NCBI GenBank assembly: GCA_003987775.1
Contig: RXJD01000037.1
Coordinates: 148,710-212,709, forward strand
Reading direction: 5' to 3'
Length of the DNA stretch: 64,000 nt
Source: Mycobacterium sp.
GTDB taxonomy: Bacteria > Actinomycetota > Actinomycetes > Mycobacteriales > Mycobacteriaceae
The notes under the pieces were generated by a model that was given only the letters and a program-made list of their open reading frames with translations, did not search any database and was not told where the DNA came from. This document shows positions 1 through 64,000 of this stretch, piece by piece. Within the stretch, counting starts at the first letter, position 1. The number at the start of each line of letters is the position of its first letter. Both the position numbers and the translations under genes were made by a program.

Positions 1-458
1 GAAAGCTTGATCGCGTCGCTCACCCGGGCACCGGCGATACCGAACGACTTGCGGGTCTCGTCATGCGCCCAGACCCCGCCGTACTGCCCCATCGAGCCGC
101 CGATCACCGCCAGCGGCTTGTCCTTCAACGCGCCGTCGCCGAACGGCCGCGAGAGCCAGTCGATCGCATTTTTCACCACGGCAGGGATCGAGCCGTTGTA
201 CTCGGGCGTGACCACCAGGGCGGCGTCGGCTTCGGTGGCCGCGGCGCGCAACGCCACCACCTGCGCGGGCGCCTGGTCCAGCTCGCTGTTCATCGCGTCA
301 TCGATGTCCTCGTTGTAGAAAGGAACCTCCCCCAGCCCCTCGAACACCGTCACGGTGACCCCCTCGGGGGCCAGTTCGGCCGCCAGTTCGGCGATCTGCC
401 GGTTGACCGAGCCCGCACGCAGGCTGCCTACCAGCGCCAAGATCTTGATATCTGCCAC
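1..458 (-). CDS. NADPH-dependent FMN reductase (3' end outside window)
   Basis: A small flavodoxin-like oxidoreductase that would reduce FMN or quinone-type substrates with NAD(P)H in the cytoplasm. Read on the minus strand from a GTG at 458, the protein begins MADIKILALVGSLRAGSVNR, the usual first strand and phosphate loop of this family. Further along it has the NAPE/TPEYNGSIP-type segment (TPEYNGSIPAVVKNAIDW), which is the family signature, and then GGSMGQYGG. About 152 residues are visible and the stop lies beyond base 1. It is divergent from a TetR gene at 549, with a perfect palindrome between them, so it is probably the TetR target. By gene order it matches Rv3054c of M. tuberculosis (from memory). 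Confidence 0.9.
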   Translation of the reverse strand, partial: MADIKILALVGSLRAGSVNRQIAELAAELAPEGVTVTVFEGLGEVPFYNEDIDDAMNSELDQAPAQVVALRAAATEADAALVVTPEYNGSIPAVVKNAIDWLSRPFGDGALKDKPLAVIGGSMGQYGGVWAHDETRKSFGIAGARVSDAIKL

Positions 459-505
459 TGTCCCGTTCCCTTCGGATTTGAAAGTCCATCTTCGCACGGT
501 TAAAA

Positions 506-519
506 CGGACTATAGTCCG
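506..519. promoter_or_regulatory. 14-bp perfect palindrome, probable TetR operator
   Basis: CGGACTATAGTCCG is its own reverse complement. It sits in the 90-bp gap between the divergent FMN reductase and TetR genes, 30 bases before the TetR start, where an autoregulatory TetR operator is expected. The assignment to this TetR is inferred from position. Confidence 0.6.
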
Positions 520-548
520 CTTTATTCCCGCCGCGTTACAGTGCAGGG

Positions 549-1175
549 GTGAGCGGTGCCGAGGACAAGGGCGAATTGCGCCTTGTCGCGCACGAGGACC
601 TGGCGGTCGAGTCGCTGCCTGAACGAAGCGACGCGGCGCGCAACCGGGCGCTGCTGCTGGAGGCGGCACGGCAGCTGGTTGCCCAGCGCGGCGCCGGCGC
701 GGTCACCATGGATGACATCGCCGCTGCCGCCGGCGTCGGCAAGGGAACCCTGTTCCGCCGGTTCGGCAGCCGCTCGGGCCTCATGCTGGTGTTGCTCGAC
801 GAAGACGAGAAGGCCAGCCAACAGGCGTTCCTTTTCGGCCCGCCGCCGCTGGGTCCCGATGCGCCGCCACTAGAGAGGCTGATCGCGTTCGGCCGCGAAC
901 GCATCCGCTTCGCATGCGCCCACCGCGAGCTGATGTCCGCGGCAAGCCGTGACCCGCACATGCGACACGTCGGCGCCGCCTTCGTACTGCGCACTCACGT
1001 CAGAGTGCTGCTGCAGGCCGCCCACACCACCGGGGACCTGGACATCCAGACCGATGCCCTGCTCGCTCTGCTCGACGTCGGCTATGTCGACCATCAACTC
1101 ACCGAGGGCGGCCACACCACCGAGACACTGGCAGAGGCGTGGGCGAGCCTGGCCCGCAAGCTGTGCGGACGCTGA
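549..1175 (+). CDS. TetR/AcrR family transcriptional regulator
   Basis: A 208-residue DNA-binding repressor starting at GTG 549. The N-terminal helix-turn-helix spans about residues 27-75 (ARNRALLLEAARQLVAQRG, then VTMDDIAAAAGVGKGTLFRRFG). The C-terminal ligand domain is not recognisable beyond a generic all-helical fold. The gene is divergent from the FMN reductase and is followed after 8 bases by dinB2, so it may share a transcript with that polymerase. Gene order corresponds to Rv3055. The ligand is unknown; control of the neighbouring flavin reductase is the simplest inference. Confidence 0.9.
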   Translation: MSGAEDKGELRLVAHEDLAVESLPERSDAARNRALLLEAARQLVAQRGAGAVTMDDIAAAAGVGKGTLFRRFGSRSGLMLVLLDEDEKASQQAFLFGPPPLGPDAPPLERLIAFGRERIRFACAHRELMSAASRDPHMRHVGAAFVLRTHVRVLLQAAHTTGDLDIQTDALLALLDVGYVDHQLTEGGHTTETLAEAWASLARKLCGR

Positions 1176-1183
1176 TCGCCGAC

Positions 1184-2221
1184 ATGACGCGGTGGGTCCT
1201 GCACGTCGACCTCGATCAGTTCCTCGCCTCGGTGGAGTTACGCCGGCATCCCGAGCTGGCCGGGCGGCCGGTCATCGTCGGAGGCAGCGGCGACCCCACC
1301 GAAGCCCGCAAGGTCGTCACCTGCGCGTCGTACGAGGCGCGCGAATTCGGCGTGCACGCCGGCATGCCGCTGCGTGCGGCGGCGCGCCGCTGCCCGGACG
1401 CTACGTTCCTGCCCTCCGATCCCGCCGCGTACGACGAGGCCTCCGAGCAGGTGATGGGCCTGCTGCGCGACCTGGGACATCCCGTCGAAGTATGGGGTTG
1501 GGACGAGGCCTATGTCGCGGTGCCGGCCGACCCGGTCGCGGCGGCCGAAAACATCCGCAGCGTCATCTCGGCCGAGACCGGACTGTCGTGTTCGGTGGGC
1601 ATCAGCGACAACAAGCAACGCGCCAAGGTTGCCACCGGTTTCGCGAAACCGGCCGGGGTGTTTGAGCTGACCGATGCCAACTGGATGGAAATGATGGCCG
1701 GCCGGCCCGTCGACGCACTCTGGGGCGTCGGACCGAAGACATCGAAAAAGCTTGCTGCCCTTGATATCACCACCGTCGGACAACTCGCCCGAACCGACGG
1801 CGAGCTGTTGACATCGACGTTCGGGCCCCGCACCGGTCTGTGGCTACTGCTGCTCGCCAAGGGCGGCGGCGACACCGAGGTCAGCGCCCAGCCCTGGGTA
1901 CCCCGTTCCCGCAGCCATGTCGTCACCTTCCCGCGCGACCTCACCGAGCGCACTGAAATGGATTCGGCGATCACCGAATTGGCCCAACAGGCCCTCGACG
2001 ACGTGGTGCGCATGCCTCCCGGGGGGCGGATCGTCACGCGAGTCGCGGTCACCGTCCGTACCGCGACTTTCTACACCAGAACCAAGATCCGCAAACTCGA
2101 CGCTCCCACTACCGATTCCGGCGTGATCACCGCGACCGCCCTCCGCATCCTGGACCTGTTCGAACTCGACCGCCCCATCCGACTGCTCGGGGTTCGCCTG
2201 GAACTGGAAATGCCTTCCTGA
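1184..2221 (+). CDS. dinB2: Y-family DNA polymerase IV, DinB2 type
   Basis: A translesion DNA polymerase of 345 residues. ATG 1184 is preferred over an in-frame start at 1139 because the protein then begins MTRWVLHVDLDQFLASVE, the normal Y-family opening. Metal ligands are D9 in HVDLD and the DE of WGWDEAY near residue 107. The steric-gate position, normally Tyr or Phe, is Leu14, as in the mycobacterial DinB2 enzymes known to accept ribonucleotides. The palm and thumb follow (LSCSVGISDNKQRAKVATG; LWGVGPKT helix-hairpin-helix), then a little-finger domain ending EMPS without a visible beta-clamp binding motif, again as in DinB2. It is the Rv3056 (dinP) equivalent by sequence and order. Confidence 0.93.
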   Translation: MTRWVLHVDLDQFLASVELRRHPELAGRPVIVGGSGDPTEARKVVTCASYEAREFGVHAGMPLRAAARRCPDATFLPSDPAAYDEASEQVMGLLRDLGHPVEVWGWDEAYVAVPADPVAAAENIRSVISAETGLSCSVGISDNKQRAKVATGFAKPAGVFELTDANWMEMMAGRPVDALWGVGPKTSKKLAALDITTVGQLARTDGELLTSTFGPRTGLWLLLLAKGGGDTEVSAQPWVPRSRSHVVTFPRDLTERTEMDSAITELAQQALDDVVRMPPGGRIVTRVAVTVRTATFYTRTKIRKLDAPTTDSGVITATALRILDLFELDRPIRLLGVRLELEMPS

Positions 2222-2278
2222 TCCCGCTCGAGCCGAGTAGCGAAAAAGCCCGTACCACAGCGGATATCGCACTGACAT

Positions 2279-3577
2279 TCACGGCGGGGGTGGTGCGGCA
2301 AGGCCGAAATCAGCCGGCGGGACCGCTCCGGGGTCAGTCTTGGGCTGCCGCAAGACGGCGGCACCGTGGCGCTGACAGGCGAACAGTGCAAGCTCGACGT
2401 TGCGCTTGTCCTCGATCGGACGGCCCCGCCTGGCGACAGCTCGCCGCACGTCATTCTTGACAGCCTCGAGCGGCACCTGCAGTTCCTCCGCGACCCGGTA
2501 GGGCCGACCGCAGTACAGATAGATCCGCAATATCTGACGCAGTCGGGAATCGTCGTCGTTATCGAACGCCAGCGGGCCCAGGACGTCGGCCACCCATCCG
2601 CGTATCTCCTCGACGTCCGCGTCCAGCAGCGCCGCCGAAACGATGCCGGCATCGGTTGCTGCGACCACGTCGGCCGGTTGACCGAGCGCCTCGGCGGCCG
2701 TGCGCGCACGCAGCGCCTGACGATGAGAGCGACGGAACCCTTCGATGCCGCAACCCATCGCCCCGATCGCGAGGCTGGGCGCATCCGCCCGCAGCCGGAC
2801 GAAATCCCGGATGTTCGCGACGGCGTCACCCGGCACCAGACGGTAGGGCAACCACACCCACCAAACAGTGCGCTCGGCGCCGATCAACAGCGGGCGTGCC
2901 GTCGCGTCGGCGGCCACAGCCAACGCGCGTACGAATTCCCCCAGGCTCGCGCCCCGCTCGTGTGGACCGTCGACGGCTGGGTACCATGCGATGAGCGCCA
3001 GGTGCTCCCCGCTCAGCGGATAACCGATCGTCGCCGAAACATCCTCGACGTCAAACGATTTGGCGCTATCGAGCAGGTCGCGGACCTGGGTTTCACTTGC
3101 GATGCGCTGAGCCGTCAGCCGCAGCGCGTACTCGCCCTGGTAGGCCGCAAGGGCCTGCTGTGACAGCACGTCGACGTATTTCGACAACGTCCTGGCGAGG
3201 CTCTCGACGACGGCGACCTGGGTCTCCGGAGCCATGCCGGCGGCCTGCAGTTCGGCGAACACCGTCTCACCCAACCGGCGCTGCCCGAGCCGGTGGGCGC
3301 GCATCATCGCATTGATCGGAATGTCGCGACGGGCAAGGGATCTGGCGTACTCGGTATGTGTTGGCGGCACGGCGATCTCGGTGACATCGATGTCCGAGAG
3401 CAGGGCGCGGCATATCGTGTGGAGCTGGTCGCGCATAGCGGCGCGCATCAACTCGCTCATCCGTTCGTCGCGGGGAAGCTCCGGCACATTGTCCTGGGCG
3501 AGGGTGCACAGGGCATCACTGAGCGCGGCAGCCTGCTCGTCGAGGCGCGCAACAATCCGTGCGACGTCGCTGTCCAC
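2279..3577 (-). CDS. PucR/CdaR-type helix-turn-helix regulator
   Basis: A 432-residue cytoplasmic regulator. The GTG at 3577 is chosen because a GGAGG ribosome site lies 5 bases upstream; open frame continues further upstream without such a site. Residues 1-170 form a helical N-terminal domain (RsbT co-antagonist-like in related proteins). A middle GGDEF-like degenerate region covers about 185-320 (SGEHLALIAWYP, then SLAIGAMGCGIEGFRRSHRQA). The C-terminal helix-turn-helix is about 355-410 (LRQILRIYLYCGRPYRVAEELQVPLEAVKNDVRRA), the PucR_C pattern. It is convergent with dinB2 and absent from the equivalent M. tuberculosis interval as I remember it. Target and effector are unknown. Confidence 0.8.
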   Translation of the reverse strand: MDSDVARIVARLDEQAAALSDALCTLAQDNVPELPRDERMSELMRAAMRDQLHTICRALLSDIDVTEIAVPPTHTEYARSLARRDIPINAMMRAHRLGQRRLGETVFAELQAAGMAPETQVAVVESLARTLSKYVDVLSQQALAAYQGEYALRLTAQRIASETQVRDLLDSAKSFDVEDVSATIGYPLSGEHLALIAWYPAVDGPHERGASLGEFVRALAVAADATARPLLIGAERTVWWVWLPYRLVPGDAVANIRDFVRLRADAPSLAIGAMGCGIEGFRRSHRQALRARTAAEALGQPADVVAATDAGIVSAALLDADVEEIRGWVADVLGPLAFDNDDDSRLRQILRIYLYCGRPYRVAEELQVPLEAVKNDVRRAVARRGRPIEDKRNVELALFACQRHGAAVLRQPKTDPGAVPPADFGLAAPPPP

Positions 3578-3681
3578 GCCAACCTCCGCCGATGGTGTCG
3601 GCCCCCATGGAGACCGTAGATCGCCGGCGGGGGTTACCGGAAGACAAACCGCCGCCGGACCGAAATCTCGGCGTCGCGAAC

Positions 3682-4560
3682 CTAGCGCTCCAATTGCGGC
3701 GGTGCGGGCCGCAAGGCTCGCGTGAAGATCGCATTGACTTGCCGCATGGCCACGCTGTAGGGCCACCACGCCAGCCGCTTGAACGCGTACAGCGCCCTGA
3801 TGTCCGGAGAGGTGTAGATCAGGTAGCGCTTCTTCGCGACTCCCGCCAGGATTTTCTCGGCGGCACGCTCCGGCGAGACGGCGTGGCCGCTGAAGCGGTC
3901 CACCCAGCGAGCCACGTGCGGGTCTTCGCGGTCCACGCCGGCGATTTCGACGGTGTTGACCAAGGGAGTCTTCACGGCGCCGGGCACCACCACCGACACC
4001 GCGATGCGGTGCCGGGCGAGGTCGAAACGCAGTACTTCGGACAGTCCGCGCAAGCCGTACTTGCTGGCGCTGTAAGCGGCATGCCATGGCAGCGCGACGA
4101 TTCCGGCTGCCGAGGAAACATTGACCACGTGCCCGCCCCGGCTGGCCGCGATCATCTGCGGAACGAACGACTCGATCACGTGGATGGGGCCCATCAGATT
4201 GATCGAGATCATTTTCTCCCACTGCTGGTGGGTCAAGCGGTCGACGGTCCCCCACGCCGAGACGCCGGCGATGTTGAGCACGACGTCCATGCTGGAATGC
4301 CCCGCGTGGATGTCCGCCGCGAATGCCGCGACCTCGTCGTACTTTGAGATGTCAAGCACCCGGTGGGCGGGCACCTGTGCGCCGAGCGCCCGGGCGTCGG
4401 CCACGGTCTGCGCCAGGCCGTCGGCGTCGCGGTCGGTCAGATACAGCTCGGCGCCGTGCGCCGCCAGCCGGAGCGCGGTGGCACGGCCGATGCCACTGGC
4501 CGCGCCGGTCACGAAACACCGCTTGCCCGCGAAGTACTCGGTGGAGCCGCTCTGCACCAT
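3682..4560 (-). CDS. SDR family oxidoreductase (Rv3057c-like)
   Basis: A short-chain dehydrogenase/reductase of about 292 residues. It has the NAD(P) glycine motif TGAASGIGR near residue 20, NIAG near 95, and the catalytic Ser (NVSSAAG) with Y-x-x-x-K in YSASKYG near 160. The C-terminal extension (KKRYLIYTSPDIRALYAFKRLAWWPYSV) resembles the membrane-associated tail of mycobacterial SDRs acting on lipids. ATG 4560 is taken as start; a TTG at 4569 would add three residues. The upstream TetR gene ends 15 bases before this start on the same strand, so both are probably one transcript. Its position matches Rv3057c. The substrate cannot be told from sequence. Confidence 0.88.
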   Translation of the reverse strand: MVQSGSTEYFAGKRCFVTGAASGIGRATALRLAAHGAELYLTDRDADGLAQTVADARALGAQVPAHRVLDISKYDEVAAFAADIHAGHSSMDVVLNIAGVSAWGTVDRLTHQQWEKMISINLMGPIHVIESFVPQMIAASRGGHVVNVSSAAGIVALPWHAAYSASKYGLRGLSEVLRFDLARHRIAVSVVVPGAVKTPLVNTVEIAGVDREDPHVARWVDRFSGHAVSPERAAEKILAGVAKKRYLIYTSPDIRALYAFKRLAWWPYSVAMRQVNAIFTRALRPAPPQLER

Positions 4561-4575
4561 GATCGGCAACGATAC

Positions 4576-5223
4576 CTACCGCGCCGGACCGCCCCACAGC
4601 GCGTTGAGCCACATCTTCTCGAGCACGCTTACCCGGCGCTCGAAGTCACTCTCACTGCCCACCATCAGCGGGTCGCCCGTCAAAGCGAGCGCCGTGGCCC
4701 CCGTCAGGGTGCGAATCAGCGTAGGGATGTCGTCGCTGATCGGCCGGGCGGTGCCGGCCTTCATCTCGGCATCCACCACGCTGACGATCTGGCGGAACAC
4801 CACGTCGAACTGCCGGTCGAGAATCTGCTGGATCTCGACGTCGGTGTGGCGAGCGGCGTCACACGCCCGCACCACCGGGTCGTTGTCGGTGTAGACCGCC
4901 GCGGCACTGCCGACCATCCGCTTGGCGAACTGCTCAGGTGATTCCCCGGGCTGACGCGGAGCGAAGAAGTGCGTCAGCTCCTCCAGTTCCTCGGCCGCCT
5001 CGGCCAGCATCTGCGCGAGCACCGAATACTTGGAATCGAAGTAGAAGTAGAAACCCGAGCGCGCCACCCCGGCCCGCAGGCTGATCGCGCTGACCGAGAG
5101 CTCCGAGAACGGACCCTCCTGTAGGAGCTCACGAACCGCCTGCATGATCGCCTGCCGGTGCTTGTCACCGCGCCGGCGTGACGCCGGCGCGCCCTGCCCC
5201 TCGTCGGCGGCCGGACTACTCAC
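4576..5223 (-). CDS. TetR family regulator next to cyp136
   Basis: A 215-residue repressor starting at GTG 5223. The helix-turn-helix lies at about residues 20-65 (HRQAIMQAVRELLQEGPFSE, then SVSAISLRAGVARSGFYFYFDSK). The C-terminal half is a helical ligand pocket. It is transcribed away from the P450 gene across a 120-bp gap that carries a 10+10-bp inverted repeat, and it leads an operon with the SDR downstream. By order it corresponds to Rv3058c. Repression of both itself and cyp136 is inferred from this arrangement. Confidence 0.9.
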   Translation of the reverse strand: MSSPAADEGQGAPASRRRGDKHRQAIMQAVRELLQEGPFSELSVSAISLRAGVARSGFYFYFDSKYSVLAQMLAEAAEELEELTHFFAPRQPGESPEQFAKRMVGSAAAVYTDNDPVVRACDAARHTDVEIQQILDRQFDVVFRQIVSVVDAEMKAGTARPISDDIPTLIRTLTGATALALTGDPLMVGSESDFERRVSVLEKMWLNALWGGPAR

Positions 5224-5265
5224 TCGCGATCACTCCTTGACCATGCACCACACCAATCCAAAAAG

Positions 5266-5289
5266 AAAACTTGACAGGCGTCAAGTTTT
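5266..5289. promoter_or_regulatory. Inverted repeat between TetR and cyp136
   Basis: Arms AAAACTTGAC and GTCAAGTTTT are exact reverse complements separated by AGGC. The left arm runs into a TTGACA that could serve as a -35 element for cyp136, so a bound repressor would block it. The site is 54 bases before the P450 start and 43 bases before the divergent TetR start. Confidence 0.65.
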
Positions 5290-5343
5290 TCCGAAATAGT
5301 GAAAAAAGTGACGGTGACCACAACCGGTTAGGAGCGCGCGTCA

Positions 5344-6825
5344 ATGGCGACGACCATCAGCACCCCCGACTATCTGCTCGATCAGGCCAAACGTCGGTTC
5401 ACCCCGTCGTTCAACAACTTTCCGGGCATGGGCCTGGTGGAACGTAGGCTGCGCAACACCCAGTTCCCGGAGAAGAAGCTCGCCGACCCACCGCCGGGCA
5501 GCGGACTCAAGCCAATCGTGGGCGACGCGGGCCTGCCGATCCTCGGGCACATGATCGAGATGTTGCGCGGCGGACCGGAATACCTGCAGTTCCTGTACGA
5601 GACCAGGGGCCCGCTGATCTTCGGCGACTCGCCATTCCTGCCGTTTGTCACGGCGCTGGGGCCCGATGCGGCGCAGGCCATCTACTCCAACCGCAATAAG
5701 GACTTCTCCCAGCAGGGCTGGACCCCGGTGATCGGCCCGTTCTTCCGCCGCGGACTGATGCTGCTCGATTTCGAGGAGCACATGTTTCATCGGCGGATCA
5801 TGCAGGAAGCGTTCATCCGGTCCCGTCTGGTCGGCTACCTCGAGCACATCGACCAGGTGGTGCAGCACGTCATCGCCGATGACTGGGTGACCAACGACCC
5901 ACGCTTCCTGCTGTATCCGGCGATGAAGGAGATGACGCTGGACATCGCATCGATGGTGTTCATGGGCCACGAGCCCGGCACCGATCGCGAGCTCGTCACC
6001 AAGGTCAACAAGGCATTCACCACCACCACGCGCGCCGGCAACGCCGTCATCCGCACCGGCGTGCCACCGTTCACCTGGTGGCGCGGCCTCAAGGCGCGTG
6101 AGCTGCTGGAGAACTACTTCGCCGAGCGCGTGAAGGAGCGTCGCGGCAAGGAAGGCAATGACCTGCTGACCGTGTTGTGCCAGACCGAGGACGAGGACGG
6201 CAACCGGTTCTCCGATGAAGACGTCATCAACCACATGATCTTCCTGATGATGGCCGCCCACGACACCTCCACGTCGACCGCCACGACGATGATCTACCAC
6301 CTGGCCGCGCACCCGGAGTGGCAGCAACGCTGCCGTGACGAATCCGACCGGCTCGGCGATGGGCCACTGGACATCGAGTCGCTGGAGAAACTGGAATCTC
6401 TGGACCTGGTGATGAACGAGTCCATCCGGTTGGTGACGCCCGTCCAATGGGCGATGCGACGGACGGTTCGCGACACCGAACTGCTGGGCCACTACCTGCC
6501 CGAGGGCACCAACATCACCGCGTTCCCCGGGGTGAATCACCGGCTGCCGGAGATCTGGACCGACCCGATGAAGTTCGACCCCGAACGGTTCACCGAGCCG
6601 CGCAACGAGCACAAACGACACCGGTACGCGTTCACGCCGTTCGGCGGCGGCGCGCATAAATGCATCGGAATGGTGTTCGGGCAGCTGGAAGTCAAGACGA
6701 TCCTGCACCGGCTGCTGCGCCGCTACCGCCTGGAACTGCCGCGGCCCGACTACCAGCCACGCTGGGACTACGGCGGCATGCCGGTGCCGATGGACGGCAT
6801 GCACATCGTGTTGCGTCCGCTTTGA
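5344..6825 (+). CDS. cyp136: Cytochrome P450, CYP136 family
   Basis: A 493-residue haem monooxygenase. The I-helix oxygen-binding motif is AAHDTS at 304-309. The ExxR pair is E359/R362, and the haem loop is FGGGAHKCIG at 433-442 with the axial Cys at 440. In the haem loop His replaces the common Arg two residues before Cys. Length and the long N-terminal segment (FPGMGLVERRLRNTQFPEKK) fit CYP136, and the flanking TetR and SDR match the Rv3057c-Rv3059 cluster. The substrate is not established from sequence; a lipid or sterol-like molecule is plausible because the family resembles CYP51-like enzymes. Expression is probably set by the inverted repeat just upstream. Confidence 0.93.
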   Translation: MATTISTPDYLLDQAKRRFTPSFNNFPGMGLVERRLRNTQFPEKKLADPPPGSGLKPIVGDAGLPILGHMIEMLRGGPEYLQFLYETRGPLIFGDSPFLPFVTALGPDAAQAIYSNRNKDFSQQGWTPVIGPFFRRGLMLLDFEEHMFHRRIMQEAFIRSRLVGYLEHIDQVVQHVIADDWVTNDPRFLLYPAMKEMTLDIASMVFMGHEPGTDRELVTKVNKAFTTTTRAGNAVIRTGVPPFTWWRGLKARELLENYFAERVKERRGKEGNDLLTVLCQTEDEDGNRFSDEDVINHMIFLMMAAHDTSTSTATTMIYHLAAHPEWQQRCRDESDRLGDGPLDIESLEKLESLDLVMNESIRLVTPVQWAMRRTVRDTELLGHYLPEGTNITAFPGVNHRLPEIWTDPMKFDPERFTEPRNEHKRHRYAFTPFGGGAHKCIGMVFGQLEVKTILHRLLRRYRLELPRPDYQPRWDYGGMPVPMDGMHIVLRPL

Positions 6826-6853
6826 ACCGGCCGTCTCCCCGGGGGACGTGGAC

Positions 6854-7372
6854 TCAGCCCTGAGAGCCGGCCGCCAACCGGTTGGCGCAGGCGATCACCG
6901 CGCGCAACGCCGACTCGGTGGATTCCCGGCCCCACCCCATAGCCCACTCGGAACGCACGCCGTCGGTGCCGCGGACGAAGGTAGCTGTGTCATTTCCTGC
7001 GCACATCTGGTGAAAGTTCAGGGTTTCCACGTGGACTCCGCGGGCATGAAGCATCGCGGTAAGCGCGGCGACCGCTCCCCCGGCCGCCGCGGTCGACGTC
7101 GCGATGCGGTCGCCGACAGCGATCACCGCACGGAAGTTGCGCGCCTGCGGCCCCATCCGCGCCGGATGGCGCTCGACGTCGACGCATGACCACTGCCCCA
7201 GGCGCACCGGCCCGGCGGTCTGGCCATAGACGGCGACGAAGCGCTCCCACGACAGGGCGGCGGCCTGATCGCGTAACCCCCGTGGCAACGCGACCCCGAA
7301 GTGGCGATTGAACCACCCGGCGGCGGAACCGGATTCACTGAAACAGTGGCGATGTGGGCTGAGGACTGTCAT
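6854..7372 (-). CDS. Stand-alone alpha-isopropylmalate synthase regulatory domain protein
   Basis: A 172-residue protein resembling only the C-terminal leucine-binding/dimerisation (LeuA_dimer) domain of 2-isopropylmalate synthase. The relevant parts are FRAVIAVGDRIATSTAAAGGAVAALTAMLHARG in the middle and STESALRAVIACANRL at the C-terminus, the latter like the GIDANI-to-AVVSAVNRL end of LeuA. No TIM-barrel catalytic domain is present, so it cannot make isopropylmalate alone. It could pair with LeuA or sense a branched-chain metabolite; this is inference. ATG 7372 is preceded by AGAAGG, and the 5' leader (7381-7486) carries a pseudoknot-type RNA structure. The gene is tail-to-tail with cyp136. 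Confidence 0.75.
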   Translation of the reverse strand: MTVLSPHRHCFSESGSAAGWFNRHFGVALPRGLRDQAAALSWERFVAVYGQTAGPVRLGQWSCVDVERHPARMGPQARNFRAVIAVGDRIATSTAAAGGAVAALTAMLHARGVHVETLNFHQMCAGNDTATFVRGTDGVRSEWAMGWGRESTESALRAVIACANRLAAGSQG

Positions 7373-7380
7373 TGCGCCGG

Positions 7381-7399
7381 CCTTCTCTGGCTCGAAGGA
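7381..7399 (-). promoter_or_regulatory. Small hairpin covering the ribosome-binding site
   Basis: On the transcript, CCTTC (7399-7395) can pair with GAAGG (7385-7381), the likely Shine-Dalgarno sequence of the downstream regulatory-domain gene. A nine-base loop separates them. Such a hairpin could hide the ribosome site; its use is inferred. Confidence 0.4.
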
Positions 7400-7409
7400 G
7401 CGACCGACG

Positions 7410-7477
7410 GTAGTAGCTTCCGACCCACAGCGGGGGGTCGGTCTGGATCAGACCCCGCTGCGGGTGCTGGCTACTAC
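7410..7477 (-). ncRNA. Pseudoknot-type RNA leader (LEU-element-like)
   Basis: Read on the minus strand, CAGCGGG (7460-7454) pairs with CCCGCTG (7434-7428), and CCGACCC (7441-7435) pairs with GGGTCGG (7426-7420). The order of the four arms gives an H-type pseudoknot with two perfect 7-bp stems that can stack directly. The first loop carries a small hairpin (TCTG/CAGA, 7452-7442). An outer perfect 8-bp stem GTAGTAGC/GCTACTAC (7477-7470 with 7417-7410) encloses the whole. A conserved pseudoknot called the LEU element has been described upstream of actinobacterial leuA operons. This leader precedes a leuA-type domain gene, so it may be an instance, though I could not compare sequences. Confidence 0.6.
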
Positions 7478-7486
7478 GGCAAGCAT
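7448..7486 (-). CDS. Candidate 12-residue leader peptide
   Basis: ATG at 7486 opens a short frame MLAVVASTRSGV ending in TGA at 7448. Two successive GTA valine codons, which are rare in a genome this GC-rich, lie exactly in the 5' arm of the enclosing 8-bp stem, and the AGC-GGG codons lie in the first pseudoknot arm. A ribosome pausing here would therefore disrupt those stems. There is no strong ribosome site before the ATG, so translation is uncertain. Confidence 0.35.
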   Translation of the reverse strand: MLAVVASTRSGV

Positions 7487-7625
7487 GAGAAGACGCACGA
7501 GCGGAGACACTAGACGGCGTGCCCGGTCGAGCGCAACCACATTTCCGACTCAGCCGATTTCGGAATCTCATTCGCGAATTAGTCCGGATCGCCGGAAAAC
7601 TGCTCGAGGGATGCATTGCCGGAGT

Positions 7626-7654
7626 TAGCATCCTGATAGCGATTAGATTCGCTA
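7626..7654 (+). promoter_or_regulatory. Putative promoter and inverted repeat before lipoprotein 1
   Basis: TAGCAT at 7626-7631 fits a mycobacterial -10 element (TANNNT) and sits in a GTTAGCATC context that recurs before the next lipoprotein gene. Just downstream, TAGCGA (7637-7642) and TCGCTA (7649-7654) form an inverted repeat with a six-base spacer, a possible operator. No convincing -35 is seen. Confidence 0.35.
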
Positions 7655-7688
7655 AATGGGGTAAACAGCCACACGAAGGGGGAAGCCG

Positions 7689-7847
7689 ATGAAAGTACGC
7701 AAATCTGGCAGGGGGATTCATTCGGTGAAGGTTGTCGCCGCCGTGCTGGCCGCCGCTTTTGCTTTGACTGCAGCGGGTTGTACTGCGCAAACCGGCGCCA
7801 GCGTCGGTGGAACCATCGGCAATCCGCCTCCGACCGTCGCGCCGTAG
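7689..7847 (+). CDS. Tiny lipoprotein 1
   Basis: A 52-residue secreted lipoprotein precursor starting at ATG 7689 behind GGGGGA. A basic N-terminus (MKVRKSGRGIHSVK) leads into a hydrophobic helix and the lipobox TAAGC with Cys31. The mature part is only 22 residues, starting CTAQTG and ending in a Pro-rich NPPPTVAP. An in-frame GTG 13 codons in is an alternative start. It is the first of three similar genes in a row (others at 8093 and 8474). No function is recognised; a lipid-anchored peptide on the outer face of the membrane is the inference. Confidence 0.7.
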   Translation: MKVRKSGRGIHSVKVVAAVLAAAFALTAAGCTAQTGASVGGTIGNPPPTVAP

Positions 7848-7874
7848 GACACCTCCTGGGAAACGTCGGGGGAA

Positions 7875-7915
7875 CCCGCTGGGAACCGCTGTACTCGCAG
7901 TCGGTTCCCAGCGGG
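7875..7915 (+). terminator. Strong hairpin, probable terminator after lipoprotein 1
   Basis: CCCGCTGGGAACCG (7875-7888) pairs perfectly with its complement at 7902-7915, a 14-bp stem with a 13-base loop that can itself form three more pairs. It begins 28 bases after the stop codon. There is no U-tract, as is common for mycobacterial terminators. Confidence 0.65.
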
Positions 7916-8038
7916 CTCACGTACCAAATGAATGCATATCCCGGCGGAGCATAATTAGCACACCTGACTATTCGGGATATTCGTTACAAAACTTTTTGCG
8001 CATTTCCGAAAACCGGTTCCCCAGTCGTCGCGCGGGGT

Positions 8039-8044
8039 TAGCAT
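8039..8044 (+). promoter_or_regulatory. Putative -10 element before lipoprotein 2
   Basis: TAGCAT within GTTAGCATC, identical to the nonamer before lipoprotein 1, lies 54 bases ahead of the start codon. A GAAAAC occurs 28-29 bases before GTTAGC in both promoters. Confidence 0.35.
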
Positions 8045-8092
8045 CACAGGCGCCAAACGTTCCATGCAGCACGGCGGAGAAAGGCCAGACCC

Positions 8093-8230
8093 ATGCGCAC
8101 TCACCCGAAGACCGTTCAGGTTGTCGGAGCCCTGATCCTGGCGGCATTCGCACTCTTCGCCGTCGGCTGCAGCAAGCCGATGGATCCGGTAATCCAGCCC
8201 AACCAGGGCGAACTGTTCACCGGCCGGTAG
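8093..8230 (+). CDS. Tiny lipoprotein 2
   Basis: A 45-residue precursor starting at ATG 8093 behind GGAGAAAGG. The signal peptide runs MRTHPKTVQVVGALILAAFA and ends in the lipobox FAVGC with Cys26. The mature peptide is 20 residues: CSKPMDPV, then a polar GELFTGR end. Size, architecture and upstream element match its neighbours at 7689 and 8474, suggesting tandem duplication followed by divergence of the mature part. No known family is recognised. Confidence 0.7.
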   Translation: MRTHPKTVQVVGALILAAFALFAVGCSKPMDPVIQPNQGELFTGR

Positions 8231-8418
8231 CTGCCGGCACGCTCAGCTCACGCAACCGCCGACGCCGGCACAATCGCCGGCAACCAGAACGCCGCACCGG
8301 CGCGGCCCACGCCGCTTGCCCCGGCGCGGATTCCATCGCGGGATCCATTGAGTGACAACAGATCTCCTGTTATTCCAGGTATTCCCTTGGCGTCATGTTC
8401 GCACTAATGTGACGCAGG

Positions 8419-8424
8419 TAACAT
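8419..8424 (+). promoter_or_regulatory. Putative -10 element before lipoprotein 3
   Basis: TAACAT in GGTAACATCC sits 55 bases before the start codon, the same position as the TAGCAT before lipoprotein 2. Confidence 0.3.
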
Positions 8425-8473
8425 CCTTAACGGCGGTCGCTGCCGCCAGCCCACGTTCGGGAGGGGCAAAATT

Positions 8474-8617
8474 ATGAGCGCAAGTACCAGGGTGAAAGCC
8501 GCGATCGGCGCCGCCTTGTTCGCCGGATTCGCCGTGCTGTCGGTCGGCTGCAGCATGAAGACACCGGTTACCCCGGTTGCCCCGGCGCCGCCGCCCGTCG
8601 AGCAGGTTCCCCAGTAG
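8474..8617 (+). CDS. Tiny lipoprotein 3
   Basis: A 47-residue precursor starting at ATG 8474 behind GGAGGGG. It has a short basic start (MSASTRVK), a hydrophobic stretch, and the lipobox LSVGC with Cys26. The mature 22 residues (CSMKTPVTP, then a run of Pro/Ala/Val ending VEQVPQ) are Pro-rich like lipoprotein 1. It is convergent with the MEDS/ATPase gene, and a 6-bp hairpin (CCCGGC 8618-8623 with GCCGGG 8639-8644) lies between the two stops. Function unknown. Confidence 0.7.
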   Translation: MSASTRVKAAIGAALFAGFAVLSVGCSMKTPVTPVAPAPPPVEQVPQ

Positions 8618-8644
8618 CCCGGCTGCGCTGACGCGGGTGCCGGG

Positions 8645-9622
8645 TCAGCAATCCCGGGACGCGTCCAACCTCAGGTACGCCTGAATGGTGGTGCCGCTGG
8701 CCGTGGTGTGAGTGCGCACCAGATCCGCCATCGCGTTGACCAGAAACAAACCGCGACTGGCGGTGCCGCTGGCACTCGGGCGCTTGAGCCCCACGAAGGG
8801 GTCGTCGAGTCGCCCACCGTCGCGGGCCTCGCAGATCAGGTGCTCCTTGTCCCGCCAGAAGGCCAGCCGACAGGAGCCCCCGGCGTACTGAAGGCTGTTC
8901 GTGGCCAGTTCCGTGGCGATCATCTGCAGGTCGTCCAGACCGTCCTTGGACAGCCCGACCCAGCCGGCGTAGTCGGCGGCGAACGACCGCGCCGGCCGCA
9001 GGTCGGCGCTGCGCCGAACCGTGTAGGTCACCGCTCCCGGGTGAGCGGGCAGCGGCTTGTTGCAGCGCGCCAGCACCTCATCCGGCGCGTAGTCGTCGCT
9101 GGGATACGCCGATTCCCCGTGCCAAAGCAGAGGATGGGTGCTGCGGGCGTCTGCCAGCACATCGTCGGGCAGGTGCGTGGCGTCGAACAGACACAACCCC
9201 GTCAGGTTCCGGGTCTTCAGCGCCCCGTTGATGAATGCTTCGTGCTCCATACAGGCCAGACACTCGTCTGCGGTGCGGCCACGCCACACGAGTTGACTCA
9301 CGATGCGGACGGTGCGGTCGGCGTGCTTCTCGGCGAACGCCGTTTCCATCGCCAGGAACCGACTCGGGTTTCGCGCCGCCTCGGCGATGTCCACCAGACG
9401 CAACTCGCCGTCAGAGCCGGCGCGCGCCGCATGCAGTTCGGGACCCAGCATCGCCAGCCTGTCACCGGGGACGGCGACCAGCACCGGCTCGTCTACCGCG
9501 AAGCCGTCGGCGGCAAACCGCATCACAAAGTCCAGACATTCCCGCTCGGATTGATAGAACAGCGCGGAATGCACGAAGCCACTCGTCGCATCCGGGGGCC
9601 TGATCGCCGTGCTCGTGGTCAT
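8645..9622 (-). CDS. MEDS-domain sensor fused to RsbW-type ATPase
   Basis: A 325-residue cytoplasmic signalling protein. ATG 9622 has GGGAG upstream and is preferred over a longer open frame. Residues ~15-175 look like a MEDS (DcmR-type sensory) domain: FVHSALFYQSERECLDFVMRF, then a decayed P-loop-like region and LFDATHLPDD. Residues ~200-320 are a GHKL ATPase of the anti-sigma kinase type: N-box ELATNSLQYAGG, G1-box EARDGGRLDDP and G2-like GTASRGLFLVNAMAD. It probably senses a small molecule and phosphorylates or binds an anti-sigma antagonist. No sigma factor or antagonist gene is adjacent, so the partner is elsewhere. Confidence 0.8.
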   Translation of the reverse strand: MTTSTAIRPPDATSGFVHSALFYQSERECLDFVMRFAADGFAVDEPVLVAVPGDRLAMLGPELHAARAGSDGELRLVDIAEAARNPSRFLAMETAFAEKHADRTVRIVSQLVWRGRTADECLACMEHEAFINGALKTRNLTGLCLFDATHLPDDVLADARSTHPLLWHGESAYPSDDYAPDEVLARCNKPLPAHPGAVTYTVRRSADLRPARSFAADYAGWVGLSKDGLDDLQMIATELATNSLQYAGGSCRLAFWRDKEHLICEARDGGRLDDPFVGLKRPSASGTASRGLFLVNAMADLVRTHTTASGTTIQAYLRLDASRDC

Positions 9623-9735
9623 AAAACTCCCACCCAACCTCAGCCGGCACGCCGCTGTACCGCCTGTCACTTGAGTATTGCTGTACCCCAGGCAAGGCTT
9701 TGCTAAGCAGGGCCGTGCCGCTGCGCGTGTCGCGG

Positions 9736-11190
9736 CTAGAGCCACCACGACGCCGCGGCGTCCAGGTGCCGGCGGATCCGGTATCGCGCCAAGCTGTCGT
9801 CACCGGACTCGATCGCGTCCAGTATGCGCAGGTGTGCCGTTTCGACGGCAACCACGTCGGTCGACGTCAACTGTGCCTGTCCGGTCGTGGACCAATGCCG
9901 GCGGAACAGCTCAACGATGATTCGCAGGAATAGGTCGAGCAGCGCGTTGCCGGCAAGGCGCGCCAGGCCGACGTGAAAGCGGAACTCTTCGATCGCCGCG
10001 TTGCGCGCGTCGTCGCTGCCTTCGCCCGCCACGCTCGACCAGCCCTGCGGGTCCAGGAAGTCCGCCACCTCCGGTTCGGCGCGACGCTGCACGACCTTGG
10101 CCACATTGTCGATCTCGATGGCATCGCGCACGCAGCGCAGGTCCTCCCGCGTGGGCTTGCGGTACTGGAGGTAGAGCGCGATGGTGTCGATGCTGGCCTG
10201 CGCCCGCGGCTTCGCGACGACCAGCCCTCCGCCGGGGCCCCGGCGCATGTGTGCCACTTCGTGATATTCCAGGAGTCGCACCGCTTCCCGCAGTGCCGCC
10301 CGGCTCACCCGGTAGCGCTCCAAAAGCGCCGACTCGGTGCCGAACACCGAACCAACCTGCCAGCCGCTGACGGCGATGTCGTCGGCGATGCCGGCAGCCA
10401 GGACTTCGGCGAGCTTGCCACGCGGCGCCTCGGTGGCCAGGCGCTTGCCGAGCGACCCGGGCCGGGCTCGACGTGCCGGGTCGCGGTGTTCGGCCAGCCA
10501 GGCGGTGACGCGTTCCACGTGCCGCTCGCTGAGCGTCTTGGCCCGGGCCGAATCACCGGCGGTGACGGCGTTGACGATGTCGGCGTGGGCACCGCGCATC
10601 CGGTGGGCGGCATCGGCGGCCTCGGCCGCCGAACCGGTCCGCGAGGCGCGGGCATAGCGTTTGGTCAGCCTCATCAGGACATCGATGAAGAGTTGCAGGA
10701 CTGGGTTTTTCGACTGCTCAGCGAGCGCGATGTGGAACTCGTCGCTAGGCGCCGGCAGTCCGGGGCGCCACTGCTCCTCGGCGCTCAGCACCGATCGCAG
10801 CCGCCCTATCCCGGCTTCGTCGATGCGTTCGGCCGCCAGCGCGGCGGCCAGCGGCTCGAGCACCAGCCGCGCGTTGAGCAGATCAGCCAGCGTGGTGCCG
10901 AGATATTCGAGGTAGATCACGACGGCGCGGGTCGCCGGGCCGGCGTCCGGCTCGCAGATGATCAGCCCGCCGTTCGGCCCGCGCCGCATGCGCGCCACCT
11001 GGTGGTGTTCGACCAGACGGACTGCTTCGCGCAACACCGAGCGGCTCGCGCCATACCGTTGTTGCAGAGCCGCCTCCGAGCCGAGCGACTCCCCGACCGC
11101 CCAGCCGCGGCGGACGATGTCTTCTTCGATGCGACGGGCGATCTTCGCGGCTCGCTTATCCGGCCGGATTTGGTCCGGTTCGACGGTCAC
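9736..11190 (-). CDS. Tandem GntR/FadR-type regulator (two fused repressors)
   Basis: A 484-residue regulator starting at GTG 11190, containing two complete GntR-FCD modules. Module 1 (~1-235) has a winged helix with SEAALQQRYGASRSVLREAVRLVEHH and MRRGPNGGL. Module 2 (~245-484) repeats it as TESALLERYRVSRAALREAVRLLEYH and MRRGPGGGL. Each helix-turn-helix is followed by an all-helical FCD ligand domain (ARLVLEPLAAALAAE; VRDAIEIDNVAKVVQ). It matches Rv3060c, which is similarly long. Its start lies 7 bases after the thiolase-like gene stops, so they form one operon. It is the likely regulator of the surrounding fatty-acid genes, with acyl-CoA as a plausible effector. Confidence 0.9.
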   Translation of the reverse strand: MTVEPDQIRPDKRAAKIARRIEEDIVRRGWAVGESLGSEAALQQRYGASRSVLREAVRLVEHHQVARMRRGPNGGLIICEPDAGPATRAVVIYLEYLGTTLADLLNARLVLEPLAAALAAERIDEAGIGRLRSVLSAEEQWRPGLPAPSDEFHIALAEQSKNPVLQLFIDVLMRLTKRYARASRTGSAAEAADAAHRMRGAHADIVNAVTAGDSARAKTLSERHVERVTAWLAEHRDPARRARPGSLGKRLATEAPRGKLAEVLAAGIADDIAVSGWQVGSVFGTESALLERYRVSRAALREAVRLLEYHEVAHMRRGPGGGLVVAKPRAQASIDTIALYLQYRKPTREDLRCVRDAIEIDNVAKVVQRRAEPEVADFLDPQGWSSVAGEGSDDARNAAIEEFRFHVGLARLAGNALLDLFLRIIVELFRRHWSTTGQAQLTSTDVVAVETAHLRILDAIESGDDSLARYRIRRHLDAAASWWL

Positions 11191-11197
11191 TGCCGGC

Positions 11198-12382
11198 TCA
11201 ACACGTGAGCAGCATGCAGCCCGCGACCGGACCACCGCCCACGGACACCACGCCGACCTCGGGGCGCCGCTGCACCTGCCGCTCCCCCGCCTCGCCGCGC
11301 AGCTGCAGGCATCCCTCGTGCAACGCCCAGTAGCCGTGCATGCGGCCGGCCGAGAGCTGGCCGCCATAGGTGTTCAGCGGCAGCCGGCCGTCCCTGGCGA
11401 TACGGGCGCCGCCTTCGACGAACGGCCCCGCCTCGCCGTCGCCGCACACACCGAGAGCTTCCAGCCACGAGAGGGTGAGGAAAGTGAAGCCGTCGTACAA
11501 CTGGGCGACGTCGAGGTCCGCCGGCGTCAATTCCGTCCGCGACCACATCTGCGCGGTCGCGTCCGACATCGCCATCTTCGGGTAATCCGGCCGGTGAAAC
11601 CATCCGCCGGCGCCGTCGGAACCGCCGATGGCCTCGACGTTCACGGCGCGGTGCGGGCAGTCGCCGGCGTACTCGGCGTGCGAAACCACCACCGCGATCG
11701 AGCCGTCAATGGGCACATCGCAATCCAGCAACCCGAACGGCGTCGATACCGGGCGGGCGCCCAGGTAATCGGCCATCGTCATCGGATCGCGGTAGACCGC
11801 AAGGGGATTCAGTGCCGCGTTGCGGCGGCCATTAAGGGCGATCCAGCCCAGTTGCTCCTTGGTCGTTCCGTAGAGATCCATGTGCCGCCGGCAGTTCAGC
11901 GCCAGCCAATTGGCTGCCGAATACGCGTGCGCGGCAACCAGATCGTTGATGTCGTCCATGGCGCCGACGGCCGGACGCTCACCTTCGGGTGCGTCGAACA
12001 TGCGAGCCAGTGGTGGAGCAGGGGCGTCCTTGTCCTGCAGGACGGTGCCGCCCAGCATCTGAATGGTGCGGTAGACCACGACATGGCGGGCCCGTCGCTC
12101 GGCAACCGCACGGCACGCCGACATCACCGGGCTCAGCAGACCGCCGGTGCCGAACCCACTTCCGCAATCGGCGGCGTCGATCCCCAGTTCGGCGTTGACC
12201 TCGGCGGCCGGGGTGTCGCCCAGTGTCGCGATGCCGTCGATGTCGGCCGCGCGCAGTCCGGCGTCCTCGATGGCGGTCCGCACCGCCTCCATCGTCAGAT
12301 CCCGCCCCGGAATACCGGTGCGACGGCCGATGCGCGAGATACCGATGCCGGAGACGATCGCGTCTTTTTCGAAGTACTTCAT
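11198..12382 (-). CDS. Thiolase-like / lipid-transfer protein
   Basis: A 394-residue member of the thiolase superfamily, SCP-x/Ltp2-like branch. ATG 12382 gives MKYFEKDAIVSGIGISRIGRR. Typical segments are GRDLTMEAVRTAIEDAGL, PADLDVAQLYDGFTFLTLSWLEALG and the C-terminal GPVAGCMLL. The active-site Cys of true degradative thiolases at the first position is not evident, as in Ltp-type aldolases that partner with a DUF35 OB-fold protein. Such a partner is divergently encoded at 12445. Together they may carry out a retro-aldol or thiolytic step on CoA esters of sterols or branched acids; this is inferred from family precedent. Confidence 0.82.
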   Translation of the reverse strand: MKYFEKDAIVSGIGISRIGRRTGIPGRDLTMEAVRTAIEDAGLRAADIDGIATLGDTPAAEVNAELGIDAADCGSGFGTGGLLSPVMSACRAVAERRARHVVVYRTIQMLGGTVLQDKDAPAPPLARMFDAPEGERPAVGAMDDINDLVAAHAYSAANWLALNCRRHMDLYGTTKEQLGWIALNGRRNAALNPLAVYRDPMTMADYLGARPVSTPFGLLDCDVPIDGSIAVVVSHAEYAGDCPHRAVNVEAIGGSDGAGGWFHRPDYPKMAMSDATAQMWSRTELTPADLDVAQLYDGFTFLTLSWLEALGVCGDGEAGPFVEGGARIARDGRLPLNTYGGQLSAGRMHGYWALHEGCLQLRGEAGERQVQRRPEVGVVSVGGGPVAGCMLLTC

Positions 12383-12426
12383 CTGCACCGTCCGTAGGCC
12401 AAACACTCGACGTACCAGTGAGAATT

Positions 12427-12435
12427 GAGTGTACT
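12427..12435. promoter_or_regulatory. GAGTGTACT site, copy 1
   Basis: The nonamer GAGTGTACT lies in the 62-bp divergent gap between the thiolase-like and OB-fold genes and recurs exactly at 15004, ahead of fadE22. In both copies it is 35-45 bases before the minus-strand start codon. It is a candidate operator for the nearby GntR regulator. Confidence 0.45.
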
Positions 12436-12444
12436 GTATTCCTC

Positions 12445-12783
12445 GTGTCGACCTCTTCGTTGCTTGTCGAGCACTGCGACAGCTGCGCGCACTGGGTGCA
12501 TCCCGCGGCCGGCGAATGCCGCGACTGCGGCGGGCCGCTGACAGCCAAGCCGGTGTCCGGCCGTGGAACGGTGTTCACCTACACCGTCAACCATCACCCC
12601 TACAACCCAGAGATCCCGACACCGTACGTGATCGCGCTGATCGAACTGGCCGAACAGAGCGGCCTGCGCGTCGCGGCCAATATCGTTGACTGCGAACCGG
12701 ATTCGGTGACGTGCGGGATGCCCGTTGTGCTGCGGCCGGAGCGGGGCTCGGGCGGCGCCCCCCAGTTCGCTCCGGCGCCCTGA
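12445..12783 (+). CDS. Zn-ribbon/OB-fold protein (DUF35), thiolase partner
   Basis: A 112-residue protein starting at GTG 12445; the frame is open further upstream but overlaps the thiolase gene. An N-terminal rubredoxin-like zinc ribbon, CDSC...CRDC (residues ~11-29), is followed by an OB fold (GRGTVFTYTVNHHPYNPEIPTPYVIALIEL, then GMPVVLR). This is the architecture of DUF35 proteins that bind acyl-CoA beside Ltp-type thiolases or MaoC hydratases. Divergence from the thiolase-like gene with a common regulatory gap supports a complex of the two. It is convergent with fadE22. Confidence 0.85.
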   Translation: MSTSSLLVEHCDSCAHWVHPAAGECRDCGGPLTAKPVSGRGTVFTYTVNHHPYNPEIPTPYVIALIELAEQSGLRVAANIVDCEPDSVTCGMPVVLRPERGSGGAPQFAPAP

Positions 12784-12802
12784 GTGCCCGGGCCGCAGCC
12801 GA

Positions 12803-14968
12803 TCAGTTGATCAGCGGGTCGCGCGGCATACCGAGAATCCGCTCGGCGATCTGATTGCGGGTCACCTCCGAGGTGCCACCCGCGATCGCCATCCCGCGCG
12901 CGCCCATCACCATGCGGCCGGCCAGCGCGGCCGGCCCGTCCAGCAGCGCGGTCTCCGGTCCGGCGAGTGCCGTCGAGATCGCGGCACCCTCGATCATGTG
13001 GTCGGCCAGCTTCAGCTTGGTGACATTGCCTTCCGGCCCCGGGCCCGCACCCTCGACGCTGCGGGCGGCACGGCGCAGGTTCAGCAGCCGCAGCGCATTC
13101 TCCTCCGCGAGATAGGTCCCCACCCGAATCACCGCGCCCGCCAAGTGATCTGAACGCCGTTGCGCCTGCTTCACCAGTTCGCCGGCCAATCCCTCGTAAA
13201 ACGAGCCACTGCCGCCGATGCTGACCCGCTCATTGCCGAGCGTGGCCCGCGCCACCGTCCACCCGGAGTTGGGCGCCCCGACCACGTCCTCGTCGGGCAC
13301 GAACAGGTCGTTGAAGAACACCTCGTTGAACTCGGCGCCGCCGGTGATCTGCCGCAGCGGACGCACTTCGACCTCCGGGGCCTTCATGTCCACGATGACG
13401 GTGGTGATGCCGGCGTGCTTGGGCGCCTCCGGGTCGGTGCGCACGGTGGCCAGACCGCGCGCGCAGTACTGCGCCCCGCTGGTCCACACCTTCTGCCCGT
13501 TGATCTTCCATCCGCCCTCGACCCGGGTGGCGCGGGTCTTGACCGACGCCGCGTCCGAGCCGGCCTCCGGCTCGGAGAACAGCTGGCACCAGATCTCGTC
13601 TTTGCGCAGCGCCTTCTCTACGAATCTTTCGATCTGCCAATCGGTTCCGTGCTGGATCAAGGTGAGGATGACCCAGCCGGTGATTCCGTAGTCGGGCCGC
13701 TTGATACCGGCTGCGCGGAACTCCTCTTCGATGACGAGCTGCTCCACGGCGTCGGCGGCACGGCCCCACGGCTTGGGCCAGTGCGGCATCACGTAGCCGG
13801 TCTCGATCAATTTGTCACGCTGCGCCGTCTTCTCCAGGGCGGCGATTTCGGCGGCGTCGGCGCGGATCTGGGTGCGCAGCTCCTCGGCCTCCGGCGGCAG
13901 GTCCAGACTGTTCTCCCGCACCGTGCCGGCCGCGGTGAGGTCGAAGACGTCGCGGGCCGGGGCGTCCCCGCCGAGCAGCGCCGACGTCACCAGGGCGCGC
14001 CGCAGGTGCAGGTGTGCGTCGTGCTCCCAGGTGAACCCGATGCCGCCGTGCACCTGGATGTTGAGCTCGGCATTTCGCGCGTAGGCCGGGAACGCCAGCG
14101 TGGCGGCCACGGCCGACACCAGCCGGAACTGTTCCTCATCCTCCGAGGCGGCCCGGGCAGCGTCCCACACGGCGGCCAGCGCGGATTCGGCAGCCACCAG
14201 CATGTTCGCGCAATGATGCTTCACCGCTTGGAAAGTCGCGATGGTGCGACCGAACTGCTTGCGCACCTTGGCATATTCCACCGCCGACTCGACACAGTCG
14301 GTCGCACCGCCGACCGCTTCGGCGGCCAGCAGCGTCCGCGCCCGGGCCAGTGCCGACGCCGCCGCACCGGGCAGGATGTCGTCGTCGGTCACTGTCACGT
14401 TCTCCAGGCGAACGCGTCCGGAGCGCCGTGTCGGATCGAGGTTCTCCGGCACCTCCACGGAGATGCCGGACCTGCCGCGGTCCAGCACCAGCACATCCTC
14501 ACCCGCCGCGAGCAACAGCACATCGGCCAGTCCGGCACCGAGCACCACCCCGGCATCGCCGTTGGCGGCACCGTCGGAAACCCGCACGCCGCCAACCAGT
14601 CCCACGCCTGCGGTGACGGTTCCGTCGATCAGACCCGGCAACAGCCGCGCCTGCTGGTCGGCGGTGCCGTCCCGGGCGATCACCGCCGAGGCGATCACCG
14701 TCGGTACGAACGGACCTGGCGCCACCGCACGGCCGAGCTCTTCGATCACCACCACCAATTCGGGCAGCCCGTAACCGGATCCGCCGTGCTCTTCGCCGAT
14801 GTGCAGGCCGAGCCAGCCCAATTCGACGATGCCCTGCCAGAACGCGGGCCGCGCCTCCTCCGGCGCGTCCAGCAGCGACCGCGCCGCCGCGCGAGCCTTC
14901 TGCGAGGTCAAGAACCCGCGCGCCACCTCGGCGAGTTCGCGATGGTCGTCGGTCAGTGCGATACCCAT
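12803..14968 (-). CDS. fadE22: Acyl-CoA dehydrogenase, double-domain FadE22 type
   Basis: A 721-residue flavoenzyme made of two acyl-CoA dehydrogenase modules. Residues ~1-345 are the first (MGIALTDDHRELAEVARGFL, ELGWLGLHIGEEHGGSGYGLPELVVVIEELGRAV, VHGGIGFTWEHDAHLHLRRA). Residues ~370-721 are the second (WCQLFSEPEAGSDAASVKTRA, KINGQKVWTSGAQYC, AIAGGTSEVTRNQIAERILGMPRD). The length equals M. tuberculosis FadE22 (Rv3061c) as I recall it. It introduces the alpha,beta double bond in an unusual acyl-CoA; the natural substrate is not evident. ATG 14968 follows a GGAGG-like GAGGAGGG. The GAGTGTACT site upstream ties it to the thiolase/GntR operon. Confidence 0.93.
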   Translation of the reverse strand: MGIALTDDHRELAEVARGFLTSQKARAAARSLLDAPEEARPAFWQGIVELGWLGLHIGEEHGGSGYGLPELVVVIEELGRAVAPGPFVPTVIASAVIARDGTADQQARLLPGLIDGTVTAGVGLVGGVRVSDGAANGDAGVVLGAGLADVLLLAAGEDVLVLDRGRSGISVEVPENLDPTRRSGRVRLENVTVTDDDILPGAAASALARARTLLAAEAVGGATDCVESAVEYAKVRKQFGRTIATFQAVKHHCANMLVAAESALAAVWDAARAASEDEEQFRLVSAVAATLAFPAYARNAELNIQVHGGIGFTWEHDAHLHLRRALVTSALLGGDAPARDVFDLTAAGTVRENSLDLPPEAEELRTQIRADAAEIAALEKTAQRDKLIETGYVMPHWPKPWGRAADAVEQLVIEEEFRAAGIKRPDYGITGWVILTLIQHGTDWQIERFVEKALRKDEIWCQLFSEPEAGSDAASVKTRATRVEGGWKINGQKVWTSGAQYCARGLATVRTDPEAPKHAGITTVIVDMKAPEVEVRPLRQITGGAEFNEVFFNDLFVPDEDVVGAPNSGWTVARATLGNERVSIGGSGSFYEGLAGELVKQAQRRSDHLAGAVIRVGTYLAEENALRLLNLRRAARSVEGAGPGPEGNVTKLKLADHMIEGAAISTALAGPETALLDGPAALAGRMVMGARGMAIAGGTSEVTRNQIAERILGMPRDPLIN

Positions 14969-15003
14969 GCGGGCCCTCCTCGCGGCGCTGCTGATTCCGT
15001 AAA

Positions 15004-15012
15004 GAGTGTACT
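15004..15012. promoter_or_regulatory. GAGTGTACT site, copy 2
   Basis: Exact second copy of the nonamer at 12427, 36 bases before the fadE22 start. It lies in GAGTGTACTCAAT, of which GAGTGTACTC is a near-palindrome. Confidence 0.45.
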
Positions 15013-15046
15013 CAATGCGCCGTGAGGGCCGGCCCCGGCCGGGGTG

Positions 15047-15805
15047 CTACTTCGGCGCGAACCGCTGCCCCGCGTCGAGCCGCAGGCACTGGCCGTTGAG
15101 CATCGGGTTGTCCACGATGGCGGCGACCAGCTTGGCGTACTCCTCGGGCCGGCCGAGGCGCTTGGGGAACGCCGCGTCCTTCGTCAGGGCCGCGGCGAAT
15201 TCGTCGGGGATGCCCTGGGTCAGTCCCGTGGCGAACAGGCTCGGCGCGATCGCGAGCACCCGGATCCCCAGCGAGCCAAGGTCGCGCGCCATGGTCAGGC
15301 ACATGCCCGCGATGCCGGCCTTGGCGGCGGTGTACGCGACCTGTCCGATCTGGCCCTCGAAGGCAGCGATGGAGGCGGTGTTGATGATGACACCGCGCTC
15401 TTCGTCCTCCGGGTCGTTCTTGGCCATATGCGCGGCGGCCAGTCGGCTGATGTTGAACGTCGCGATCAGGTTCAGGTCAATGACGGACTGGAAGGACTCG
15501 AGGTCGTGCGGGCCGGACTTGGTCATGGTCCGCTTGGCGATGCCGCCGCCCGCGGTGGTCACCGTGACGTGCAGTCCGCCGAGGTCGTCGACCGCCGCCT
15601 GCAGCGCCTGCTCGGTGCCGGCGAAGTCGGTGACGTCGACCGGATAGAACTTGCCGTCCAGACCGTCCGCGACGGCCTTGCCGTCCGAACCCTCGCGATC
15701 GAGCACCGCGACCCGGGCCCCGCGCTGGTGCAGGAGTTCGGCGCTGGCCCGTCCCATCCCCGAGGCGCCGCCGATGACGACGACCTTCTTGCCGCTGATC
15801 TCCAC
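15047..15805 (-). CDS. SDR, 3-hydroxyacyl-CoA dehydrogenase type
   Basis: A 252-residue SDR close to type-2 3-hydroxyacyl-CoA dehydrogenases (HSD17B10-like). GTG 15805 is chosen because GGAGG lies seven bases upstream; a TTG four codons earlier falls inside that ribosome site. Motifs are GGASGMGR for NAD, TTAGGG, NTASIAAFEGQIGQVAY with Y-x-x-x-K (YTAAK), and the C-terminal NGQCLRLDAGQRF. It would oxidise the 3-hydroxyacyl-CoA produced after the FadE step, so it fits the beta-oxidation theme of its neighbours. It is transcribed in the same direction as fadE22, with 78 bases between them. Confidence 0.9.
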   Translation of the reverse strand: MEISGKKVVVIGGASGMGRASAELLHQRGARVAVLDREGSDGKAVADGLDGKFYPVDVTDFAGTEQALQAAVDDLGGLHVTVTTAGGGIAKRTMTKSGPHDLESFQSVIDLNLIATFNISRLAAAHMAKNDPEDEERGVIINTASIAAFEGQIGQVAYTAAKAGIAGMCLTMARDLGSLGIRVLAIAPSLFATGLTQGIPDEFAAALTKDAAFPKRLGRPEEYAKLVAAIVDNPMLNGQCLRLDAGQRFAPK

Positions 15806-15917
15806 CCGAACCTCCAATATCTAGGTTGTCACTTTGACTGGAATTTGTAACGTTAACCCGTCACGGTAGCGCGTCCGGTGCGGCACCGTGTCACCGAGCC
15901 GTGCCAAGCTCGAAACC

Positions 15918-17441
15918 GTGCTCCTTCTCGACGTAGCAAGCACTTCGCTTAACGTGGGCGCGACCTCGTCGCGCCTGAGCAAGGTCGCCCACATCGCAGA
16001 GCTGCTGCGCGGCGCCGCGGCCGATCCTGAGCTGGTCGCGACCGTCGTGTCCTGGCTTTCCGGCGAGCTTCGGCAACGCCAGATCGGCGTCGGCTGGGCC
16101 GCGCTGCGATCGCTGCCTCCGCCCGCGCCGGATCCCACGCTGACCCTTGGTCGGGTGGACGCAACCTTCACCGAGATCGGCGCCGTCGCAGGCAAAGGGT
16201 CCCAGGCGCGCCGCGCCGCCCTGCTCAGCGGCCTGTTCGCCGCCGCGACCGAGACCGAACAGACCTTCCTGCTGCGGCTGCTCGGCGGCGAACTGCGCCA
16301 GGGCGCACTGATCGGCATCATGACCGACGCCGTCGCCAAAGCCGCCGGCCTGCCCGCCGCGGCCGTGCAACGGGCGGCGATGCTGGCCGGTGATCTGCCC
16401 GCCGTCGCGGCGGCGGCCCTGACCGGCGGATCGCTGGACGCCTTCACGCTCGAGGTCGGCCGGCCGGTCGGCCCGATGCTGGCACAGACCGCGACCGACG
16501 TCGCCGGCGCGCTCGAACGCCACGACGGCACCACGATTTTCGAAGCGAAGCTGGACGGCGCGCGAGTGCAGATCCACCGCCGCGGCGACGATGTCAGCGT
16601 CTACACCCGCAGCCTCGACGACGTCACCGCACGGCTACCGGAGGTGGTGGAGGCCACGCTCGCGCTGCCGGTGACCGACCTGATCGCCGATGGCGAGGCG
16701 ATCGCGCTGCGCCCGGACAATCGTCCGCACCGCTTCCAGGTCACCGCGTCCCGGTTCGGCCGGTCCGTGGACGTCGCGGCCGCGCGCGACAAACAGCCGC
16801 TGTCGGTGTTCTTTTTCGACATCCTGCACCGGGACGGCGCCGACCTGCTGGACGCGCCGACCACCGAGCGCCTCGCCGCGCTGGACGAACTGGTGCCGGC
16901 GCGGCACCGGGTGGATCGGCTGGCCACCTCTGATCCGGCGGCCGCGGCCGCCTTCCTGGACGCGACGCTGGCCGCGGGTCACGAAGGCGTGATGGCCAAG
17001 GCGCTGGATGCGCCGTATCAGGCCGGCCGGCGCGGGGCCGGCTGGCTGAAGGTGAAGCCGGTGCACACCCTCGACCTGGTGGTGCTGGCCGTGGAATGGG
17101 GCTCGGGCCGGCGGCGCGGCAAGCTGTCCAATATTCACCTCGGCGCGCGGGATCCGGAATCCGGTGGGTTCGTGATGGTGGGCAAGACATTCAAAGGGAT
17201 GACCGACACCATGCTGGACTGGCAGACCCAACGATTCACCGAGCTGGCCGTGGATGGCACCGAGGGCTATGTCGTGCAGGTCCGGCCCGAGCAGGTGGTC
17301 GAGATCGCCCTGGACGGCGTTCAGGGGTCGACCCGCTACCCCGGCGGCGTGGCGCTGCGGTTCGCGCGGGTCGTGCGCTACCGCGACGACAAGAGCCCCG
17401 CCGAGGCCGACACCATCGACGCGGTACGTGCCATGTACTGA
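15918..17441 (+). CDS. ligB: ATP-dependent DNA ligase LigB
   Basis: A 507-residue nick-sealing ligase. GTG 15918 ([14 protein letters not shown]) reproduces the start and the 507-residue length of M. tuberculosis LigB (Rv3062); ten more codons are open upstream. The nucleotidyl-acceptor Lys is K211 in [13 protein letters not shown]. Further ligase motifs are YTRSLDDVT (III region), [17 protein letters not shown] (IIIa), GHEGVMAKA (IV) and WLKVKP (V). The C-terminal OB domain contains GKTFKGMTD and [11 protein letters not shown]. Residues 1-190 are the N-terminal DNA-binding domain. It acts with ATP and Mg2+ and is non-essential in mycobacteria, whose replication ligase is LigA. Confidence 0.95.
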
Positions 17442-17533
17442 CCCCGCGTCCGCGTGCCCTTTTCACGACGCGACACGCGCTGCGGGGTCGGCTACATTCG
17501 CACTCGCTATCGGGAGCCGGGAAGGGGATCGGG

Positions 17534-19765
17534 TTGGACGGCGATATCAGCTACATCCGCACCGACCCGCAACTGCCTCCGGTCGCGGTCGTCGACCGCT
17601 CCCCGATCAGCCTCCGGCACAAGGTGTTCTTCGGCGTGGTCGCGGTCGCCGGCGCGGTGGCCTGGGCAATCGTCGCGTTCGCCCGCGGGGAGACGGTGAA
17701 CGCGGTCTGGCTGGTTGTCGCCGCGGTCTGCACCTATCTGATCGCCTTCCGGTTCTATGCGCGGTTCATCGAAGCCAAGATCGTGCGTCCCCGCGACGAC
17801 CGCGCCACCCCGGCCGAAATCCTGGAGGACGGCACCGACTACGTCCCGACCGACCGGCGGGTGGTGTTCGGTCACCACTTCGCCGCCATCGCCGGCGCCG
17901 GCCCGCTGGTCGGGCCGGTGTTGGCCATCCAGATGGGCTACCTGCCCAGCAGCATCTGGATCGTCGTCGGAGCGGTGCTCGGCGGATGCGTGCAGGACTA
18001 CCTCACGTTGTGGATCTCCACCCGCAGACGTGGCCGTTCACTGGGGCAGATGGTTCGCGACGAGCTCGGCGGCGCCGCCGGAACGGCAGCCCTGCTGGGC
18101 ATCCCGGTGATCATCACGATCATCATCGCCGTGCTCGCGCTGGTCGTCGTTCGTGCGCTCGCGCAAAGTCCGTGGGGTGTCTTCTCGATCGCCATGACCA
18201 TCCCCATCGCCCTCTTCATGGGGTGCTATCTGCGGTTCTGGCGCCCCGGGCGAATCTCGGAGGTGTCGGCGATCGGGGTGGCGCTGCTTCTGCTCGCGGT
18301 CGTCTCCGGTGATTGGGTCGCCCGAACATCCTGGGGCGCAAGCTGGTTCACGCTGTCGCCGGTCACGCTGGCCTGGCTGCTCATCATCTATGGTCTGGCG
18401 GCCTCGGTGCTGCCGGTGTGGCTGTTGCTCGCGCCGCGCGACTATCTGTCGACCTTCATGAAGGTCGGCACCATCGCACTGCTGGCGGTCGGGGTCTGTG
18501 TCGCGCGCCCGGTCCTGGAAGCGCCGGCGGTGTCGCGGTTCGCTATCAGCGGCGATGGCCCGGTGTTCGCCGGATCGTTGTTCCCGTTCCTTTTCATCAC
18601 CATCGCCTGCGGTGCGCTGTCGGGTTTCCACGCGCTCGTCTGCTCCGGCACGACACCGAAGTTGCTGGAGAAGGAAGGGCAGATGCGCCTGATCGGCTAC
18701 GGGGGCATGGTCACCGAGTCGTTCGTCGCCGTCATCGCCCTGCTGACCGCCGCCATTCTGGACCAGCACTTGTACTTTGCGATCAACGCGCCGTCGCCGC
18801 AGACCCACGACACCGCGGCCACCGCCGCCCGGTATGTCAACGGGCTGGGCCTGGCGGGGTCGCCGATCACCCCGGATCAGGTCAGCCAGGCCGCCGCCGG
18901 CGTCGGTGAGAAGACGATCGTCTCGCGTACCGGTGGCGCACCGACACTGGCCTTCGGCATGTCGGAGGTCTTGCATCGCGTGTTCGGCGGCGCCGGCCTC
19001 AAAGCGTTCTGGTATCACTTCGCGATCATGTTCGAAGCGCTGTTCATCCTGACGACCGTCGACGCGGGCACCAGGGTCGCGCGGTTCATGGTTTCCGACG
19101 CGCTCGGCAACCTGGGCACCCCGATGCGCAAGTTCCGCAATCCCAGCTGGCGGCCGGGCGCCTGGCTGTCCAGTCTGGCGGTCGTCGCCGCGTGGGGCAG
19201 CACACTACTGCTCGGGGTGACCGATCCGCTGGGCGGCATCAACTCGCTGTATCCACTGTTCGGAATCGCCAACCAGCTCCTCGCAGCGATCTCGCTGACT
19301 GCCATCACGGTGATCGTCATCAAGAAGGGACACCTGAAATGGGCCTGGATTCCCGGCATTCCGCTGTTGTGGGATCTGACTGTGACCCTCACCGCGTCAT
19401 GGCAGAAGATCTTCTCCGGTGACCCCAAGGTCGGGTACTGGACGCAGTACTTCCAGTACTCAGGGGCCAGACAGGCGGGCAAGACCGCATTCGGTTCGGC
19501 GGCCAACGCGCATCAGCTCGACGACGTGGTGCGCAACGCTTTCCTGCAGGGCATCTTGTCGATCCTGTTCGCCACGGTGGTCATCGTCGTGGTCATCGCG
19601 GGAGTTGTGGCTTCGGTCAAGGCGATTCGCGGTTCGGGCCGTCCGTTGACTGAGGACCATCCGGTCGACTCCAAACGGTTCGCCCCGGCGGGCCTGGTCA
19701 CCACCGCCGCCGAGCGCGACCTGCAACGACAATGGGATGCCGTGTCCACTGCCCACCCGGGCTAG
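17534..19765 (+). CDS. cstA: Carbon-starvation protein CstA family transporter
   Basis: A 743-residue polytopic membrane protein with about 16-18 hydrophobic segments. TTG 17534 is taken as start, preceded by AAGGGG seven bases away; M. tuberculosis CstA (Rv3063) has a similar length. Conserved CstA features include FGHHFAAIAGAGPLVGPVLAIQMGYLP near residue 105, ISTRRRGRSLGQMVRDELG, and GFHALVCSGTTPKLL, followed by VDAGTRVARF. The family takes up pyruvate and, in some bacteria, peptides. The start overlaps an open extension inside ligB that I reject. It is convergent with mceF, and only 15 bases separate the two stops. Confidence 0.93.
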   Translation: MDGDISYIRTDPQLPPVAVVDRSPISLRHKVFFGVVAVAGAVAWAIVAFARGETVNAVWLVVAAVCTYLIAFRFYARFIEAKIVRPRDDRATPAEILEDGTDYVPTDRRVVFGHHFAAIAGAGPLVGPVLAIQMGYLPSSIWIVVGAVLGGCVQDYLTLWISTRRRGRSLGQMVRDELGGAAGTAALLGIPVIITIIIAVLALVVVRALAQSPWGVFSIAMTIPIALFMGCYLRFWRPGRISEVSAIGVALLLLAVVSGDWVARTSWGASWFTLSPVTLAWLLIIYGLAASVLPVWLLLAPRDYLSTFMKVGTIALLAVGVCVARPVLEAPAVSRFAISGDGPVFAGSLFPFLFITIACGALSGFHALVCSGTTPKLLEKEGQMRLIGYGGMVTESFVAVIALLTAAILDQHLYFAINAPSPQTHDTAATAARYVNGLGLAGSPITPDQVSQAAAGVGEKTIVSRTGGAPTLAFGMSEVLHRVFGGAGLKAFWYHFAIMFEALFILTTVDAGTRVARFMVSDALGNLGTPMRKFRNPSWRPGAWLSSLAVVAAWGSTLLLGVTDPLGGINSLYPLFGIANQLLAAISLTAITVIVIKKGHLKWAWIPGIPLLWDLTVTLTASWQKIFSGDPKVGYWTQYFQYSGARQAGKTAFGSAANAHQLDDVVRNAFLQGILSILFATVVIVVVIAGVVASVKAIRGSGRPLTEDHPVDSKRFAPAGLVTTAAERDLQRQWDAVSTAHPG

Positions 19766-19780
19766 TCACACACTGCCCAC

Positions 19781-21184
19781 TCAACTCCCGGGAGGCAGCA
19801 GCATCGACTGCCAGGTACGCGGTCCAGGGGCAAGGTCGGCCTGGGTGTGCACGCGTCCGTCGGGGCCGAGGTATTGGCCGGTAGCCGGGTCGTATTCGGC
19901 GGCCGGCACGGGGACCGGTGGCAACTGCGGGACCGGCTGGCCCGACAGCGTCGCGTTCGGGTCACCCTTCCAGTTGTAGCCGTCATTGAGTGGTACGTAC
20001 TGTTCGTCACTCTCGCACATCGCGACCGTCGGAGCGCGTTTGCCCGGCTGATTGACGCACGGTGTATTTCGCACGCCACGAACGTTATTCGGCGAATCCT
20101 GCGGCACGCGACAGTACAGGTCACCCGGTGGCCGATCGGGATGGTCCTCCCAGGACGGCACCCGCTGCTGCTGGGCCGGTAGGTAGCCGGTCGTGCACGG
20201 CGGCGGCAGGTTCAGTCTCAGATTGAAGCTGAGGAAGACTCCGCGGTAGGCCTGCTTGGTGTTGCGGTTGGGGACTCCGATGGCCTGAATGGTCGCCACC
20301 GCCTGAGGAAGCAGCACCAGCAGCTGCTCGATACCGGCGTGATAGGTCAGGGCGACCTGGCCGACGCCGATCAGATTGGACAGCAGGATCGGCAGCGTGG
20401 GGTTCAACCGGTCCAGCAACTGGCGGACCTCGGCGGCGGCCGGGCCCGCGTCGCGCAGCACGTCGTGCAGAGCGCCGTCGTTGCGCTGCAGCCCCGAACT
20501 GATGTCGGCAAGGTGCGCGGCCCACTGCGTCACCGCGTCCGGCGAGGCCGACTGGCTGTCCAGTACCGGTTTGGACTGATCGATAAGGGTGAGCAGCGGG
20601 CCCAGATTCTTGCGCGCGTCGCTGGACAGTGTGCTGGTGCCCGTGACCAGTCTCGAGAGCTCCGGACCCAGGCCACCCACCGCGGTGAACGACTCGTCCA
20701 CAACGGTTTTCAAATTCTCGCGCGGGATGGCTTCCATTCCCCTGTTCACCGAGTCCAGCAGGGTGTCCAGGTCCGGTGGCACCGAGACGCGGTCCCGGGT
20801 GATCACGTCTCCGTTGCGCAGCGGCCGGGAATCCCGGCGGGGCAACAGGGCCACGTACTGCTCACCCACCGCCGACTGGCTGTGCACCTGCGCATCGAGG
20901 TCCGAGGGGATGCCGACGCCCGACTTGAGCGAAAGCACCGCCGCCACGCCGGTGTCGGTGAGGCGCACGCTCTCGACCCGGCCGACCTCGGTGCCGCGAT
21001 AGGTGACGTTGCCGCTGACGTAGAGGCCGGCGGCCTGCGGCAGCTGCACCGTGACCTGGTAGCGGCCTACCCCGAACATGGCGGGCAACTGCATGTATCC
21101 CAGCGCCATCACCGTGCCACCCACCACCGCGACGACCAGGAAGATCGCGAGTTGAATGAGGACTCTTCTCGTCAACGGCGGCAC
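19781..21184 (-). CDS. mceF: MCE family protein, MceF position
   Basis: A 467-residue, last-in-operon MCE subunit, anchored by one N-terminal helix (about residues 5-30). The MCE domain at ~38-120 includes QAAGLYVSGNVTYRGTEVGRVESVRLT. A helical tail follows, then a Pro-rich C-terminus with YDPATGQYLGPDGR, typical of mycobacterial MceF. GTG 21184 begins two bases after the mceE stop codon, so translation is coupled. In the assembled complex the MCE subunits form a periplasmic tunnel that carries lipids to the YrbE permease. Confidence 0.9.
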   Translation of the reverse strand: MPPLTRRVLIQLAIFLVVAVVGGTVMALGYMQLPAMFGVGRYQVTVQLPQAAGLYVSGNVTYRGTEVGRVESVRLTDTGVAAVLSLKSGVGIPSDLDAQVHSQSAVGEQYVALLPRRDSRPLRNGDVITRDRVSVPPDLDTLLDSVNRGMEAIPRENLKTVVDESFTAVGGLGPELSRLVTGTSTLSSDARKNLGPLLTLIDQSKPVLDSQSASPDAVTQWAAHLADISSGLQRNDGALHDVLRDAGPAAAEVRQLLDRLNPTLPILLSNLIGVGQVALTYHAGIEQLLVLLPQAVATIQAIGVPNRNTKQAYRGVFLSFNLRLNLPPPCTTGYLPAQQQRVPSWEDHPDRPPGDLYCRVPQDSPNNVRGVRNTPCVNQPGKRAPTVAMCESDEQYVPLNDGYNWKGDPNATLSGQPVPQLPPVPVPAAEYDPATGQYLGPDGRVHTQADLAPGPRTWQSMLLPPGS

Positions 21185-21185
21185 G

Positions 21186-22322
21186 TCACGGCCCCTGGTC
21201 CCAATGGTAGGGAGCGACAAGCGGATTGCCGCCGGTGGCCGGACTCGGCATCTGCCCGATGGTGCGTCCCCACTGCAATTCGAGCTGCGTCAGGTTGCCC
21301 TCGAACCGGGTACCGGTCAGGAAGGACGCGTCGAGCCGGCTCAAGGTCAGGTCGATGATCGCGGTCAGGTTGGCGTAGTCGCCGCGTGCCCACTTGCTGA
21401 TGGTGTCTTTGGGGAAGGGATAGGTCGGAAGTAGACCCAGCGAGCGCGTCAGGGCCGGGCCGGCGTTGGCCAGTGACTCCAGCACGGGCCCCAGGTCCTT
21501 GAGCTCCTTGACCAGAGCCTCTTTGGTCTGGTTGGCGGAGTCGGCGGCCAGCGCGCTGAACTTGCCGATCTGATCGAGTGCGTCGACCAACTGCCGGCGC
21601 TCCTGTTTGAGCGTGGCGAGCGCATCCGGCACGGTGCGAAGTGCCCGGTCCAGCACCGGCCGCTGCTCGGCGAGCTGGCCGACCAGATTGTTCAGGCTTT
21701 CGGTCGCGGCCAGGATGTCGCCGGTCTGATCGGACACGGACCCGGTGAACCGGTCGAGCTGTCCGATCAGGCTGCGCAGGTCGTCGGCACGCCCGGCCAG
21801 AGCAGTGCTCAACGATTCGGTGATGTCTTGAATCTGGCCGATACCACCGCCGTTGAGCAGCAACGAGATTGCGGCCAGGGTCTGCTCCGTCGTCGGGTAA
21901 CTGCCGGCCGACGCCAGAGCGATCAGCGATCCCTCTGTCAGCTTGCCCTGCGGCGCGACGGCCGTCGGCGCAGCCAGTTCGATGTGCAGCGAACCGAGGA
22001 GGCTGGTCTGTCCGATCGTCGCGACTGCGTTGGCCGGTAAGTCGACGTCAGCGTTGAGTCTGATGGTGAGCAGTGCGTGCCAGGCCTGTCGCTCGATCTT
22101 GGTGACGTTGCCGACCGTCACATCCCCCACCTGTACGCGAGAATTCTGTTCCAGGGTGCCCACGTCGGGCAGTTGCACGTGAATCGTGAACGAGCCGGGG
22201 CCTTTTCCGGCACTGCCCGGCAGCGGCAACGAGTTGAGGCCACGCCAACCGCAGCCGCCGAGGCCCAGCACGGCCACCGCCAGCAACACGGCGGCTGCCA
22301 TCCCGCGACGCCAATTGATCAT
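21186..22322 (-). CDS. mceE: MCE family lipoprotein, MceE position
   Basis: A 378-residue MCE protein with a lipoprotein signal (MINWRRGMAAAVLLAVAVLGLGGC, lipobox LGGC, Cys24), as in all MceE/Lpr subunits. The MCE domain lies at ~44-120 (FTIHVQLPDVGTLEQNSRVQVGDVTVGNVTKI). A long helical region with regularly spaced leucines (LAGRADDLRSLIGQLDRF onward) follows and would form part of the tunnel shaft. Its ATG overlaps the mceD stop codon by one base. Confidence 0.92.
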   Translation of the reverse strand: MINWRRGMAAAVLLAVAVLGLGGCGWRGLNSLPLPGSAGKGPGSFTIHVQLPDVGTLEQNSRVQVGDVTVGNVTKIERQAWHALLTIRLNADVDLPANAVATIGQTSLLGSLHIELAAPTAVAPQGKLTEGSLIALASAGSYPTTEQTLAAISLLLNGGGIGQIQDITESLSTALAGRADDLRSLIGQLDRFTGSVSDQTGDILAATESLNNLVGQLAEQRPVLDRALRTVPDALATLKQERRQLVDALDQIGKFSALAADSANQTKEALVKELKDLGPVLESLANAGPALTRSLGLLPTYPFPKDTISKWARGDYANLTAIIDLTLSRLDASFLTGTRFEGNLTQLELQWGRTIGQMPSPATGGNPLVAPYHWDQGP

Positions 22323-23608
22323 CAGTTCGGCCCTTCCGGCAGCAGCAGTCCGGGTAGTCCGTCCGCGGGGTTGGTGGCGTGAATCTCGGCCGGTGCCGGT
22401 ACGGGGCCGACGCCCGCCGGCGTATTCGGCAGCGGCGGAACGTAATCCGGCCGCAGCCAGTCTTCGCTGTAGGTCAACTCGTTCGGCCGCGCCACGGCAC
22501 CGACCACCGTGTTCTCACCCAGCGGCGGGAAGTTGTACTGACGATTCTTGATGATCGGGGCCAGATACTGCACGCACAGCTTCGCCGACTGTTGATACCC
22601 CAGGCGCGACGCGGCCTGAATGGCACCACACAGAAAGGCGATGGGGTTGGCGAAGTTGTTGAATGACGGCGCACCGCTCAAGGTGCCCTGCGCAGGCTGG
22701 TAGATGTTCATGAAGTTCTGCAGTTCGGTCGGGGCGATGTGCAACGCCTGCTTGATGTCGCCGAGGCTGGCGTTGAGCACCCGGGAAACCGAGGTGAGCG
22801 TGTCTACCGAGGTGCCCAGCGCGTCCCGATTCTCGGCCACGAAGCCGGTGACGTCGCGTGCCACATCGGCCAGGGCCGCGACGGCATTGCCGACTTCGTC
22901 CGGGTCGTTGGCCAACATGCCGCTCACCGAGGCGAGGTTCTGGTTGAGCTGTGTCATCAGGTCCGCGCTGCTCTGCAGCGCCGACACCAGGATGGACAGG
23001 TTGCGCACGGTGCTGAACAGGTCGTTGCTGTGGTCGGCGATCGCCGAAACAGCCTGGGACAGCTTGACCAGCGTGTCGCGGAAGGTCGCGCCCTGGCCGC
23101 GGAGGTTACTGGCGGCGGTGTTGACGACCGCGCCCAGGGGGCTCACATTGCCCGGCCGCGTCGGCTGCAGCATCCGGGCGAGTCTTTCCAGATCCGAACG
23201 CAGGTCGTCCCACTCCACGGGTACGGCGGTGCGCTCCAACGGGATCACCGCATCGGTATGCAGTTGCGGTCCGCCGGTGTAGGCCGGTGTCAGCTGAATG
23301 GCGCGCGAGGTGACCAGTGACGGCGAGAGGATGACTGCTTTGGCGTCGGCGGGCACCTGGTATCGGGAATCGTAGAAGAAGGTGATCTTGACGCGTTGCG
23401 GTTGCGGTTCGATCCTGTCGATCTTTCCGACGGCCACCCCCAGGATGCGCACCTCGTCGCCGACGAAGATGCCGTTGCTGTTCTGGAAGTAGGCGACGAC
23501 CGTGGTTCTGCCGGAGGCCGCCAGTGCATGCCACGCCGCCGCCACTCCGGCGAGCAGGGTGAGCACCAGCACGGCGCCCAGACCGACGCGAACAGTGTTG
23601 CGGTTCAT
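22322..23608 (-). CDS. mceD: MCE family protein, MceD position
   Basis: A 428-residue MCE subunit with an N-terminal signal anchor (residues ~8-30). The MCE domain at ~36-115 reads VVAYFQNSNGIFVGDEVRILGVAVGKIDRIEPQP. A helical segment spans ~130-290 (LVKLSQAVSAIADHSNDLFSTVRNLSILVSALQ), followed by a Pro-rich tail with PLPNTPAGVGPVPAP. The start overlaps the mceC stop as ATGA, showing tight translational coupling. Confidence 0.92.
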   Translation of the reverse strand: MNRNTVRVGLGAVLVLTLLAGVAAAWHALAASGRTTVVAYFQNSNGIFVGDEVRILGVAVGKIDRIEPQPQRVKITFFYDSRYQVPADAKAVILSPSLVTSRAIQLTPAYTGGPQLHTDAVIPLERTAVPVEWDDLRSDLERLARMLQPTRPGNVSPLGAVVNTAASNLRGQGATFRDTLVKLSQAVSAIADHSNDLFSTVRNLSILVSALQSSADLMTQLNQNLASVSGMLANDPDEVGNAVAALADVARDVTGFVAENRDALGTSVDTLTSVSRVLNASLGDIKQALHIAPTELQNFMNIYQPAQGTLSGAPSFNNFANPIAFLCGAIQAASRLGYQQSAKLCVQYLAPIIKNRQYNFPPLGENTVVGAVARPNELTYSEDWLRPDYVPPLPNTPAGVGPVPAPAEIHATNPADGLPGLLLPEGPN

Positions 23609-24894
23609 CGTTGTTCCCCCGGGGCAGGCACGAACACCGGCGGGTGCGTCGGCACCGGCGGCGGTGCGGTCTGCCCGGGCGCCAACGCCGGTGGTCCCGG
23701 TGGGGGTCCACCGGGCGGCGGCGCGGGCAGCGGTTCCCGGTAGGGATAACGGGCATCGCCGGGGTTTCCGGTGATCGCGTCCGGCAGGGTCAACCTCGGC
23801 TCCCCACCCTGGCCGGTGCGTGGATACGGCATCGGCAGCGCGGGTGTGCCGGGTTGACCGACCTGGGGATCGGTGAGTTGGGAGGGCAGCAACACCGTGG
23901 GGTCCAGCCCCAGGTCGGAGAAGGCCGCGTCGATGAACGGCTGAAGGAATTGCCCCGGTATCAGGTTCGCGATGTAGAAGTTGAACCAGGGTCCGGTGGA
24001 CATCGACTCCCCCAGCGACGACGCATAATCGTTGAACTTCTTGATTGCCAGTGCAATTCGCTCTTTACGATGGTCGACGATCGCCAGGGCCCCGTTAAGC
24101 CTGTCCAGCGTCGGCTTCAGGGTCTGGCGGTTGTCGGCGATGAATCCCTTGAGCTGACGACTCGCGGCGTCGATGTTGCCGGATATCTGGTCCAGCGCCC
24201 GGCTCTGGCCGCGCAATTCCGCCAGAACCGTGTTGCTGTCGCCGACCAGCCGCACTATCTGATCGCTGTGATCGGCGAGCACCGTGGTCGCTTTGTTCGC
24301 GTTGGACAACAGGTTCCGCAGCTGCGCATCGCGGTCGGCCAGCACCGTGGAGAACCGGGCGACGCCGCTGAGCGCGAGCTTCAGGTCGGGAGCGGTATCG
24401 GCAAAGGTGTCGGCCAGCACTCCCAGCGATTCGGACAGCCGGTCGGTGTCCAGCCCGCTGATGGTGGCCGCCAGATCTCCGAGCGCGTCGGGAAGCTGGT
24501 AGGGCGACGTGGTGCGCTCGAGCGGAATCGGTCCGCGCAGTCTGCCGTCGCCGCGGGGCGTGACCTCCAGGATCTTCGCGCCCAGCAGGCTTTTGGTCTT
24601 GATCGACGCCTCGCTGCGTTCGCCGAGCCGGATGTGCTTGTCGACCTCGAAAGTGACCAGCACCCGAGGGCCGTCCAGCGCGATGCTGTCGACCTTGCCC
24701 GCCTTGTACCCCGAAACCTGCACCGCGGTCCCGATCAACAACCCGCCCGCTTCAGCGAAGTACGCCGAGTACTCTTTCGCGGACTTGAAGAACGGCAGCT
24801 TGCTGTACGTCAGGGCGGTCCCGACCACGGCGGCGACGACCACCACCCCGACGGCACCGACGACTAGCGGATTGCGTTCGGAGAAATATTTCAT
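23605..24894 (-). CDS. mceC: MCE family protein, MceC position
   Basis: A 429-residue MCE subunit. ATG 24894 (MKYFSERNPLVVGAVG) overlaps the mceB stop as ATGA, which rules out the longer open frame upstream. It has an N-terminal anchor at ~8-30 and an MCE domain at ~37-115 (YSAYFAEAGGLLIGTAVQVSGYKAGKVDSI). A helical shaft follows to about residue 330. The last ~60 residues are a strongly Pro-rich tail (PAPPPGGPPPGPPALAPGQ) that may be disordered or reach the cell wall. Confidence 0.92.
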   Translation of the reverse strand: MKYFSERNPLVVGAVGVVVVAAVVGTALTYSKLPFFKSAKEYSAYFAEAGGLLIGTAVQVSGYKAGKVDSIALDGPRVLVTFEVDKHIRLGERSEASIKTKSLLGAKILEVTPRGDGRLRGPIPLERTTSPYQLPDALGDLAATISGLDTDRLSESLGVLADTFADTAPDLKLALSGVARFSTVLADRDAQLRNLLSNANKATTVLADHSDQIVRLVGDSNTVLAELRGQSRALDQISGNIDAASRQLKGFIADNRQTLKPTLDRLNGALAIVDHRKERIALAIKKFNDYASSLGESMSTGPWFNFYIANLIPGQFLQPFIDAAFSDLGLDPTVLLPSQLTDPQVGQPGTPALPMPYPRTGQGGEPRLTLPDAITGNPGDARYPYREPLPAPPPGGPPPGPPALAPGQTAPPPVPTHPPVFVPAPGEQR

Positions 24895-25919
24895 CGCGGC
24901 GTGCACCTTCCCGACGGCTGACCGATCACCTTGACGTAAACCGGTTGTCCGCCTTTGCCGTTCACCTTCAAAATCAGGTCGCACAGGTAAAAGCTGAAGA
25001 AGTCGCCGTGCAGGCCCTGCCGGTTGAGCATCTGATAGGCATCGGGCAGGGTGTTGAGCAGATCGTCGAAGTAGTCGTGATCGGCCAGCACGAGACTCGC
25101 GATGCGGTCCGACTCGTGCAGGACTTTTCCGAGCGGTTGGCGTCCCTGTGCCAGCAGATCGGCGAGGGAGCCGGCGGCCGCGTTGCTGTAGGCCAGCGAC
25201 GTGCTGATGTCCTGCCTGTGGTCGGCCAGCGTCGCCAGCAATTGCGACAACGAGTCCACGGCCTTGGCGAATTGGGTGCTCTGATCGCCGAGGGATCCCA
25301 TCACGGTGTTCAGGTTCACGATGACCTGCCCGATCAGCTGACCCCGATCGGCGAGCGTGTTCGTCAACGCCGCGGTGCGCACCAGGACCGAGTTGATGGT
25401 GGCGCCCTCACCCTGGAACGCCTTGATCAGTTCGCTGGACAATACGTTGACCTGCTGGGGATCCAGCGCGTGGAACAACGGCCGGAAACCGCCGATCAAG
25501 GCGTCCAGGTCCAGCGCGGGGGCGGTCCGGGCCAGCGGGATCGTGCCCCCGGGGGGAAGTTGCCGCGCGCTGCCGACACCTTCCTCGAGGGCCAGGTAGC
25601 GCCCACCGATCAGATTCTGATACCTGACGACCGCGCGGGTGCCCTCGGTGAGAACCACCGAGTCGTCTGCGCTGAAGTCGACGAGTGCGGTGCCGTCGTC
25701 CTGGATCGCGATCTTCTTGACCTGGCCGACCTCCACCCCCGCGATGCGCACGAAGTTGTCGGCTTCCAGACCCGAGACATTGCTGAACTGTGCCCGGTAT
25801 TGCCTTTCTTTCCCGAACCGCAGGTCAGCGAAAATCGCCAGCATGGCGGCCAGGCCCAGGACGCACACGGCCATGAAGATGGCGAGCCGCCAGATCGCCC
25901 CTGGCACAGTCATTCTCAC
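24891..25919 (-). CDS. mceB: MCE family protein, MceB position
   Basis: A 342-residue MCE subunit from GTG 25919 (an ATG two codons in is the alternative). The N-terminal anchor is IWRLAIFMAVCVLGLAAML. The MCE domain at ~40-120 has FSNVSGLEADNFVRIAGVEVGQVKKIAIQ. A helical shaft with LNTVMGSLGDQSTQFAKAVDSLSQLLATLADHR continues to the C-terminus (VKVIGQPSGRCTPR), with no Pro-rich tail, as usual for MceB. It starts 19 bases after the mceA stop. Confidence 0.92.
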   Translation of the reverse strand: MRMTVPGAIWRLAIFMAVCVLGLAAMLAIFADLRFGKERQYRAQFSNVSGLEADNFVRIAGVEVGQVKKIAIQDDGTALVDFSADDSVVLTEGTRAVVRYQNLIGGRYLALEEGVGSARQLPPGGTIPLARTAPALDLDALIGGFRPLFHALDPQQVNVLSSELIKAFQGEGATINSVLVRTAALTNTLADRGQLIGQVIVNLNTVMGSLGDQSTQFAKAVDSLSQLLATLADHRQDISTSLAYSNAAAGSLADLLAQGRQPLGKVLHESDRIASLVLADHDYFDDLLNTLPDAYQMLNRQGLHGDFFSFYLCDLILKVNGKGGQPVYVKVIGQPSGRCTPR

Positions 25920-25937
25920 GTGGGCTGCTCCTCTGGT

Positions 25938-27359
25938 TCAGTGCCCGCTCGGGGTGGGTTGCACCTGAGCCGGGAAGGGCGGCACGAACGGCTCGGATCC
26001 CGGCGGCGCAGGGCCGGGTTCGCGCGGTGCGCCCGCCGGAGGTGCCGGCGGCAGGCCCGGATACAGCGGCGTTCCGTCCGGTGCGTATTGCACGGCGCCG
26101 TAGGGCGGCGCCCCCGGATAGGGAATGGGTCCGGGCGCAGGCCCTCCCGGATAGCGGATGCTGGGTGGCTCGGGTATCCCCCGGGTGACCGGGAGATAGT
26201 CCGCGTAGGCCGGGAAGGCGATCCCCGGGTTGGGCCGGATATCGAGGCCGGTTCCCCAACCGGTGTCCGTGATGAGCTGCCGCAGAGGCCAATTGGCTGC
26301 CACGTCAGGCAAGGATCCACAACCGGGTTTACCGCCCGGGCCGCCCTTGGCACCGACGATCGGGAGGTTCTCCGGGTAGCGGTACTGATCGGCACCGAAC
26401 AGCGGAGTGCTGTCGATGACCAGCGAGTAGCCGTTCGCGCCGCCGGTTGCGTCGAGATATCCGGTGTCCAGAGCGAGCTTTGCGCCGACCAGCATGCACG
26501 TCAGTCCGGGGTTGTACTTCATCAGCAGGCTGGTGGTGGGCTCCAGCAGGTTCACGGCGCGGATCAGGTTGTCTCTGTTGGCTCCCAGCACTTGAATACC
26601 GCTGCGGGACAACCCGATGACGTCGGCGAGCAATGCGTCCAGCGCCGGTGCGTCGGAGATGGTCGAGCTGGTCACACTGGCCCCGTCCAGTGCCCGCAGA
26701 ATGTCCTGTGCCGCAGCGCTGTAGGTGTCGGCGGCGCGTCCGCCCGCCCGGGTGTCAGCGCGGATGGTCTCGGCTCGCGGGTTGACCGACAACAGCACCT
26801 GGTTGGCGTCGGTGATGCCCTGCCCGATCGCCGCGCCGTGACCGCGCAATCCTTCGGCCAGTGCGGACAGCACGCCGTTCAACTTGGCCGGGTCGATCTG
26901 GCTGAGCACCTTGACCAGGTTGGCGAACATGGTGTTGACCTCGGTGCCGACGCTGTCGACCCTGATCGACGCACCGGCGGCCAGGCGCCGGCCACTGGGG
27001 TCCCTCGGGTAGACCAGGTCGACGTATTTGGCGCTGAACAGCGTGGTCGCCCGGATCCGGGCTCCCACGTTTGCCGGGATGTACTTGACCTGCCCCGGGT
27101 AGATGTCCAGCCTGATGCGCACTTCGCCGTTGCCGGTGCTGATGGCGCCCACCCGGCCCACTTGCACGCCGCGCATCTTGACCTTGCCGCCGCGTTCCAT
27201 CACCAGCCCCGCCCGGTCCGAGATCAGCGTCACCGGAACGTAGGATTTGAGCGACCCGCTGAACAGCGCCGAGGTCGCGAGCACCACGCCGGTCGTCGAC
27301 ACCAGAAGTATCAGGGTCCACCAGGCGGGATGCATTCCCCCAGGACGTGATTCCTGCAT
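25938..27359 (-). CDS. mceA: MCE family protein, MceA position
   Basis: A 473-residue MCE subunit. ATG 27359 follows GGGGGAGGC; the reading frame is open further upstream but overlaps yrbEB. Anchor residues ~11-33, then the MCE domain at ~40-120 (VTLISDRAGLVMERGGKVKMRGVQVGRVGAI). The shaft and a central SLVIDSTPLFGADQYRYPENLP region resemble other MceA proteins. The last ~70 residues are very Pro-rich (PYPGAPPYGAVQYAPDGTPL). It is the founding 'entry' subunit of the system. The sequence alone does not tell me which numbered mycobacterial mce operon (mce1-8) this is. Confidence 0.92.
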   Translation of the reverse strand: MQESRPGGMHPAWWTLILLVSTTGVVLATSALFSGSLKSYVPVTLISDRAGLVMERGGKVKMRGVQVGRVGAISTGNGEVRIRLDIYPGQVKYIPANVGARIRATTLFSAKYVDLVYPRDPSGRRLAAGASIRVDSVGTEVNTMFANLVKVLSQIDPAKLNGVLSALAEGLRGHGAAIGQGITDANQVLLSVNPRAETIRADTRAGGRAADTYSAAAQDILRALDGASVTSSTISDAPALDALLADVIGLSRSGIQVLGANRDNLIRAVNLLEPTTSLLMKYNPGLTCMLVGAKLALDTGYLDATGGANGYSLVIDSTPLFGADQYRYPENLPIVGAKGGPGGKPGCGSLPDVAANWPLRQLITDTGWGTGLDIRPNPGIAFPAYADYLPVTRGIPEPPSIRYPGGPAPGPIPYPGAPPYGAVQYAPDGTPLYPGLPPAPPAGAPREPGPAPPGSEPFVPPFPAQVQPTPSGH

Positions 27360-27379
27360 GCCTCCCCCGCTCTGCCGGA

Positions 27380-28237
27380 CTAGCCCGACAAGTTGAAGTG
27401 GCCGGACTGTCCGTGAACGGACAGCGAAATCGCCAGCACCACAAGGGTCAACACGATCAGCGAGGTACGGACCGAATGGCCCACGGCCTCCCCCACTCCG
27501 GCGGGCCCACCGCGGGCGGTATATCCGTAATAGGTGTGTACCAACATGATTGCGATGGCGGCGACGATCACCGTGACGAACGACCAGAGCAGATCGATCG
27601 AATTGAGGAAGGTGTGGAAGTAGTGGTCGTACACACCGGTGGACTGGCCGTACAACCGGGTGGTTCCGAACCGGGCGGCCTGGAAGGCGCACACCACGGC
27701 CACGCAGTACAGCGGGATGACCACCGCCACCCCTGCCACCACCCGGGTGGAGACCAGGTAGGCGACCGAACGGACGGCCATCACCTCGAGCGCATCGATC
27801 TCATCGGCGATGCTCATCGCCCCGAGCTGCGCGGTGGCACCGGCACCGATGGTGGCGGCCAGACCGACACCGGCCACCGCCGGCGCGATGATCCGGACGT
27901 TGACGTAGGCGGAGATGAAGCCGGTCATCGCCTCCACGCCGATGCCCGAGAGTTGGTTGTAGCCCTGCACGGCGATGACCGCACCGGTCGACAAGGTGAG
28001 GAAGCCGACGATCACCACCGTGCCACCGATCACGGCGAGCGCACCGGTGCCCAGGCTCATCTGGGCGACCAGCCGCACGATCTCCCGGCCGTAACGCCCG
28101 AAGGCCGTACGCATTTCGGCGAATGTCCTGATGTAGAAGGCCACTTGGGTGCCCACGTGGTTCCAGCTCGCCGCCACGCCTTTTGCCGGCCCGCTCAGCC
28201 AGGCGAGTCGATTGATCACCGCGCCGTCGTCACTCAT
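27380..28237 (-). CDS. yrbEB: YrbEB permease of the mce system
   Basis: A 285-residue MlaE-type integral membrane permease. ATG 28237 overlaps the yrbEA stop as ATGA. It has five to six hydrophobic helices, the conserved loop ATIGAGATAQLGAMSIADEIDALEVMAVRSVAYLV (the EExDAL coupling region that contacts the ATPase MceG), and a C-terminal GPAGVGEAVGHSVRTSL. With YrbEA it forms the membrane channel powered by MceG, which is encoded elsewhere in mycobacterial genomes. Confidence 0.93.
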   Translation of the reverse strand: MSDDGAVINRLAWLSGPAKGVAASWNHVGTQVAFYIRTFAEMRTAFGRYGREIVRLVAQMSLGTGALAVIGGTVVIVGFLTLSTGAVIAVQGYNQLSGIGVEAMTGFISAYVNVRIIAPAVAGVGLAATIGAGATAQLGAMSIADEIDALEVMAVRSVAYLVSTRVVAGVAVVIPLYCVAVVCAFQAARFGTTRLYGQSTGVYDHYFHTFLNSIDLLWSFVTVIVAAIAIMLVHTYYGYTARGGPAGVGEAVGHSVRTSLIVLTLVVLAISLSVHGQSGHFNLSG

Positions 28238-29004
28238 TGCGGCCCCGTGTAGAAAACCGCCGTGGCGACGATGTTGATCAGGAACAGGGCGATGAACGAG
28301 TAGACGACCGTCTCGTTGACCGCGTTGCCCACCCCTTGCGGCCCCTTGCTCACGGAAATGCCCTTGTAGCAGGCGATCAGGGCCGCCGCCATGCCGAACA
28401 GCGCTCCCTTGACCAATCCGAGGATCAGGTCGGGCAGGTGGGTGATCAAGGTCAGTCCCGCGGCGAAGGCCCCGGGCGTGACGTGCTGGACGAACACCGA
28501 GAACACGAAGGAACCGGCCATACCCACCAGCGTCACCAACGACACCAGGGACACCGCGACCACGGTGGCGGCTAACACGCGGGGTGCCGCCAATCGGCGA
28601 ATCGGGTCGACACCCATCACCCGCAAGGCGTTGAGCTCGTCGTGAATCGCGCGGGAACCGAGATCGGCGCACATCGCGGTCGCTCCGGTGCCGGCTACGA
28701 CGAGAACCGTCACCACCGGGCCGATCTGGGTCACCGAGGCGGTGGCCGCGCCGGTTCCGGAGAAATCGGCAGCACCGAATTCCACCAGCAGGATGTTGAG
28801 GGTGAAGACCACCAGCACGGTGAACGGAATGGTCAGCAGCAGCGTCGGAATCAACGAGACCCGCGCCACGAACCAGCTTTGCATGAGGAATTCGCGCCAC
28901 GGGAAGGGCAATTTGAACATCGCCACGAAGGTGTCCAGTGACATCGCGAAGAACTCGCCGACGGACCGCAACGGCCTGGTGACCCTCTCGTCGATCGAAA
29001 CCAT
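28234..29004 (-). CDS. yrbEA: YrbEA permease of the mce system
   Basis: A 256-residue MlaE-type permease and first gene of the eight-gene operon. ATG 29004 is preceded by GAGGGAAG. Its coupling loop is MCADLGSRAIHDELNALRVMGVDPIRRLAAPRVLA, and the C-terminal half has KGPQGVGNAVNETVVYSFIALFLINI. The 203-bp gap to the divergent Hsp70-like gene must hold the operon promoter. No accessory mam genes follow mceF, and no TetR/GntR (mce regulator) gene is adjacent. Confidence 0.93.
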   Translation of the reverse strand: MVSIDERVTRPLRSVGEFFAMSLDTFVAMFKLPFPWREFLMQSWFVARVSLIPTLLLTIPFTVLVVFTLNILLVEFGAADFSGTGAATASVTQIGPVVTVLVVAGTGATAMCADLGSRAIHDELNALRVMGVDPIRRLAAPRVLAATVVAVSLVSLVTLVGMAGSFVFSVFVQHVTPGAFAAGLTLITHLPDLILGLVKGALFGMAAALIACYKGISVSKGPQGVGNAVNETVVYSFIALFLINIVATAVFYTGPQ

Positions 29005-29207
29005 CGGCGGCTTCCCTCTTCTTTGCGCGATGCCGGCCGGTTCAGCTTGCGAAAGGCACGCGCCGTCGCACTAGGGTCTTAGGTCGCCAACTTCCGTTCC
29101 CGAAAACACTTGCGTATCGGCCGGCCAGGACCACCTCCCGAGTGCCACCACGCCCGTCAGGACCGGTTGGTGCCGAACGGCCTTGCCGGGCCCTAGAATT
29201 GTGCGGA

Positions 29208-30734
29208 ATGAGAGTCGGTATCGACTTCGGGACCACCCACACCGTCGCCGCGATCGTCGACCGTGGCAACTACCCGGTCGTCGCCTACGACGGTGTCGAC
29301 GCGTGGCCGTCGGTGATCGCGGCCAACCCCGACGGCGAGTTGCGCTTCGGTTTGGACGCCGCCGCCGTCCGTCACGAACCCGGCTGGGAGGTGCTCAGGT
29401 CGTTCAAGCGGCTGCTCAACGACGCGGGCCCGCAGACCACGGTGCGACTGGCCGGCCGTGAGCACCGGCTGGCCGAGCTGCTCACCGGGTTCCTCGCGCA
29501 ACTCAAGAGCGATCTGTTGCAGCGCTCGAACGCCGGTGCCGCCCGCGGCGAGGCCGTCCAGGCCGCGATCAGCGTGCCCGCCAATTCGTCCAGCGCGCAA
29601 CGCTTTATGACGCTCGACGCGTTCGCGGCGGCGGGATTCGAGGTCGTCGCACTGTTGAACGAACCGTCCGCAGCGGGCCTGGAATACGCCCACCGTTACC
29701 GCTCCACGATTACCGCCAAGCGCGAGTACGTGCTGATCTACGACCTCGGTGGCGGCACGTTCGACGCCTCGTTGCTGAAAATGGCCGGGCACGTCAATGA
29801 AGTCGTGGTCAGTGAAGGCATTCAGCGCCTGGGCGGCGACGACTTCGACGAGGCGATCGCGCAATTGGTCCTGGCTGATTCGCAGCTGCCCGCGTTGACG
29901 GGCGAACCGTATGAGCTTCTCGTCGAGGAGTGCGCCACCCGTAAAGAGGCGGTCGGCCCGCAGACCCGCCGTTTCCTGGTGGATCTCACCGTTGTCGACG
30001 GGGTCGACCGGCCGCCGTTCTCGTGTCCGATCGACGATGTCTACGCGGCGTGTGCACCCCTTGTCGACAGGACCACGGAGCTTCTGTCGCGCGTCCTGCA
30101 TGACCCGGTCGGGGACGGCCGGGACGTTCCCTGGTCGGAGGTGGCGGGCATCTACGTGGTGGGCGGTGCGGGCAGCTTTCCCATCGTGTCACGCATGCTG
30201 CGCGCGAGCTTCGGCGACAAGCGGGTCAAACGCTCACCGCACCCCTTCGCCGCGACGGCCATCGGGCTTGCCGTCTTCCTCGACACCGAGTCCGGTTTCG
30301 TTCTGTCCGAACGGTTTTCACGGCATTTCGGGGTTTTCCGAGAGGCGGATGAGGGCGCCGACGTCGTCTTCGACCCGATCGTGCCCAAAGACGCCGCGTT
30401 GCCCGCCGACGGACGCACCCCGCTGGTCGTCAGCCGAAAGTACCGGGCGGCGCACAACATCGGGCATTTCCGGTTCGTGGAATGCAGCCGCGTGGTCGAC
30501 GGACGGCCCGACGGCGACGTCACGCCCTATGATCCGGTTTTGTTCCCTTTCGACCCGGCCCTGCGTGAGCGGGACTTGCGCTGCCAACCAGTGGGACGCT
30601 GGCCGGAAGGGCCCGAGGTCGAGGAGATCTACACCGTGGGGCCCAGCGGCGCCGTGGAAGTAACCCTCACCACCGAGCCGACCGGCATCCAACGCACCTT
30701 CCGGCTGGAACGGCGGGGCCATGGAGTTGTATGA
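29208..30734 (+). CDS. Hsp70 family protein with short C-terminal domain
   Basis: A 508-residue actin-fold ATPase. ATG 29208 gives MRVGIDFGTTHTVAAIVDRG with the phosphate-1 loop at the very N-terminus; open frame upstream is ignored. Phosphate 2 is VLIYDLGGGTFDASLL near residue 180, and the adenosine motif is IYVVGGAGSFPIVSRML near 315. After about residue 365 a ~140-residue beta-rich region replaces the usual substrate-binding domain, and the helical lid is absent. That makes it an atypical DnaK relative rather than a housekeeping chaperone. It is divergent from the mce operon, and its last 14 bases overlap the nitroreductase gene. Confidence 0.87.
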   Translation: MRVGIDFGTTHTVAAIVDRGNYPVVAYDGVDAWPSVIAANPDGELRFGLDAAAVRHEPGWEVLRSFKRLLNDAGPQTTVRLAGREHRLAELLTGFLAQLKSDLLQRSNAGAARGEAVQAAISVPANSSSAQRFMTLDAFAAAGFEVVALLNEPSAAGLEYAHRYRSTITAKREYVLIYDLGGGTFDASLLKMAGHVNEVVVSEGIQRLGGDDFDEAIAQLVLADSQLPALTGEPYELLVEECATRKEAVGPQTRRFLVDLTVVDGVDRPPFSCPIDDVYAACAPLVDRTTELLSRVLHDPVGDGRDVPWSEVAGIYVVGGAGSFPIVSRMLRASFGDKRVKRSPHPFAATAIGLAVFLDTESGFVLSERFSRHFGVFREADEGADVVFDPIVPKDAALPADGRTPLVVSRKYRAAHNIGHFRFVECSRVVDGRPDGDVTPYDPVLFPFDPALRERDLRCQPVGRWPEGPEVEEIYTVGPSGAVEVTLTTEPTGIQRTFRLERRGHGVV

Positions 30735-31386
30735 CGTCCTGCGAAGCACCTTCGCGGCGCGGGAATTCACCGACGACCCGTTGCCCGACGACGTGTTGTA
30801 CCGGATCTTCGACAATGCCCGGTTCGCGCCCAGCGGCGGCAACCGGCAGGGCGCCCACATCACGGTGGTGCGTGACGCCGCGACACGCCGTCGGCTCGCA
30901 GAACTGGGCGCACCCGCTGCCCGCCGCTATTTCGCCCAGCTGACGGCAGGCGAAAACCCCTGGAACCCAGTGCATCCCAGCGCGGTGCCCACAGAGGTCA
31001 TCGACGACACCGAGATTCCGCAGACGTTCGTCGCGCCGATGGTCAACGCCCCCGTCGTCCTGGTCGTCTCGGTGGACCTCACTGTGGTGGCCGCCCTGGA
31101 CCAGGACCTGGACCGCGTCGGCCTGGCGGGCGGCGCGTCCGTGTACCCCCTGGTGTGGAGCATCCTGCTGGCGGCCCGCAACGAAGGATACGGCGGCACG
31201 ATCACGACCATGGCGATCCCGCAGGAAGACGAGATCCGGCGGCTGCTCGGAATTCCCGGCACGCACGCGGTCGCGGCGATCGTCCCGCTGGGCAAGCCGC
31301 CGCGCCAGCTGACCAAGCTGCGCCGGCAGCCGGTCGCCGACTTCGTCACCCGCGAACGTTTCGACGGCACGGCCTTCGCCGGCTGA
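30721..31386 (+). CDS. Nitroreductase family FMN-dependent oxidoreductase
   Basis: A 221-residue FMN protein starting at ATG 30721 inside the end of the Hsp70-like gene (14-base overlap in another frame). Family features are the opening MELYDVLRSTFAAREFTDDPLPDDVL, the FMN-binding segment FAPSGGNRQGAH, and the C-terminal ARNEGYGGTITTMAIPQEDEIRRLLGIPGTHAVAAIVPLG. It would transfer hydride from NAD(P)H to nitro, quinone or flavin substrates. Overlap with the chaperone-like gene implies co-expression; the functional link is unknown. Confidence 0.9.
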   Translation: MELYDVLRSTFAAREFTDDPLPDDVLYRIFDNARFAPSGGNRQGAHITVVRDAATRRRLAELGAPAARRYFAQLTAGENPWNPVHPSAVPTEVIDDTEIPQTFVAPMVNAPVVLVVSVDLTVVAALDQDLDRVGLAGGASVYPLVWSILLAARNEGYGGTITTMAIPQEDEIRRLLGIPGTHAVAAIVPLGKPPRQLTKLRRQPVADFVTRERFDGTAFAG

Positions 31387-31395
31387 ATCCGCCTC

Positions 31396-32094
31396 TCAGA
31401 CGGCCTTGGTGGTTCCGACGTAGGACACCACCACGTCGGACTCGTCGGTGATCCGGGTCAGCGTCGAGTAGGAGCGGATGAACGACTGCCCGACGCATCC
31501 GTCGATCTTGATGTGGAAGTCACTGATCATGATCCACGGGTTGGGGCCCTTGAACTCCTTGCGCACCACTGGCACCACGACGACGAACCCGGGCTTCATG
31601 CCCACACTGACCACGCCGTTGTAGGAGCCGGTGATCAGCGGCAGCAGAACCGGAGGCTGGCCCGGTCCGAGCGGCAGCTCCGCGCCGAGCGAGGGAGCGA
31701 TACCGCCACCGTTGGCCATGGTGACGCCGTTGGCCGTACTCATGTCGATCCCACAGCCGATCTCGTAGCCCACTTCCAAGATGCCGTGCGGCGGTTCCGG
31801 CCCGACCAGCGATGCGACGAATACTCCGCTGGAGAGGTATTCGCGGGACGAGGCAGCGGTGGTCAGCGGCGCGACGGGTACCTGCCTCTCGTCCTTCGCG
31901 CCCAGGGCCAGGGTCCAGCCGTCGGGGGTGTTGACCCGCGCCGGCGTGCCGGGCGGCAGAACACCGTCGGCCGGCGACCCCGTGCCGGAGACCGGTTCGG
32001 CGCCGGGCTGCGCACCCGACGGAGCCGCGGGCGTCGCCAGAAAAAGGCACACAGCGAATACCGCAGCACGGCGAACAACCGCGGAAATCGGCAT
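31396..32094 (-). CDS. MspA family porin
   Basis: A 232-residue secreted protein. ATG 32094 is chosen; a GTG one codon upstream is possible. The signal peptide is ~1-29 (VVRRAAVFAVCLFLATPAAPSGAQ). The mature chain shows MspA-type features: DGWTLALGAKDERQVPVAPLTTAASSREYLSSGVFVASL, EVGYEIGCGIDMS and GCVGQSFIRSYSTLT. MspA proteins form octameric beta-barrel pores across the mycobacterial outer membrane. Compared with the ~184-residue mature MspA it has an extra ~25-residue linker after the signal. The family is absent from M. tuberculosis, supporting a non-tuberculous species. Confidence 0.85.
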   Translation of the reverse strand: MPISAVVRRAAVFAVCLFLATPAAPSGAQPGAEPVSGTGSPADGVLPPGTPARVNTPDGWTLALGAKDERQVPVAPLTTAASSREYLSSGVFVASLVGPEPPHGILEVGYEIGCGIDMSTANGVTMANGGGIAPSLGAELPLGPGQPPVLLPLITGSYNGVVSVGMKPGFVVVVPVVRKEFKGPNPWIMISDFHIKIDGCVGQSFIRSYSTLTRITDESDVVVSYVGTTKAV

Positions 32095-32148
32095 CACGGC
32101 CTACACGCTAGGCACGGCGGGAGGACTCTCCGGGCTTGCTACGGGCAG

Positions 32149-32161
32149 CAACTCAGAGTTG
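32149..32161. promoter_or_regulatory. Inverted repeat upstream of the porin gene
   Basis: CAACTC-A-GAGTTG, exact 6-bp arms with one base between, 55 bases before the porin start on the minus strand. A possible operator; no regulator gene is adjacent. Confidence 0.35.
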
Positions 32162-32209
32162 TTGCGCGTTTGTAGCTGGTTTGCGACCCAAAGACGGGAA
32201 GCTGGACAA

Positions 32210-32223
32210 ACTCGCCGGCGAGT
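32210..32223. promoter_or_regulatory. 14-bp palindrome before the small secreted protein
   Basis: ACTCGCCGGCGAGT is a perfect palindrome 52 bases before the start at 32275. It lies in the divergent gap shared with the porin gene, so it may act on either. Confidence 0.4.
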
Positions 32224-32274
32224 AGACTTCGCGCTTAGCCGGCAAATCGTGCTATTCCGCGGGGAGGGCAGCCT

Positions 32275-32538
32275 ATGACACGTCAGAGGTTCGCTTCGGC
32301 TCTCTTCGCCGTCCTGATCGCGGTATCGGCCCTGGTGAATAGCACCGGCGTCGCGAACGCGGACCCGGAGGACGCGGCACCGCAGATCATCGACGACCTG
32401 CTCATCATCGTTCCGGGGTTGACGATCGATCCCCGCGACCGCGACGCCGCGGAGAAGGGCCCCGGAGCCAAGGACTGGACCGGTAGCGGCATGTACTGTC
32501 AGAACCGAAACGTCAAGTGCCAGAAGATGGGATTCTAG
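32275..32538 (+). CDS. Small secreted hypothetical protein
   Basis: An 87-residue precursor starting at ATG 32275 behind GGGGAGGG. A Sec signal (MTRQRFASALFAVLIAVSAL) ends near the ANA-D cleavage site at about residue 29. The mature ~58 residues contain DPEDAAPQIIDDLLIIVPGLTIDPRDRDAAEK and two cysteines in MYCQNRNVKCQKMGF, which could form one disulfide. I recognise no family. It is divergent from the porin and followed by an SDR gene after 71 bases. Confidence 0.75.
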   Translation: MTRQRFASALFAVLIAVSALVNSTGVANADPEDAAPQIIDDLLIIVPGLTIDPRDRDAAEKGPGAKDWTGSGMYCQNRNVKCQKMGF

Positions 32539-32609
32539 GTTATCCCTCACGTCGCGAATTCCGTTCTGCCTGCTGGCTTTAACGCCTCTGACCGGAAGGA
32601 AAGTCGCCG

Positions 32610-33440
32610 TTGTCCACCTGGCTCATCACGGGTTGTTCGACCGGACTTGGCCGCGCCCTCGCCGAAGCGGTAATCGACGCCGGCCATAACGTCGTCGTCA
32701 CCGCACGCGACGTCACGAAAGTCACCGACCTGGCCGACGCCGCCTCCGACCGCACGCTGGCGCTCCCCCTCGACGTCACCGACGCGGACCAGATCAGCGC
32801 GGCGGTGCACCAGGCGCAGGAGCGGTTCGACGGTATCGACGTGCTGGTGAACAACGCCGGCTACGGGTATCGCGCGGCCATCGAAGAAGGTGAAGACGCG
32901 GCGGTGCGCGCGCTGTTCGACACGCACTTCTTCGGCGCCGTCGCCATGATCAAGGCGGTGCTGCCAGGGATGCGGGAGCGCCGCTCGGGTGCGATTGTCA
33001 ACATCTCCTCCATCGGCGTGCAGTTGACGCCGGTGGGATCGGGTTACTACTCGGCCGCCAAGGCCGCCATCGAAGGCATGAGCGGTGCTCTGCACGGCGA
33101 GCTTGCGCCGCTGGGCATTTCGGTCACCGTGGTCGAACCCGGAGCCTTCCGAACCGATTTCGCCGGGCGCTCGCTGACGCAGTCGTCCAGCGTCATCGAC
33201 GATTACGCCGACACCGCGGGACGCCGTCGCATCGAGAACGACACCATGCACGGCAATCAGATCGGCGACCCCGCCAAGGCGGCCAGGGTGATCATCGCCG
33301 CGGTCGAGTCCGACGAACCTCCCGCCTTCCTGCTGCTGGGTGAAGACGCGCTGTTCTCCTACCGCCACATCGCCGAGCGGAGGGCAGCCGAGATCGCGGC
33401 CTGGGAAGAGCGCACCGTCTCCACCAACCTGGACAGCTGA
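32610..33440 (+). CDS. SDR family oxidoreductase
   Basis: A 276-residue short-chain dehydrogenase from TTG 32610 (GGAAGG 11 bases upstream). It has the NADP-type glycine motif TGCSTGLGR at ~8-16, NNAGYGY near 86, and catalytic Ser/Tyr/Lys in NISSIGVQLTPVGSGYYSAAKAA. A C-terminal ETEP-like region (VEPGAFRTDFAGRSL) resembles oxidoreductases of the YhdF/DltE type. The stop overlaps the next gene by one base (TGATG), suggesting an operon. Substrate unknown. Confidence 0.9.
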   Translation: MSTWLITGCSTGLGRALAEAVIDAGHNVVVTARDVTKVTDLADAASDRTLALPLDVTDADQISAAVHQAQERFDGIDVLVNNAGYGYRAAIEEGEDAAVRALFDTHFFGAVAMIKAVLPGMRERRSGAIVNISSIGVQLTPVGSGYYSAAKAAIEGMSGALHGELAPLGISVTVVEPGAFRTDFAGRSLTQSSSVIDDYADTAGRRRIENDTMHGNQIGDPAKAARVIIAAVESDEPPAFLLLGEDALFSYRHIAERRAAEIAAWEERTVSTNLDS

Positions 33441-34168
33441 TGCCGGCGGCGCTGGCGGCGGGAATCATCGGGGCGCTTGTCTTCGCCGCGCTGGGTGTGA
33501 CGCTGCTGATCATCGGTTTGCGCAGTCGGTCCCGGCCGCGCGGTCACGTCCCGATCGGATATCCGCCGGGTTACCCACCGGGCTATCCGGCCGGCTACCC
33601 GCCCGCGCCCCCCGGCTACTCCGGCTACCCCGGCGGCGCCTATCCCCCGCCGCCGCCGCGCAGGTCCGGCACGGGCCTGATCATCACCGGCGTCGTGTTG
33701 CTCGTCGTGAGTGCTCTGGGCGTCTCCGGCACGCTGGCCCTGGCCGTCGGCCGGAGTTCGCGCCTGGCGGTGGGCGACTGTTTCACCAACGACATCCTCG
33801 ACGGGCAGCGCTGGCGATCCAAGAGCTGCCGCAACCCCGAGGCGGTGCTGGAATACGCCGCCAAGGCCGATGCCAGCGGGCACTGTCCGGACGGCAAGCT
33901 GGACAGCAGTTCCTACCTGTCCGTCGAGCATGACGGTTCCCGCCGCTGCTTCATCCCCAATCTGCTTGTCAGCCATTGCTATTCCTCCGACCACAACGGT
34001 GCGACCATTCGCGCGGTGAGCTGCGCGGCGGGCGGTACCGTGGTGCGGATCACCACGCGCCTGGACAACACGGTCGACACCTCGGCCTGTCCGTCCGGGG
34101 CGCGCACGGTCACCTTCCCCGTGCCCAAGCGGACCTACTGCAGCGAACGGGTCGGCGGAATCATCTGA
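33440..34168 (+). CDS. Pro/Tyr-rich membrane protein with Cys-rich exterior (LppU-like)
   Basis: A 242-residue protein coupled to the SDR by TGATG overlap. One hydrophobic helix at ~4-26 is followed by a PPGY-type repeat region at ~39-73. A second helix lies at ~78-105, and then a ~135-residue outer domain begins AVGDCFTND. The outer domain carries eight cysteines, enough for four disulfides, and looks like mycobacterial LppU-type or septum-associated outer domains. That resemblance is approximate. It ends eight bases into the convergent DoxX gene. Confidence 0.65.
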   Translation: MPAALAAGIIGALVFAALGVTLLIIGLRSRSRPRGHVPIGYPPGYPPGYPAGYPPAPPGYSGYPGGAYPPPPPRRSGTGLIITGVVLLVVSALGVSGTLALAVGRSSRLAVGDCFTNDILDGQRWRSKSCRNPEAVLEYAAKADASGHCPDGKLDSSSYLSVEHDGSRRCFIPNLLVSHCYSSDHNGATIRAVSCAAGGTVVRITTRLDNTVDTSACPSGARTVTFPVPKRTYCSERVGGII

Positions 34169-34586
34169 GCCGCGACCGGGTGGCGTCCACCGCATAGCGA
34201 CCGGGCCCCAGGAAAACCAGCAAAAAGAAGCCGAAGCAGAACAATATCGCCGGCGTGCCCCCATTGCCGTCGGGCGGATTACTGATCGGCCAGAGTGCCA
34301 GCGGCTGATGCATCCAGAAATATGCGACTGCCATCTGGCCAGAAGCGACGAAGGCAGCGACACGGGTGAACAGTCCGAGCGCAATCAACACTCCGGTGAC
34401 GAGTTCGATCACGCCGGCATACCAGCCCGGCCAGTCGCCGACTCCGACCGGCTGACCGGACGGGACCGGCCAGCCGAAAAGGATCATCGAGCCGTAGCCG
34501 GCGAACAGAAGGCCGTAGACCACGCGAAACAGGCTCAGGACTGCCGGGGATAAACCGGCGACGCGGTGATTGAGGTCGTTCGTCAT
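34161..34586 (-). CDS. DoxX family membrane protein (Rv3064c-like)
   Basis: A 141-residue integral membrane protein with four hydrophobic helices. ATG 34586 begins MTNDLNHRVAGLSPAVLSLFRVVYGLLFAGYGSMI. DoxX-typical segments are GLFTRVAAFVASGQMAVAYFW and PAILFCFGFFLLVFLGPGRYAVDA. Length and position beside the SMR pump match Rv3064c as remembered, marking where the tuberculosis-type gene order resumes. DoxX proteins have been linked to thiol and redox homeostasis at the membrane; the role here is unknown. Confidence 0.85.
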   Translation of the reverse strand: MTNDLNHRVAGLSPAVLSLFRVVYGLLFAGYGSMILFGWPVPSGQPVGVGDWPGWYAGVIELVTGVLIALGLFTRVAAFVASGQMAVAYFWMHQPLALWPISNPPDGNGGTPAILFCFGFFLLVFLGPGRYAVDATRSRLR

Positions 34587-34688
34587 GAAACCCACGTTAC
34601 GGTCGCCGCCCGACATGGCCGAAATAGTGGGATCGTTGTCTGCTGCGCCACTCACGCCGCGGTCGCCGCGGACCGTACTGTCCCATTC

Positions 34689-35324
34689 ATGCAATCAATA
34701 CCAGCACTAATCGGGTCCCAAGTCGCCTGCGCAGCAATCGAATTGGCCCGATCAACCGAATCGGATGCGGTCTTCAACCACAGCGTGCGCAGCTATCTGT
34801 TCGGCGAACTACTCGCCGCGCACGAAGGCCTGAAACCGGGCTCGGATTTCGACAGCGAGACGTTGTTCCTGGGGTGTGTCCTGCACGATCTCGGCGCCGG
34901 CACGGCCGCCGCCGGCAAGGAGCGCTTCGAGATCGAGGGCGCGGACCTGGCCGCAAACCTGCTGACCGAACAGGGCTGCGACCGCGCGGTCATCGACGCG
35001 GTATGGGAAGCGATTGCGTTGCACAGTTCATTCGGCATCGCCCAGCGCCGCGGGCCGATCTGCTATCTGGTCAACGCGGGTGTGGGAATCGACTTCGGCC
35101 GCAACGCCGCCTTCGTCGACGACCAGGCAGCCGCGGCCATCCATGCCCGCTACCCCCGGCTCTCGATGGCCACATCATTGATGGACGCCATCGCCGCCCA
35201 GGCGCAACGCAGTCCCGAGGCCGCGCTCCCCTACACGATGGCCGGAGAGGTCTTGCGCGAACGCCGGGAAGCCGGCATCACCCGGCTGGAACAGATGGCC
35301 GCACTCGGCCGATGGGGCAACTGA
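34689..35324 (+). CDS. HD-domain metal-dependent hydrolase
   Basis: A 211-residue cytoplasmic protein of the HD superfamily, similar to cyanamide-hydratase-like or DICT-free HD proteins. Metal-binding residues are seen in NHSVRSYLFG (His), CVLHDLG (His-Asp) near residue 63 and NAGVGIDFG (Asp). ATG 34689 lacks a ribosome site, so a leaderless transcript is possible. Divergent from DoxX and upstream of the efflux pump, but the 75-base gap with its operator separates it from that operon. The substrate is unknown. Confidence 0.8.
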   Translation: MQSIPALIGSQVACAAIELARSTESDAVFNHSVRSYLFGELLAAHEGLKPGSDFDSETLFLGCVLHDLGAGTAAAGKERFEIEGADLAANLLTEQGCDRAVIDAVWEAIALHSSFGIAQRRGPICYLVNAGVGIDFGRNAAFVDDQAAAAIHARYPRLSMATSLMDAIAAQAQRSPEAALPYTMAGEVLRERREAGITRLEQMAALGRWGN

Positions 35325-35357
35325 CAGGCACACCGCAATGCGGCACCTCAGCGTTAG

Positions 35358-35385
35358 TGTACATTTGTACATGTACATGTGTACA
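35358..35385. promoter_or_regulatory. Four TGTACA hexamers, operator of the efflux operon
   Basis: TGTACA occurs at 35358, 35366, 35372 and 35380, spaced by 2, 0 and 2 bases. Each hexamer is a palindrome, and together they make a nearly perfect 28-bp dyad. The block ends 14 bases before the mmr start, so it probably overlaps the promoter or transcript start. The natural ligand is the TetR encoded downstream. Confidence 0.75.
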
Positions 35386-35399
35386 CAAGGGAGAGTGTC

Positions 35400-35723
35400 G
35401 TGGCTTATCTGTTCCTGTTGGTCGCCATCTTCGCCGAGGTCGCGGCGACGAGCCTGCTCAAGAGCACCGAAGGTTTCACTCGGCTGTGGCCGACGGTGAT
35501 CTGCCTGCTCGGTTACGCGGTGTCCTTCGCACTGCTGGCGCTGTCCATCTCGCGCGGGATGCAGACCGATGTCGCCTACGCGCTGTGGTCGGCGATCGGG
35601 ACGGCCGTCATCGTGTTCATCGCCGTGGCATTCCTCGGCTCGCCATTGTCGGCGGCGAAGCTGATCGGTGTCGGACTGATCATCGGCGGAGTGGTCACGC
35701 TGAATCTCGGCGGTGCCCATTGA
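35400..35723 (+). CDS. mmr: SMR family multidrug efflux pump
   Basis: A 107-residue four-helix small multidrug resistance transporter, the same length as M. tuberculosis Mmr/EmrE (Rv3065). GTG 35400 follows GGGAGAG. The essential membrane Glu is in LLVAIFAEVAATSLLKSTEGF (Glu13). Further motifs are VAYALWSAIGTAVIVFI and the C-terminal LIGVGLIIGGVVTLNL. It exports lipophilic cations in exchange for protons as a dual- or single-topology dimer. The stop codon overlaps the start of the following TetR gene, giving a two-gene operon controlled by the TGTACA array. Confidence 0.95.
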   Translation: MAYLFLLVAIFAEVAATSLLKSTEGFTRLWPTVICLLGYAVSFALLALSISRGMQTDVAYALWSAIGTAVIVFIAVAFLGSPLSAAKLIGVGLIIGGVVTLNLGGAH

Positions 35724-36274
35724 GCCCTGCGCCCGAGCGTCGTCCACGCGACCCGGCCGGGCGCCGTCAGGCGATCGTCGAGGCGGCGACCCGGGTGATC
35801 GCCAGTCGCGGACTCGGTCAGCTGACGCACCGGCTGGTGGCGGCCGAGGCGAATGTCCCGGTGGGGTCGACAACCTACTACTTCAGCGATCTGGGTGAAT
35901 TGCGCGAGGCCGCCCTGGCGCATGCGGCCACCACCTCGACCGAGCACCTGGAACAGTGGCGGCGGGAATTGGACGCCAATACCGATCTGCCCGCCGTCCT
36001 GGCCCGGCTCACCGCCGAGTACCTGGCCGACCACGACCGGTATCGGACGCTCAACGAGCTGTATCTGGCAGCGAGTTACCGAGACGAATTGCGGCCGCTG
36101 GCGCGGGTGTGGAACGAGGGCCTCGTCGCATTGCTGGAGCCCCGGGTCGGGCGACGGGCCGCCGACGCGATCGCGGTGTTTCTCGACGGCGCCATGTTGC
36201 ATCCGCTGGCGACCGGCACGCCGCTGAGCACCGACGCGCTGTCCGACGCCATCGCCCGGCTGGCGGCCGACTAG
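35720..36274 (+). CDS. TetR repressor of the efflux operon (Rv3066-like)
   Basis: A 184-residue regulator starting at TTG 35720, overlapping the mmr stop as TTGA. The helix-turn-helix region reads GRRQAIVEAATRVIASRGLGQLTHRLVAAEANVPVGSTTYYF (residues ~14-54). The M. tuberculosis homologue Rv3066 represses mmr and is relieved by cationic dyes, and the same loop is expected here. The long open frame upstream in this phase is a shadow of the HD and mmr genes. Its last four bases overlap the convergent CD225 gene. Confidence 0.88.
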   Translation: MSPAPERRPRDPAGRRQAIVEAATRVIASRGLGQLTHRLVAAEANVPVGSTTYYFSDLGELREAALAHAATTSTEHLEQWRRELDANTDLPAVLARLTAEYLADHDRYRTLNELYLAASYRDELRPLARVWNEGLVALLEPRVGRRAADAIAVFLDGAMLHPLATGTPLSTDALSDAIARLAAD

Positions 36275-36687
36275 GAAACGTGCGAGCCCAGCCGGCCCAG
36301 GTAGGACAACCAGAGCAGCCCGCCGAGAACCGTTGCCACGATGGCCCAGGTCTTGGCGTTGTTCGAGGATCTGGTTGCCTCGGCCCACCGCCCTTGTGCC
36401 CACAAGCTGTCGACCTTGCTGGCGTACACCGTGGCCACGATGCCCGGGATCGTGCACAAGAAGATCGTGATGATGGACCACACCAGATGATTGTTGGGCT
36501 TCATCGGCTGGCCGTAGGGACCCTGCGGCGAGAACCCGCCATAGGGCTGCGGTCCAGGTGGTGGATAACCGCCATAGGAGCTCTGCGGAGGTGGCGGCTG
36601 ATAACCGCCGCCCTGGTAAGGCGGATATCCCCCGGGCGGCTCGTAGCCACCGTACGGCGGATGATTGTCGGGCGGCGGTCCGGTCAT
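36271..36687 (-). CDS. CD225/dispanin-like membrane protein with Gly/Pro/Tyr-rich head
   Basis: A 138-residue protein. Residues 1-65 are a low-complexity cytosolic head with PPYGGYEPPGGYPPYQGG-type repeats. Two hydrophobic helices follow in the CD225 pattern: NNHLVWSIITIFLCTIPGIVATVYASKVDSLWAQGRWAEA, then TWAIVATVLGGLLWLSYLG. The A-S-K-V-x-x-L-W-x-x-G signature between the helices is diagnostic. Such proteins are common in mycobacteria, with no established role. Its position corresponds roughly to Rv3067. Confidence 0.8.
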   Translation of the reverse strand: MTGPPPDNHPPYGGYEPPGGYPPYQGGGYQPPPPQSSYGGYPPPGPQPYGGFSPQGPYGQPMKPNNHLVWSIITIFLCTIPGIVATVYASKVDSLWAQGRWAEATRSSNNAKTWAIVATVLGGLLWLSYLGRLGSHVS

Positions 36688-36831
36688 GGCGACTCCAGAC
36701 GTCTCAAAGCCTTGTCAAGCCCTTCTCACCATATAACGGCCACCGGGGCTTGCGGCAAGGCCCGGGTCATGCCGCACAATGGCTGGCCGGACGCCGTGAC
36801 CCGGCACAGGCGTCCAAGATCGGGGGGTGCG

Positions 36832-39045
36832 TTGCGGGAATCGACGACGGGATACGACGACGAACTCCGGTTCGAGCAGGACTACGTCACCGGCCTCTAT
36901 GCCCGGCTCGACGCTGAACGCGCGCAGGCGAAATCGAGGTACAGCACCGCATTGCGGGGTGACGGCGAGACGCCGATGGATCGCGATGTCGAGGTGCGGG
37001 CGCTGGCCCGGCGGATGAAGCGACTCGACGTCGCCGACGACGGGTTGTGCTTCGGTCGGCTGGACGGTGTTTCGGGCAAGCGGTCCTATATCGGACGCAT
37101 CGGTCTGCTCGACGAAGACGACGAATACGAACCGGTGCTGATCGATTGGCGGGCGCCGGCGGCCCGTCCGTTCTACACCGCCACGGCGGCCAACCCGGAG
37201 GGCATCCGGCGGCGCCGGCAGTTCCACACCCGCGGACGCCGCGTCGTCGATTTCACCGACGAGGTGCTCGGCCCGCCGGCTCCGGGCGACCGGCGCGAAA
37301 GTTCAAGCGACGCAGCGCTGCTCGCCGCGATCACGGCGCCGCGCGGCGAGGGAATGCGCGACATCGTGGCGACCATCCAGGCCGAACAGGACGCGATCAT
37401 CCGCCTGGATCACTCCGGCGTACTGGTGATCGAGGGCGGCCCCGGCACCGGCAAGACGGTGGTCGCCCTGCACCGCGTCGCCTACCTGCTCTATACGCAG
37501 CGCGAGCGCATGGAGCGCCACGGCGTGCTCGTCATCGGGCCCAATCCGGCTTTTCTGAATCACATCAGCCACGTGCTGCCGTCACTCGGCGAATCCACCG
37601 TGGTGTTCCTGACCGTCGGCGATCTGGTGCCCGGACTGCACATCACCGCCGAGGACGAACCGACCGCGGCGCGCCTCAAAGGATCGCTCGAGATTCTCGA
37701 TGTGCTCTCCGCCGCCATCGCGGATCACCAACGGCTGCCGGAAGATCCGTTGCTGATCAAGCTCTCCGATGTCACGTTGCGCATCGACGCCGAGACGGCA
37801 CAGTGGGCACGGGAAGAAGCACGCGCCACCGGGTTGCCGCACAACGCGGCCCGCGCCGCCTTCACCGACATCGTCACCTGGGTACTGACGGAGCGGGCGA
37901 TCGGCAAGATCGGCCGTGGCTGGTTGACCCGGTCGGACCGGGCCGCATGGGAGAAGTTGCGCGAGGAGCTGATCGAGGAGCTCGCGGACAACGCCGCGTT
38001 CGCTGCGGCGCTCGACGATCTGTGGCCGATATTGACCCCGGACGCGGTGTTGTCCTCACTCTTGGAGTCCCCCGAAAGGCTGCGCGCGGCAGGTGCCGAT
38101 CCAGCGCTGTGGCGCGAGGTCGGCGACGCGTGGACCATCTCCGACGTACCGCTGCTGGACGAACTGGTGGACATGTTGGGGGTCAACAAGGAAGCCGAAG
38201 AACTCGCCAGACGGACCGCCGAACGGGAGCAGGCCGAGGAGGCGGCCTACGCGGCCGGAGTGCTCGATCTCATGGTCAGCCGCGAAGACCTGATGGACGA
38301 CGAGGACCAGTTGCTCGCCCAGGACCTGCTCTACGGAGCCGACCTGGCCGACCGATTTGTCGAGCAGGATCTGCGTGAATTGGCCGAACGCGCTGCGGCG
38401 GATCGCAATTGGACATATCGGCATGTCGTGGTCGACGAGGCGCAGGAACTGTCCGAAATGGACTGGCGGGTATTGATGCGACGCTGTCCGGCACGGTCCT
38501 TCACGGTGGTCGGCGATCTCGCCCAACGACGGTCTCCGGCGGGTGCGACGTCGTGGGACGCGATGCTGCGGCCCTACGTGCCGGGCCGCTGGGTTTACCG
38601 TTCGCTGACGGTCAACTACCGCACACCGGCGGAGATCATGGCCGTCGCCGCCGCCCTGCTGGCCGAGTTCGCCCCCGATGCCGTCGCCCCCGAGTCGGTT
38701 CGCGCGTGCGGCGTCCCGCCGTGGTCCCGGCAGCTGCCGCAGAGCGAATTAGCCTCTGCTATCGACGAATTCGTACGCGACGAAGCCACGCGCGAAGGGA
38801 CCAGTGTGGTGATCGGGCCACCCGGTGTCCCCGGGGCGGTGGCGCCGTCAGCCACCAAAGGGCTCGAGTTCGACTCCGTACTGGTGGTGGATCCGCAGCG
38901 AATCCTCGCCGATGGCGACCGCGGAGCCGCAGAACTCTACGTCGCCCTCACCCGCGCCACCCAGCGCCTCGGCGTGCTACATCAGGAGCCGCTGCCACCC
39001 GTGCTGGACGGGCTGGCGACCACGTCCCCGTCGATGTACCGCTGA
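36832..39045 (+). CDS. helR: RNA polymerase recycling motor HelR/HelD-like (UvrD superfamily 1)
   Basis: A superfamily-1 ATPase of 737 residues from TTG 36832 (GGGGGG upstream); ATG 36769 would add 21. Residues ~8-40 form the N-terminal coiled coil (DELRFEQDYVTGLYARLDAERAQAKSR) that in HelD/HelR enters the polymerase secondary channel. VLIDWRAPAARPFY near 113 is a family hallmark. Walker A is GGPGTGKTV at 202-210, motif II is VVVDEAQELSEMDW, and the C-terminal motif VI is LYVALTRATQRLG. The family removes RNA polymerase from stalled complexes; HelR of M. abscessus protects against rifamycins. M. tuberculosis lacks it to my knowledge. Its end overlaps a convergent TetR by 64 bases. Confidence 0.87.
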   Translation: MRESTTGYDDELRFEQDYVTGLYARLDAERAQAKSRYSTALRGDGETPMDRDVEVRALARRMKRLDVADDGLCFGRLDGVSGKRSYIGRIGLLDEDDEYEPVLIDWRAPAARPFYTATAANPEGIRRRRQFHTRGRRVVDFTDEVLGPPAPGDRRESSSDAALLAAITAPRGEGMRDIVATIQAEQDAIIRLDHSGVLVIEGGPGTGKTVVALHRVAYLLYTQRERMERHGVLVIGPNPAFLNHISHVLPSLGESTVVFLTVGDLVPGLHITAEDEPTAARLKGSLEILDVLSAAIADHQRLPEDPLLIKLSDVTLRIDAETAQWAREEARATGLPHNAARAAFTDIVTWVLTERAIGKIGRGWLTRSDRAAWEKLREELIEELADNAAFAAALDDLWPILTPDAVLSSLLESPERLRAAGADPALWREVGDAWTISDVPLLDELVDMLGVNKEAEELARRTAEREQAEEAAYAAGVLDLMVSREDLMDDEDQLLAQDLLYGADLADRFVEQDLRELAERAAADRNWTYRHVVVDEAQELSEMDWRVLMRRCPARSFTVVGDLAQRRSPAGATSWDAMLRPYVPGRWVYRSLTVNYRTPAEIMAVAAALLAEFAPDAVAPESVRACGVPPWSRQLPQSELASAIDEFVRDEATREGTSVVIGPPGVPGAVAPSATKGLEFDSVLVVDPQRILADGDRGAAELYVALTRATQRLGVLHQEPLPPVLDGLATTSPSMYR

Positions 39046-39623
39046 ATGTTCGGCGCGACGGCCGCCACCACGTCGTCTTCGGACATCGAGGCGACGGGTT
39101 CGATCTTCCAGATGAACCGGATCAGCGCGAAGCCGATCAGCTGACTGGCGATCAGCCCACTGCGCCATAACCGGTCCGCCTCGTCGGTGCCGAGCGTCGA
39201 TCCTCCGATCAGGCTGCGCTCGACCACCTGGCGCAGTTTCTCCCGGGTGCGCTCGTCGTGCGCGGCCGTCAGCACCACGGCGCGCAGCACCGGACCGATC
39301 TCGTCATCAGCCCAGGCGCCCAGCACGGTGCGCACCAGACGCGTGCCCAATTCGTCGCGCGGCGTCGCCCATGTCTGGGCGACGGTGTCCAGCCATTTGG
39401 CCGGCGGATCCGTCGCCGCGTCGAGCAGGCGCTCCTTGGACCGGAAATAGTGGTAAACCAGGGCCGGGTCGACATCGGCGGCGCGCGCGACGGCGCGGAT
39501 GGTGGTTCCCGCCCAGCCGTGGGTGGCGAATTCCTGCCTGGCAGCGTTGAGGATTCGTGCCTGCAGCACTCCGCGTTCGTCGCGCGGACCGGGGGGCAGC
39601 TCCCTTTTCGCCATGTGTTTCAT
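38982..39623 (-). CDS. TetR family regulator overlapping helR 3' end
   Basis: A 213-residue repressor from ATG 39623 (ATG 39614 is an alternative). The helix-turn-helix is at ~20-65 (LQARILNAARQEFATHGWAGTTIRAVARAADVDPALVYHYFRSKERLL). The C-terminal part matches TetR_C regions with RSGLIASQLIGFALIRFIWKIEPVA. The last 21 codons are antisense to the end of helR, so the two transcripts overlap tail to tail. It is divergent from glycogen phosphorylase across 150 bases, which may be its target region. Confidence 0.9.
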   Translation of the reverse strand: MKHMAKRELPPGPRDERGVLQARILNAARQEFATHGWAGTTIRAVARAADVDPALVYHYFRSKERLLDAATDPPAKWLDTVAQTWATPRDELGTRLVRTVLGAWADDEIGPVLRAVVLTAAHDERTREKLRQVVERSLIGGSTLGTDEADRLWRSGLIASQLIGFALIRFIWKIEPVASMSEDDVVAAVAPNIQRYIDGDVVASPSSTGGSGS

Positions 39624-39773
39624 CGTAGCGTGAGACTAATGCACAACGAATCCATAGCCTGCTGTTCATGTTTGAAGAAGGCATTCGCGCGTCGGGTGTG
39701 CAAACATCGCTGCCAGACTGTCTGTCTGCTTTCCGCCCTGCTTCGTTGCGATTCCTAGGGAATAGGACCCACG

Positions 39774-42296
39774 ATGACTGATCTTGATCAGACACCTTCC
39801 GATGAAATCCCTGCGACCGGTGCCGGGCGGGCCGAGCTGATCGAGCACTCCCGGACCGGGATGGGTGCGGCCGCGCTGCAACGCGCGATCACCGATCATC
39901 TGCGCTACTCGATCGGGCGCCCCGCGGCCGCGCTGCGGCCCGAGCATTACTACAAGGCACTCGCGCTGGCCGTGCGCGACCGCATGCAGGACCGCCGGGT
40001 GGCCTCGACGCAGGTGTCCCTCGATCTCGGCCGCAAGGTGACCTGCTACCTGTCGGCGGAGTTCCTGATGGGCCCCCAGCTGGGCAACAATCTGCTGAAC
40101 CTGCGCATGGAGCGGGCGGCCAGACAAGCGCTGTCCGCGATGGGCCAGAACTACGACGAGGTGCTGGCCTGCGAAGAGGAGCCCGGTCTGGGCAACGGCG
40201 GCTTGGGCCGACTCGCCGCGTGTTACCTGGACTCGCTGGCCACCCTCGAGCGTCCGGCGATCGGCTACGGCATCCGGTACGAGTTCGGCATCTTCGACCA
40301 GGAGATCCACGACGGCTGGCAGGTCGAGCAGACCGACAACTGGCTGGACAGCGGAAACCCTTGGGAGATAGCCAAACCCGACGTCAATTACCTGGTCAAG
40401 TGGGGCGGCCATGTCGAGCACTACACCGATGACGCCGGGCGCGACCACTCCCGGTGGGTGCCGGGTCTGATGCTCAAAGGCGTCGCCTACGACACCCCCA
40501 TCCAGGGTTACGGTGTCAACACCTGCAACGTGCTGACGCTGTGGAGCGCGCGCGCGGTGAAGTCGTTCGCGCTGGAAGCGTTCAACACCGGCGATTACTA
40601 CAAGGCGGTCGAGGACGAGGTCACCTCCGAGACGGTCACCAAGGTGCTCTACCCCAACGACGAGCCGGAAGCCGGCAAGCGGCTACGACTGCTGCAGCAG
40701 CACTTCTTCGTCTCCTGTTCGCTGCAGCACGTGCTGCACATCATGGACGACCTGGCCGACGTCTCGGTGCGTGAACTCCCCCAGCGATTTGCGCTGCAGC
40801 TCAACGACACTCACCCGTCGATCGGGGTTGCCGAGTTGATGCGGCTACTGCTCGACGAACGTCACCTGGACTGGGACGAGGCGTGGGACATCACCGTCGC
40901 CACGTTCGCCTACACCAACCACACGCTGTTGCCCGAGGCACTGGAAACTTGGCCGCTGCAGATGTTCGGTGAGTCGCTGCCACGTCACCTCGAGATCATC
41001 TACGAAATCAACCGCCGGTTTCTCGACGAGGTGCGCATCCGGTTCCTCGGTGATCACGACCGGGTGAGCCGGATGTCGCTGATCGGTGAGGACGGTGGCC
41101 GCAACGTCCGCATGGCACACCTGGCGACGGTCGGCAGTCACGCCGTCAACGGCGTAGCCGCGCTGCACACCGAGCTGCTGAAAGACAGTGTGCTGAAGGA
41201 TTTTTACGAGATGTGGCCGGAGCGGTTCAGCAACAAGACGAACGGCGTCACGCCACGCCGTTTCTTGGCGCTGGCCAATCCCGGTCTGCGGGAACTACTG
41301 GACCGCACCATCGGTGACGGGTGGCTGACCGATCTGAGCCGGCTGCGTGGGTTGGAGCAGTACGTCGACGACTCCTCCTTCCGGGAGCAGTGGCGGGACA
41401 TCAAGCGCAACAACAAGGCGCGCCTGGCCTCCTTCGTGCGGTCGGCGACGGGAGTCGAGCTGAACCCCGAGTGGATCTTCGACATTCAGGTCAAACGAAT
41501 TCACGAGTACAAGCGTCAGCACCTCAACGTGTTGCACATCATTGCGCTCTACTACCGGCTCAAGCAGAACCCCACGCTGGCGATTCCGCCGCGCGCCTTC
41601 ATCTTCGGTGGCAAAGCGGCACCCGGGTACTTCCTGGCCAAGCGAATCATCAAGCTGATCAACGCCGTTGCGGAAACGATCAACAACGACCCGGAGGTGA
41701 ACAAGTTCCTCAAGGTGGCGTTCATCCCGAACTTCAACGTGCAGAACGCGCATCTGATCTATCCGGCGGCCAATGTGTCCGAGCAGATCTCAACCGCCGG
41801 TAAGGAAGCCTCGGGCACCGGCAACATGAAGTTCATGATCAACGGAGCCCTCACGGTCGGCACCCTGGACGGCGCCAATGTCGAAATCCGCGAGGAGGCA
41901 GGACCGGAGAACTTCTTCCTGTTCGGCCTCGACGTGCAGGAGGTCGAAGCGCTCAAGGCGAGCGGTTACCGACCCTCGGATTACATCGACAGCAACGAGG
42001 AGCTCACCGCGGTCTTGGACCTCATTTCCGGCGGGACGTTCTCGCACGGCGATCATCAGGTATTCCGGCCGCTGGTCGACAACCTGCGCTACCACGACTC
42101 CTTCCTGGTGTGCGCCGACTTCGCGTCCTACGTCGAATGTCAGGAGCGAGTGAGCCGGGCATGGCAGGACCGCGATGCCTGGACCAAGATGTCCATCCTG
42201 AACACCGCGCGTAGCGGAAAGTTCTCCTCGGACCGCGCCATTGCCGAATACTGCGAAGACATCTGGAAAGTCTGGCCGCTGACCGTCAAGATCTGA
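39774..42296 (+). CDS. glgP: Glycogen/maltodextrin phosphorylase
   Basis: An 840-residue GT35 enzyme that releases glucose-1-phosphate from alpha-1,4-glucan using pyridoxal phosphate. The length is that of classical phosphorylases, unlike the shorter alpha-glucan phosphorylase group. Catalytic-core segments are LGNGGLGRLAACYLDSLATLERPAIGYGIRYEFGIF, NDTHPSIGVAELMRLL, FDIQVKRIHEYKRQ, and the PLP-lysine region EASGTGNMKFMINGALTVGTLDGANVEI. ATG 39774 has only a weak ribosome site (GGGAATAGG). It is followed after 20 bases by an APC permease, probably co-transcribed. It links to carbon storage, as do galT and galK later in the window. Confidence 0.95.
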   Translation: MTDLDQTPSDEIPATGAGRAELIEHSRTGMGAAALQRAITDHLRYSIGRPAAALRPEHYYKALALAVRDRMQDRRVASTQVSLDLGRKVTCYLSAEFLMGPQLGNNLLNLRMERAARQALSAMGQNYDEVLACEEEPGLGNGGLGRLAACYLDSLATLERPAIGYGIRYEFGIFDQEIHDGWQVEQTDNWLDSGNPWEIAKPDVNYLVKWGGHVEHYTDDAGRDHSRWVPGLMLKGVAYDTPIQGYGVNTCNVLTLWSARAVKSFALEAFNTGDYYKAVEDEVTSETVTKVLYPNDEPEAGKRLRLLQQHFFVSCSLQHVLHIMDDLADVSVRELPQRFALQLNDTHPSIGVAELMRLLLDERHLDWDEAWDITVATFAYTNHTLLPEALETWPLQMFGESLPRHLEIIYEINRRFLDEVRIRFLGDHDRVSRMSLIGEDGGRNVRMAHLATVGSHAVNGVAALHTELLKDSVLKDFYEMWPERFSNKTNGVTPRRFLALANPGLRELLDRTIGDGWLTDLSRLRGLEQYVDDSSFREQWRDIKRNNKARLASFVRSATGVELNPEWIFDIQVKRIHEYKRQHLNVLHIIALYYRLKQNPTLAIPPRAFIFGGKAAPGYFLAKRIIKLINAVAETINNDPEVNKFLKVAFIPNFNVQNAHLIYPAANVSEQISTAGKEASGTGNMKFMINGALTVGTLDGANVEIREEAGPENFFLFGLDVQEVEALKASGYRPSDYIDSNEELTAVLDLISGGTFSHGDHQVFRPLVDNLRYHDSFLVCADFASYVECQERVSRAWQDRDAWTKMSILNTARSGKFSSDRAIAEYCEDIWKVWPLTVKI

Positions 42297-42316
42297 GAAG
42301 ACTCAAAGGGGGCTCA

Positions 42317-43753
42317 ATGACCGGGTTTCGCGAGGAATACGGCTACGAGCCCGAGCTCAAGCGCACGCTGGGCTCCTTCCAGGTGTTCGCGGTCTCCTTC
42401 GCCTTCATTTCGGTGGCGGTGGGCATCTTCGGAACCTACGACGACCTGTTACGCAACTCGGGCCCGGTGGGAATCTGGACGTGGATCGTCGCGGCGGTCG
42501 GTCAACTGCTGATCGCGTTGGTGATCGCGCAGTTCGCGGCGCGCATCCCGCTGAGCGGTTCGTCCTACCAGTGGGGATCCCGGCTGGCCAACCCCAAGAT
42601 CGGCTGGTTTTTCGGCTGGCTCACCTTCTGCTATCTGATCACCGGGTTGATGGCGATCGACAGCGCGATGGCGAGCACGTGTCTGATGCCGTTGTTCAAC
42701 GTGGCGCCCGATGAGGGCACCGCGCGCCTGATCACCGTGACGGTCATGGTGATTCAGGCCGTGCTGGCGATCGCCTCGACACGGCTTGTGGCACTGATCA
42801 ATTCGGCGGCCGTGGCGATCGAGTTGTCCATCGTGGTGGTGTTGGCCATCGCGCTCGTGGTGGCCGTCTCGGTGACGGGGAACGGCTCGGTGGGCAATCT
42901 GACGTCGCGCGGCATCACCGAGGGGGCCCCGAATTACTTCGCCTTCGGCGGCGGGTTGATGGCCGTCATGATCGTGGGCCTGGGAACGCTGGTCGGCTTC
43001 GACTCCGCGGCCAATATGGCCGAAGAGGCCAAGGACCCTTTCCGCAGTGTCCCGCGCGCCATCGTGGGATCGGTGGCGGCCGCCAGCGTGCTCGGCCTGC
43101 TGTTCCTGATCGCATTGACGATCGCCATCGACGACATCCCGCATGTGTCGGCCGCCGGTTCACCGGTGGCGATGATCATGCATGATCAACTCGGCACGGT
43201 GACCGAGCGAATCTTCCTGGTCGCCATAGCGATTGCCTTCTTCGGCGGTGGAATGGTCACGCTGACCAGTTGCTCGCGCATGATTTTCGCGATGTCGCGC
43301 GACGATCGTTTCCCCGCGCACCGGCTCATGCGACGGGTGAATTCCCGCACCCAGACGCCGATTCCGGCGACCGTCGTGCCCGTCGTCATAGGAATCGCGG
43401 TGCTGGCGGTGCTGCCGGGCGACGCCCTCTTGGAGCTCATCACCTCCGGCACCGTGTTTCCGGCACTGACGTACGGCATGATCGTCGTTCTGTATTTGGG
43501 GGTGCGGAAGCGACTCGATCGTCAGGAGGGAGCCTTCGACATCGGGCGGTTCGAGCTACCGATCGCGATCGCTGCGCTCATCTGGTCGGTCTGCGCGCTG
43601 GTCATCCTGCTCTCCCCCGACGCCGCAACGGTCCCGATGATCATCGTGGCCGGCCTGCTCGGCACGGGCGCCCTCTACTTCGGGTACATGATGATCTTCA
43701 ACCGCGAGGTGCTCGAGCACGAACCCGGAGACCTCACTGTCTTCTCGCACTGA
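42317..43753 (+). CDS. APC family amino-acid permease
   Basis: A 478-residue transporter with about twelve membrane helices, starting at ATG 42317 behind AAAGGGGG. It begins YGYEPELKRTLGSFQVFAVSFAFISVAVGIFGTY, the helix-1 unwound region typical of APC carriers. Helix 6 region is GTLVGFDSAANMAEEAKDPFRSVPRAIVGS, a strong amino-acid/choline-type signature. MIFAMSRDDRFPAHRLMRRVNSRTQTPIPA follows. It probably imports an amino acid or amine with protons. Linkage to glgP is by spacing only. Confidence 0.9.
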   Translation: MTGFREEYGYEPELKRTLGSFQVFAVSFAFISVAVGIFGTYDDLLRNSGPVGIWTWIVAAVGQLLIALVIAQFAARIPLSGSSYQWGSRLANPKIGWFFGWLTFCYLITGLMAIDSAMASTCLMPLFNVAPDEGTARLITVTVMVIQAVLAIASTRLVALINSAAVAIELSIVVVLAIALVVAVSVTGNGSVGNLTSRGITEGAPNYFAFGGGLMAVMIVGLGTLVGFDSAANMAEEAKDPFRSVPRAIVGSVAAASVLGLLFLIALTIAIDDIPHVSAAGSPVAMIMHDQLGTVTERIFLVAIAIAFFGGGMVTLTSCSRMIFAMSRDDRFPAHRLMRRVNSRTQTPIPATVVPVVIGIAVLAVLPGDALLELITSGTVFPALTYGMIVVLYLGVRKRLDRQEGAFDIGRFELPIAIAALIWSVCALVILLSPDAATVPMIIVAGLLGTGALYFGYMMIFNREVLEHEPGDLTVFSH

Positions 43754-43765
43754 CGAGGGGTCAGG

Positions 43766-43972
43766 TCAACCGATCTCGTTGGCGACCCACACCGCGACGT
43801 AACCGATGGGAATGCCGGTCTTGCGCGCGATGCACTGCCGCGCCGCGAGTTCGACTGCCGACCGGCGGGCGGCCCGGGCGAACCCGTCCACCTCGGGTAT
43901 CCGGATCAACCATCCGTCGGCGTCCCGGGTGATGTCGATGTCGAAGCACTGGCCAACCGTTACGCAGTTCAT
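43766..43972 (-). CDS. HicB-like small protein
   Basis: A 68-residue protein starting at ATG 43972, which discards a long open extension lying under other genes. The sequence CFDIDITRDADGWLIRIPEVDGFARAARRSAVELAARQCIARKTG is the HicB/DUF1902-type beta-beta-alpha fold. No HicA toxin (small double-stranded-RNA-binding-like domain) is encoded beside it, so it is an orphan. It is convergent with the APC permease. Either a solitary regulator or a remnant of a toxin-antitoxin pair. Confidence 0.65.
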   Translation of the reverse strand: MNCVTVGQCFDIDITRDADGWLIRIPEVDGFARAARRSAVELAARQCIARKTGIPIGYVAVWVANEIG

Positions 43973-44121
43973 ACGCTGTGTACGACCTCTGCGCGCGGAA
44001 TGTGGGCGGCGCAGAGTGGGCTGAAGAGGCATAGGTGAGTTCCTGAGTCGATGACGGACCGCGCGCAAGACTAATGCGACTTGGGAGTAAAACCTAATCG
44101 GAACCCGTCGAAGGAGGCAGC

Positions 44122-44868
44122 GTGTCGATTGTTCTGGTGCATGGCAATCCGGAGACGGACGCGCTCTGGGGTCCGCTGGTCGAGGCGCTGGGGCGCGAGG
44201 ACGTGGTGCGGCTGTCCCCGCCCGGATTCGGCGCTCCCCTGCCGGAGGACTTTCCGGCGACCTACCTTGCCTATCGTGACTGGCTCGAGGGCGAGCTGGA
44301 GCGGATCGGCGGCCCGATCGACCTGGTCGGCCACGACTGGGGTGGCGGGCACGTGATGAATGTGGTGATGCACCGCCCTGAGCTGGTCCGCAGCTGGGCG
44401 AGCGACGCCGTCGGCCTGTTCGATGCGGACTACGTGTGGCACGACATGGCCCAGGTCTGGCAGACGCCCGGTGACGGCGAGCAACTGGTCGACACCATGC
44501 TGGGCGGGACGGTGGCGGACCGGGCCGCCCAGATGGGTGCGCTCGGCATACCACCCGACATCGCCACCTCGATTGCCCGCGAGCAGGATGCGGCGATGGG
44601 CCGGGCGATTCTGGCGCTCTACCGCTCGGCCGCCCAGCCCGCGATGGCCGAAGCGGGACGCGCACTCGAGAACGCCGCAACCCGGCCCGGGCTTTCGTTG
44701 CTGGCGACCGACGACCCGTACATCGGCGGTGAAGAGACACGGCGCCGCGCGGCTGACCGGGCCGGCGCTCGCACCGCAGTGCTCGATGGCCTCGGGCACT
44801 GGTGGATGGTGCAGGACCCCGCCCGCGGCGCGGCCGCGCTGACCGAGTTCTGGAATTTGCTGGACTGA
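44122..44868 (+). CDS. Alpha/beta hydrolase
   Basis: A 248-residue hydrolase from GTG 44122 behind GAAGGAGG. The oxyanion segment is HGNPET, and the nucleophile elbow is GHDWGGG with Asp rather than Ser, as in epoxide hydrolases and haloalkane dehalogenases. The catalytic His is in GLGHWWMVQDP near the C-terminus. The cap region (~115-180) is helical. A substrate cannot be given; an ester, epoxide or haloalkane is possible. It is divergent from the HicB-like gene. Confidence 0.85.
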   Translation: MSIVLVHGNPETDALWGPLVEALGREDVVRLSPPGFGAPLPEDFPATYLAYRDWLEGELERIGGPIDLVGHDWGGGHVMNVVMHRPELVRSWASDAVGLFDADYVWHDMAQVWQTPGDGEQLVDTMLGGTVADRAAQMGALGIPPDIATSIAREQDAAMGRAILALYRSAAQPAMAEAGRALENAATRPGLSLLATDDPYIGGEETRRRAADRAGARTAVLDGLGHWWMVQDPARGAAALTEFWNLLD

Positions 44869-44906
44869 GCGCTGCCGACTCGCGCCGAGGCCTTACGCTT
44901 CGTCCC

Positions 44907-45251
44907 GTGGGGAAATATCTCGTGCTGTATTCGTCGGCCCACCGAACCGGCCAGGAACTTCGGTGGCGCCTCGCCGAGGACGCCGATGCCACCGACGTAC
45001 GCCGTCGCCTCGACAAGGCGCAACCAGGCGAATTCGTTACGGTCCCCGTGGTTCTCGAGGACGAACTGGACACGCTGCTACTGCGCGTGCAGCCCCACCA
45101 TTTCGGGGCGTGGCTCGTCCTCGACCTGCCGGAGGCACAGCGCTCGACCGCCCCACTGCCCGCCGCACGCGCCCGAGTGCCCGACTTTGGGCAGATCTTC
45201 CGCGATGCGGCCGAGGCGGTGCGCGAATCCACCCGCCAGCAGCGCAAGTGA
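44907..45251 (+). CDS. Hypothetical protein, 114 residues
   Basis: An unrecognised protein starting at GTG 44907 (MGKYLVLYSSAHRTGQELRWRLAEDADATDVRR). It looks like a compact alpha/beta domain with a charged helical C-terminus (FRDAAEAVRESTRQQRK) and has no signal or membrane helix. Its stop overlaps the start of the PaaI-type thioesterase as GTGA, and it follows the hydrolase by 38 bases, so the three are probably one transcript. Confidence 0.65.
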   Translation: MGKYLVLYSSAHRTGQELRWRLAEDADATDVRRRLDKAQPGEFVTVPVVLEDELDTLLLRVQPHHFGAWLVLDLPEAQRSTAPLPAARARVPDFGQIFRDAAEAVRESTRQQRK

Positions 45252-45628
45252 CGCAGCCCGCGGTGGGGAGTCATTTTGCTGCGTTCCTGGGTTTTCGCTA
45301 CCTGCCGTCCGAGGGGCAGGACGCGATTGTGGAGGCCCTGCCGTCGGCCGAGCACTGCAACGAGCGCGGCACCATCCACGGCGGATTCCTTGCGGCACTG
45401 CTGGACACCAGCACCGGCCTGGCGGTTCACTCTGCGCTCGCTGACGGAGTGGCGGCACCGCACTTCGACCTCACCATCCAGTACCTGCGACCGGCGGTTC
45501 CCGGGACCCTGTTGACCTGCACAGCACGCACGACGAGGGTCGGCCGCCGCGTCGTCGCCTCGGAGGCGGAGGTCTTTCAGGACGGCAAGCTGATCGCCCG
45601 TGCGATCGGCAGTCACGCCGTCGTCTGA
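45248..45628 (+). CDS. PaaI-type hotdog thioesterase
   Basis: A 126-residue hotdog-fold acyl-CoA thioesterase from GTG 45248. The family core HCNERGTIHGGFLAALLDTSTGLAV contains the HGG turn and the catalytic Asp in LLDT. FDLTIQYLRPAVPGTLL and SEAEVFQDGKLIARAIGSHAVV complete the fold. It would release CoA from aromatic or fatty acyl thioesters. Its last 16 bases overlap the convergent Ddn-like gene. Confidence 0.88.
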   Translation: MTQPAVGSHFAAFLGFRYLPSEGQDAIVEALPSAEHCNERGTIHGGFLAALLDTSTGLAVHSALADGVAAPHFDLTIQYLRPAVPGTLLTCTARTTRVGRRVVASEAEVFQDGKLIARAIGSHAVV

Positions 45629-45987
45629 TCCAGCCGAACGATGACGGTGACGCGGCCTTTGTCGTCACGGGTGGCCACCGCGTGCCCGGCGCGCGCGATC
45701 CCGTTGAGTCGCATGGTCAGCGGGCCGCCCTCGCCGAGAAAGTTGCGCCACCACGTCTTCGTCTGAGGCAGGTTGGCGTGGATGATGACCTGTTCACCGC
45801 TGCGCCGGTAGGCCACCGGGATGCTGAACTCGCGCCCGGACTGCCGCCCGGTGTAGGTCAGCATTGTGATGTTGCGATTCACCAGCCCGCCGAATCGGCG
45901 CGAACCGGCCGCCGCGGCCACCGGCGCATTGATCAGAGGTGCGGCCCGCATGAGAAGGCGCCCAACGGTTTTCGGTGCGTTGATCAT
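45613..45987 (-). CDS. Ddn-like nitroreductase/quinone reductase family protein
   Basis: A 124-residue split-barrel protein (DUF385 group, related to the F420-dependent nitroreductase Ddn). The signature TYTGRQSGREFSIPVAYRRSGEQVIIHANLPQTKTWWRNF is diagnostic. These proteins reduce quinones or bind F420/FMN, and are abundant in mycobacteria. It is shorter than Ddn (151 residues) and lacks its extended N-terminus. Probably co-transcribed with the DUF1772 gene upstream on the same strand. Confidence 0.82.
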   Translation of the reverse strand: MINAPKTVGRLLMRAAPLINAPVAAAAGSRRFGGLVNRNITMLTYTGRQSGREFSIPVAYRRSGEQVIIHANLPQTKTWWRNFLGEGGPLTMRLNGIARAGHAVATRDDKGRVTVIVRLDQTTA

Positions 45988-46005
45988 TCGGGTGCACTTT
46001 CCCGA

Positions 46006-46482
46006 TCAGGCGATCATGGCCAGGCACAGCGCGACGAGCGCGAGTCCTTGCAGTAAGGCGCGTGCGTCGATGATCCGATCCCAATCAGCCTGCAGTGCTC
46101 GCAAATTCGGCAACACCCGGCCGTCGTCGGCGGCGGCGGTGAGCTTTCGGTTGATCGGCGCACTCACGCGGAGGTATAGCAGCAGCCAGGCCACCAACAG
46201 CACCACAGCCACCCCGGCCGAAATGGCCTGGGTCCACTGCGCGGCCAGTGCGGCGAAAACGGCGCTGACGGCGGCCATGGCGACGCCGAGCACCCCCGGC
46301 ACGGGCATCCGCCGGTCACCATAGCGGTGCACGAATCCACTGACCGCGGACAGGGCCCGGTCGTCAACTTGGGCCAGCGCCGGTCGCAAGACGATCGCGC
46401 AGAACACATCGGTGCCATAGACAACCCCGTTGCCGACTACGGCGAGCAACGCCGCAAGTTGTGCGAGGTGGGAAAGGGGCAT
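46006..46482 (-). CDS. DUF1772 integral membrane protein
   Basis: A 158-residue protein with four hydrophobic helices, starting at ATG 46482. Motifs YGTDVFCAIVLRPALA, GFVHRYGDRRMPVPGVLG and VSAPINRKLTAAADDG belong to DUF1772 (anthrone-oxygenase-like membrane proteins). The function is not established. It is divergent from a TetR gene across a gap packed with TAGC-N3-GCTA operators, so it is most likely that regulator's target together with the Ddn-like gene. Confidence 0.8.
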   Translation of the reverse strand: MPLSHLAQLAALLAVVGNGVVYGTDVFCAIVLRPALAQVDDRALSAVSGFVHRYGDRRMPVPGVLGVAMAAVSAVFAALAAQWTQAISAGVAVVLLVAWLLLYLRVSAPINRKLTAAADDGRVLPNLRALQADWDRIIDARALLQGLALVALCLAMIA

Positions 46483-46506
46483 ATTAGGCACTCCTCGTAT
46501 CGACGC

Positions 46507-46578
46507 TAGACATGCTAGCGATGCTAGGTAGCGCATCCTGGGCTGTCAATAGCGACGCTATTAGTTCTAGCGATGCTA
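46507..46578. promoter_or_regulatory. Cluster of TAGC-N3-GCTA operators
   Basis: TAGCGATGCTA occurs at 46516-46526 and 46568-46578, and TAGCGACGCTA at 46550-46560. A degenerate copy, TAGACATGCTA, overlaps the first at 46507-46517. All lie in the 105-bp divergent gap between DUF1772 and TetR. The last copy covers an in-frame ATG at 46573, supporting the later TetR start at 46588. Confidence 0.75.
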
Positions 46579-46587
46579 TCGTCGGGT

Positions 46588-47160
46588 ATGTCAGCTGAAG
46601 ATCGCCGTAGCCGAGAGCGAGCCGCACGCCAGCGGCTGATCGTCACCACCGCGCGGCGGCTGGCGGAAACCGAAGGCTGGGACGCCGTTACTACTCGGCG
46701 GTTGTCCACCGAGATCGAATACAGCCAGCCCGTGCTCTACTCGCACTTCACCAACATGGACCAGCTCGCGCGGGCTGTCGCTCTGGAGGGGTTCAGCGAA
46801 CTAACCGAGAAACTGCGCGCTGCGCGCTCGGGCGCGCAGGCCACCACCGACGCGCTAAGTCGACTCGCGGACGCCTACGTGGACTTTGCCCGCGAGAATC
46901 CCGCACTCTATGACGCGATGTTCACTCGCACGACCACCCTGCACTTCGCCGACGAAGACACCCCGCCCGAACTCGCAGCAGCCTTCGCCGAATTGCGCGC
47001 AGTTGTCGCACCACTGGCCGAGCACGGAGACGCCGACACCCTCGCCGAAGTGCTCTGGTCGGCGCTGCATGGACTGGTCAGCCTCGGCCGCACTGGCCGG
47101 CTTCGTGCCGATTTTGAGGCCGAACGCGTAGCGCTTCTGATCGCTCAGCTCTCCGGATAA
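46588..47160 (+). CDS. TetR family regulator
   Basis: A 190-residue repressor starting at ATG 46588. The helix-turn-helix is RQRLIVTTARRLAETEGWDAVTTRRLSTEIEYSQPVLYSHFTNMDQL (residues ~14-60). The C-terminal domain resembles TetR_C_33-like (AYVDFARENPALYDAMFTRTTTLHF, then WSALHGLVSL). It very probably binds the repeated TAGC-N3-GCTA sites just upstream, controlling itself and the divergent membrane-protein genes. Effector unknown. Confidence 0.92.
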   Translation: MSAEDRRSRERAARQRLIVTTARRLAETEGWDAVTTRRLSTEIEYSQPVLYSHFTNMDQLARAVALEGFSELTEKLRAARSGAQATTDALSRLADAYVDFARENPALYDAMFTRTTTLHFADEDTPPELAAAFAELRAVVAPLAEHGDADTLAEVLWSALHGLVSLGRTGRLRADFEAERVALLIAQLSG

Positions 47161-47268
47161 ATCCGCCGGCTCCCCGCGCCCAATGCCGATGCATGAGTAG
47201 GCATAGAAAGCCCGGCACCGGGTAAACACCTGTGCAATAGACGCCTTGCAGAACCGGAGGACAGCGCA

Positions 47269-47727
47269 GTGAGGTGGGTGTTGGGTGTGCTGGGCACCGC
47301 GGCCGTGCTCGGAGCGCTGTTCGGACTGTCGCTGCCGCTGTCGCTGCACGTCGTCGATCGCAGTGGCGCACCGATCGCCTGTGGCACCGGATTCCACCCC
47401 GACCATCGCCGCGCAGCCCGCGAAGACGACGTCAATCAGGACCTGCACGCCAGCTTCGGCGCACCGTACGAACTCAGCGATTACACCGATCAATGTGACG
47501 CACTGGTAGCCGCCCGGCGCAGCATCTCGCTCGATGTCATTGCCGTTGGCGGCGCGTTGCTGGCGACCACGTGCCTGCTGGGTCTGCGCGCAGGCGGATA
47601 CCTGGACCTCTCCCGCGCCGGTCGACCGGGGCAATGGGTCGGCGCCAGTGCCTCGCAGCCGTCCGTCCCCTACTGCGATGATCTGCACCAAGCCCTCGGC
47701 ACCATCGGCATCCGCGTCCAGCACTGA
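47269..47727 (+). CDS. Hypothetical membrane protein
   Basis: A 152-residue protein from GTG 47269 (GGAGG 14 bases upstream). One hydrophobic helix at ~3-26 (VLGVLGTAAVLGALFGLSLPL) and a second at ~87-108 (SLDVIAVGGALLATTCLLGL) flank a ~60-residue outer loop with two cysteines (PIACGTGFHPD; TDQCDAL). No known family is recognised. It stands alone between the TetR and the cyclase-ATPase genes. Confidence 0.6.
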   Translation: MRWVLGVLGTAAVLGALFGLSLPLSLHVVDRSGAPIACGTGFHPDHRRAAREDDVNQDLHASFGAPYELSDYTDQCDALVAARRSISLDVIAVGGALLATTCLLGLRAGGYLDLSRAGRPGQWVGASASQPSVPYCDDLHQALGTIGIRVQH

Positions 47728-47788
47728 GCCGAGGCCCGAAGGCGGCGATCGGACGGACACCGCCGACCTCCGGTGACACCATATTGAG

Positions 47789-50700
47789 GTGGGCCCCAAG
47801 GTGGACGACGGTCGCGGTGTGCGGACGGCCGCGCTCCGGTCGTGCGGGTCGTGTGGGACCCAGGTCTCGGCGAACGCCAAATTCTGCAGCGAGTGCGGTG
47901 CGCAAGTCACGCGCGTCGGCCCGGCGGCTCAGTACAAACAGGTGACAGTGCTCTTTGCCGACGTGGTGCGCTCGATGGACATCGCCGCCGCCTTGGACAT
48001 GGAGCGGTTGCGCGAGGTCATGACGGAGCTGCTGGTGCGCTCGGCCGCGGTGGCACGCCGCTACGGCGGCGGGACCGTCGAGTACACCGGTGACGGCTTG
48101 ATGGTTATCTTCGGCGCCCCAGTTGCGTTGGAAGATCACGCTTTTCGCGGGTGTCTCGCTGCCCTGGCGATCCAGAAGGAAGTCGACCGACTGGCGGCGG
48201 GGGTCGCGCAGCGCGACGGCGTGGGACTGCGGTTGCGGGTGGGCATGAATTCGGGCCGGGTCATCGTCGGTGAAATGGGTGCGTCGACGTACGCCGCCAC
48301 GGGTGAGACCGTCGGGTTCGCGCACCGGATTCAGTCCGTGGCACCCCCGGGCGGAGTGATGTTGTCCGAGGCGACCGCGCGGTTGGTCGAGCGCACGGTG
48401 CAGCTGGCTGAGCCCGAATGGGTGCAGATCAAAGGCGTCGACGACCCGGTGCGCGCCCAGCGACTTCTCGCAATCGACCCGCGCGATGGCCTGGTCGGGC
48501 GCGTCGAGACCAGTCTCGTCGGGCGGCGCTGGGAGGTGGCGGCCCTCGACGCGATGCTCGAGCGCACGATCGGCCGGCGCGGCGGGGTGATCAATGTGGT
48601 CGGACCGCCGGGCATAGGCAAGAGCCGACTGGCTCGAGAGGCTGCGGCCTTGGCGGCCGCTCGCGGGGTGGAGGTGTCCTGGGGATTCTGCGAATCTCAC
48701 GCCCGGGATATCCCATTTCACGCCCTGACCCGGCTGCTGCGTGCGCGAACCGGCGTGGCCACCCTGGACGAACGGGCCGGCCGTGCCCTTTTGCGGCGGC
48801 AGCTGTCCGACGCGGACCCGCAGGACCTGCTGCTGCTCGATGACCTGCTTGGCATCGCCGACCCGGATGCGCCCTTGCCCCAGATGGACCCGGACGCCCG
48901 GCGGCGGCGGTTGACCGCGTTGGTCAAGGCTTATGCGCTGGCACAGACGCGACCGGCGCTGTTGATCGTCGAGGACGTGCACTGGATCGACGCGGTCAGC
49001 GAGTCGATGCTGGCTGACTTCCTGGCGGTGACTCCGCACACTGCGTCCATGGTGCTCATCACATCCCGCCCGGAGTATGCGGGGGCACTTCTGGGGGCGC
49101 CGGGCGCTCAGACCATACCCGTTGCGCGACTGAGTGATTCGCAGACCACCGTGCTGCTGCAGGAGCTACTGGGGTCGGACCCGTCGGTCGCACAGCTCAC
49201 CGCGGTGATTGCCGAGCGCGCAGCCGGAAATCCGTTTTTCGTCGAGGAGATGGTGCGCGAGTTGGCTCAGCGCCGGGTGCTGGCCGGTGACAGCGGTGAC
49301 TACACATGTGCCGCCGCCGTCGGCGAGGTGAGCGTGCCGGCCACGGTAGCGGCGACAATCGAGGCCCGCATCGACAGCCTGAGCCAGGCGGCGCGGCGGA
49401 CGCTGCACGCGGCGTCGGTGATCGGAGCCCGCTTCGGGGCGGAGCTGTTGTCCACCCTGGGTGTCGAGGCGGAGTACGACGAGTTGCTGCGCGCCGAACT
49501 CATCGATCAGATGCGACTCGGCCAGCGCCCCGAATATGCCTTCCGCCACCCGTTGATCCGGTCGGTGGCCTACGAATCGCAGCTGAAGTCCGATCGCGCC
49601 GAGTGGCATCGGCGCCTGGCAACCGCCATCGAAACTGGTGCGCCGGGTTCGGCGGACGAGCATGCGGCGTTGATCGCCGAACATCTGGATGCGGCGGGCG
49701 AGTTGCACGGCGCGTACGCCTGGCACATGCGCGCCGGCGCGTGGTCAACCAACCGCGATCTCGTGGCGGCCCGGCTCAGCTGGGAACGGGCAAGCCGGAT
49801 CGCCGATGCGTTGCCGGCCGATGACCGCGACCGGCTGGTCATGCGGATCGCGCCCCGGACCATGTTGTGTGCCACCGACTGGCAGGCCCGAGAGGCTCAG
49901 GAAAGCCAGGAACGTTTCGCGGTGTTGGGTGAGCTGTGTGAGGCGGCCGGCGACAAGGTGTCGCTGGCCATCGGCATGACCGGGCCTGCGACCGAGCACT
50001 GCTATGCAGGGCGCACGCAAGCGGCGGCGGCTGTTTCCTCCCGGCAGATGGAGCTGCTCGAGTCGACCGGTGATACCAACCCGGCCATGGGGCTGGTAGG
50101 CATCGCGTTCGTCAATTGGATCGGGGTCGGCGCGTTCGACAAGATCATCCGGTGGTCGCAGATCGTCATCGACCTGGCCGGCGGCGATCCCGGCAGAGGC
50201 GCCGGCTTTGGTGTGGCCTCACCCTTGGCGATCGCGTCGGCGTGGCGTGGCACCGCCCGTTGGTGGCTGGGCCGTACGGGATGGCGCGAGGATCTCAACG
50301 ACGCCATGACTATTGCTCAACGCAGCAATGCTGAGACCTTCTCCGGAGCCTCCGCGTGGGCCTACGGTTTCGCGCTGCAGTACGGGGTCCTGCGGGCCGA
50401 AGACTCCGTGGTGCGACTGAGCGAGGACGCACTTCGGACGGCCCGGGCGGCCAGCAGCGATCGCGCCATGGGTCTGGCCGCCTACACGTTGGCTGTCGGA
50501 CTTCTCAATCGAGACGCCGCCGCCGAACGGCAGCGGGGCCTGGAACTGATGATGCAGACCCGCGACATCTGGCTGCGCAAGCGAGCCCTCTTCCTCATCC
50601 CCGTCACCGACATGTGGGCCGCTCGCGAAACGTCACTTCGCGGCGACCGCGCAGCCGCGATTCCGGTGATGCGTCAGGCGGTCGGGGAGTTGCGCCGGGC

Positions 50701-51013
50701 GGGACACCTCTTCTACGGCGTATGGGCCGCCGGCGTCCTGGTCCAGACGCTGCTGCAGCTCGGGGCGGAGGATGATCTGGTCGAAGCTCGAGAGGCGATC
50801 GACTGGTTGGCGAGCCTGGGGGCCGAGGGCGATTCGGCGATCCTGGAGGTCATGCTGCTGCGACTGCGTGCGCTGCTGTGCCGAGCCGTCGGCGACCAGG
50901 GCGTCTACCGCGACGTGGCGGAACGGTACCGCGCAAGGGCGACGGATTTGGGCTTCGAGGGTCATATGGACTGGGCGAACGAGATGCTGCAGGTCGGCCC
51001 GGCCGGAGGTTAG
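47789..51013 (+). CDS. Class III cyclase-like/AAA ATPase/helical-repeat signalling protein
   Basis: A 1074-residue protein starting at GTG 47789. Residues 19-36 are a zinc ribbon (CGSC...CSEC). Residues ~48-205 are a class III nucleotide cyclase domain with metal aspartates D58 (FADVV) and D102 (YTGDG). A P-loop ATPase follows, Walker A GPPGIGKS at 262-269 and Walker [12 protein letters not shown] near 400. The C-terminal ~450 residues are helical repeats. Mycobacteria have many such cyclase-ATPase fusions, often ending in a LuxR domain, which is absent here. Several substrate and transition-state residues are replaced (Lys by E98, Asp by T157, Asn by G166), so cyclase activity is doubtful. 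Confidence 0.87.
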
Positions 51014-51065
51014 CGCATCGCGAGTCGGGCGCCCGATCGCGCGGCGCAGTGCCTATTCTCAGCGC

Positions 51066-51530
51066 ATGGTCGACACCGTCAGCGACATCGTCGTCATCCA
51101 CACCGACGGCGGGTGCAGACCCAACCCCGGTCCCGGCGGGTGGGGTGCCGTGCTGCGCCAACGGCACCACGTCCGCGAAATGTACGGCGGTGAGTCCACT
51201 GCGACCAGCAACAACCGGATGGAACTGACGGCGCCGATCATGGCGCTGGAGGCGCTCACCCGCGCGGTGGAGGTCCATCTCTATACCGACAGCACCTACG
51301 TCCGCAACGGCATCACGAAGTGGGTTCTCGGCTGGGAGCGCAACGGCTGGATGACCGCCGCCAAGCAGCCGGTGAAGAACGTCGACCTCTGGATGAGGCT
51401 GCAGGCGGCGTGCGCGCGACACCGAGTCGAGTGGTTCTGGGTCAAGGGGCACGCGGGTGTCGCCGACAACGAACTCGCTGACCAACTAGCCACCCGGGGT
51501 TTGCAGGAGGCGATCGGCCTGGCTCGGTGA
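51066..51530 (+). CDS. rnhA: Ribonuclease HI
   Basis: A 154-residue RNase HI that cleaves the RNA strand of RNA-DNA hybrids. The four metal-binding acids are D14 (HTDGG), E53 (NRMELTAP), D75 (YTDST) and D139 (DNELAD), with the conserved active-site His in KGHAG at 129. A basic protrusion ([23 protein letters not shown]) is like the E. coli enzyme. ATG 51066 begins the conserved region. It is a full-length, single-domain version, unlike the RNase H-phosphatase fusion also found in mycobacteria. Confidence 0.95.
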
Positions 51531-51612
51531 GCGGGGCTGAGGATAAGCGGCCCTGTGGCTCTGGCCGGTGAACGACACGGACCGATTTGGTATCAGCTGT
51601 CAAACGCCACTT

Positions 51613-51625
51613 CTGTTAGCAACAG
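51613..51625. repeat. Short inverted repeat upstream of the Tat-exported gene
   Basis: CTGTT-AGC-AACAG, 5-bp arms, 22 bases before the start at 51647. It may be an operator or a weak hairpin; little can be said. Confidence 0.25.
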
Positions 51626-51646
51626 TCACATACTTAACATCGCGCG

Positions 51647-52450
51647 ATGCAGGACTTGTCGTTTCAATTTTGCCTCCGGCCGCCGCGCCCCCTTGCTCGC
51701 CGTGACGTTTTGCGCTACGCCGTCGCGATGTCCGCACTGCCAGGGCTGTCGGCGGCACTCGCCGCCGTTCCTGCTTCTGCCGCCGCCGCACCCAAGCTGA
51801 TCGACTTCGCCATGCACCAGATTGCAGCAGAGCACATCAAAGCTGCCGGCTACTCCGGGGTCATCAACTACGTCTCACTCTCGCGTCCCGGGTCGTCCTT
51901 CGGCGCGAAGCCGATCACCCGGCCCTACGCCGAAGAGCTGACCGCTGCCGGTCTGATGATCGTGAGCAACTACCAATACGGCAAGCCTGGCGGGACAGCA
52001 CAGTCGGACTTCAAGCGGGGGTTCGAGGGCGGCGTCGACGATGCCCGCACCGCGTGGAAGCTGCATACCGCCGCGGGTGGCGGCCAGAGCGCCCCGATCT
52101 TCTTCACCATCGACGAGGACATCAACCGCGACACGTGGAACAACGTGGCGCTGAAGTGGTTTCGCGGAATCAACTCCGTGCTGGGCGTGCAGCGCACCGG
52201 TGTCTACGGCGGCATCGACGTGTGCCAGTGGGCGGCTGCCGACGGGGTGATCGGGAACTCGCGCACACCCGGCAAACGCTGGGCCTGGCAGACCAAGGCC
52301 TGGTCGGGCAGCAAGATCGACCCCGCCGCGGTCCTGTACCAACGGGTGGTCAGTACGGCGTCGAACCCGGGCCCGAAAGTGGGGGGACAAGAAGTGGACG
52401 TCAACGACGTGCTTGCCGCGGATTGCGGTCAGTGGCACCTGCATCGCTGA
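51647..52450 (+). CDS. Tat-exported DUF1906 glycoside-hydrolase-like protein (Rv2525c-like)
   Basis: A 267-residue exported protein. The signal has the twin arginines in LARRDVLRYAVAMSALPG, then an Ala-rich hydrophobic part with cleavage near AAA-A at ~48. The mature ~220 residues are a DUF1906 TIM-barrel: KLIDFAMHQIAAEHIKAAGYSGVINYVS, TAAGLMIVSNYQYG, and PIFFTIDEDIN. The closing region is KRWAWQTKAWSGSKIDPAAVLYQRV. Rv2525c of M. tuberculosis is the known mycobacterial example and is tied to cell-envelope integrity. Substrate and activity are undetermined. Confidence 0.88.
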   Translation: MQDLSFQFCLRPPRPLARRDVLRYAVAMSALPGLSAALAAVPASAAAAPKLIDFAMHQIAAEHIKAAGYSGVINYVSLSRPGSSFGAKPITRPYAEELTAAGLMIVSNYQYGKPGGTAQSDFKRGFEGGVDDARTAWKLHTAAGGGQSAPIFFTIDEDINRDTWNNVALKWFRGINSVLGVQRTGVYGGIDVCQWAAADGVIGNSRTPGKRWAWQTKAWSGSKIDPAAVLYQRVVSTASNPGPKVGGQEVDVNDVLAADCGQWHLHR

Positions 52451-52474
52451 GCGCGGCACAGCGACCGGCAGCGC

Positions 52475-53338
52475 TTAAATGCCCGCCTGGGCGTAGATGT
52501 TTTTGTGGATGGTTTCGCAGATGTCCTCGAGGGGAAGGTCATTCGCGTCATGCCCGAAGGGGCTCTCGATTTCGACGCCGATTTCCTCGATGCCGAAAAA
52601 TGTGTACGCGATGATGAGGACGTCGACAATGGTCGTCCAGCCGAAGGTGTCGACCATGGCAAAGGGCAGCGTGAAGCAATAGAGGACTAGCGCCCGCCGC
52701 AGATGAACGGCGTAGGCAAAGGGCATCGGCGTTTTGTGAATTCGTTCGCAACCACCGAGGTAGTCCACCAGGAGCTGAATGTTCTGGTCCATCGACGTGA
52801 GCATGATGTCAGAGATCAGGCCCCGCTCGTGCGCTTCCCGGAGGCAACCGGACATGTTGCCGGCAACAGCGAGAGCGGGATGCTGGGCGTTGATCGCCTC
52901 CTGCACCTCCGTGGGCGGAAGTTCGGGGATTTGTGGTCCGAGGCCTTCGGTACCGCGTAGGCGGTGCATGGCCGCCCAGGCAAAGGCGGCTGTCCATCGG
53001 GTGAGTCGGGCGACCAGCGCCGGATCCCCTGAGATGTATACGCTGGCGCTGCGGACGAGGTTGCGTGATTCGTTCACGATCCCGCCCCACAGCTTGCGCC
53101 CCTCCCAGAAACGTTCATAGCTGGAGCTGGTGCGGAAAACCAGAAGGAGACCGAGGGCGAGGCCCATCAGTGTGTGCAGCTGGATGGGCATGCCGACCGG
53201 TGCGACATATGTGTGAAAGGCGACAACCGCCGCCGACCAAGCGACGCACAGGGAGACTCGACCGATGATCTCCCGGACCAGCGAGCCGCGGATGTCAAAA
53301 AAGTGGTCCAGCCATTTGTGCGAATCGTATTCAATCAT
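52475..53338 (-). CDS. Bestrophin-like anion channel family protein
   Basis: A 287-residue membrane protein of the bestrophin/UPF0187 family, starting at ATG 53338. Typical parts are HLHTLMG-like PIQLHTLMGLALGLLLVFRTSSSYERFWEGRKLWGGIVNESRNLVR and, toward the end, PFAMVDTFGWTTIVDVLIIAYTFFGIEEIGVEIESPFGHDANDLPLEDIC. The FGxEEIGxEIExPFGxDxNDLPL stretch is the strongest family signature. It probably conducts anions or cations as a pentamer. It is convergent with the Tat-exported gene, with no evident operon partner. Confidence 0.92.
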   Translation of the reverse strand: MIEYDSHKWLDHFFDIRGSLVREIIGRVSLCVAWSAAVVAFHTYVAPVGMPIQLHTLMGLALGLLLVFRTSSSYERFWEGRKLWGGIVNESRNLVRSASVYISGDPALVARLTRWTAAFAWAAMHRLRGTEGLGPQIPELPPTEVQEAINAQHPALAVAGNMSGCLREAHERGLISDIMLTSMDQNIQLLVDYLGGCERIHKTPMPFAYAVHLRRALVLYCFTLPFAMVDTFGWTTIVDVLIIAYTFFGIEEIGVEIESPFGHDANDLPLEDICETIHKNIYAQAGI

Positions 53339-53560
53339 GGTCTATTTCGCGTTGTCGGGATAAACGGAGTCAGCAAGCGTGGGTTCTTCGGGTGCGTTCC
53401 ATGGACTGCTACGACGGGACAGCTATGGCGCGATCCAACTGCGATCATGCCGCTTCCGCGCCGCCGCCGGATGGTTTCAGATTTCGGTGTCTGGCGCAAC
53501 ACCTTCCACCTCGTGGTTTCGCGAGTCCCACGCCGTTCTCTCCAACGCTTGGTGACCTAG
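53339..53560. other. Non-coding gap upstream of the bestrophin gene
   Basis: These 222 bases separate the bestrophin start from the DUF2252 stop and should hold the bestrophin promoter. Short open frames on the plus strand lack ribosome sites and family resemblance. I see no repeat or hairpin of note. Confidence 0.5.
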
Positions 53561-54982
53561 CTAAACCCCGCGTTCAACTGGCAGCAATCCTCGATCGACA
53601 GCGCTGACCAATGCGGCGTGGTCTTTTTCGGTCTGATCGGCGTAGCGCCGTGCGAACGTGCACAGCGCCTTGTCAACCCGGGCGGAACTCCCCAGGTAAC
53701 CGGCAATCATCGAGGCGCCGCTTGTCCTGGCGTGCCCCTTGGCCAGAAGCTGACCCACCACTCCGGCGTAGTCAGCCAGCGCGGCCGCATCGATCGCCTC
53801 TAAAGGTATGCTTCCCTTCATGTTTCGGAACTGGCGCACGTAGTATTGCAAGCCGTCCATCGTGGTCCAACCCAGCAATGGATCGCTCACCGTCTGCAGT
53901 GACTGTTGGTATTCCACCACCCGTTGCCCCTGGTGCGCGTGCCATGCAGATTCACCGTGCACGTAGCGCGCAAGCACCGATCGACGAGCTTGCTTGAGCT
54001 GCAGAAAAACTACGTCCTCTTCCGACGAGCCTTCCAACAGCGCCACGTAGGCGCGCAGGCCGACACTGCCCACCCCGACGACCTTGTGTGCAACGTCGAC
54101 CAACGTGTAGCCACCGAGCACGCGTCGCCAGTACGACGGGAGGGTTTCGACATACTCGTCGAGTGCTTCCGCCAGTAACGCGGATTCACCGGAGGACACC
54201 CGGGTGATCAAAGGTGGTTCCTCGACAATCTTCCGCTCGCCATCGACCTCATGGGTGAAGCGTGGCAACGCTCGGTCGCCGGTGCGGTGGCGTGCCCGCT
54301 TTGCCGATCTCACGACCTGTTTCCTGAGCCGACCTGATGTCTCGGCCGCCAGCCTGTCAACATCAAGCCTAACGAAAGACCTTGTGAATAAGGGCAAGTC
54401 GGCAAGCCGCCGCACTTCGTGACGATACGAAGCCACGCAGGACCGCACGGCATCGCAGCAGTCCTCTTCCGACGTCCCGTTCTGGCGCCCGGCCACCCAG
54501 ATGCTCGCGGCCAACCGTCGCAGGTCCCACTCCCAGCTGCCTGGGTGGGCCTCGTCGAAGTCGTTGAGGTCGATCACCAGATCCCGCTCAGGAGATGCAT
54601 AGAACCCGAAGTTGCCGACGTGCGAGTCACCGCACACGACGGGTGTGATACCGGTTGCCGGCAGATGGGCGACGTCCTCGGCCATCACCACGGCAGCGCC
54701 GCGCAGAAATCCGTATGGCGAGTCGACCATGCGGCCGACCCGGATCGGGATCAGCCGGTCGTCCCTCCCCTGGTGACTCATGTTGACCAGTTCCACGGGG
54801 TCGGGACGGTCGGAGGGCGCCGTCCAGTCGGCCAGCGACTTGCGCGGCACACGCTTACGCAGACTCTTGCCGAGCGCGTAGCGCTCGGCCCGTGTTACCG
54901 GTCGCTGCCGCAACGACCGATACGCGGCGGCGTCGGCGTCGGCGAGTACGGTGTGCACGCCGGCGCCTGCATCGCGATCCAT
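53561..54982 (-). CDS. DUF2252 family protein
   Basis: A 473-residue cytoplasmic protein with a kinase-like look, starting at ATG 54982. DUF2252 markers are NMSHQGRDDRLIPIRVGRMVDSPYGFLRGAAVVMAEDVA, CGDSHVGNFGFYASPERDLVIDLNDFDEAHPGSWEWDLRRLAAS and FLQLKQARRSVLARY. The GDSHVGNFG...NDFDE pair resembles the HGD-x6-N and DFD catalytic loops of aminoglycoside-phosphotransferase-type kinases, so an ATP-dependent activity is plausible. The natural role is unknown. It is divergent from galT across 113 bases. Confidence 0.87.
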   Translation of the reverse strand: MDRDAGAGVHTVLADADAAAYRSLRQRPVTRAERYALGKSLRKRVPRKSLADWTAPSDRPDPVELVNMSHQGRDDRLIPIRVGRMVDSPYGFLRGAAVVMAEDVAHLPATGITPVVCGDSHVGNFGFYASPERDLVIDLNDFDEAHPGSWEWDLRRLAASIWVAGRQNGTSEEDCCDAVRSCVASYRHEVRRLADLPLFTRSFVRLDVDRLAAETSGRLRKQVVRSAKRARHRTGDRALPRFTHEVDGERKIVEEPPLITRVSSGESALLAEALDEYVETLPSYWRRVLGGYTLVDVAHKVVGVGSVGLRAYVALLEGSSEEDVVFLQLKQARRSVLARYVHGESAWHAHQGQRVVEYQQSLQTVSDPLLGWTTMDGLQYYVRQFRNMKGSIPLEAIDAAALADYAGVVGQLLAKGHARTSGASMIAGYLGSSARVDKALCTFARRYADQTEKDHAALVSAVDRGLLPVERGV

Positions 54983-55095
54983 ATCGGCTAGATACCCCGA
55001 TCGTTACGAGGTAAGTCCAGCAAAACCTGGCGAACTCTGACCCCGGTGCCATCGGGGCTGCGTCATCCACATCGGCCAAGCTAACCTTCAACGTC

Positions 55096-56205
55096 GTGGA
55101 GTCGCCGATGCGGGCAAAGCTGGCCGATGGCCGCGACTTGCTGTTTTTCTCGTTGCCCGGGCACCGTCCAGCACCGGTTCCGGATCGCCGGCCTTTGCAT
55201 CCGCAAGACCCCGACCAGTCGGAGTTGCGCTTCGACCGGTCAACCGGACAGTGGGTGATCATCGCCGCGCTACGCCAGGGCCGCACCTACAAGCCGCCCG
55301 CCGACCAGTGCCCGCTGTGTCCGGGTCCGACCGGACTATCCAGCGAGGTGCCCGCCCCCGACTATGACGTGGTCGTTTTCGAGAACCGGTTCCCGAGCCT
55401 CTCCGGCGCCGCACGGTCTACCCCGGCGTCACATGCCGCACGAATCCTGGCGCCTGCGGATGGCGGCTTTGTGTCCGCGCCGGGACACGGTCGATGCGAG
55501 GTGATCTGCTTTTCCAGCGAACACTCCGGGTCGTTCGCGGATTTGGAGCCGGCCCATGCCCGGTTGGTCGTCGAGGCGTGGCGGCACCGCACCGCCGAAC
55601 TGATGGCCGAACCGGGCATCGAGCAGGTGTTCTGTTTCGAAAACCGCGGCGAGGAAATCGGGGTGACGCTGACCCACCCGCATGGTCAGATCTACGGTTA
55701 TCCCTTTCTGACGCCGCGGCTCACCGAGATGCTGGGTCAGGCACGCGAATTTCGGATGCGCCACGGCGGCAACCTCTTTGCCGACCTGTTGGCGCGCGAG
55801 GTGGCCGACGGCAGTCGCGTAGTGGCGCGCACCGAGCACTTCACCGCATTCGTGCCGTTCGCGGCGCGCTGGCCGGTTGAGGTCCACCTCTACCCGAACA
55901 GGTTGGTGCGCAGTCTGGTCGATCTTGAGGACGACGAACTGGACGGGTTCGCGCAGCTCTACCTCGATGTCCTGAAGAGATTCGACAACATGTACGCCCC
56001 CACTCCGCTGCCCTACATTTCCGCCCTGCATCAGTTCGCCGCGACCGAAGCCCAAGCTGACGGCTACTTCCACGTCGAGTTGATGTCGATCCGGCGCAGC
56101 GCCACCAAGCTCAAATACCTGGCGGGCTCCGAGTCCGGGATGGGGGCGTTCATCAGCGACGTCACGCCCGAAAGCGTGGCCCAGCGGCTGCGGGAACTCG
56201 GATGA
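55096..56205 (+). CDS. galT: Galactose-1-phosphate uridylyltransferase
   Basis: A 369-residue Leloir-pathway enzyme that swaps UMP between UDP-glucose and galactose-1-phosphate. The nucleophilic His lies in [12 protein letters not shown] (HPH triad). CPLCPG near residue 73 is a zinc site, and [20 protein letters not shown] and [21 protein letters not shown] are conserved. GTG 55096 is taken as start; ATG 55108 four codons later is equally possible. The end overlaps galK as ATGA. Confidence 0.95.
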
Positions 56206-57305
56206 CGGTCCGCTTCGCCGCACCCGGGCGGATCAACCTGATCGGGGAGCACACCGATTACAACCTCGGCTTTGCACTGCCGATTGCGCTACCGGAGCGC
56301 ACCACCGTCTCTTTCACCCCCGACGACAGCGATGCGATCACGGTCAGCAGCGATCGCGCGGACGGCTCCGTGCGCATTCCGCTGGTTACCGCACCCGCTG
56401 ACCCCGAGAGCTACATCGAGGGCTGGGCCGGCTACATCGCCGGGGTGATGTGGGCGCTGCGTGAAGCCGGCCACCCGGTGCCCGGCGGCGCGATGTCGAT
56501 CACCAGCGACGTGCCGATCGGATCGGGCCTGTCTTCGTCGGCTGCGTTGGAGTGTGCGGCGCTGGGGGCGATCGCGTCGGCCGCCGATGCACACATCGAC
56601 CGAATGGAACAGGCGCGGCTTGCGCAGCGCGCTGAGAACGACTATGTCGGCGCGCCAACGGGTTTGCTTGACCAGTTGGCATCGCTGTTCGGTGAACCGG
56701 CCACCGCTGTGCTGATCGATTTTCGCAACCTCACCCTCACGCCAGTCGCATTCGACCCGGACGCTGCCGGCGTCGCGCTGCTGCTGATCGACTCCCGAAC
56801 ACGCCACCGTCATGCCGGCGGAGAGTATGCCGCCCGACGCGCATCGTGCGAGAGAGCGGCCCAAGATCTCCAGGCGTCATCACTGCGTGAGGTTCAAGAC
56901 CGAGGACTGTCGGCCTTGGCCGCGGTGACCGACCCTGTCGCTGCCCGTCGTGCTCGTCATGTGCTGACCGAGAACCGCCGGGTGCTTGACTTTGTTGTCG
57001 CCCTGGGTGATTCGGATTTCGCCCAAGCCGGCCGGATCATGACTGCCTCCCACGTGTCGATGCGTGACGATTTCGGCATCACCACCGAGCACATCGACCT
57101 GATCGTCGACGCCGCCATCGATGGCGGGGCTCTGGGTGCCAGGATGACCGGCGGCGGCTTCGGGGGCTGTGTGATCGCGTTGGTGCCGATCGACCGGGCG
57201 GATATGGTCGGCGAGGCGGTGCGCCGGGCGGCGTGTGACGCCGGGTTCGTGCGGCCGTTGATCACCCGAACCCGGGCTGCCGGGGGCGCCGGGGCGCTCG
57301 GGTGA
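56202..57305 (+). CDS. galK: Galactokinase
   Basis: A 367-residue GHMP kinase that phosphorylates galactose at C1. The sugar-binding signature [21 protein letters not shown] is at residues ~7-27. The ATP loop [17 protein letters not shown] lies near 105, and the C-terminal motif [16 protein letters not shown] near 310. It is slightly shorter than E. coli GalK. Translation is coupled to galT through the ATGA overlap. No epimerase (galE) or regulator is in this operon within the window. Confidence 0.95.
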
Positions 57306-57413
57306 GTATCCGGAAGCATTGGCGCCCTAATACCGTCCATGCCAGCGCACCTCAAATGGTGGAAATCGTTTAAAGCTGCGCAATCACCTCATCCGGGGAA
57401 CTATCGTCAATTC

Positions 57414-58565
57414 GTGCGGCGTCGAACGGTGCTGAAGCTGCCGGCGCTGCTGGCGGCAGGGCCTACACTGGCTCGCGCGCCCCGCGCCGCCGCACAGCAG
57501 AGCCGGTGGTCGACTGACCGGGCCAACCGCTGGTATCAAGCGCAAGCCTGGCCCGTCGGCGCCAACTACATCACCTCGAACGCCATCAACCAGCTCGAGA
57601 TGTTTCAGGCCGACACCTTCGACCCAAACCGCATCGATGTCGAACTCGGCTGGGCCCAGCTGCACAAGCTGAACACGGTGCGGGTATTCCTGCACGATCA
57701 GCTCTGGGCCCAGAATCCCTGGGGCTTCCGAATGCGTCTGGCGGAGTTTGTCACCATCGCGGCGAAACATCGCATCAAGCCGATCTTCGTCTTCTTCGAC
57801 TCCTGTTGGGATCCGTTCCCGAAGTTGGGCCCGCAGCGCGCACCGACACCCGGCGTGCACAATTCCGGCTGGGTGCAAAGTCCGGGGGCTCAACACCTCG
57901 ACGACCTGGACTACCGCCGCACGCTGCACGACTACGTAACGGGAGTGCTGAACCAATTCCGCTCCGACGATCGCATTCTGGCTTGGGATCTGTGGAACGA
58001 ACCCGACAATCCATCGCGTGCGTACCGCAAGGTCGAGCGGAAAGACAAGCTGGAGCGGGTCGCCGACCTGCTCTCGTTGGTATTCGATTGGGCACGTTCG
58101 GTGGATCCGAGTCAGCCATTGACGAGTGCCGTGTGGCAAGGCGAGTGGGGAAACTCTAACCGCCGCAGCACAATTGCCAATATCCAACTGGACAATTCCG
58201 ATGTGATCACATTTCACAGCTATGACCGGCCAGCGGCATTTGAGGCTCGGATCGCCGAACTCTCCCCGCTGGGGCGGCCGATGATCTGCACCGAGTACCT
58301 GGCCCGGACGGTCGGCAGCACCGTCGAGGGAATACTGCCAATTGCCAAGCGCTACAACGTAGGTGCGATCAATTGGGGCCTCGTCGCCGGGAAGACCCAG
58401 ACCTACCTGCCGTGGGACTCATGGGATCATCCGTACACGACGGATCCCGAGACCTGGTTTCAAGACCTGATCCACCCTGACGGAAAGCCATACCGAGACA
58501 GCGAGATTCAGACCCTCGCCAAACTGGCCACCCCCGACGACGGCGGCAACCGCCGCCCAGGGTGA
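57414..58565 (+). CDS. Exported GH5-like glycoside hydrolase
   Basis: A 383-residue protein from GTG 57414; an ATG at 57339 would add 25 residues but shows no ribosome site. The start VRRRTVLKLPALLAAGPTLA is a Tat-type signal. The TIM-barrel fold of clan GH-A is seen in KLNTVRVFLHDQLWAQ and KPIFVFFDSCWDPFPKLG. The acid/base Glu is in LAWDLWNEPDNPSR and the nucleophile Glu in GRPMICTEYLAR. It is a retaining beta-glycosidase of the cellulase/mannanase group; the true substrate is unknown. It follows galK in the same direction, 108 bases on. Confidence 0.83.
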   Translation: MRRRTVLKLPALLAAGPTLARAPRAAAQQSRWSTDRANRWYQAQAWPVGANYITSNAINQLEMFQADTFDPNRIDVELGWAQLHKLNTVRVFLHDQLWAQNPWGFRMRLAEFVTIAAKHRIKPIFVFFDSCWDPFPKLGPQRAPTPGVHNSGWVQSPGAQHLDDLDYRRTLHDYVTGVLNQFRSDDRILAWDLWNEPDNPSRAYRKVERKDKLERVADLLSLVFDWARSVDPSQPLTSAVWQGEWGNSNRRSTIANIQLDNSDVITFHSYDRPAAFEARIAELSPLGRPMICTEYLARTVGSTVEGILPIAKRYNVGAINWGLVAGKTQTYLPWDSWDHPYTTDPETWFQDLIHPDGKPYRDSEIQTLAKLATPDDGGNRRPG

Positions 58566-58584
58566 CCGTCGCTCCGAACGACGG

Positions 58585-59268
58585 TCACGTGATCAAATGC
58601 TGGCCAGTGCTTTCCGGCCCCGATTTTCCTTTGCGCCGCGGCTTGAGTTGACGCCCCAGCTTCCCACTGATGTCCGTGGTCGTCACGACGAGGGCAGTGA
58701 TGAATTCGATGAGTTCGGTTCGGCTGACGCTGATTTGGTGTCGATACCACTGCGTGACGAGTTCAAGTAGACCGCTGATGACGGTCAACGCCGTCAGTCT
58801 GAGGTTTTCGTCGGTTCCGGCGGCGTCACCGAGTAGTGCGCGTGCTTGGCCGACCATGATCTGAACGAGGACATCGATGATCTCGTGGCGCCGTTCGACA
58901 AGCGCCTCGGCGGTCTGCAGCTCGATCAGCAGCCGTGGTCGCCGCGGATCCTCGTCGATGAACGCCAACACGAACTCGAGGACGGCCTTCGCGCGGGGTT
59001 GCAGTTCGGGTGGCGAATCGGCGACCGTTCCCATGATGCCTGTCAGTGCGCGGGTGAACTGGTCATCGAAAGTGGCGAGAAGTAGTGCCTGGCAATCGGG
59101 AAAGCTCTCGTAGAAGTAGCGGTCGTTGAGTCGCGCACGTGCACTGATGGCGCGTACCCGTAGGGTGCTCACACCGTGTTCGGCAATCGCGTCGAGGGCC
59201 GCCTCCATGAGTTGCCGGCGACGTTCTTCACGCCGTTGATCGGCGGTTCGGCCGCGATGCATGGTCAT
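58585..59268 (-). CDS. TetR family regulator of the MmpL gene
   Basis: A 227-residue repressor from ATG 59268 (ATG 59262 is also possible). The helix-turn-helix is RRQLMEAALDAIAEHGVSTLRVRAISARARLNDRYFYESF (residues ~17-56). A basic tail ends KLGRQLKPRRKGKSG. It is divergent from an MmpL transporter gene, and two palindromes lie between them, so it probably represses both. This TetR-MmpL pairing is common in mycobacteria. Confidence 0.9.
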   Translation of the reverse strand: MTMHRGRTADQRREERRRQLMEAALDAIAEHGVSTLRVRAISARARLNDRYFYESFPDCQALLLATFDDQFTRALTGIMGTVADSPPELQPRAKAVLEFVLAFIDEDPRRPRLLIELQTAEALVERRHEIIDVLVQIMVGQARALLGDAAGTDENLRLTALTVISGLLELVTQWYRHQISVSRTELIEFITALVVTTTDISGKLGRQLKPRRKGKSGPESTGQHLIT

Positions 59269-59323
59269 CGACGCGTCGACGCTCCTTTAACTCTGCGGAC
59301 ACGGCTTGCATTGCCGCGCCGAT

Positions 59324-59367
59324 TTGGTGAAGAATATCACCAATTGCTTTGGTGAAGTACTTCACCA
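59324..59367. promoter_or_regulatory. Two TTGGTGA-type palindromes, probable TetR operators
   Basis: TTGGTGA-N6-TCACCAA at 59324-59343 and the perfect 18-bp palindrome TGGTGAAGTACTTCACCA at 59350-59367 share the half-site TGGTGA. Their centres are 25 bases apart. They sit 56-99 bases before the TetR start and 129-172 before the MmpL start. Confidence 0.75.
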
Positions 59368-59495
59368 TCAGGGGGGTCGACAATGACACGGGATGACCAG
59401 CCGCTCCAAGACCCGCCAGCGTTGCGCGCGTCTCCCCCAGCTGAAGCACCGACGTTGGAGGTCGAAGTTCGGCTCATTGCCGGCGGTTTGGCGTG

Positions 59496-62400
59496 ATGCG
59501 GTCAAACGGGAGGACAACCCTTGATTCGCCCCGAAGTGGCCCGACGGGCCTGAGCCCGCTGCGTGAATCCACCGGTGAGTACAGCGCTCGCCTCGCGGCG
59601 CTGGGTGCGTTCGCCCTGCGGCACAAGGTGCTGGTGATCGGGGCGTGGATCGGCGCGGCGGTCATCCTGGCCGCGGTCTTCCCCCAGTTGGAGACGGTCG
59701 TGCGTCACCAGTCGGTACAGCTGCTGCCCAATGACGTCGCGTCGTTTCGCGCCGTCGACGACATGGCGGCCGCGTTTGACGAGCGGGGCGCCAAGACCAC
59801 GGTCGTCATCGCAATGGAAGACCCCGCAGGTTTGACCCCGTCGGCACGGCAGCGCTATGACACGGTTGTTTCCGCGCTGCGCGCCGATCAAGCGCACGTC
59901 CTGCTGGTACAGGATCTCCTGGCCGACCCCATCACCCGAACCGGCGCGGTGAGCACAGACGAGAAAGCGTGGTTCGTTCCGGTCGGGATTGCGGGCACGC
60001 TCGGCGACCCCAAGTCAGCCGCGTCGGTCGACGCCGTGCGCGCGACCGTCGCCTCGGTATTCCACGGATCTCCGACTACCGCGTATGTGACCGGGCCCGC
60101 CGCGACGTTTCACGATCAGATCGCCGCCGGCGAGCACGACGCACTGATCGTCTCGGTTGTCACCGCCGTTCTCATCGCGCTGATATTGCTACTGGTCTAC
60201 CGATCGGTGTTCACCGCACTGCTACCGCTGCTGGTCATTGGCGTCAGCGTGGCCGTCGCCCGCGGCGTCCTCTCGGCGCTCGGTCAACTCGGTGTGCCCG
60301 TCTCACAATTCACCATCGCCTTCCTGGTTGCCATCCTGTTGGGCGCCGGGACCGACTACACCGTGTTCTTCCTCAGCCGCTACCACGAACAACGACGACA
60401 AAACGTCGACCCGGAACAGGCGATCACTCACGCGTGCGGCAGCATCGGACGCGTCATCCTGGCCTCAGCAGCCACCGTCGCGCTGGCGTTCGCCGCAATG
60501 GTGTTCGCCCGTCTCAGTGCCTTCAAGGGTGTCGGCCCGGCTTGCGCTGTGGCCGTGCTGCTCGGATTCCTGGCTACCGTCACGCTGCTCCCGCCGGTGT
60601 TGGCCCTCGCCGCCAAGCGGGGTATCGCCGAGCCCCGCGCCGACCTCTCCCGCCGGTACTGGAACCGTGTTGCGGTCGTGGTGGTGCGGCGGCCGGGCCG
60701 AACGCTGGCCGCCAGCGTAGTGGCGTTGCTGGCTCTGGCCGGCGTCGTGGCCGGGATGCGGATCACCTATGACGACCGGGCAGGCCAACCCGCAAGCACC
60801 GGTAGCAACCTGGGGTACCAGCTGTTAGACCGGCACTTCCCCAAAGACACCGCCATCCACGAGTTCCTGCTCGTCCGATCCAGTACCGACATGCGCACCG
60901 CGAAGGGCCTCGCCGACCTCGACGAACTGGCGTCCCGGGTCGCGCAACTCCCCGGGGTGACCCGCGTTTCCGGCGTCACCCGCCCCACCGGAAAACGGCT
61001 CGACGAAGCGCAATTGTCATGGCAGAACGGACAAATCGGCGACAGAATGGCTGGTGCGGTCGCCGACGGACAAGCCCACCGAGACGACCTCGCCAAACTC
61101 ACCAATGGAGCCGACCAACTCGCTGCCGGCCTCGGGCAACTCGACACCACGCTACGGCGCGCACTGGCTCCGCTGACCGGCCTGCTCAGCCAAGCGCAAA
61201 ACGCCGGCCAGAATTTGCAGAACGCCCGTCCCCTGCTGCAACAACTCAACGCCACCGCGCCGAGTCTCGATCAAGCCGTCCGCAGCGCCGGAGGACTGCG
61301 GCCACTGGCCGAACAAGCCGCGACCGCTGTTGCGGTCATCGAGCCCCTGGTCCAGAGCCTCGACACCTCTGCGTGGTGTGCCACTACCCCCGAATGCCTG
61401 CAACTGCGCGACCAAACCCGGGTACTCGTCACGCTGCGCAACGGCGGATTCTTCGATCAGATCGTCGGCCTGAGCGACCAATTCAGCCAGAACACATCCC
61501 TGGCCAGCACGCTCACCGGCATCGAAAACGCCGCCACCACCATGCAACAAACCCTCGGCGCCGCAGGGAACCCCGCGGACCTCGTCGGCAACATCCACCG
61601 CCTGCAAGACGGCGTCAGCCGTCTCGCCTTCGGCGCCCAGGCACTGGCGACCGGAGTTCACACCCTGGCCGACAGCAACATCCAACTGCTCGGCGGCATG
61701 AGCAAGATCGCCGCCCAGCTGCAGAACTCTGCACGCGCTACCTCCGGATCAGACGCCGCCTCTGGCTTCTATCTGCCACCAGATGCATTCGGCGACCGCC
61801 GATTTGGCGATTTGGCCCGCCAATTCTTGTCTCTTGACGGGCGCACGGCCCGGTTCGCCATCGCCTCGTCCTATGATCCCTACTCGGCCGACGCCATGGC
61901 CTTGAACCGCACCATCGTCGACACGGCCAACGCCGCCAGGCCCAACACGTCGCTGGCGAACACTGCGATCTCCATGGTCGGCTTTCCCGCCGTGAACTCC
62001 GACCTGCAAAATCTGCTGTCCACCGACTTCATCCGCCTGGCCACCGCTACCCTGCTGGTCGTCGGGATCGTCTTGATTCTGCTGTTGCGCGCTTTGATCG
62101 CCCCGCTCTACCTGCTGGGCACCGTCGTGTTGAACTACTTCGCCGCCCTGGGGTTGGGACTTCTCGTGTTCCAGTATGGGTTCGGCCACGACATCGCCTG
62201 GCCCGTACCGGCTTTAGCCTTTATCCTGCTGGTCGCCGTCGGTGCCGACTACAACATGCTGCTGGTATCCCGACTCCGCGAGGAAACGACCAGCAACATG
62301 CGCGTCGGCGTCCTACGCACCGTCGCCAACACCGGGTCCGTCATCACCTCGGCGGGAATCATCTTCGCCGCCAGCATGTTCGGCATGATGATCGGATCAG

Positions 62401-62531
62401 TCGGCATGATGATGCAAGCGGGGTTCATTATCGGTTGCGGTCTGCTGCTGGATACCTTCGTCGTCCGAACCGTCACTGTGCCTGCCATCGCGACGCTGTT
62501 ACGTGAGAAGAGCTGGTGGCCACATCGATGA
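59496..62531 (+). CDS. MMPL/RND family lipid transporter
   Basis: A 1011-residue inner-membrane transporter; a GTG one codon upstream is an alternative start. Helix 1 is near residues 45-65 (VLVIGAWIGAAVILAAVFPQL). The two proton-relay motifs are GAGTDYTVFFLSRYHEQ near residue 285 and GADYNMLLVSRLREE near 925. The second periplasmic region (~430-815) is long and helical with many Ala/Gln/Leu repeats (QNAGQNLQNARPLLQQLNATAP) and a Cys pair in WCATTPEC. MmpL proteins export envelope lipids or siderophores. No MmpS partner is adjacent. Regulation by the divergent TetR is likely. Confidence 0.92.
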   Translation: MRSNGRTTLDSPRSGPTGLSPLRESTGEYSARLAALGAFALRHKVLVIGAWIGAAVILAAVFPQLETVVRHQSVQLLPNDVASFRAVDDMAAAFDERGAKTTVVIAMEDPAGLTPSARQRYDTVVSALRADQAHVLLVQDLLADPITRTGAVSTDEKAWFVPVGIAGTLGDPKSAASVDAVRATVASVFHGSPTTAYVTGPAATFHDQIAAGEHDALIVSVVTAVLIALILLLVYRSVFTALLPLLVIGVSVAVARGVLSALGQLGVPVSQFTIAFLVAILLGAGTDYTVFFLSRYHEQRRQNVDPEQAITHACGSIGRVILASAATVALAFAAMVFARLSAFKGVGPACAVAVLLGFLATVTLLPPVLALAAKRGIAEPRADLSRRYWNRVAVVVVRRPGRTLAASVVALLALAGVVAGMRITYDDRAGQPASTGSNLGYQLLDRHFPKDTAIHEFLLVRSSTDMRTAKGLADLDELASRVAQLPGVTRVSGVTRPTGKRLDEAQLSWQNGQIGDRMAGAVADGQAHRDDLAKLTNGADQLAAGLGQLDTTLRRALAPLTGLLSQAQNAGQNLQNARPLLQQLNATAPSLDQAVRSAGGLRPLAEQAATAVAVIEPLVQSLDTSAWCATTPECLQLRDQTRVLVTLRNGGFFDQIVGLSDQFSQNTSLASTLTGIENAATTMQQTLGAAGNPADLVGNIHRLQDGVSRLAFGAQALATGVHTLADSNIQLLGGMSKIAAQLQNSARATSGSDAASGFYLPPDAFGDRRFGDLARQFLSLDGRTARFAIASSYDPYSADAMALNRTIVDTANAARPNTSLANTAISMVGFPAVNSDLQNLLSTDFIRLATATLLVVGIVLILLLRALIAPLYLLGTVVLNYFAALGLGLLVFQYGFGHDIAWPVPALAFILLVAVGADYNMLLVSRLREETTSNMRVGVLRTVANTGSVITSAGIIFAASMFGMMIGSVGMMMQAGFIIGCGLLLDTFVVRTVTVPAIATLLREKSWWPHR

Positions 62532-62802
62532 GGCCAGCTGAGGTCGGTCAGGCCTCCGGCGTCCTGCAACAAATGTGCCGATAGCAGGGAACCCAGTCGG
62601 CTAGATCCGACCCATCAGCAGTCGGTCATGCGCTTTGGCCGGGTGCGCGGAGCGCTGCCGGTGGTAGATGTCATGCTGCCTTGGGGGGAGAACCGCGCAT
62701 GGCGGTGAACGGAACTGGCGACAACGGCTCGAATAGGAAAAGCCAAAGACCGACTCCTCCAAGACATTCGACCGCCTGCACTAGAAGGAGGATCAAGCGG
62801 CA
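62532..62802. other. Non-coding gap
   Basis: These 271 bases between the MmpL stop and the next gene hold no convincing frame on either strand. They end in a strong ribosome site, AGAAGGAGGA, nine bases before ATG 62803. A promoter for that gene is expected here but not identifiable. Confidence 0.5.
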
Positions 62803-63561
62803 ATGAGTGAACCAGCGAAGAAGATCACTGTCGTCGGCGCCACCGGCCTGATCGGGCGCCAACTCGTCCCCCTGCTCAGCAACGCCGGCCACGACGTCAC
62901 CGAAGTGTCCCGCGCCTCCGGCGTCGACCTGCTCACCGGCGACGGCCTCGACAATGCCCTCGTCGGCGCCGACGTCGTCATCGACGTGATCAACTCCCCC
63001 ACTCCCGAAGACTCCTCCGAAGCGTTCTTCATGCAGACTTCGGCCAACCTGTCCGCCGCCGCCACCAAGGCCGGGGTCGGACATTACGTCGTCCTGTCGA
63101 TCGTCGGCGCGGACGTGATGGCTCCCCACGCCGGATACCTGCGCGGCAAGGTTGCACAGGAAAGCGCGGCCGCAACCTCAGGACTTCCCTGGACGGTCGT
63201 GCGGGCCACGCAATTCCACGAACTAGCCGAACCCATCACCGAATCGCTCACCGTCGGCGACGAGGTGCGCGCACCGGTGGCTCTGATACAGACCATTGAC
63301 TCCGCCGAGGTCACGGCGATCCTGGCACGCATCGCGACGGGCCAATCGCGAAACGCCATCCACAACATCGGCGGCCCGCAGAAAATGTCATTCGCCGACA
63401 TGGCCCGCGCGGTCCTGCTCCATCAGAGCCGAACGCTCGATGTAGTCGACGACCCGTCGGCGACGTACTCCGGACTGCATGTAGACGACACGACGCTCGT
63501 CACCGACGATGACGCCGAACTGGGCACCATGCGGCTGGCCGACTGGCTGGCGCGCCGCTGA
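62803..63561 (+). CDS. NmrA-like NAD(P)-binding oxidoreductase
   Basis: A 252-residue atypical/extended SDR starting at ATG 62803. The Rossmann motif is GATGLIGR at ~13-20. ADVVIDVINSPTP, VVLSIVGAD and YLRGKVAQE carry the degenerate catalytic region, and VRATQFHEL follows. These features place it with NmrA/YwnB-type proteins that sense NAD(P)H or reduce quinones. The C-terminal part (NIGGPQKMSFADMARAVL) resembles nucleotide-sugar or quinone reductases of the group. It is monocistronic as far as visible. Confidence 0.88.
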   Translation: MSEPAKKITVVGATGLIGRQLVPLLSNAGHDVTEVSRASGVDLLTGDGLDNALVGADVVIDVINSPTPEDSSEAFFMQTSANLSAAATKAGVGHYVVLSIVGADVMAPHAGYLRGKVAQESAAATSGLPWTVVRATQFHELAEPITESLTVGDEVRAPVALIQTIDSAEVTAILARIATGQSRNAIHNIGGPQKMSFADMARAVLLHQSRTLDVVDDPSATYSGLHVDDTTLVTDDDAELGTMRLADWLARR

Positions 63562-63960
63562 CCTGCTTGGACGATCTGCGCGTCCGGCTTATCAACGTGC
63601 CGTGTGGGGAAGCCGGCTCTGCGCATTGGGGAGCGTCAGCGTGGGGCCTTCAGGAGTTCCACAAACGCTCGAATAGCGAAAGTCGTCAAGACTGCCGTTA
63701 GCTGCGCAACTGACGGTCCGTGTGCAAATGAGTGGAGCTACTGAGACGTTACTCGAACCTTGACACGTTCCAGAGATCCGTCAATATTTCAGCAAAATCG
63801 CTGGTCAGAAGCGATAACGGAGCTTTCCAAGTACCGTCAGCACGGCCTCAAAACGCCAGCCCGCCAGAGCCCTTCAAGCTCAGCCAGAGGCTCAAACGTG
63901 ACAAGGTGAATCGCCCTGGAAATCCCGGAGGCTCCTGACCTTGGAAACGAGGATGCAGGT
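63562..63960. other. Largely non-coding, lower-GC stretch
   Basis: About 400 bases without a convincing gene. The sequence is visibly less GC-rich than the rest, especially from 63740 to 63900, where third-position bias is lost. A 68-codon open frame at 63732-63938 has no ribosome site and no family resemblance. It could be the upstream region of a gene beginning at 63961 or the margin of an inserted element. Confidence 0.4.
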
Positions 63961-64000
63961 ATGCCGAAGGAACAATTGTCTGGGAAGCCCACGGCGCGTC
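63961..64000 (+). CDS. Possible gene start cut by the window end
   Basis: ATG 63961, 10 bases after a GAGG, opens a frame MPKEQLSGKPTAR that is still open at base 64000. Thirteen codons are too few to identify a family. Confidence 0.3.
   Translation, partial: MPKEQLSGKPTAR

Follow-up and report, generated by a model that had tools for sequence, protein, structure and literature searches.

LEU elements were described in 2005 upstream of actinobacterial leuA genes, together with a single look-alike in a transposase gene, and were proposed to bind a DEAD-box helicase-like protein of the ML1624 family (Seliverstov et al., PMC1262725). According to the same report, mutations in the leader peptide of Streptomyces coelicolor leuA had some effect, inconsistent with classical attenuation, and mutations of the leucine codons were without influence on regulation. 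Leader peptides or upstream open reading frames (uORFs) before leuA are also mentioned, in the accessible parts of the respective papers, for M. abscessus (PMC4974804), S. lividans (PMC8079986), C. glutamicum (PMC4046766, PMC3890552) and C. diphtheriae (PMC5784534), and that of S. lividans is described there as being transcribed leaderless (PMC8079986). A stand-alone gene for the LeuA regulatory domain that carries a LEU-type leader is found among none of the literature matches listed, supplements, preprints and subscription papers being outside the scope of that search, and the accessible portions of PMC4974804, PMC11057210, PMC4633059, PMC13236596, PMC11109978, PMC4833913, PMC8079986, PMC10464499, PMC4046766, PMC5784534 and PMC3890552 do not name one.

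The window analyzed here, a stretch of 64,000 nucleotides of Mycobacterium sp. DNA, contains a leader of this kind on its minus strand. Sequence homology relates it to the leaders of leuA genes and marks it as a paralogue of the LEU element of actinobacteria. It is not a standard LEU element, as the leucine run and the position before leuA, two defining features of that class, are both missing. Its parts are as follows.

7507..7512, minus strand: TAGTGT, a candidate -10 box matching TANNNT, with a leaderless start predicted from the sequence
7448..7498, minus strand: uORF of 16 codons encoding VRLLMLAVVASTRSGV, with a GTG start at 7498 and a UGA stop (7450-7448) inside the pseudoknot region
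7472..7477, minus strand: GUA GUA (Val-Val), codons 8 and 9 of the uORF
7487..7498, minus strand: 5′ arm of base stem P0, comprising the start codon and the Leu codons CUU CUC; predicted partner 7374-7387 (minimum free energy and duplex folding)
7374..7387, minus strand: 3′ arm of P0, with the Shine-Dalgarno region AGAAGG (7386-7381) inside it (minimum free energy and duplex folding)
7470..7477, minus strand: 5′ arm of outer stem P1, GTAGTAGC (7477-7470); partner 7410-7417
7410..7417, minus strand: 3′ arm of P1, GCTACTAC (7417-7410); partner 7470-7477
7454..7460, minus strand: 5′ arm of pseudoknot stem S1, CAGCGGG (7460-7454), extending to 7465; partner 7428-7434
7428..7434, minus strand: 3′ arm of S1, CCCGCTG (7434-7428), supported by alignment A3
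7437..7443, minus strand: 5′ arm of pseudoknot stem A, GACCGAC; partner 7402-7408
7402..7408, minus strand: 3′ arm of A, GUCGGUC, doubling as the 5′ arm of P4 and invariant in 99 same-genus leaders
7435..7441, minus strand: 5′ arm of competing hairpin S2, CCGACCC (7441-7435); partner 7420-7426, kept mostly in stand-alone leaders
7420..7426, minus strand: 3′ arm of S2, GGGTCGG (7426-7420); partner 7435-7441
7375..7382, minus strand: 3′ arm of P4, GGCCGGCG, able to cover the Shine-Dalgarno region by pairing with 7402-7409
6854..7372, minus strand: stand-alone LeuA linker and regulatory-domain protein, 172 aa, ATG at 7372

The two 7-bp stems and the 8-bp outer stem around which the earlier note built its proposal (S1, S2 and P1) are all present exactly where it placed them. 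The rare GTA pair lies within the P1 arm, as it had noticed (GUA accounts for 10 of 299 Val codons in ten genes of the window), and the end of the uORF does overlap the pseudoknot region, with a frame and stop that are conserved among the leaders. The ATG frame from which that note read the peptide (7486-7448) likewise exists, but its ATG is not conserved, and the conserved start is the GTG at 7498, four codons earlier. This GTG stands eight bases beyond the TANNNT box (7512-7507), and an in-frame start 6-9 nt after such a box is seen in 94 of 99 leaders, as counted by a script that preferred starts with a box. At one locus (L016:2164-2166, minus strand), GTA occupies the position of the uORF start that is GTG in relatives. 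No sigma-70 consensus promoter was found for the leader, nor is there any intrinsic terminator-like site within 7330-7620 of the kind that a classical transcription attenuator would possess. The 161-nt stretch 7360-7520 folds more stably than all of 200 dinucleotide shuffles (z -3.31) in programs that ignore pseudoknots. Interleaved pairs of 7-bp stems are not rare by chance, since 30 of 2000 shuffles of this region contain one, as do 120 of 3452 windows across the 64 kb, and the case for the leader therefore rests on conservation.

The gene downstream encodes the LeuA regulatory domain and nothing else of that enzyme apart from a linker, in agreement with the earlier note. The window protein itself has no Pfam match at E values up to 10, and 34 of 42 relatives have one with an E value of at most 0.1; in profile and structure searches the window protein was matched. 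Its closest known counterparts are LeuA_dimer, the LeuA allosteric domain (PF08502), and M. tuberculosis LeuA (1sr9/3fig), and unlike that enzyme it lacks a TIM barrel. LiCMS is a citramalate synthase. The nearest named record for the window protein, from M. gordonae, is 80% identical.

The surroundings of the locus have features of their own. Three small ORFs (52, 45 and 47 aa) lie in a row on the plus strand at 7689-7847, 8093-8230 and 8474-8617, divergent from the leader, and all three have a lipoprotein-like signal that ends in Gly-Cys. On the minus strand, 8645-9748 joins a MEDS sensory domain to a histidine-kinase-like ATPase domain, and 9736-11367 encodes a protein of 543 aa in which FCD and GntR stretches both occur twice, so that it looks like a tandemly duplicated GntR-type regulator. 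The M. tuberculosis names of the neighboring genes are presumably cyp136, fadE22 and ligB.

Both gene and leader are widespread in the family. Matches to the gene occur in 113 of 118 same-genus genomes, and in 103 of them a stand-alone gene is matched strongly, at E below 1e-35. The remaining 10 matches are weaker; most lie inside long LeuA-like frames, that of G088 covers 38 residues of a 98-aa frame, and that of G015 was not listed. Upstream DNA covers 101 of the 103 strong loci (G033 and G047 were left out for a contig end and a partial match), and the leader core is present at 100 of these 101, 99 recognized by script and L026 by eye. The one same-genus locus at which the leader is absent is L060 (G059), where the stand-alone gene is matched only from residue 34. 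Across the family, 113 of 151 genomes have the gene (E up to 1e-12), and it is represented in 25 of the 31 genera. The leader precedes it at 21 of 21 best loci of other genera and at 16 of 17 further loci chosen among divergent ones; at L308 no leader was found within 560 bases upstream, and the leaders of L304-L307 are so strongly diverged that they were judged by eye. These four belong to a genus with small genomes (g3) and have a GTGGAGG:CCTCCAC stem (GGACTGACCC:GGGTCGGTCC in L305), with leader peptides such as MSNILMRVPNPGGGED. Outside the family, none of 182 genomes has the stand-alone gene at E up to 1e-8. The labels of some relatives as slow or fast growers, and some genus labels, are assumptions.

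Kinship with the LEU element had been suggested in the earlier note by analogy, and it is borne out by model searches. A model built from 42 stand-alone leaders and no leuA leader (R1) retrieves leuA leaders both inside and outside the family. With E limited to 1, it has matches in 138 of the 151 genomes of the family and in 77 of 197 genomes of the class, the matches outside the family being weak (best 7e-6). Among 15 R1 loci examined outside the family, 13 hold LeuA and two (L179, L183) hold neither gene; among 36 further loci, 32 precede leuA, two (L215, L216) precede the stand-alone gene, and two (L190, L194) again match neither. These four loci were considered as possible new targets and set aside, as they match neither leuA nor the stand-alone gene. 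A second model, made from both kinds of leader (R2), has matches with E no higher than 0.1 in all 39 family genomes searched (G119 only at 0.014) and finds exactly two places in the genome of the window, namely leuA (8.0e-24) and the present locus (9.9e-24). Of 20 extra R2 matches examined among the stronger ones, 18 precede leuA or a second leuA and two the stand-alone gene, so that every confirmed target at the R1 and R2 loci encodes a LeuA regulatory domain, alone or within LeuA. Three genomes, G048 (L184, L185), G142 (L326, L327) and G140 (L328, L329), carry a pair of leuA-like genes, and a separate LEU element belongs to either gene of the pair. The leuA of the same genome, on contig C93, has a leader of its own, with peptide VQRVLLLGRRDGV and core GACGGGGTCTGATCCAGACCGG, and it shares the core GGGGUCUGAUCCAGACCG with the window leader. 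In Rfam, no family exceeds its gathering threshold in the window, and the window leader and the leuA leader of the same genome have sub-threshold matches only, at E 1 and above.

The two kinds of leader peptide can be matched position for position (MKRVLVVHRRSGV in stand-alone leaders versus MQRVLLLGRRGGV before leuA), and judged from these frames, the former usually reads Leu-Val-Val where the latter has Leu-Leu-Leu. In the window peptide, Leu-Leu falls on codons 3-4 and Val-Val on codons 8-9. Val-Val is present in 121 of the 122 stand-alone leader peptides counted, as GUAGUA in 99 and GUAGUU in 20, and 121 of these peptides end in SGV; a run of three leucines, the mark of the LEU element, is found in just one of the 122 and LL in 30. 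The count omits L120 and L121, which have no start in the assumed frame, as well as L134 and L159, and the 122 peptides were not anchored on GTAG, although the stand-alone rows of alignment A3 partly were. Eight divergent stand-alone leaders outside the 122 have no Val-Val (L120, L121, L164, L166 and L304-L307). Before leuA, LLL is found in 41 of 41 peptides and Val-Val in none, a result biased by an anchor score that favored two adjacent Leu codons; LLL is also present in 18 of 18 other leuA leaders whose frame came from the model alone, and in four of the five leuA loci omitted from A3 for want of an anchor. The conservation of GUA may serve stem P1 instead of sensing. In genus g23 (L309, L316-L320), the leader ORF is open for several dozen codons ahead of the conserved core.

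The secondary structure was assessed on three alignments. A2 holds 42 stand-alone leaders, and A3 comprises 50 stand-alone and 41 leuA leaders, leaving out the five anchorless leuA loci and L182; L026 and L060 are not in A1. In A1, made with MAFFT, the 5′ arms of P1 and P0 are misaligned between two groups of leaders, so that A2 was used to assess P1, and duplex folding to assess P0. In A3, S1 and A together can form a pseudoknot of the LEU-element type with 98.7% of cells paired, and partners slid along the alignment pair in at most 57.0%. The ten pairs of S1 (7463-7454) are 99.7% paired among 90 distinct leaders, five of them with changes on both sides, and stem A (7443-7437:7408-7402) is 97.3% paired, with an exchange of A-U for G-C at 7438-7407. 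Across both stems, six pairs show both-side changes in 106 cells, where shuffles give 36 (sd 12.3). The cells do not count as independent events, and a large share of the signal comes from the contrast between the stand-alone and leuA groups. Six such pairs were also reached in 7 of 500 shuffles, and pair types are no more numerous than in shuffles (17 versus 16.4). Alternation among A-U, G-C and G-U also occurs inside each group. The earlier note had named orthologous leaders without compensatory changes as evidence against its proposal, and this is what the 42 stand-alone leaders of A2 display, with 0 double changes, because the core hardly varies; such changes appear once leuA leaders are added. 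Among same-genus leaders, conservation of the core sequence is extreme.

The pseudoknot as drawn in the earlier note (7460-7454:7434-7428 with 7441-7435:7426-7420) finds no support; the conserved partner of S1 is instead 7443-7437:7408-7402. If S1 and S2 formed together, a single nucleotide (7427) would have to span a helix of 7 bp, which seems sterically unlikely, and S2 is poor in leuA leaders (83.1% paired overall in A3). S2 and A use a common 5′ strand, and we infer that S2 is an alternative hairpin rather than a pseudoknot partner; two stand-alone sequences (L165, L168) exchange A-U for G-C within it. P4 can form with at least five contiguous base pairs in 86 of 99 same-genus leaders (12.6, sd 3.6, expected from shuffles); outside the genus, 12 of 23 leaders allow it (3.9 expected), these being counts over related and hence non-independent leaders. 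The result is a chain of pairings in which 7443-7437 can pair with 7426-7420 or 7408-7402, and 7408-7402 with 7443-7437 or 7382-7375. On the evidence of leader comparison, the uORF is conserved, S1 and A have the potential to form a pseudoknot, and S2 and P4 are predicted, mutually exclusive alternatives.

At the base of the leader, the start codon and two Leu codons of the uORF (7498-7487) can pair with the ribosome site of the gene (7387-7374). Of 99 same-genus leaders, 92 have two or more nucleotides of a Leu codon paired in P0, and 83 have three or more nucleotides of the purine tract paired, with a mean z of -1.39 against shuffled 3′ arms and a z below -1 in 63. It is weak in the 23 leaders of other genera (mean z -0.4), and native arms do better than swapped arms in only 69-77% of 124 leaders. 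In a footprint model with 27 nt blocked and nested folding, the mean unpaired probability of the ribosome site in the window is 0.0 when the leader is free, rises to 0.56-0.65 with the A site anywhere from CGT (the second codon) to the second GTA, and returns to 0.0-0.01 with the A site at GCC and beyond. This opening on stalling, followed by closing, is displayed by seven of 18 hand-picked leaders (L002, L004, L006, L011, L015, L089 and L097, the last fitting only in part, as its site is already open at 0.68 when free) and is absent from the other 11. The earlier note, whose ribosome-sensing layout is supported, had missed the earlier start codon, the predicted base stem between uORF codons and the Shine-Dalgarno region, and the replacement of LLL by Leu-Val-Val.

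These features lead us to give an even chance to a reading in which the leader is a LEU-element paralogue that acts as a ribosome-stalling translational attenuator for the stand-alone LeuA regulatory-domain protein. When charged tRNAs are present, the ribosome would run to the UGA at 7450-7448 and cover the 5′ arm of S1; S2 would then form, 7408-7402 would pair with 7382-7375 as P4, and the base stem would re-form behind the ribosome, leaving the ribosome site hidden and the gene off. Under a shortage of valyl- or leucyl-tRNA, it would stall on the Leu or GUA GUA codons, breaking the base stem and allowing S1 to form. S1 would exclude S2, such that 7443-7437 would pair with 7408-7402 in the pseudoknot, 7382-7375 would be freed, and the gene would be translated. 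As its product is a LeuA regulatory domain that lacks the barrel, it would probably adjust LeuA in trans.

The finding in S. coelicolor that leucine-codon changes do not influence regulation stands against this translational attenuator (PMC1262725) and is what would be expected if the leader were instead the binding site of a regulatory protein, or of some other ligand, with the uORF being secondary. The phylogenetic distribution of ML1624, which matches that of LEU elements (PMC1262725), would fit such a site too, as would the extreme conservation of the core and the missing Val-Val of the eight divergent leaders. Yet a protein site has no need of sensor codons that differ by target gene, as Val-Val and LLL do here, nor of a conserved uORF frame and stop, and we regard this explanation as unlikely. 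It could also be that control is transcriptional, with the position of the ribosome deciding Rho-dependent or pause-dependent termination within the leader rather than translation of the gene. Rho has been discussed for mycobacterial cys leaders (PMC1262725), and the M. tuberculosis ilvB1 attenuator, with its LVVI codons, is proposed to be transcriptional in the accessible part of its description (PMC13236596), but the stretch 7330-7620 is devoid of terminator-like sites and the conserved complementarity is directed at the Shine-Dalgarno region, so that we consider transcriptional control quite unlikely.

It is conceivable, finally, that translation of the uORF merely feeds ribosomes to the gene with little sensing of amino acids, and that the conservation reflects RNA stability. 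Reinitiation at leader peptides has indeed been proposed, as far as the available part of the source goes (PMC4833913). That notion, which we think improbable to a high degree, is hard to square with the 75 nt and several conserved helices that separate the uORF stop from the ATG at 7372, and with the retention of the rare GUA codons.

LeuA consumes alpha-ketoisovalerate, the direct precursor of valine. Building on the attenuator reading, we offer as a tentative, rather doubtful proposal that the leader is a LEU element tuned to valine and that, upon valine shortage, it induces a LeuA regulatory subunit acting in trans. This subunit would join or compete with the regulatory dimer of LeuA and throttle the enzyme, so that the precursor is saved for making valine. 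In origin, the locus would be a copy of leuA in which the leader and the 3′ domain were retained and the barrel was lost, with the sensor codons changing afterwards from Leu to Val. We attach a lower probability to this proposal because of the eight leaders that have no Val-Val. The locus gives the RNA element described for leuA in 2005 a second, family-wide target, in the form of an allosteric domain without its enzyme, and it also points to a protein regulator of the leucine-valine branch point. The natural swap of LLL for Val-Val in homologous leaders would moreover constitute a ready experiment on whether LEU elements sense codons.

Among known systems, the ilvB attenuators of mycobacteria and corynebacteria, compared here through the available parts of their descriptions (PMC13236596, PMC11109978), resemble the window leader in the branched-chain codons of their leader peptides (LVVI in M. 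tuberculosis ilvB1) and differ from it by ending in an intrinsic terminator, which the window leader does not have. The LEU element (PMC1262725) has in common with the window leader a short uORF that ends inside a pseudoknot; a base stem between uORF codons and the ribosome site would be a further likeness, supported for the window leader within its genus and weak in other genera. The window leader departs from it in its place before a stand-alone gene rather than leuA, in a target that has no catalytic domain, in what usually appears as Leu-Val-Val for Leu-Leu-Leu, and in the additional competing hairpin S2.
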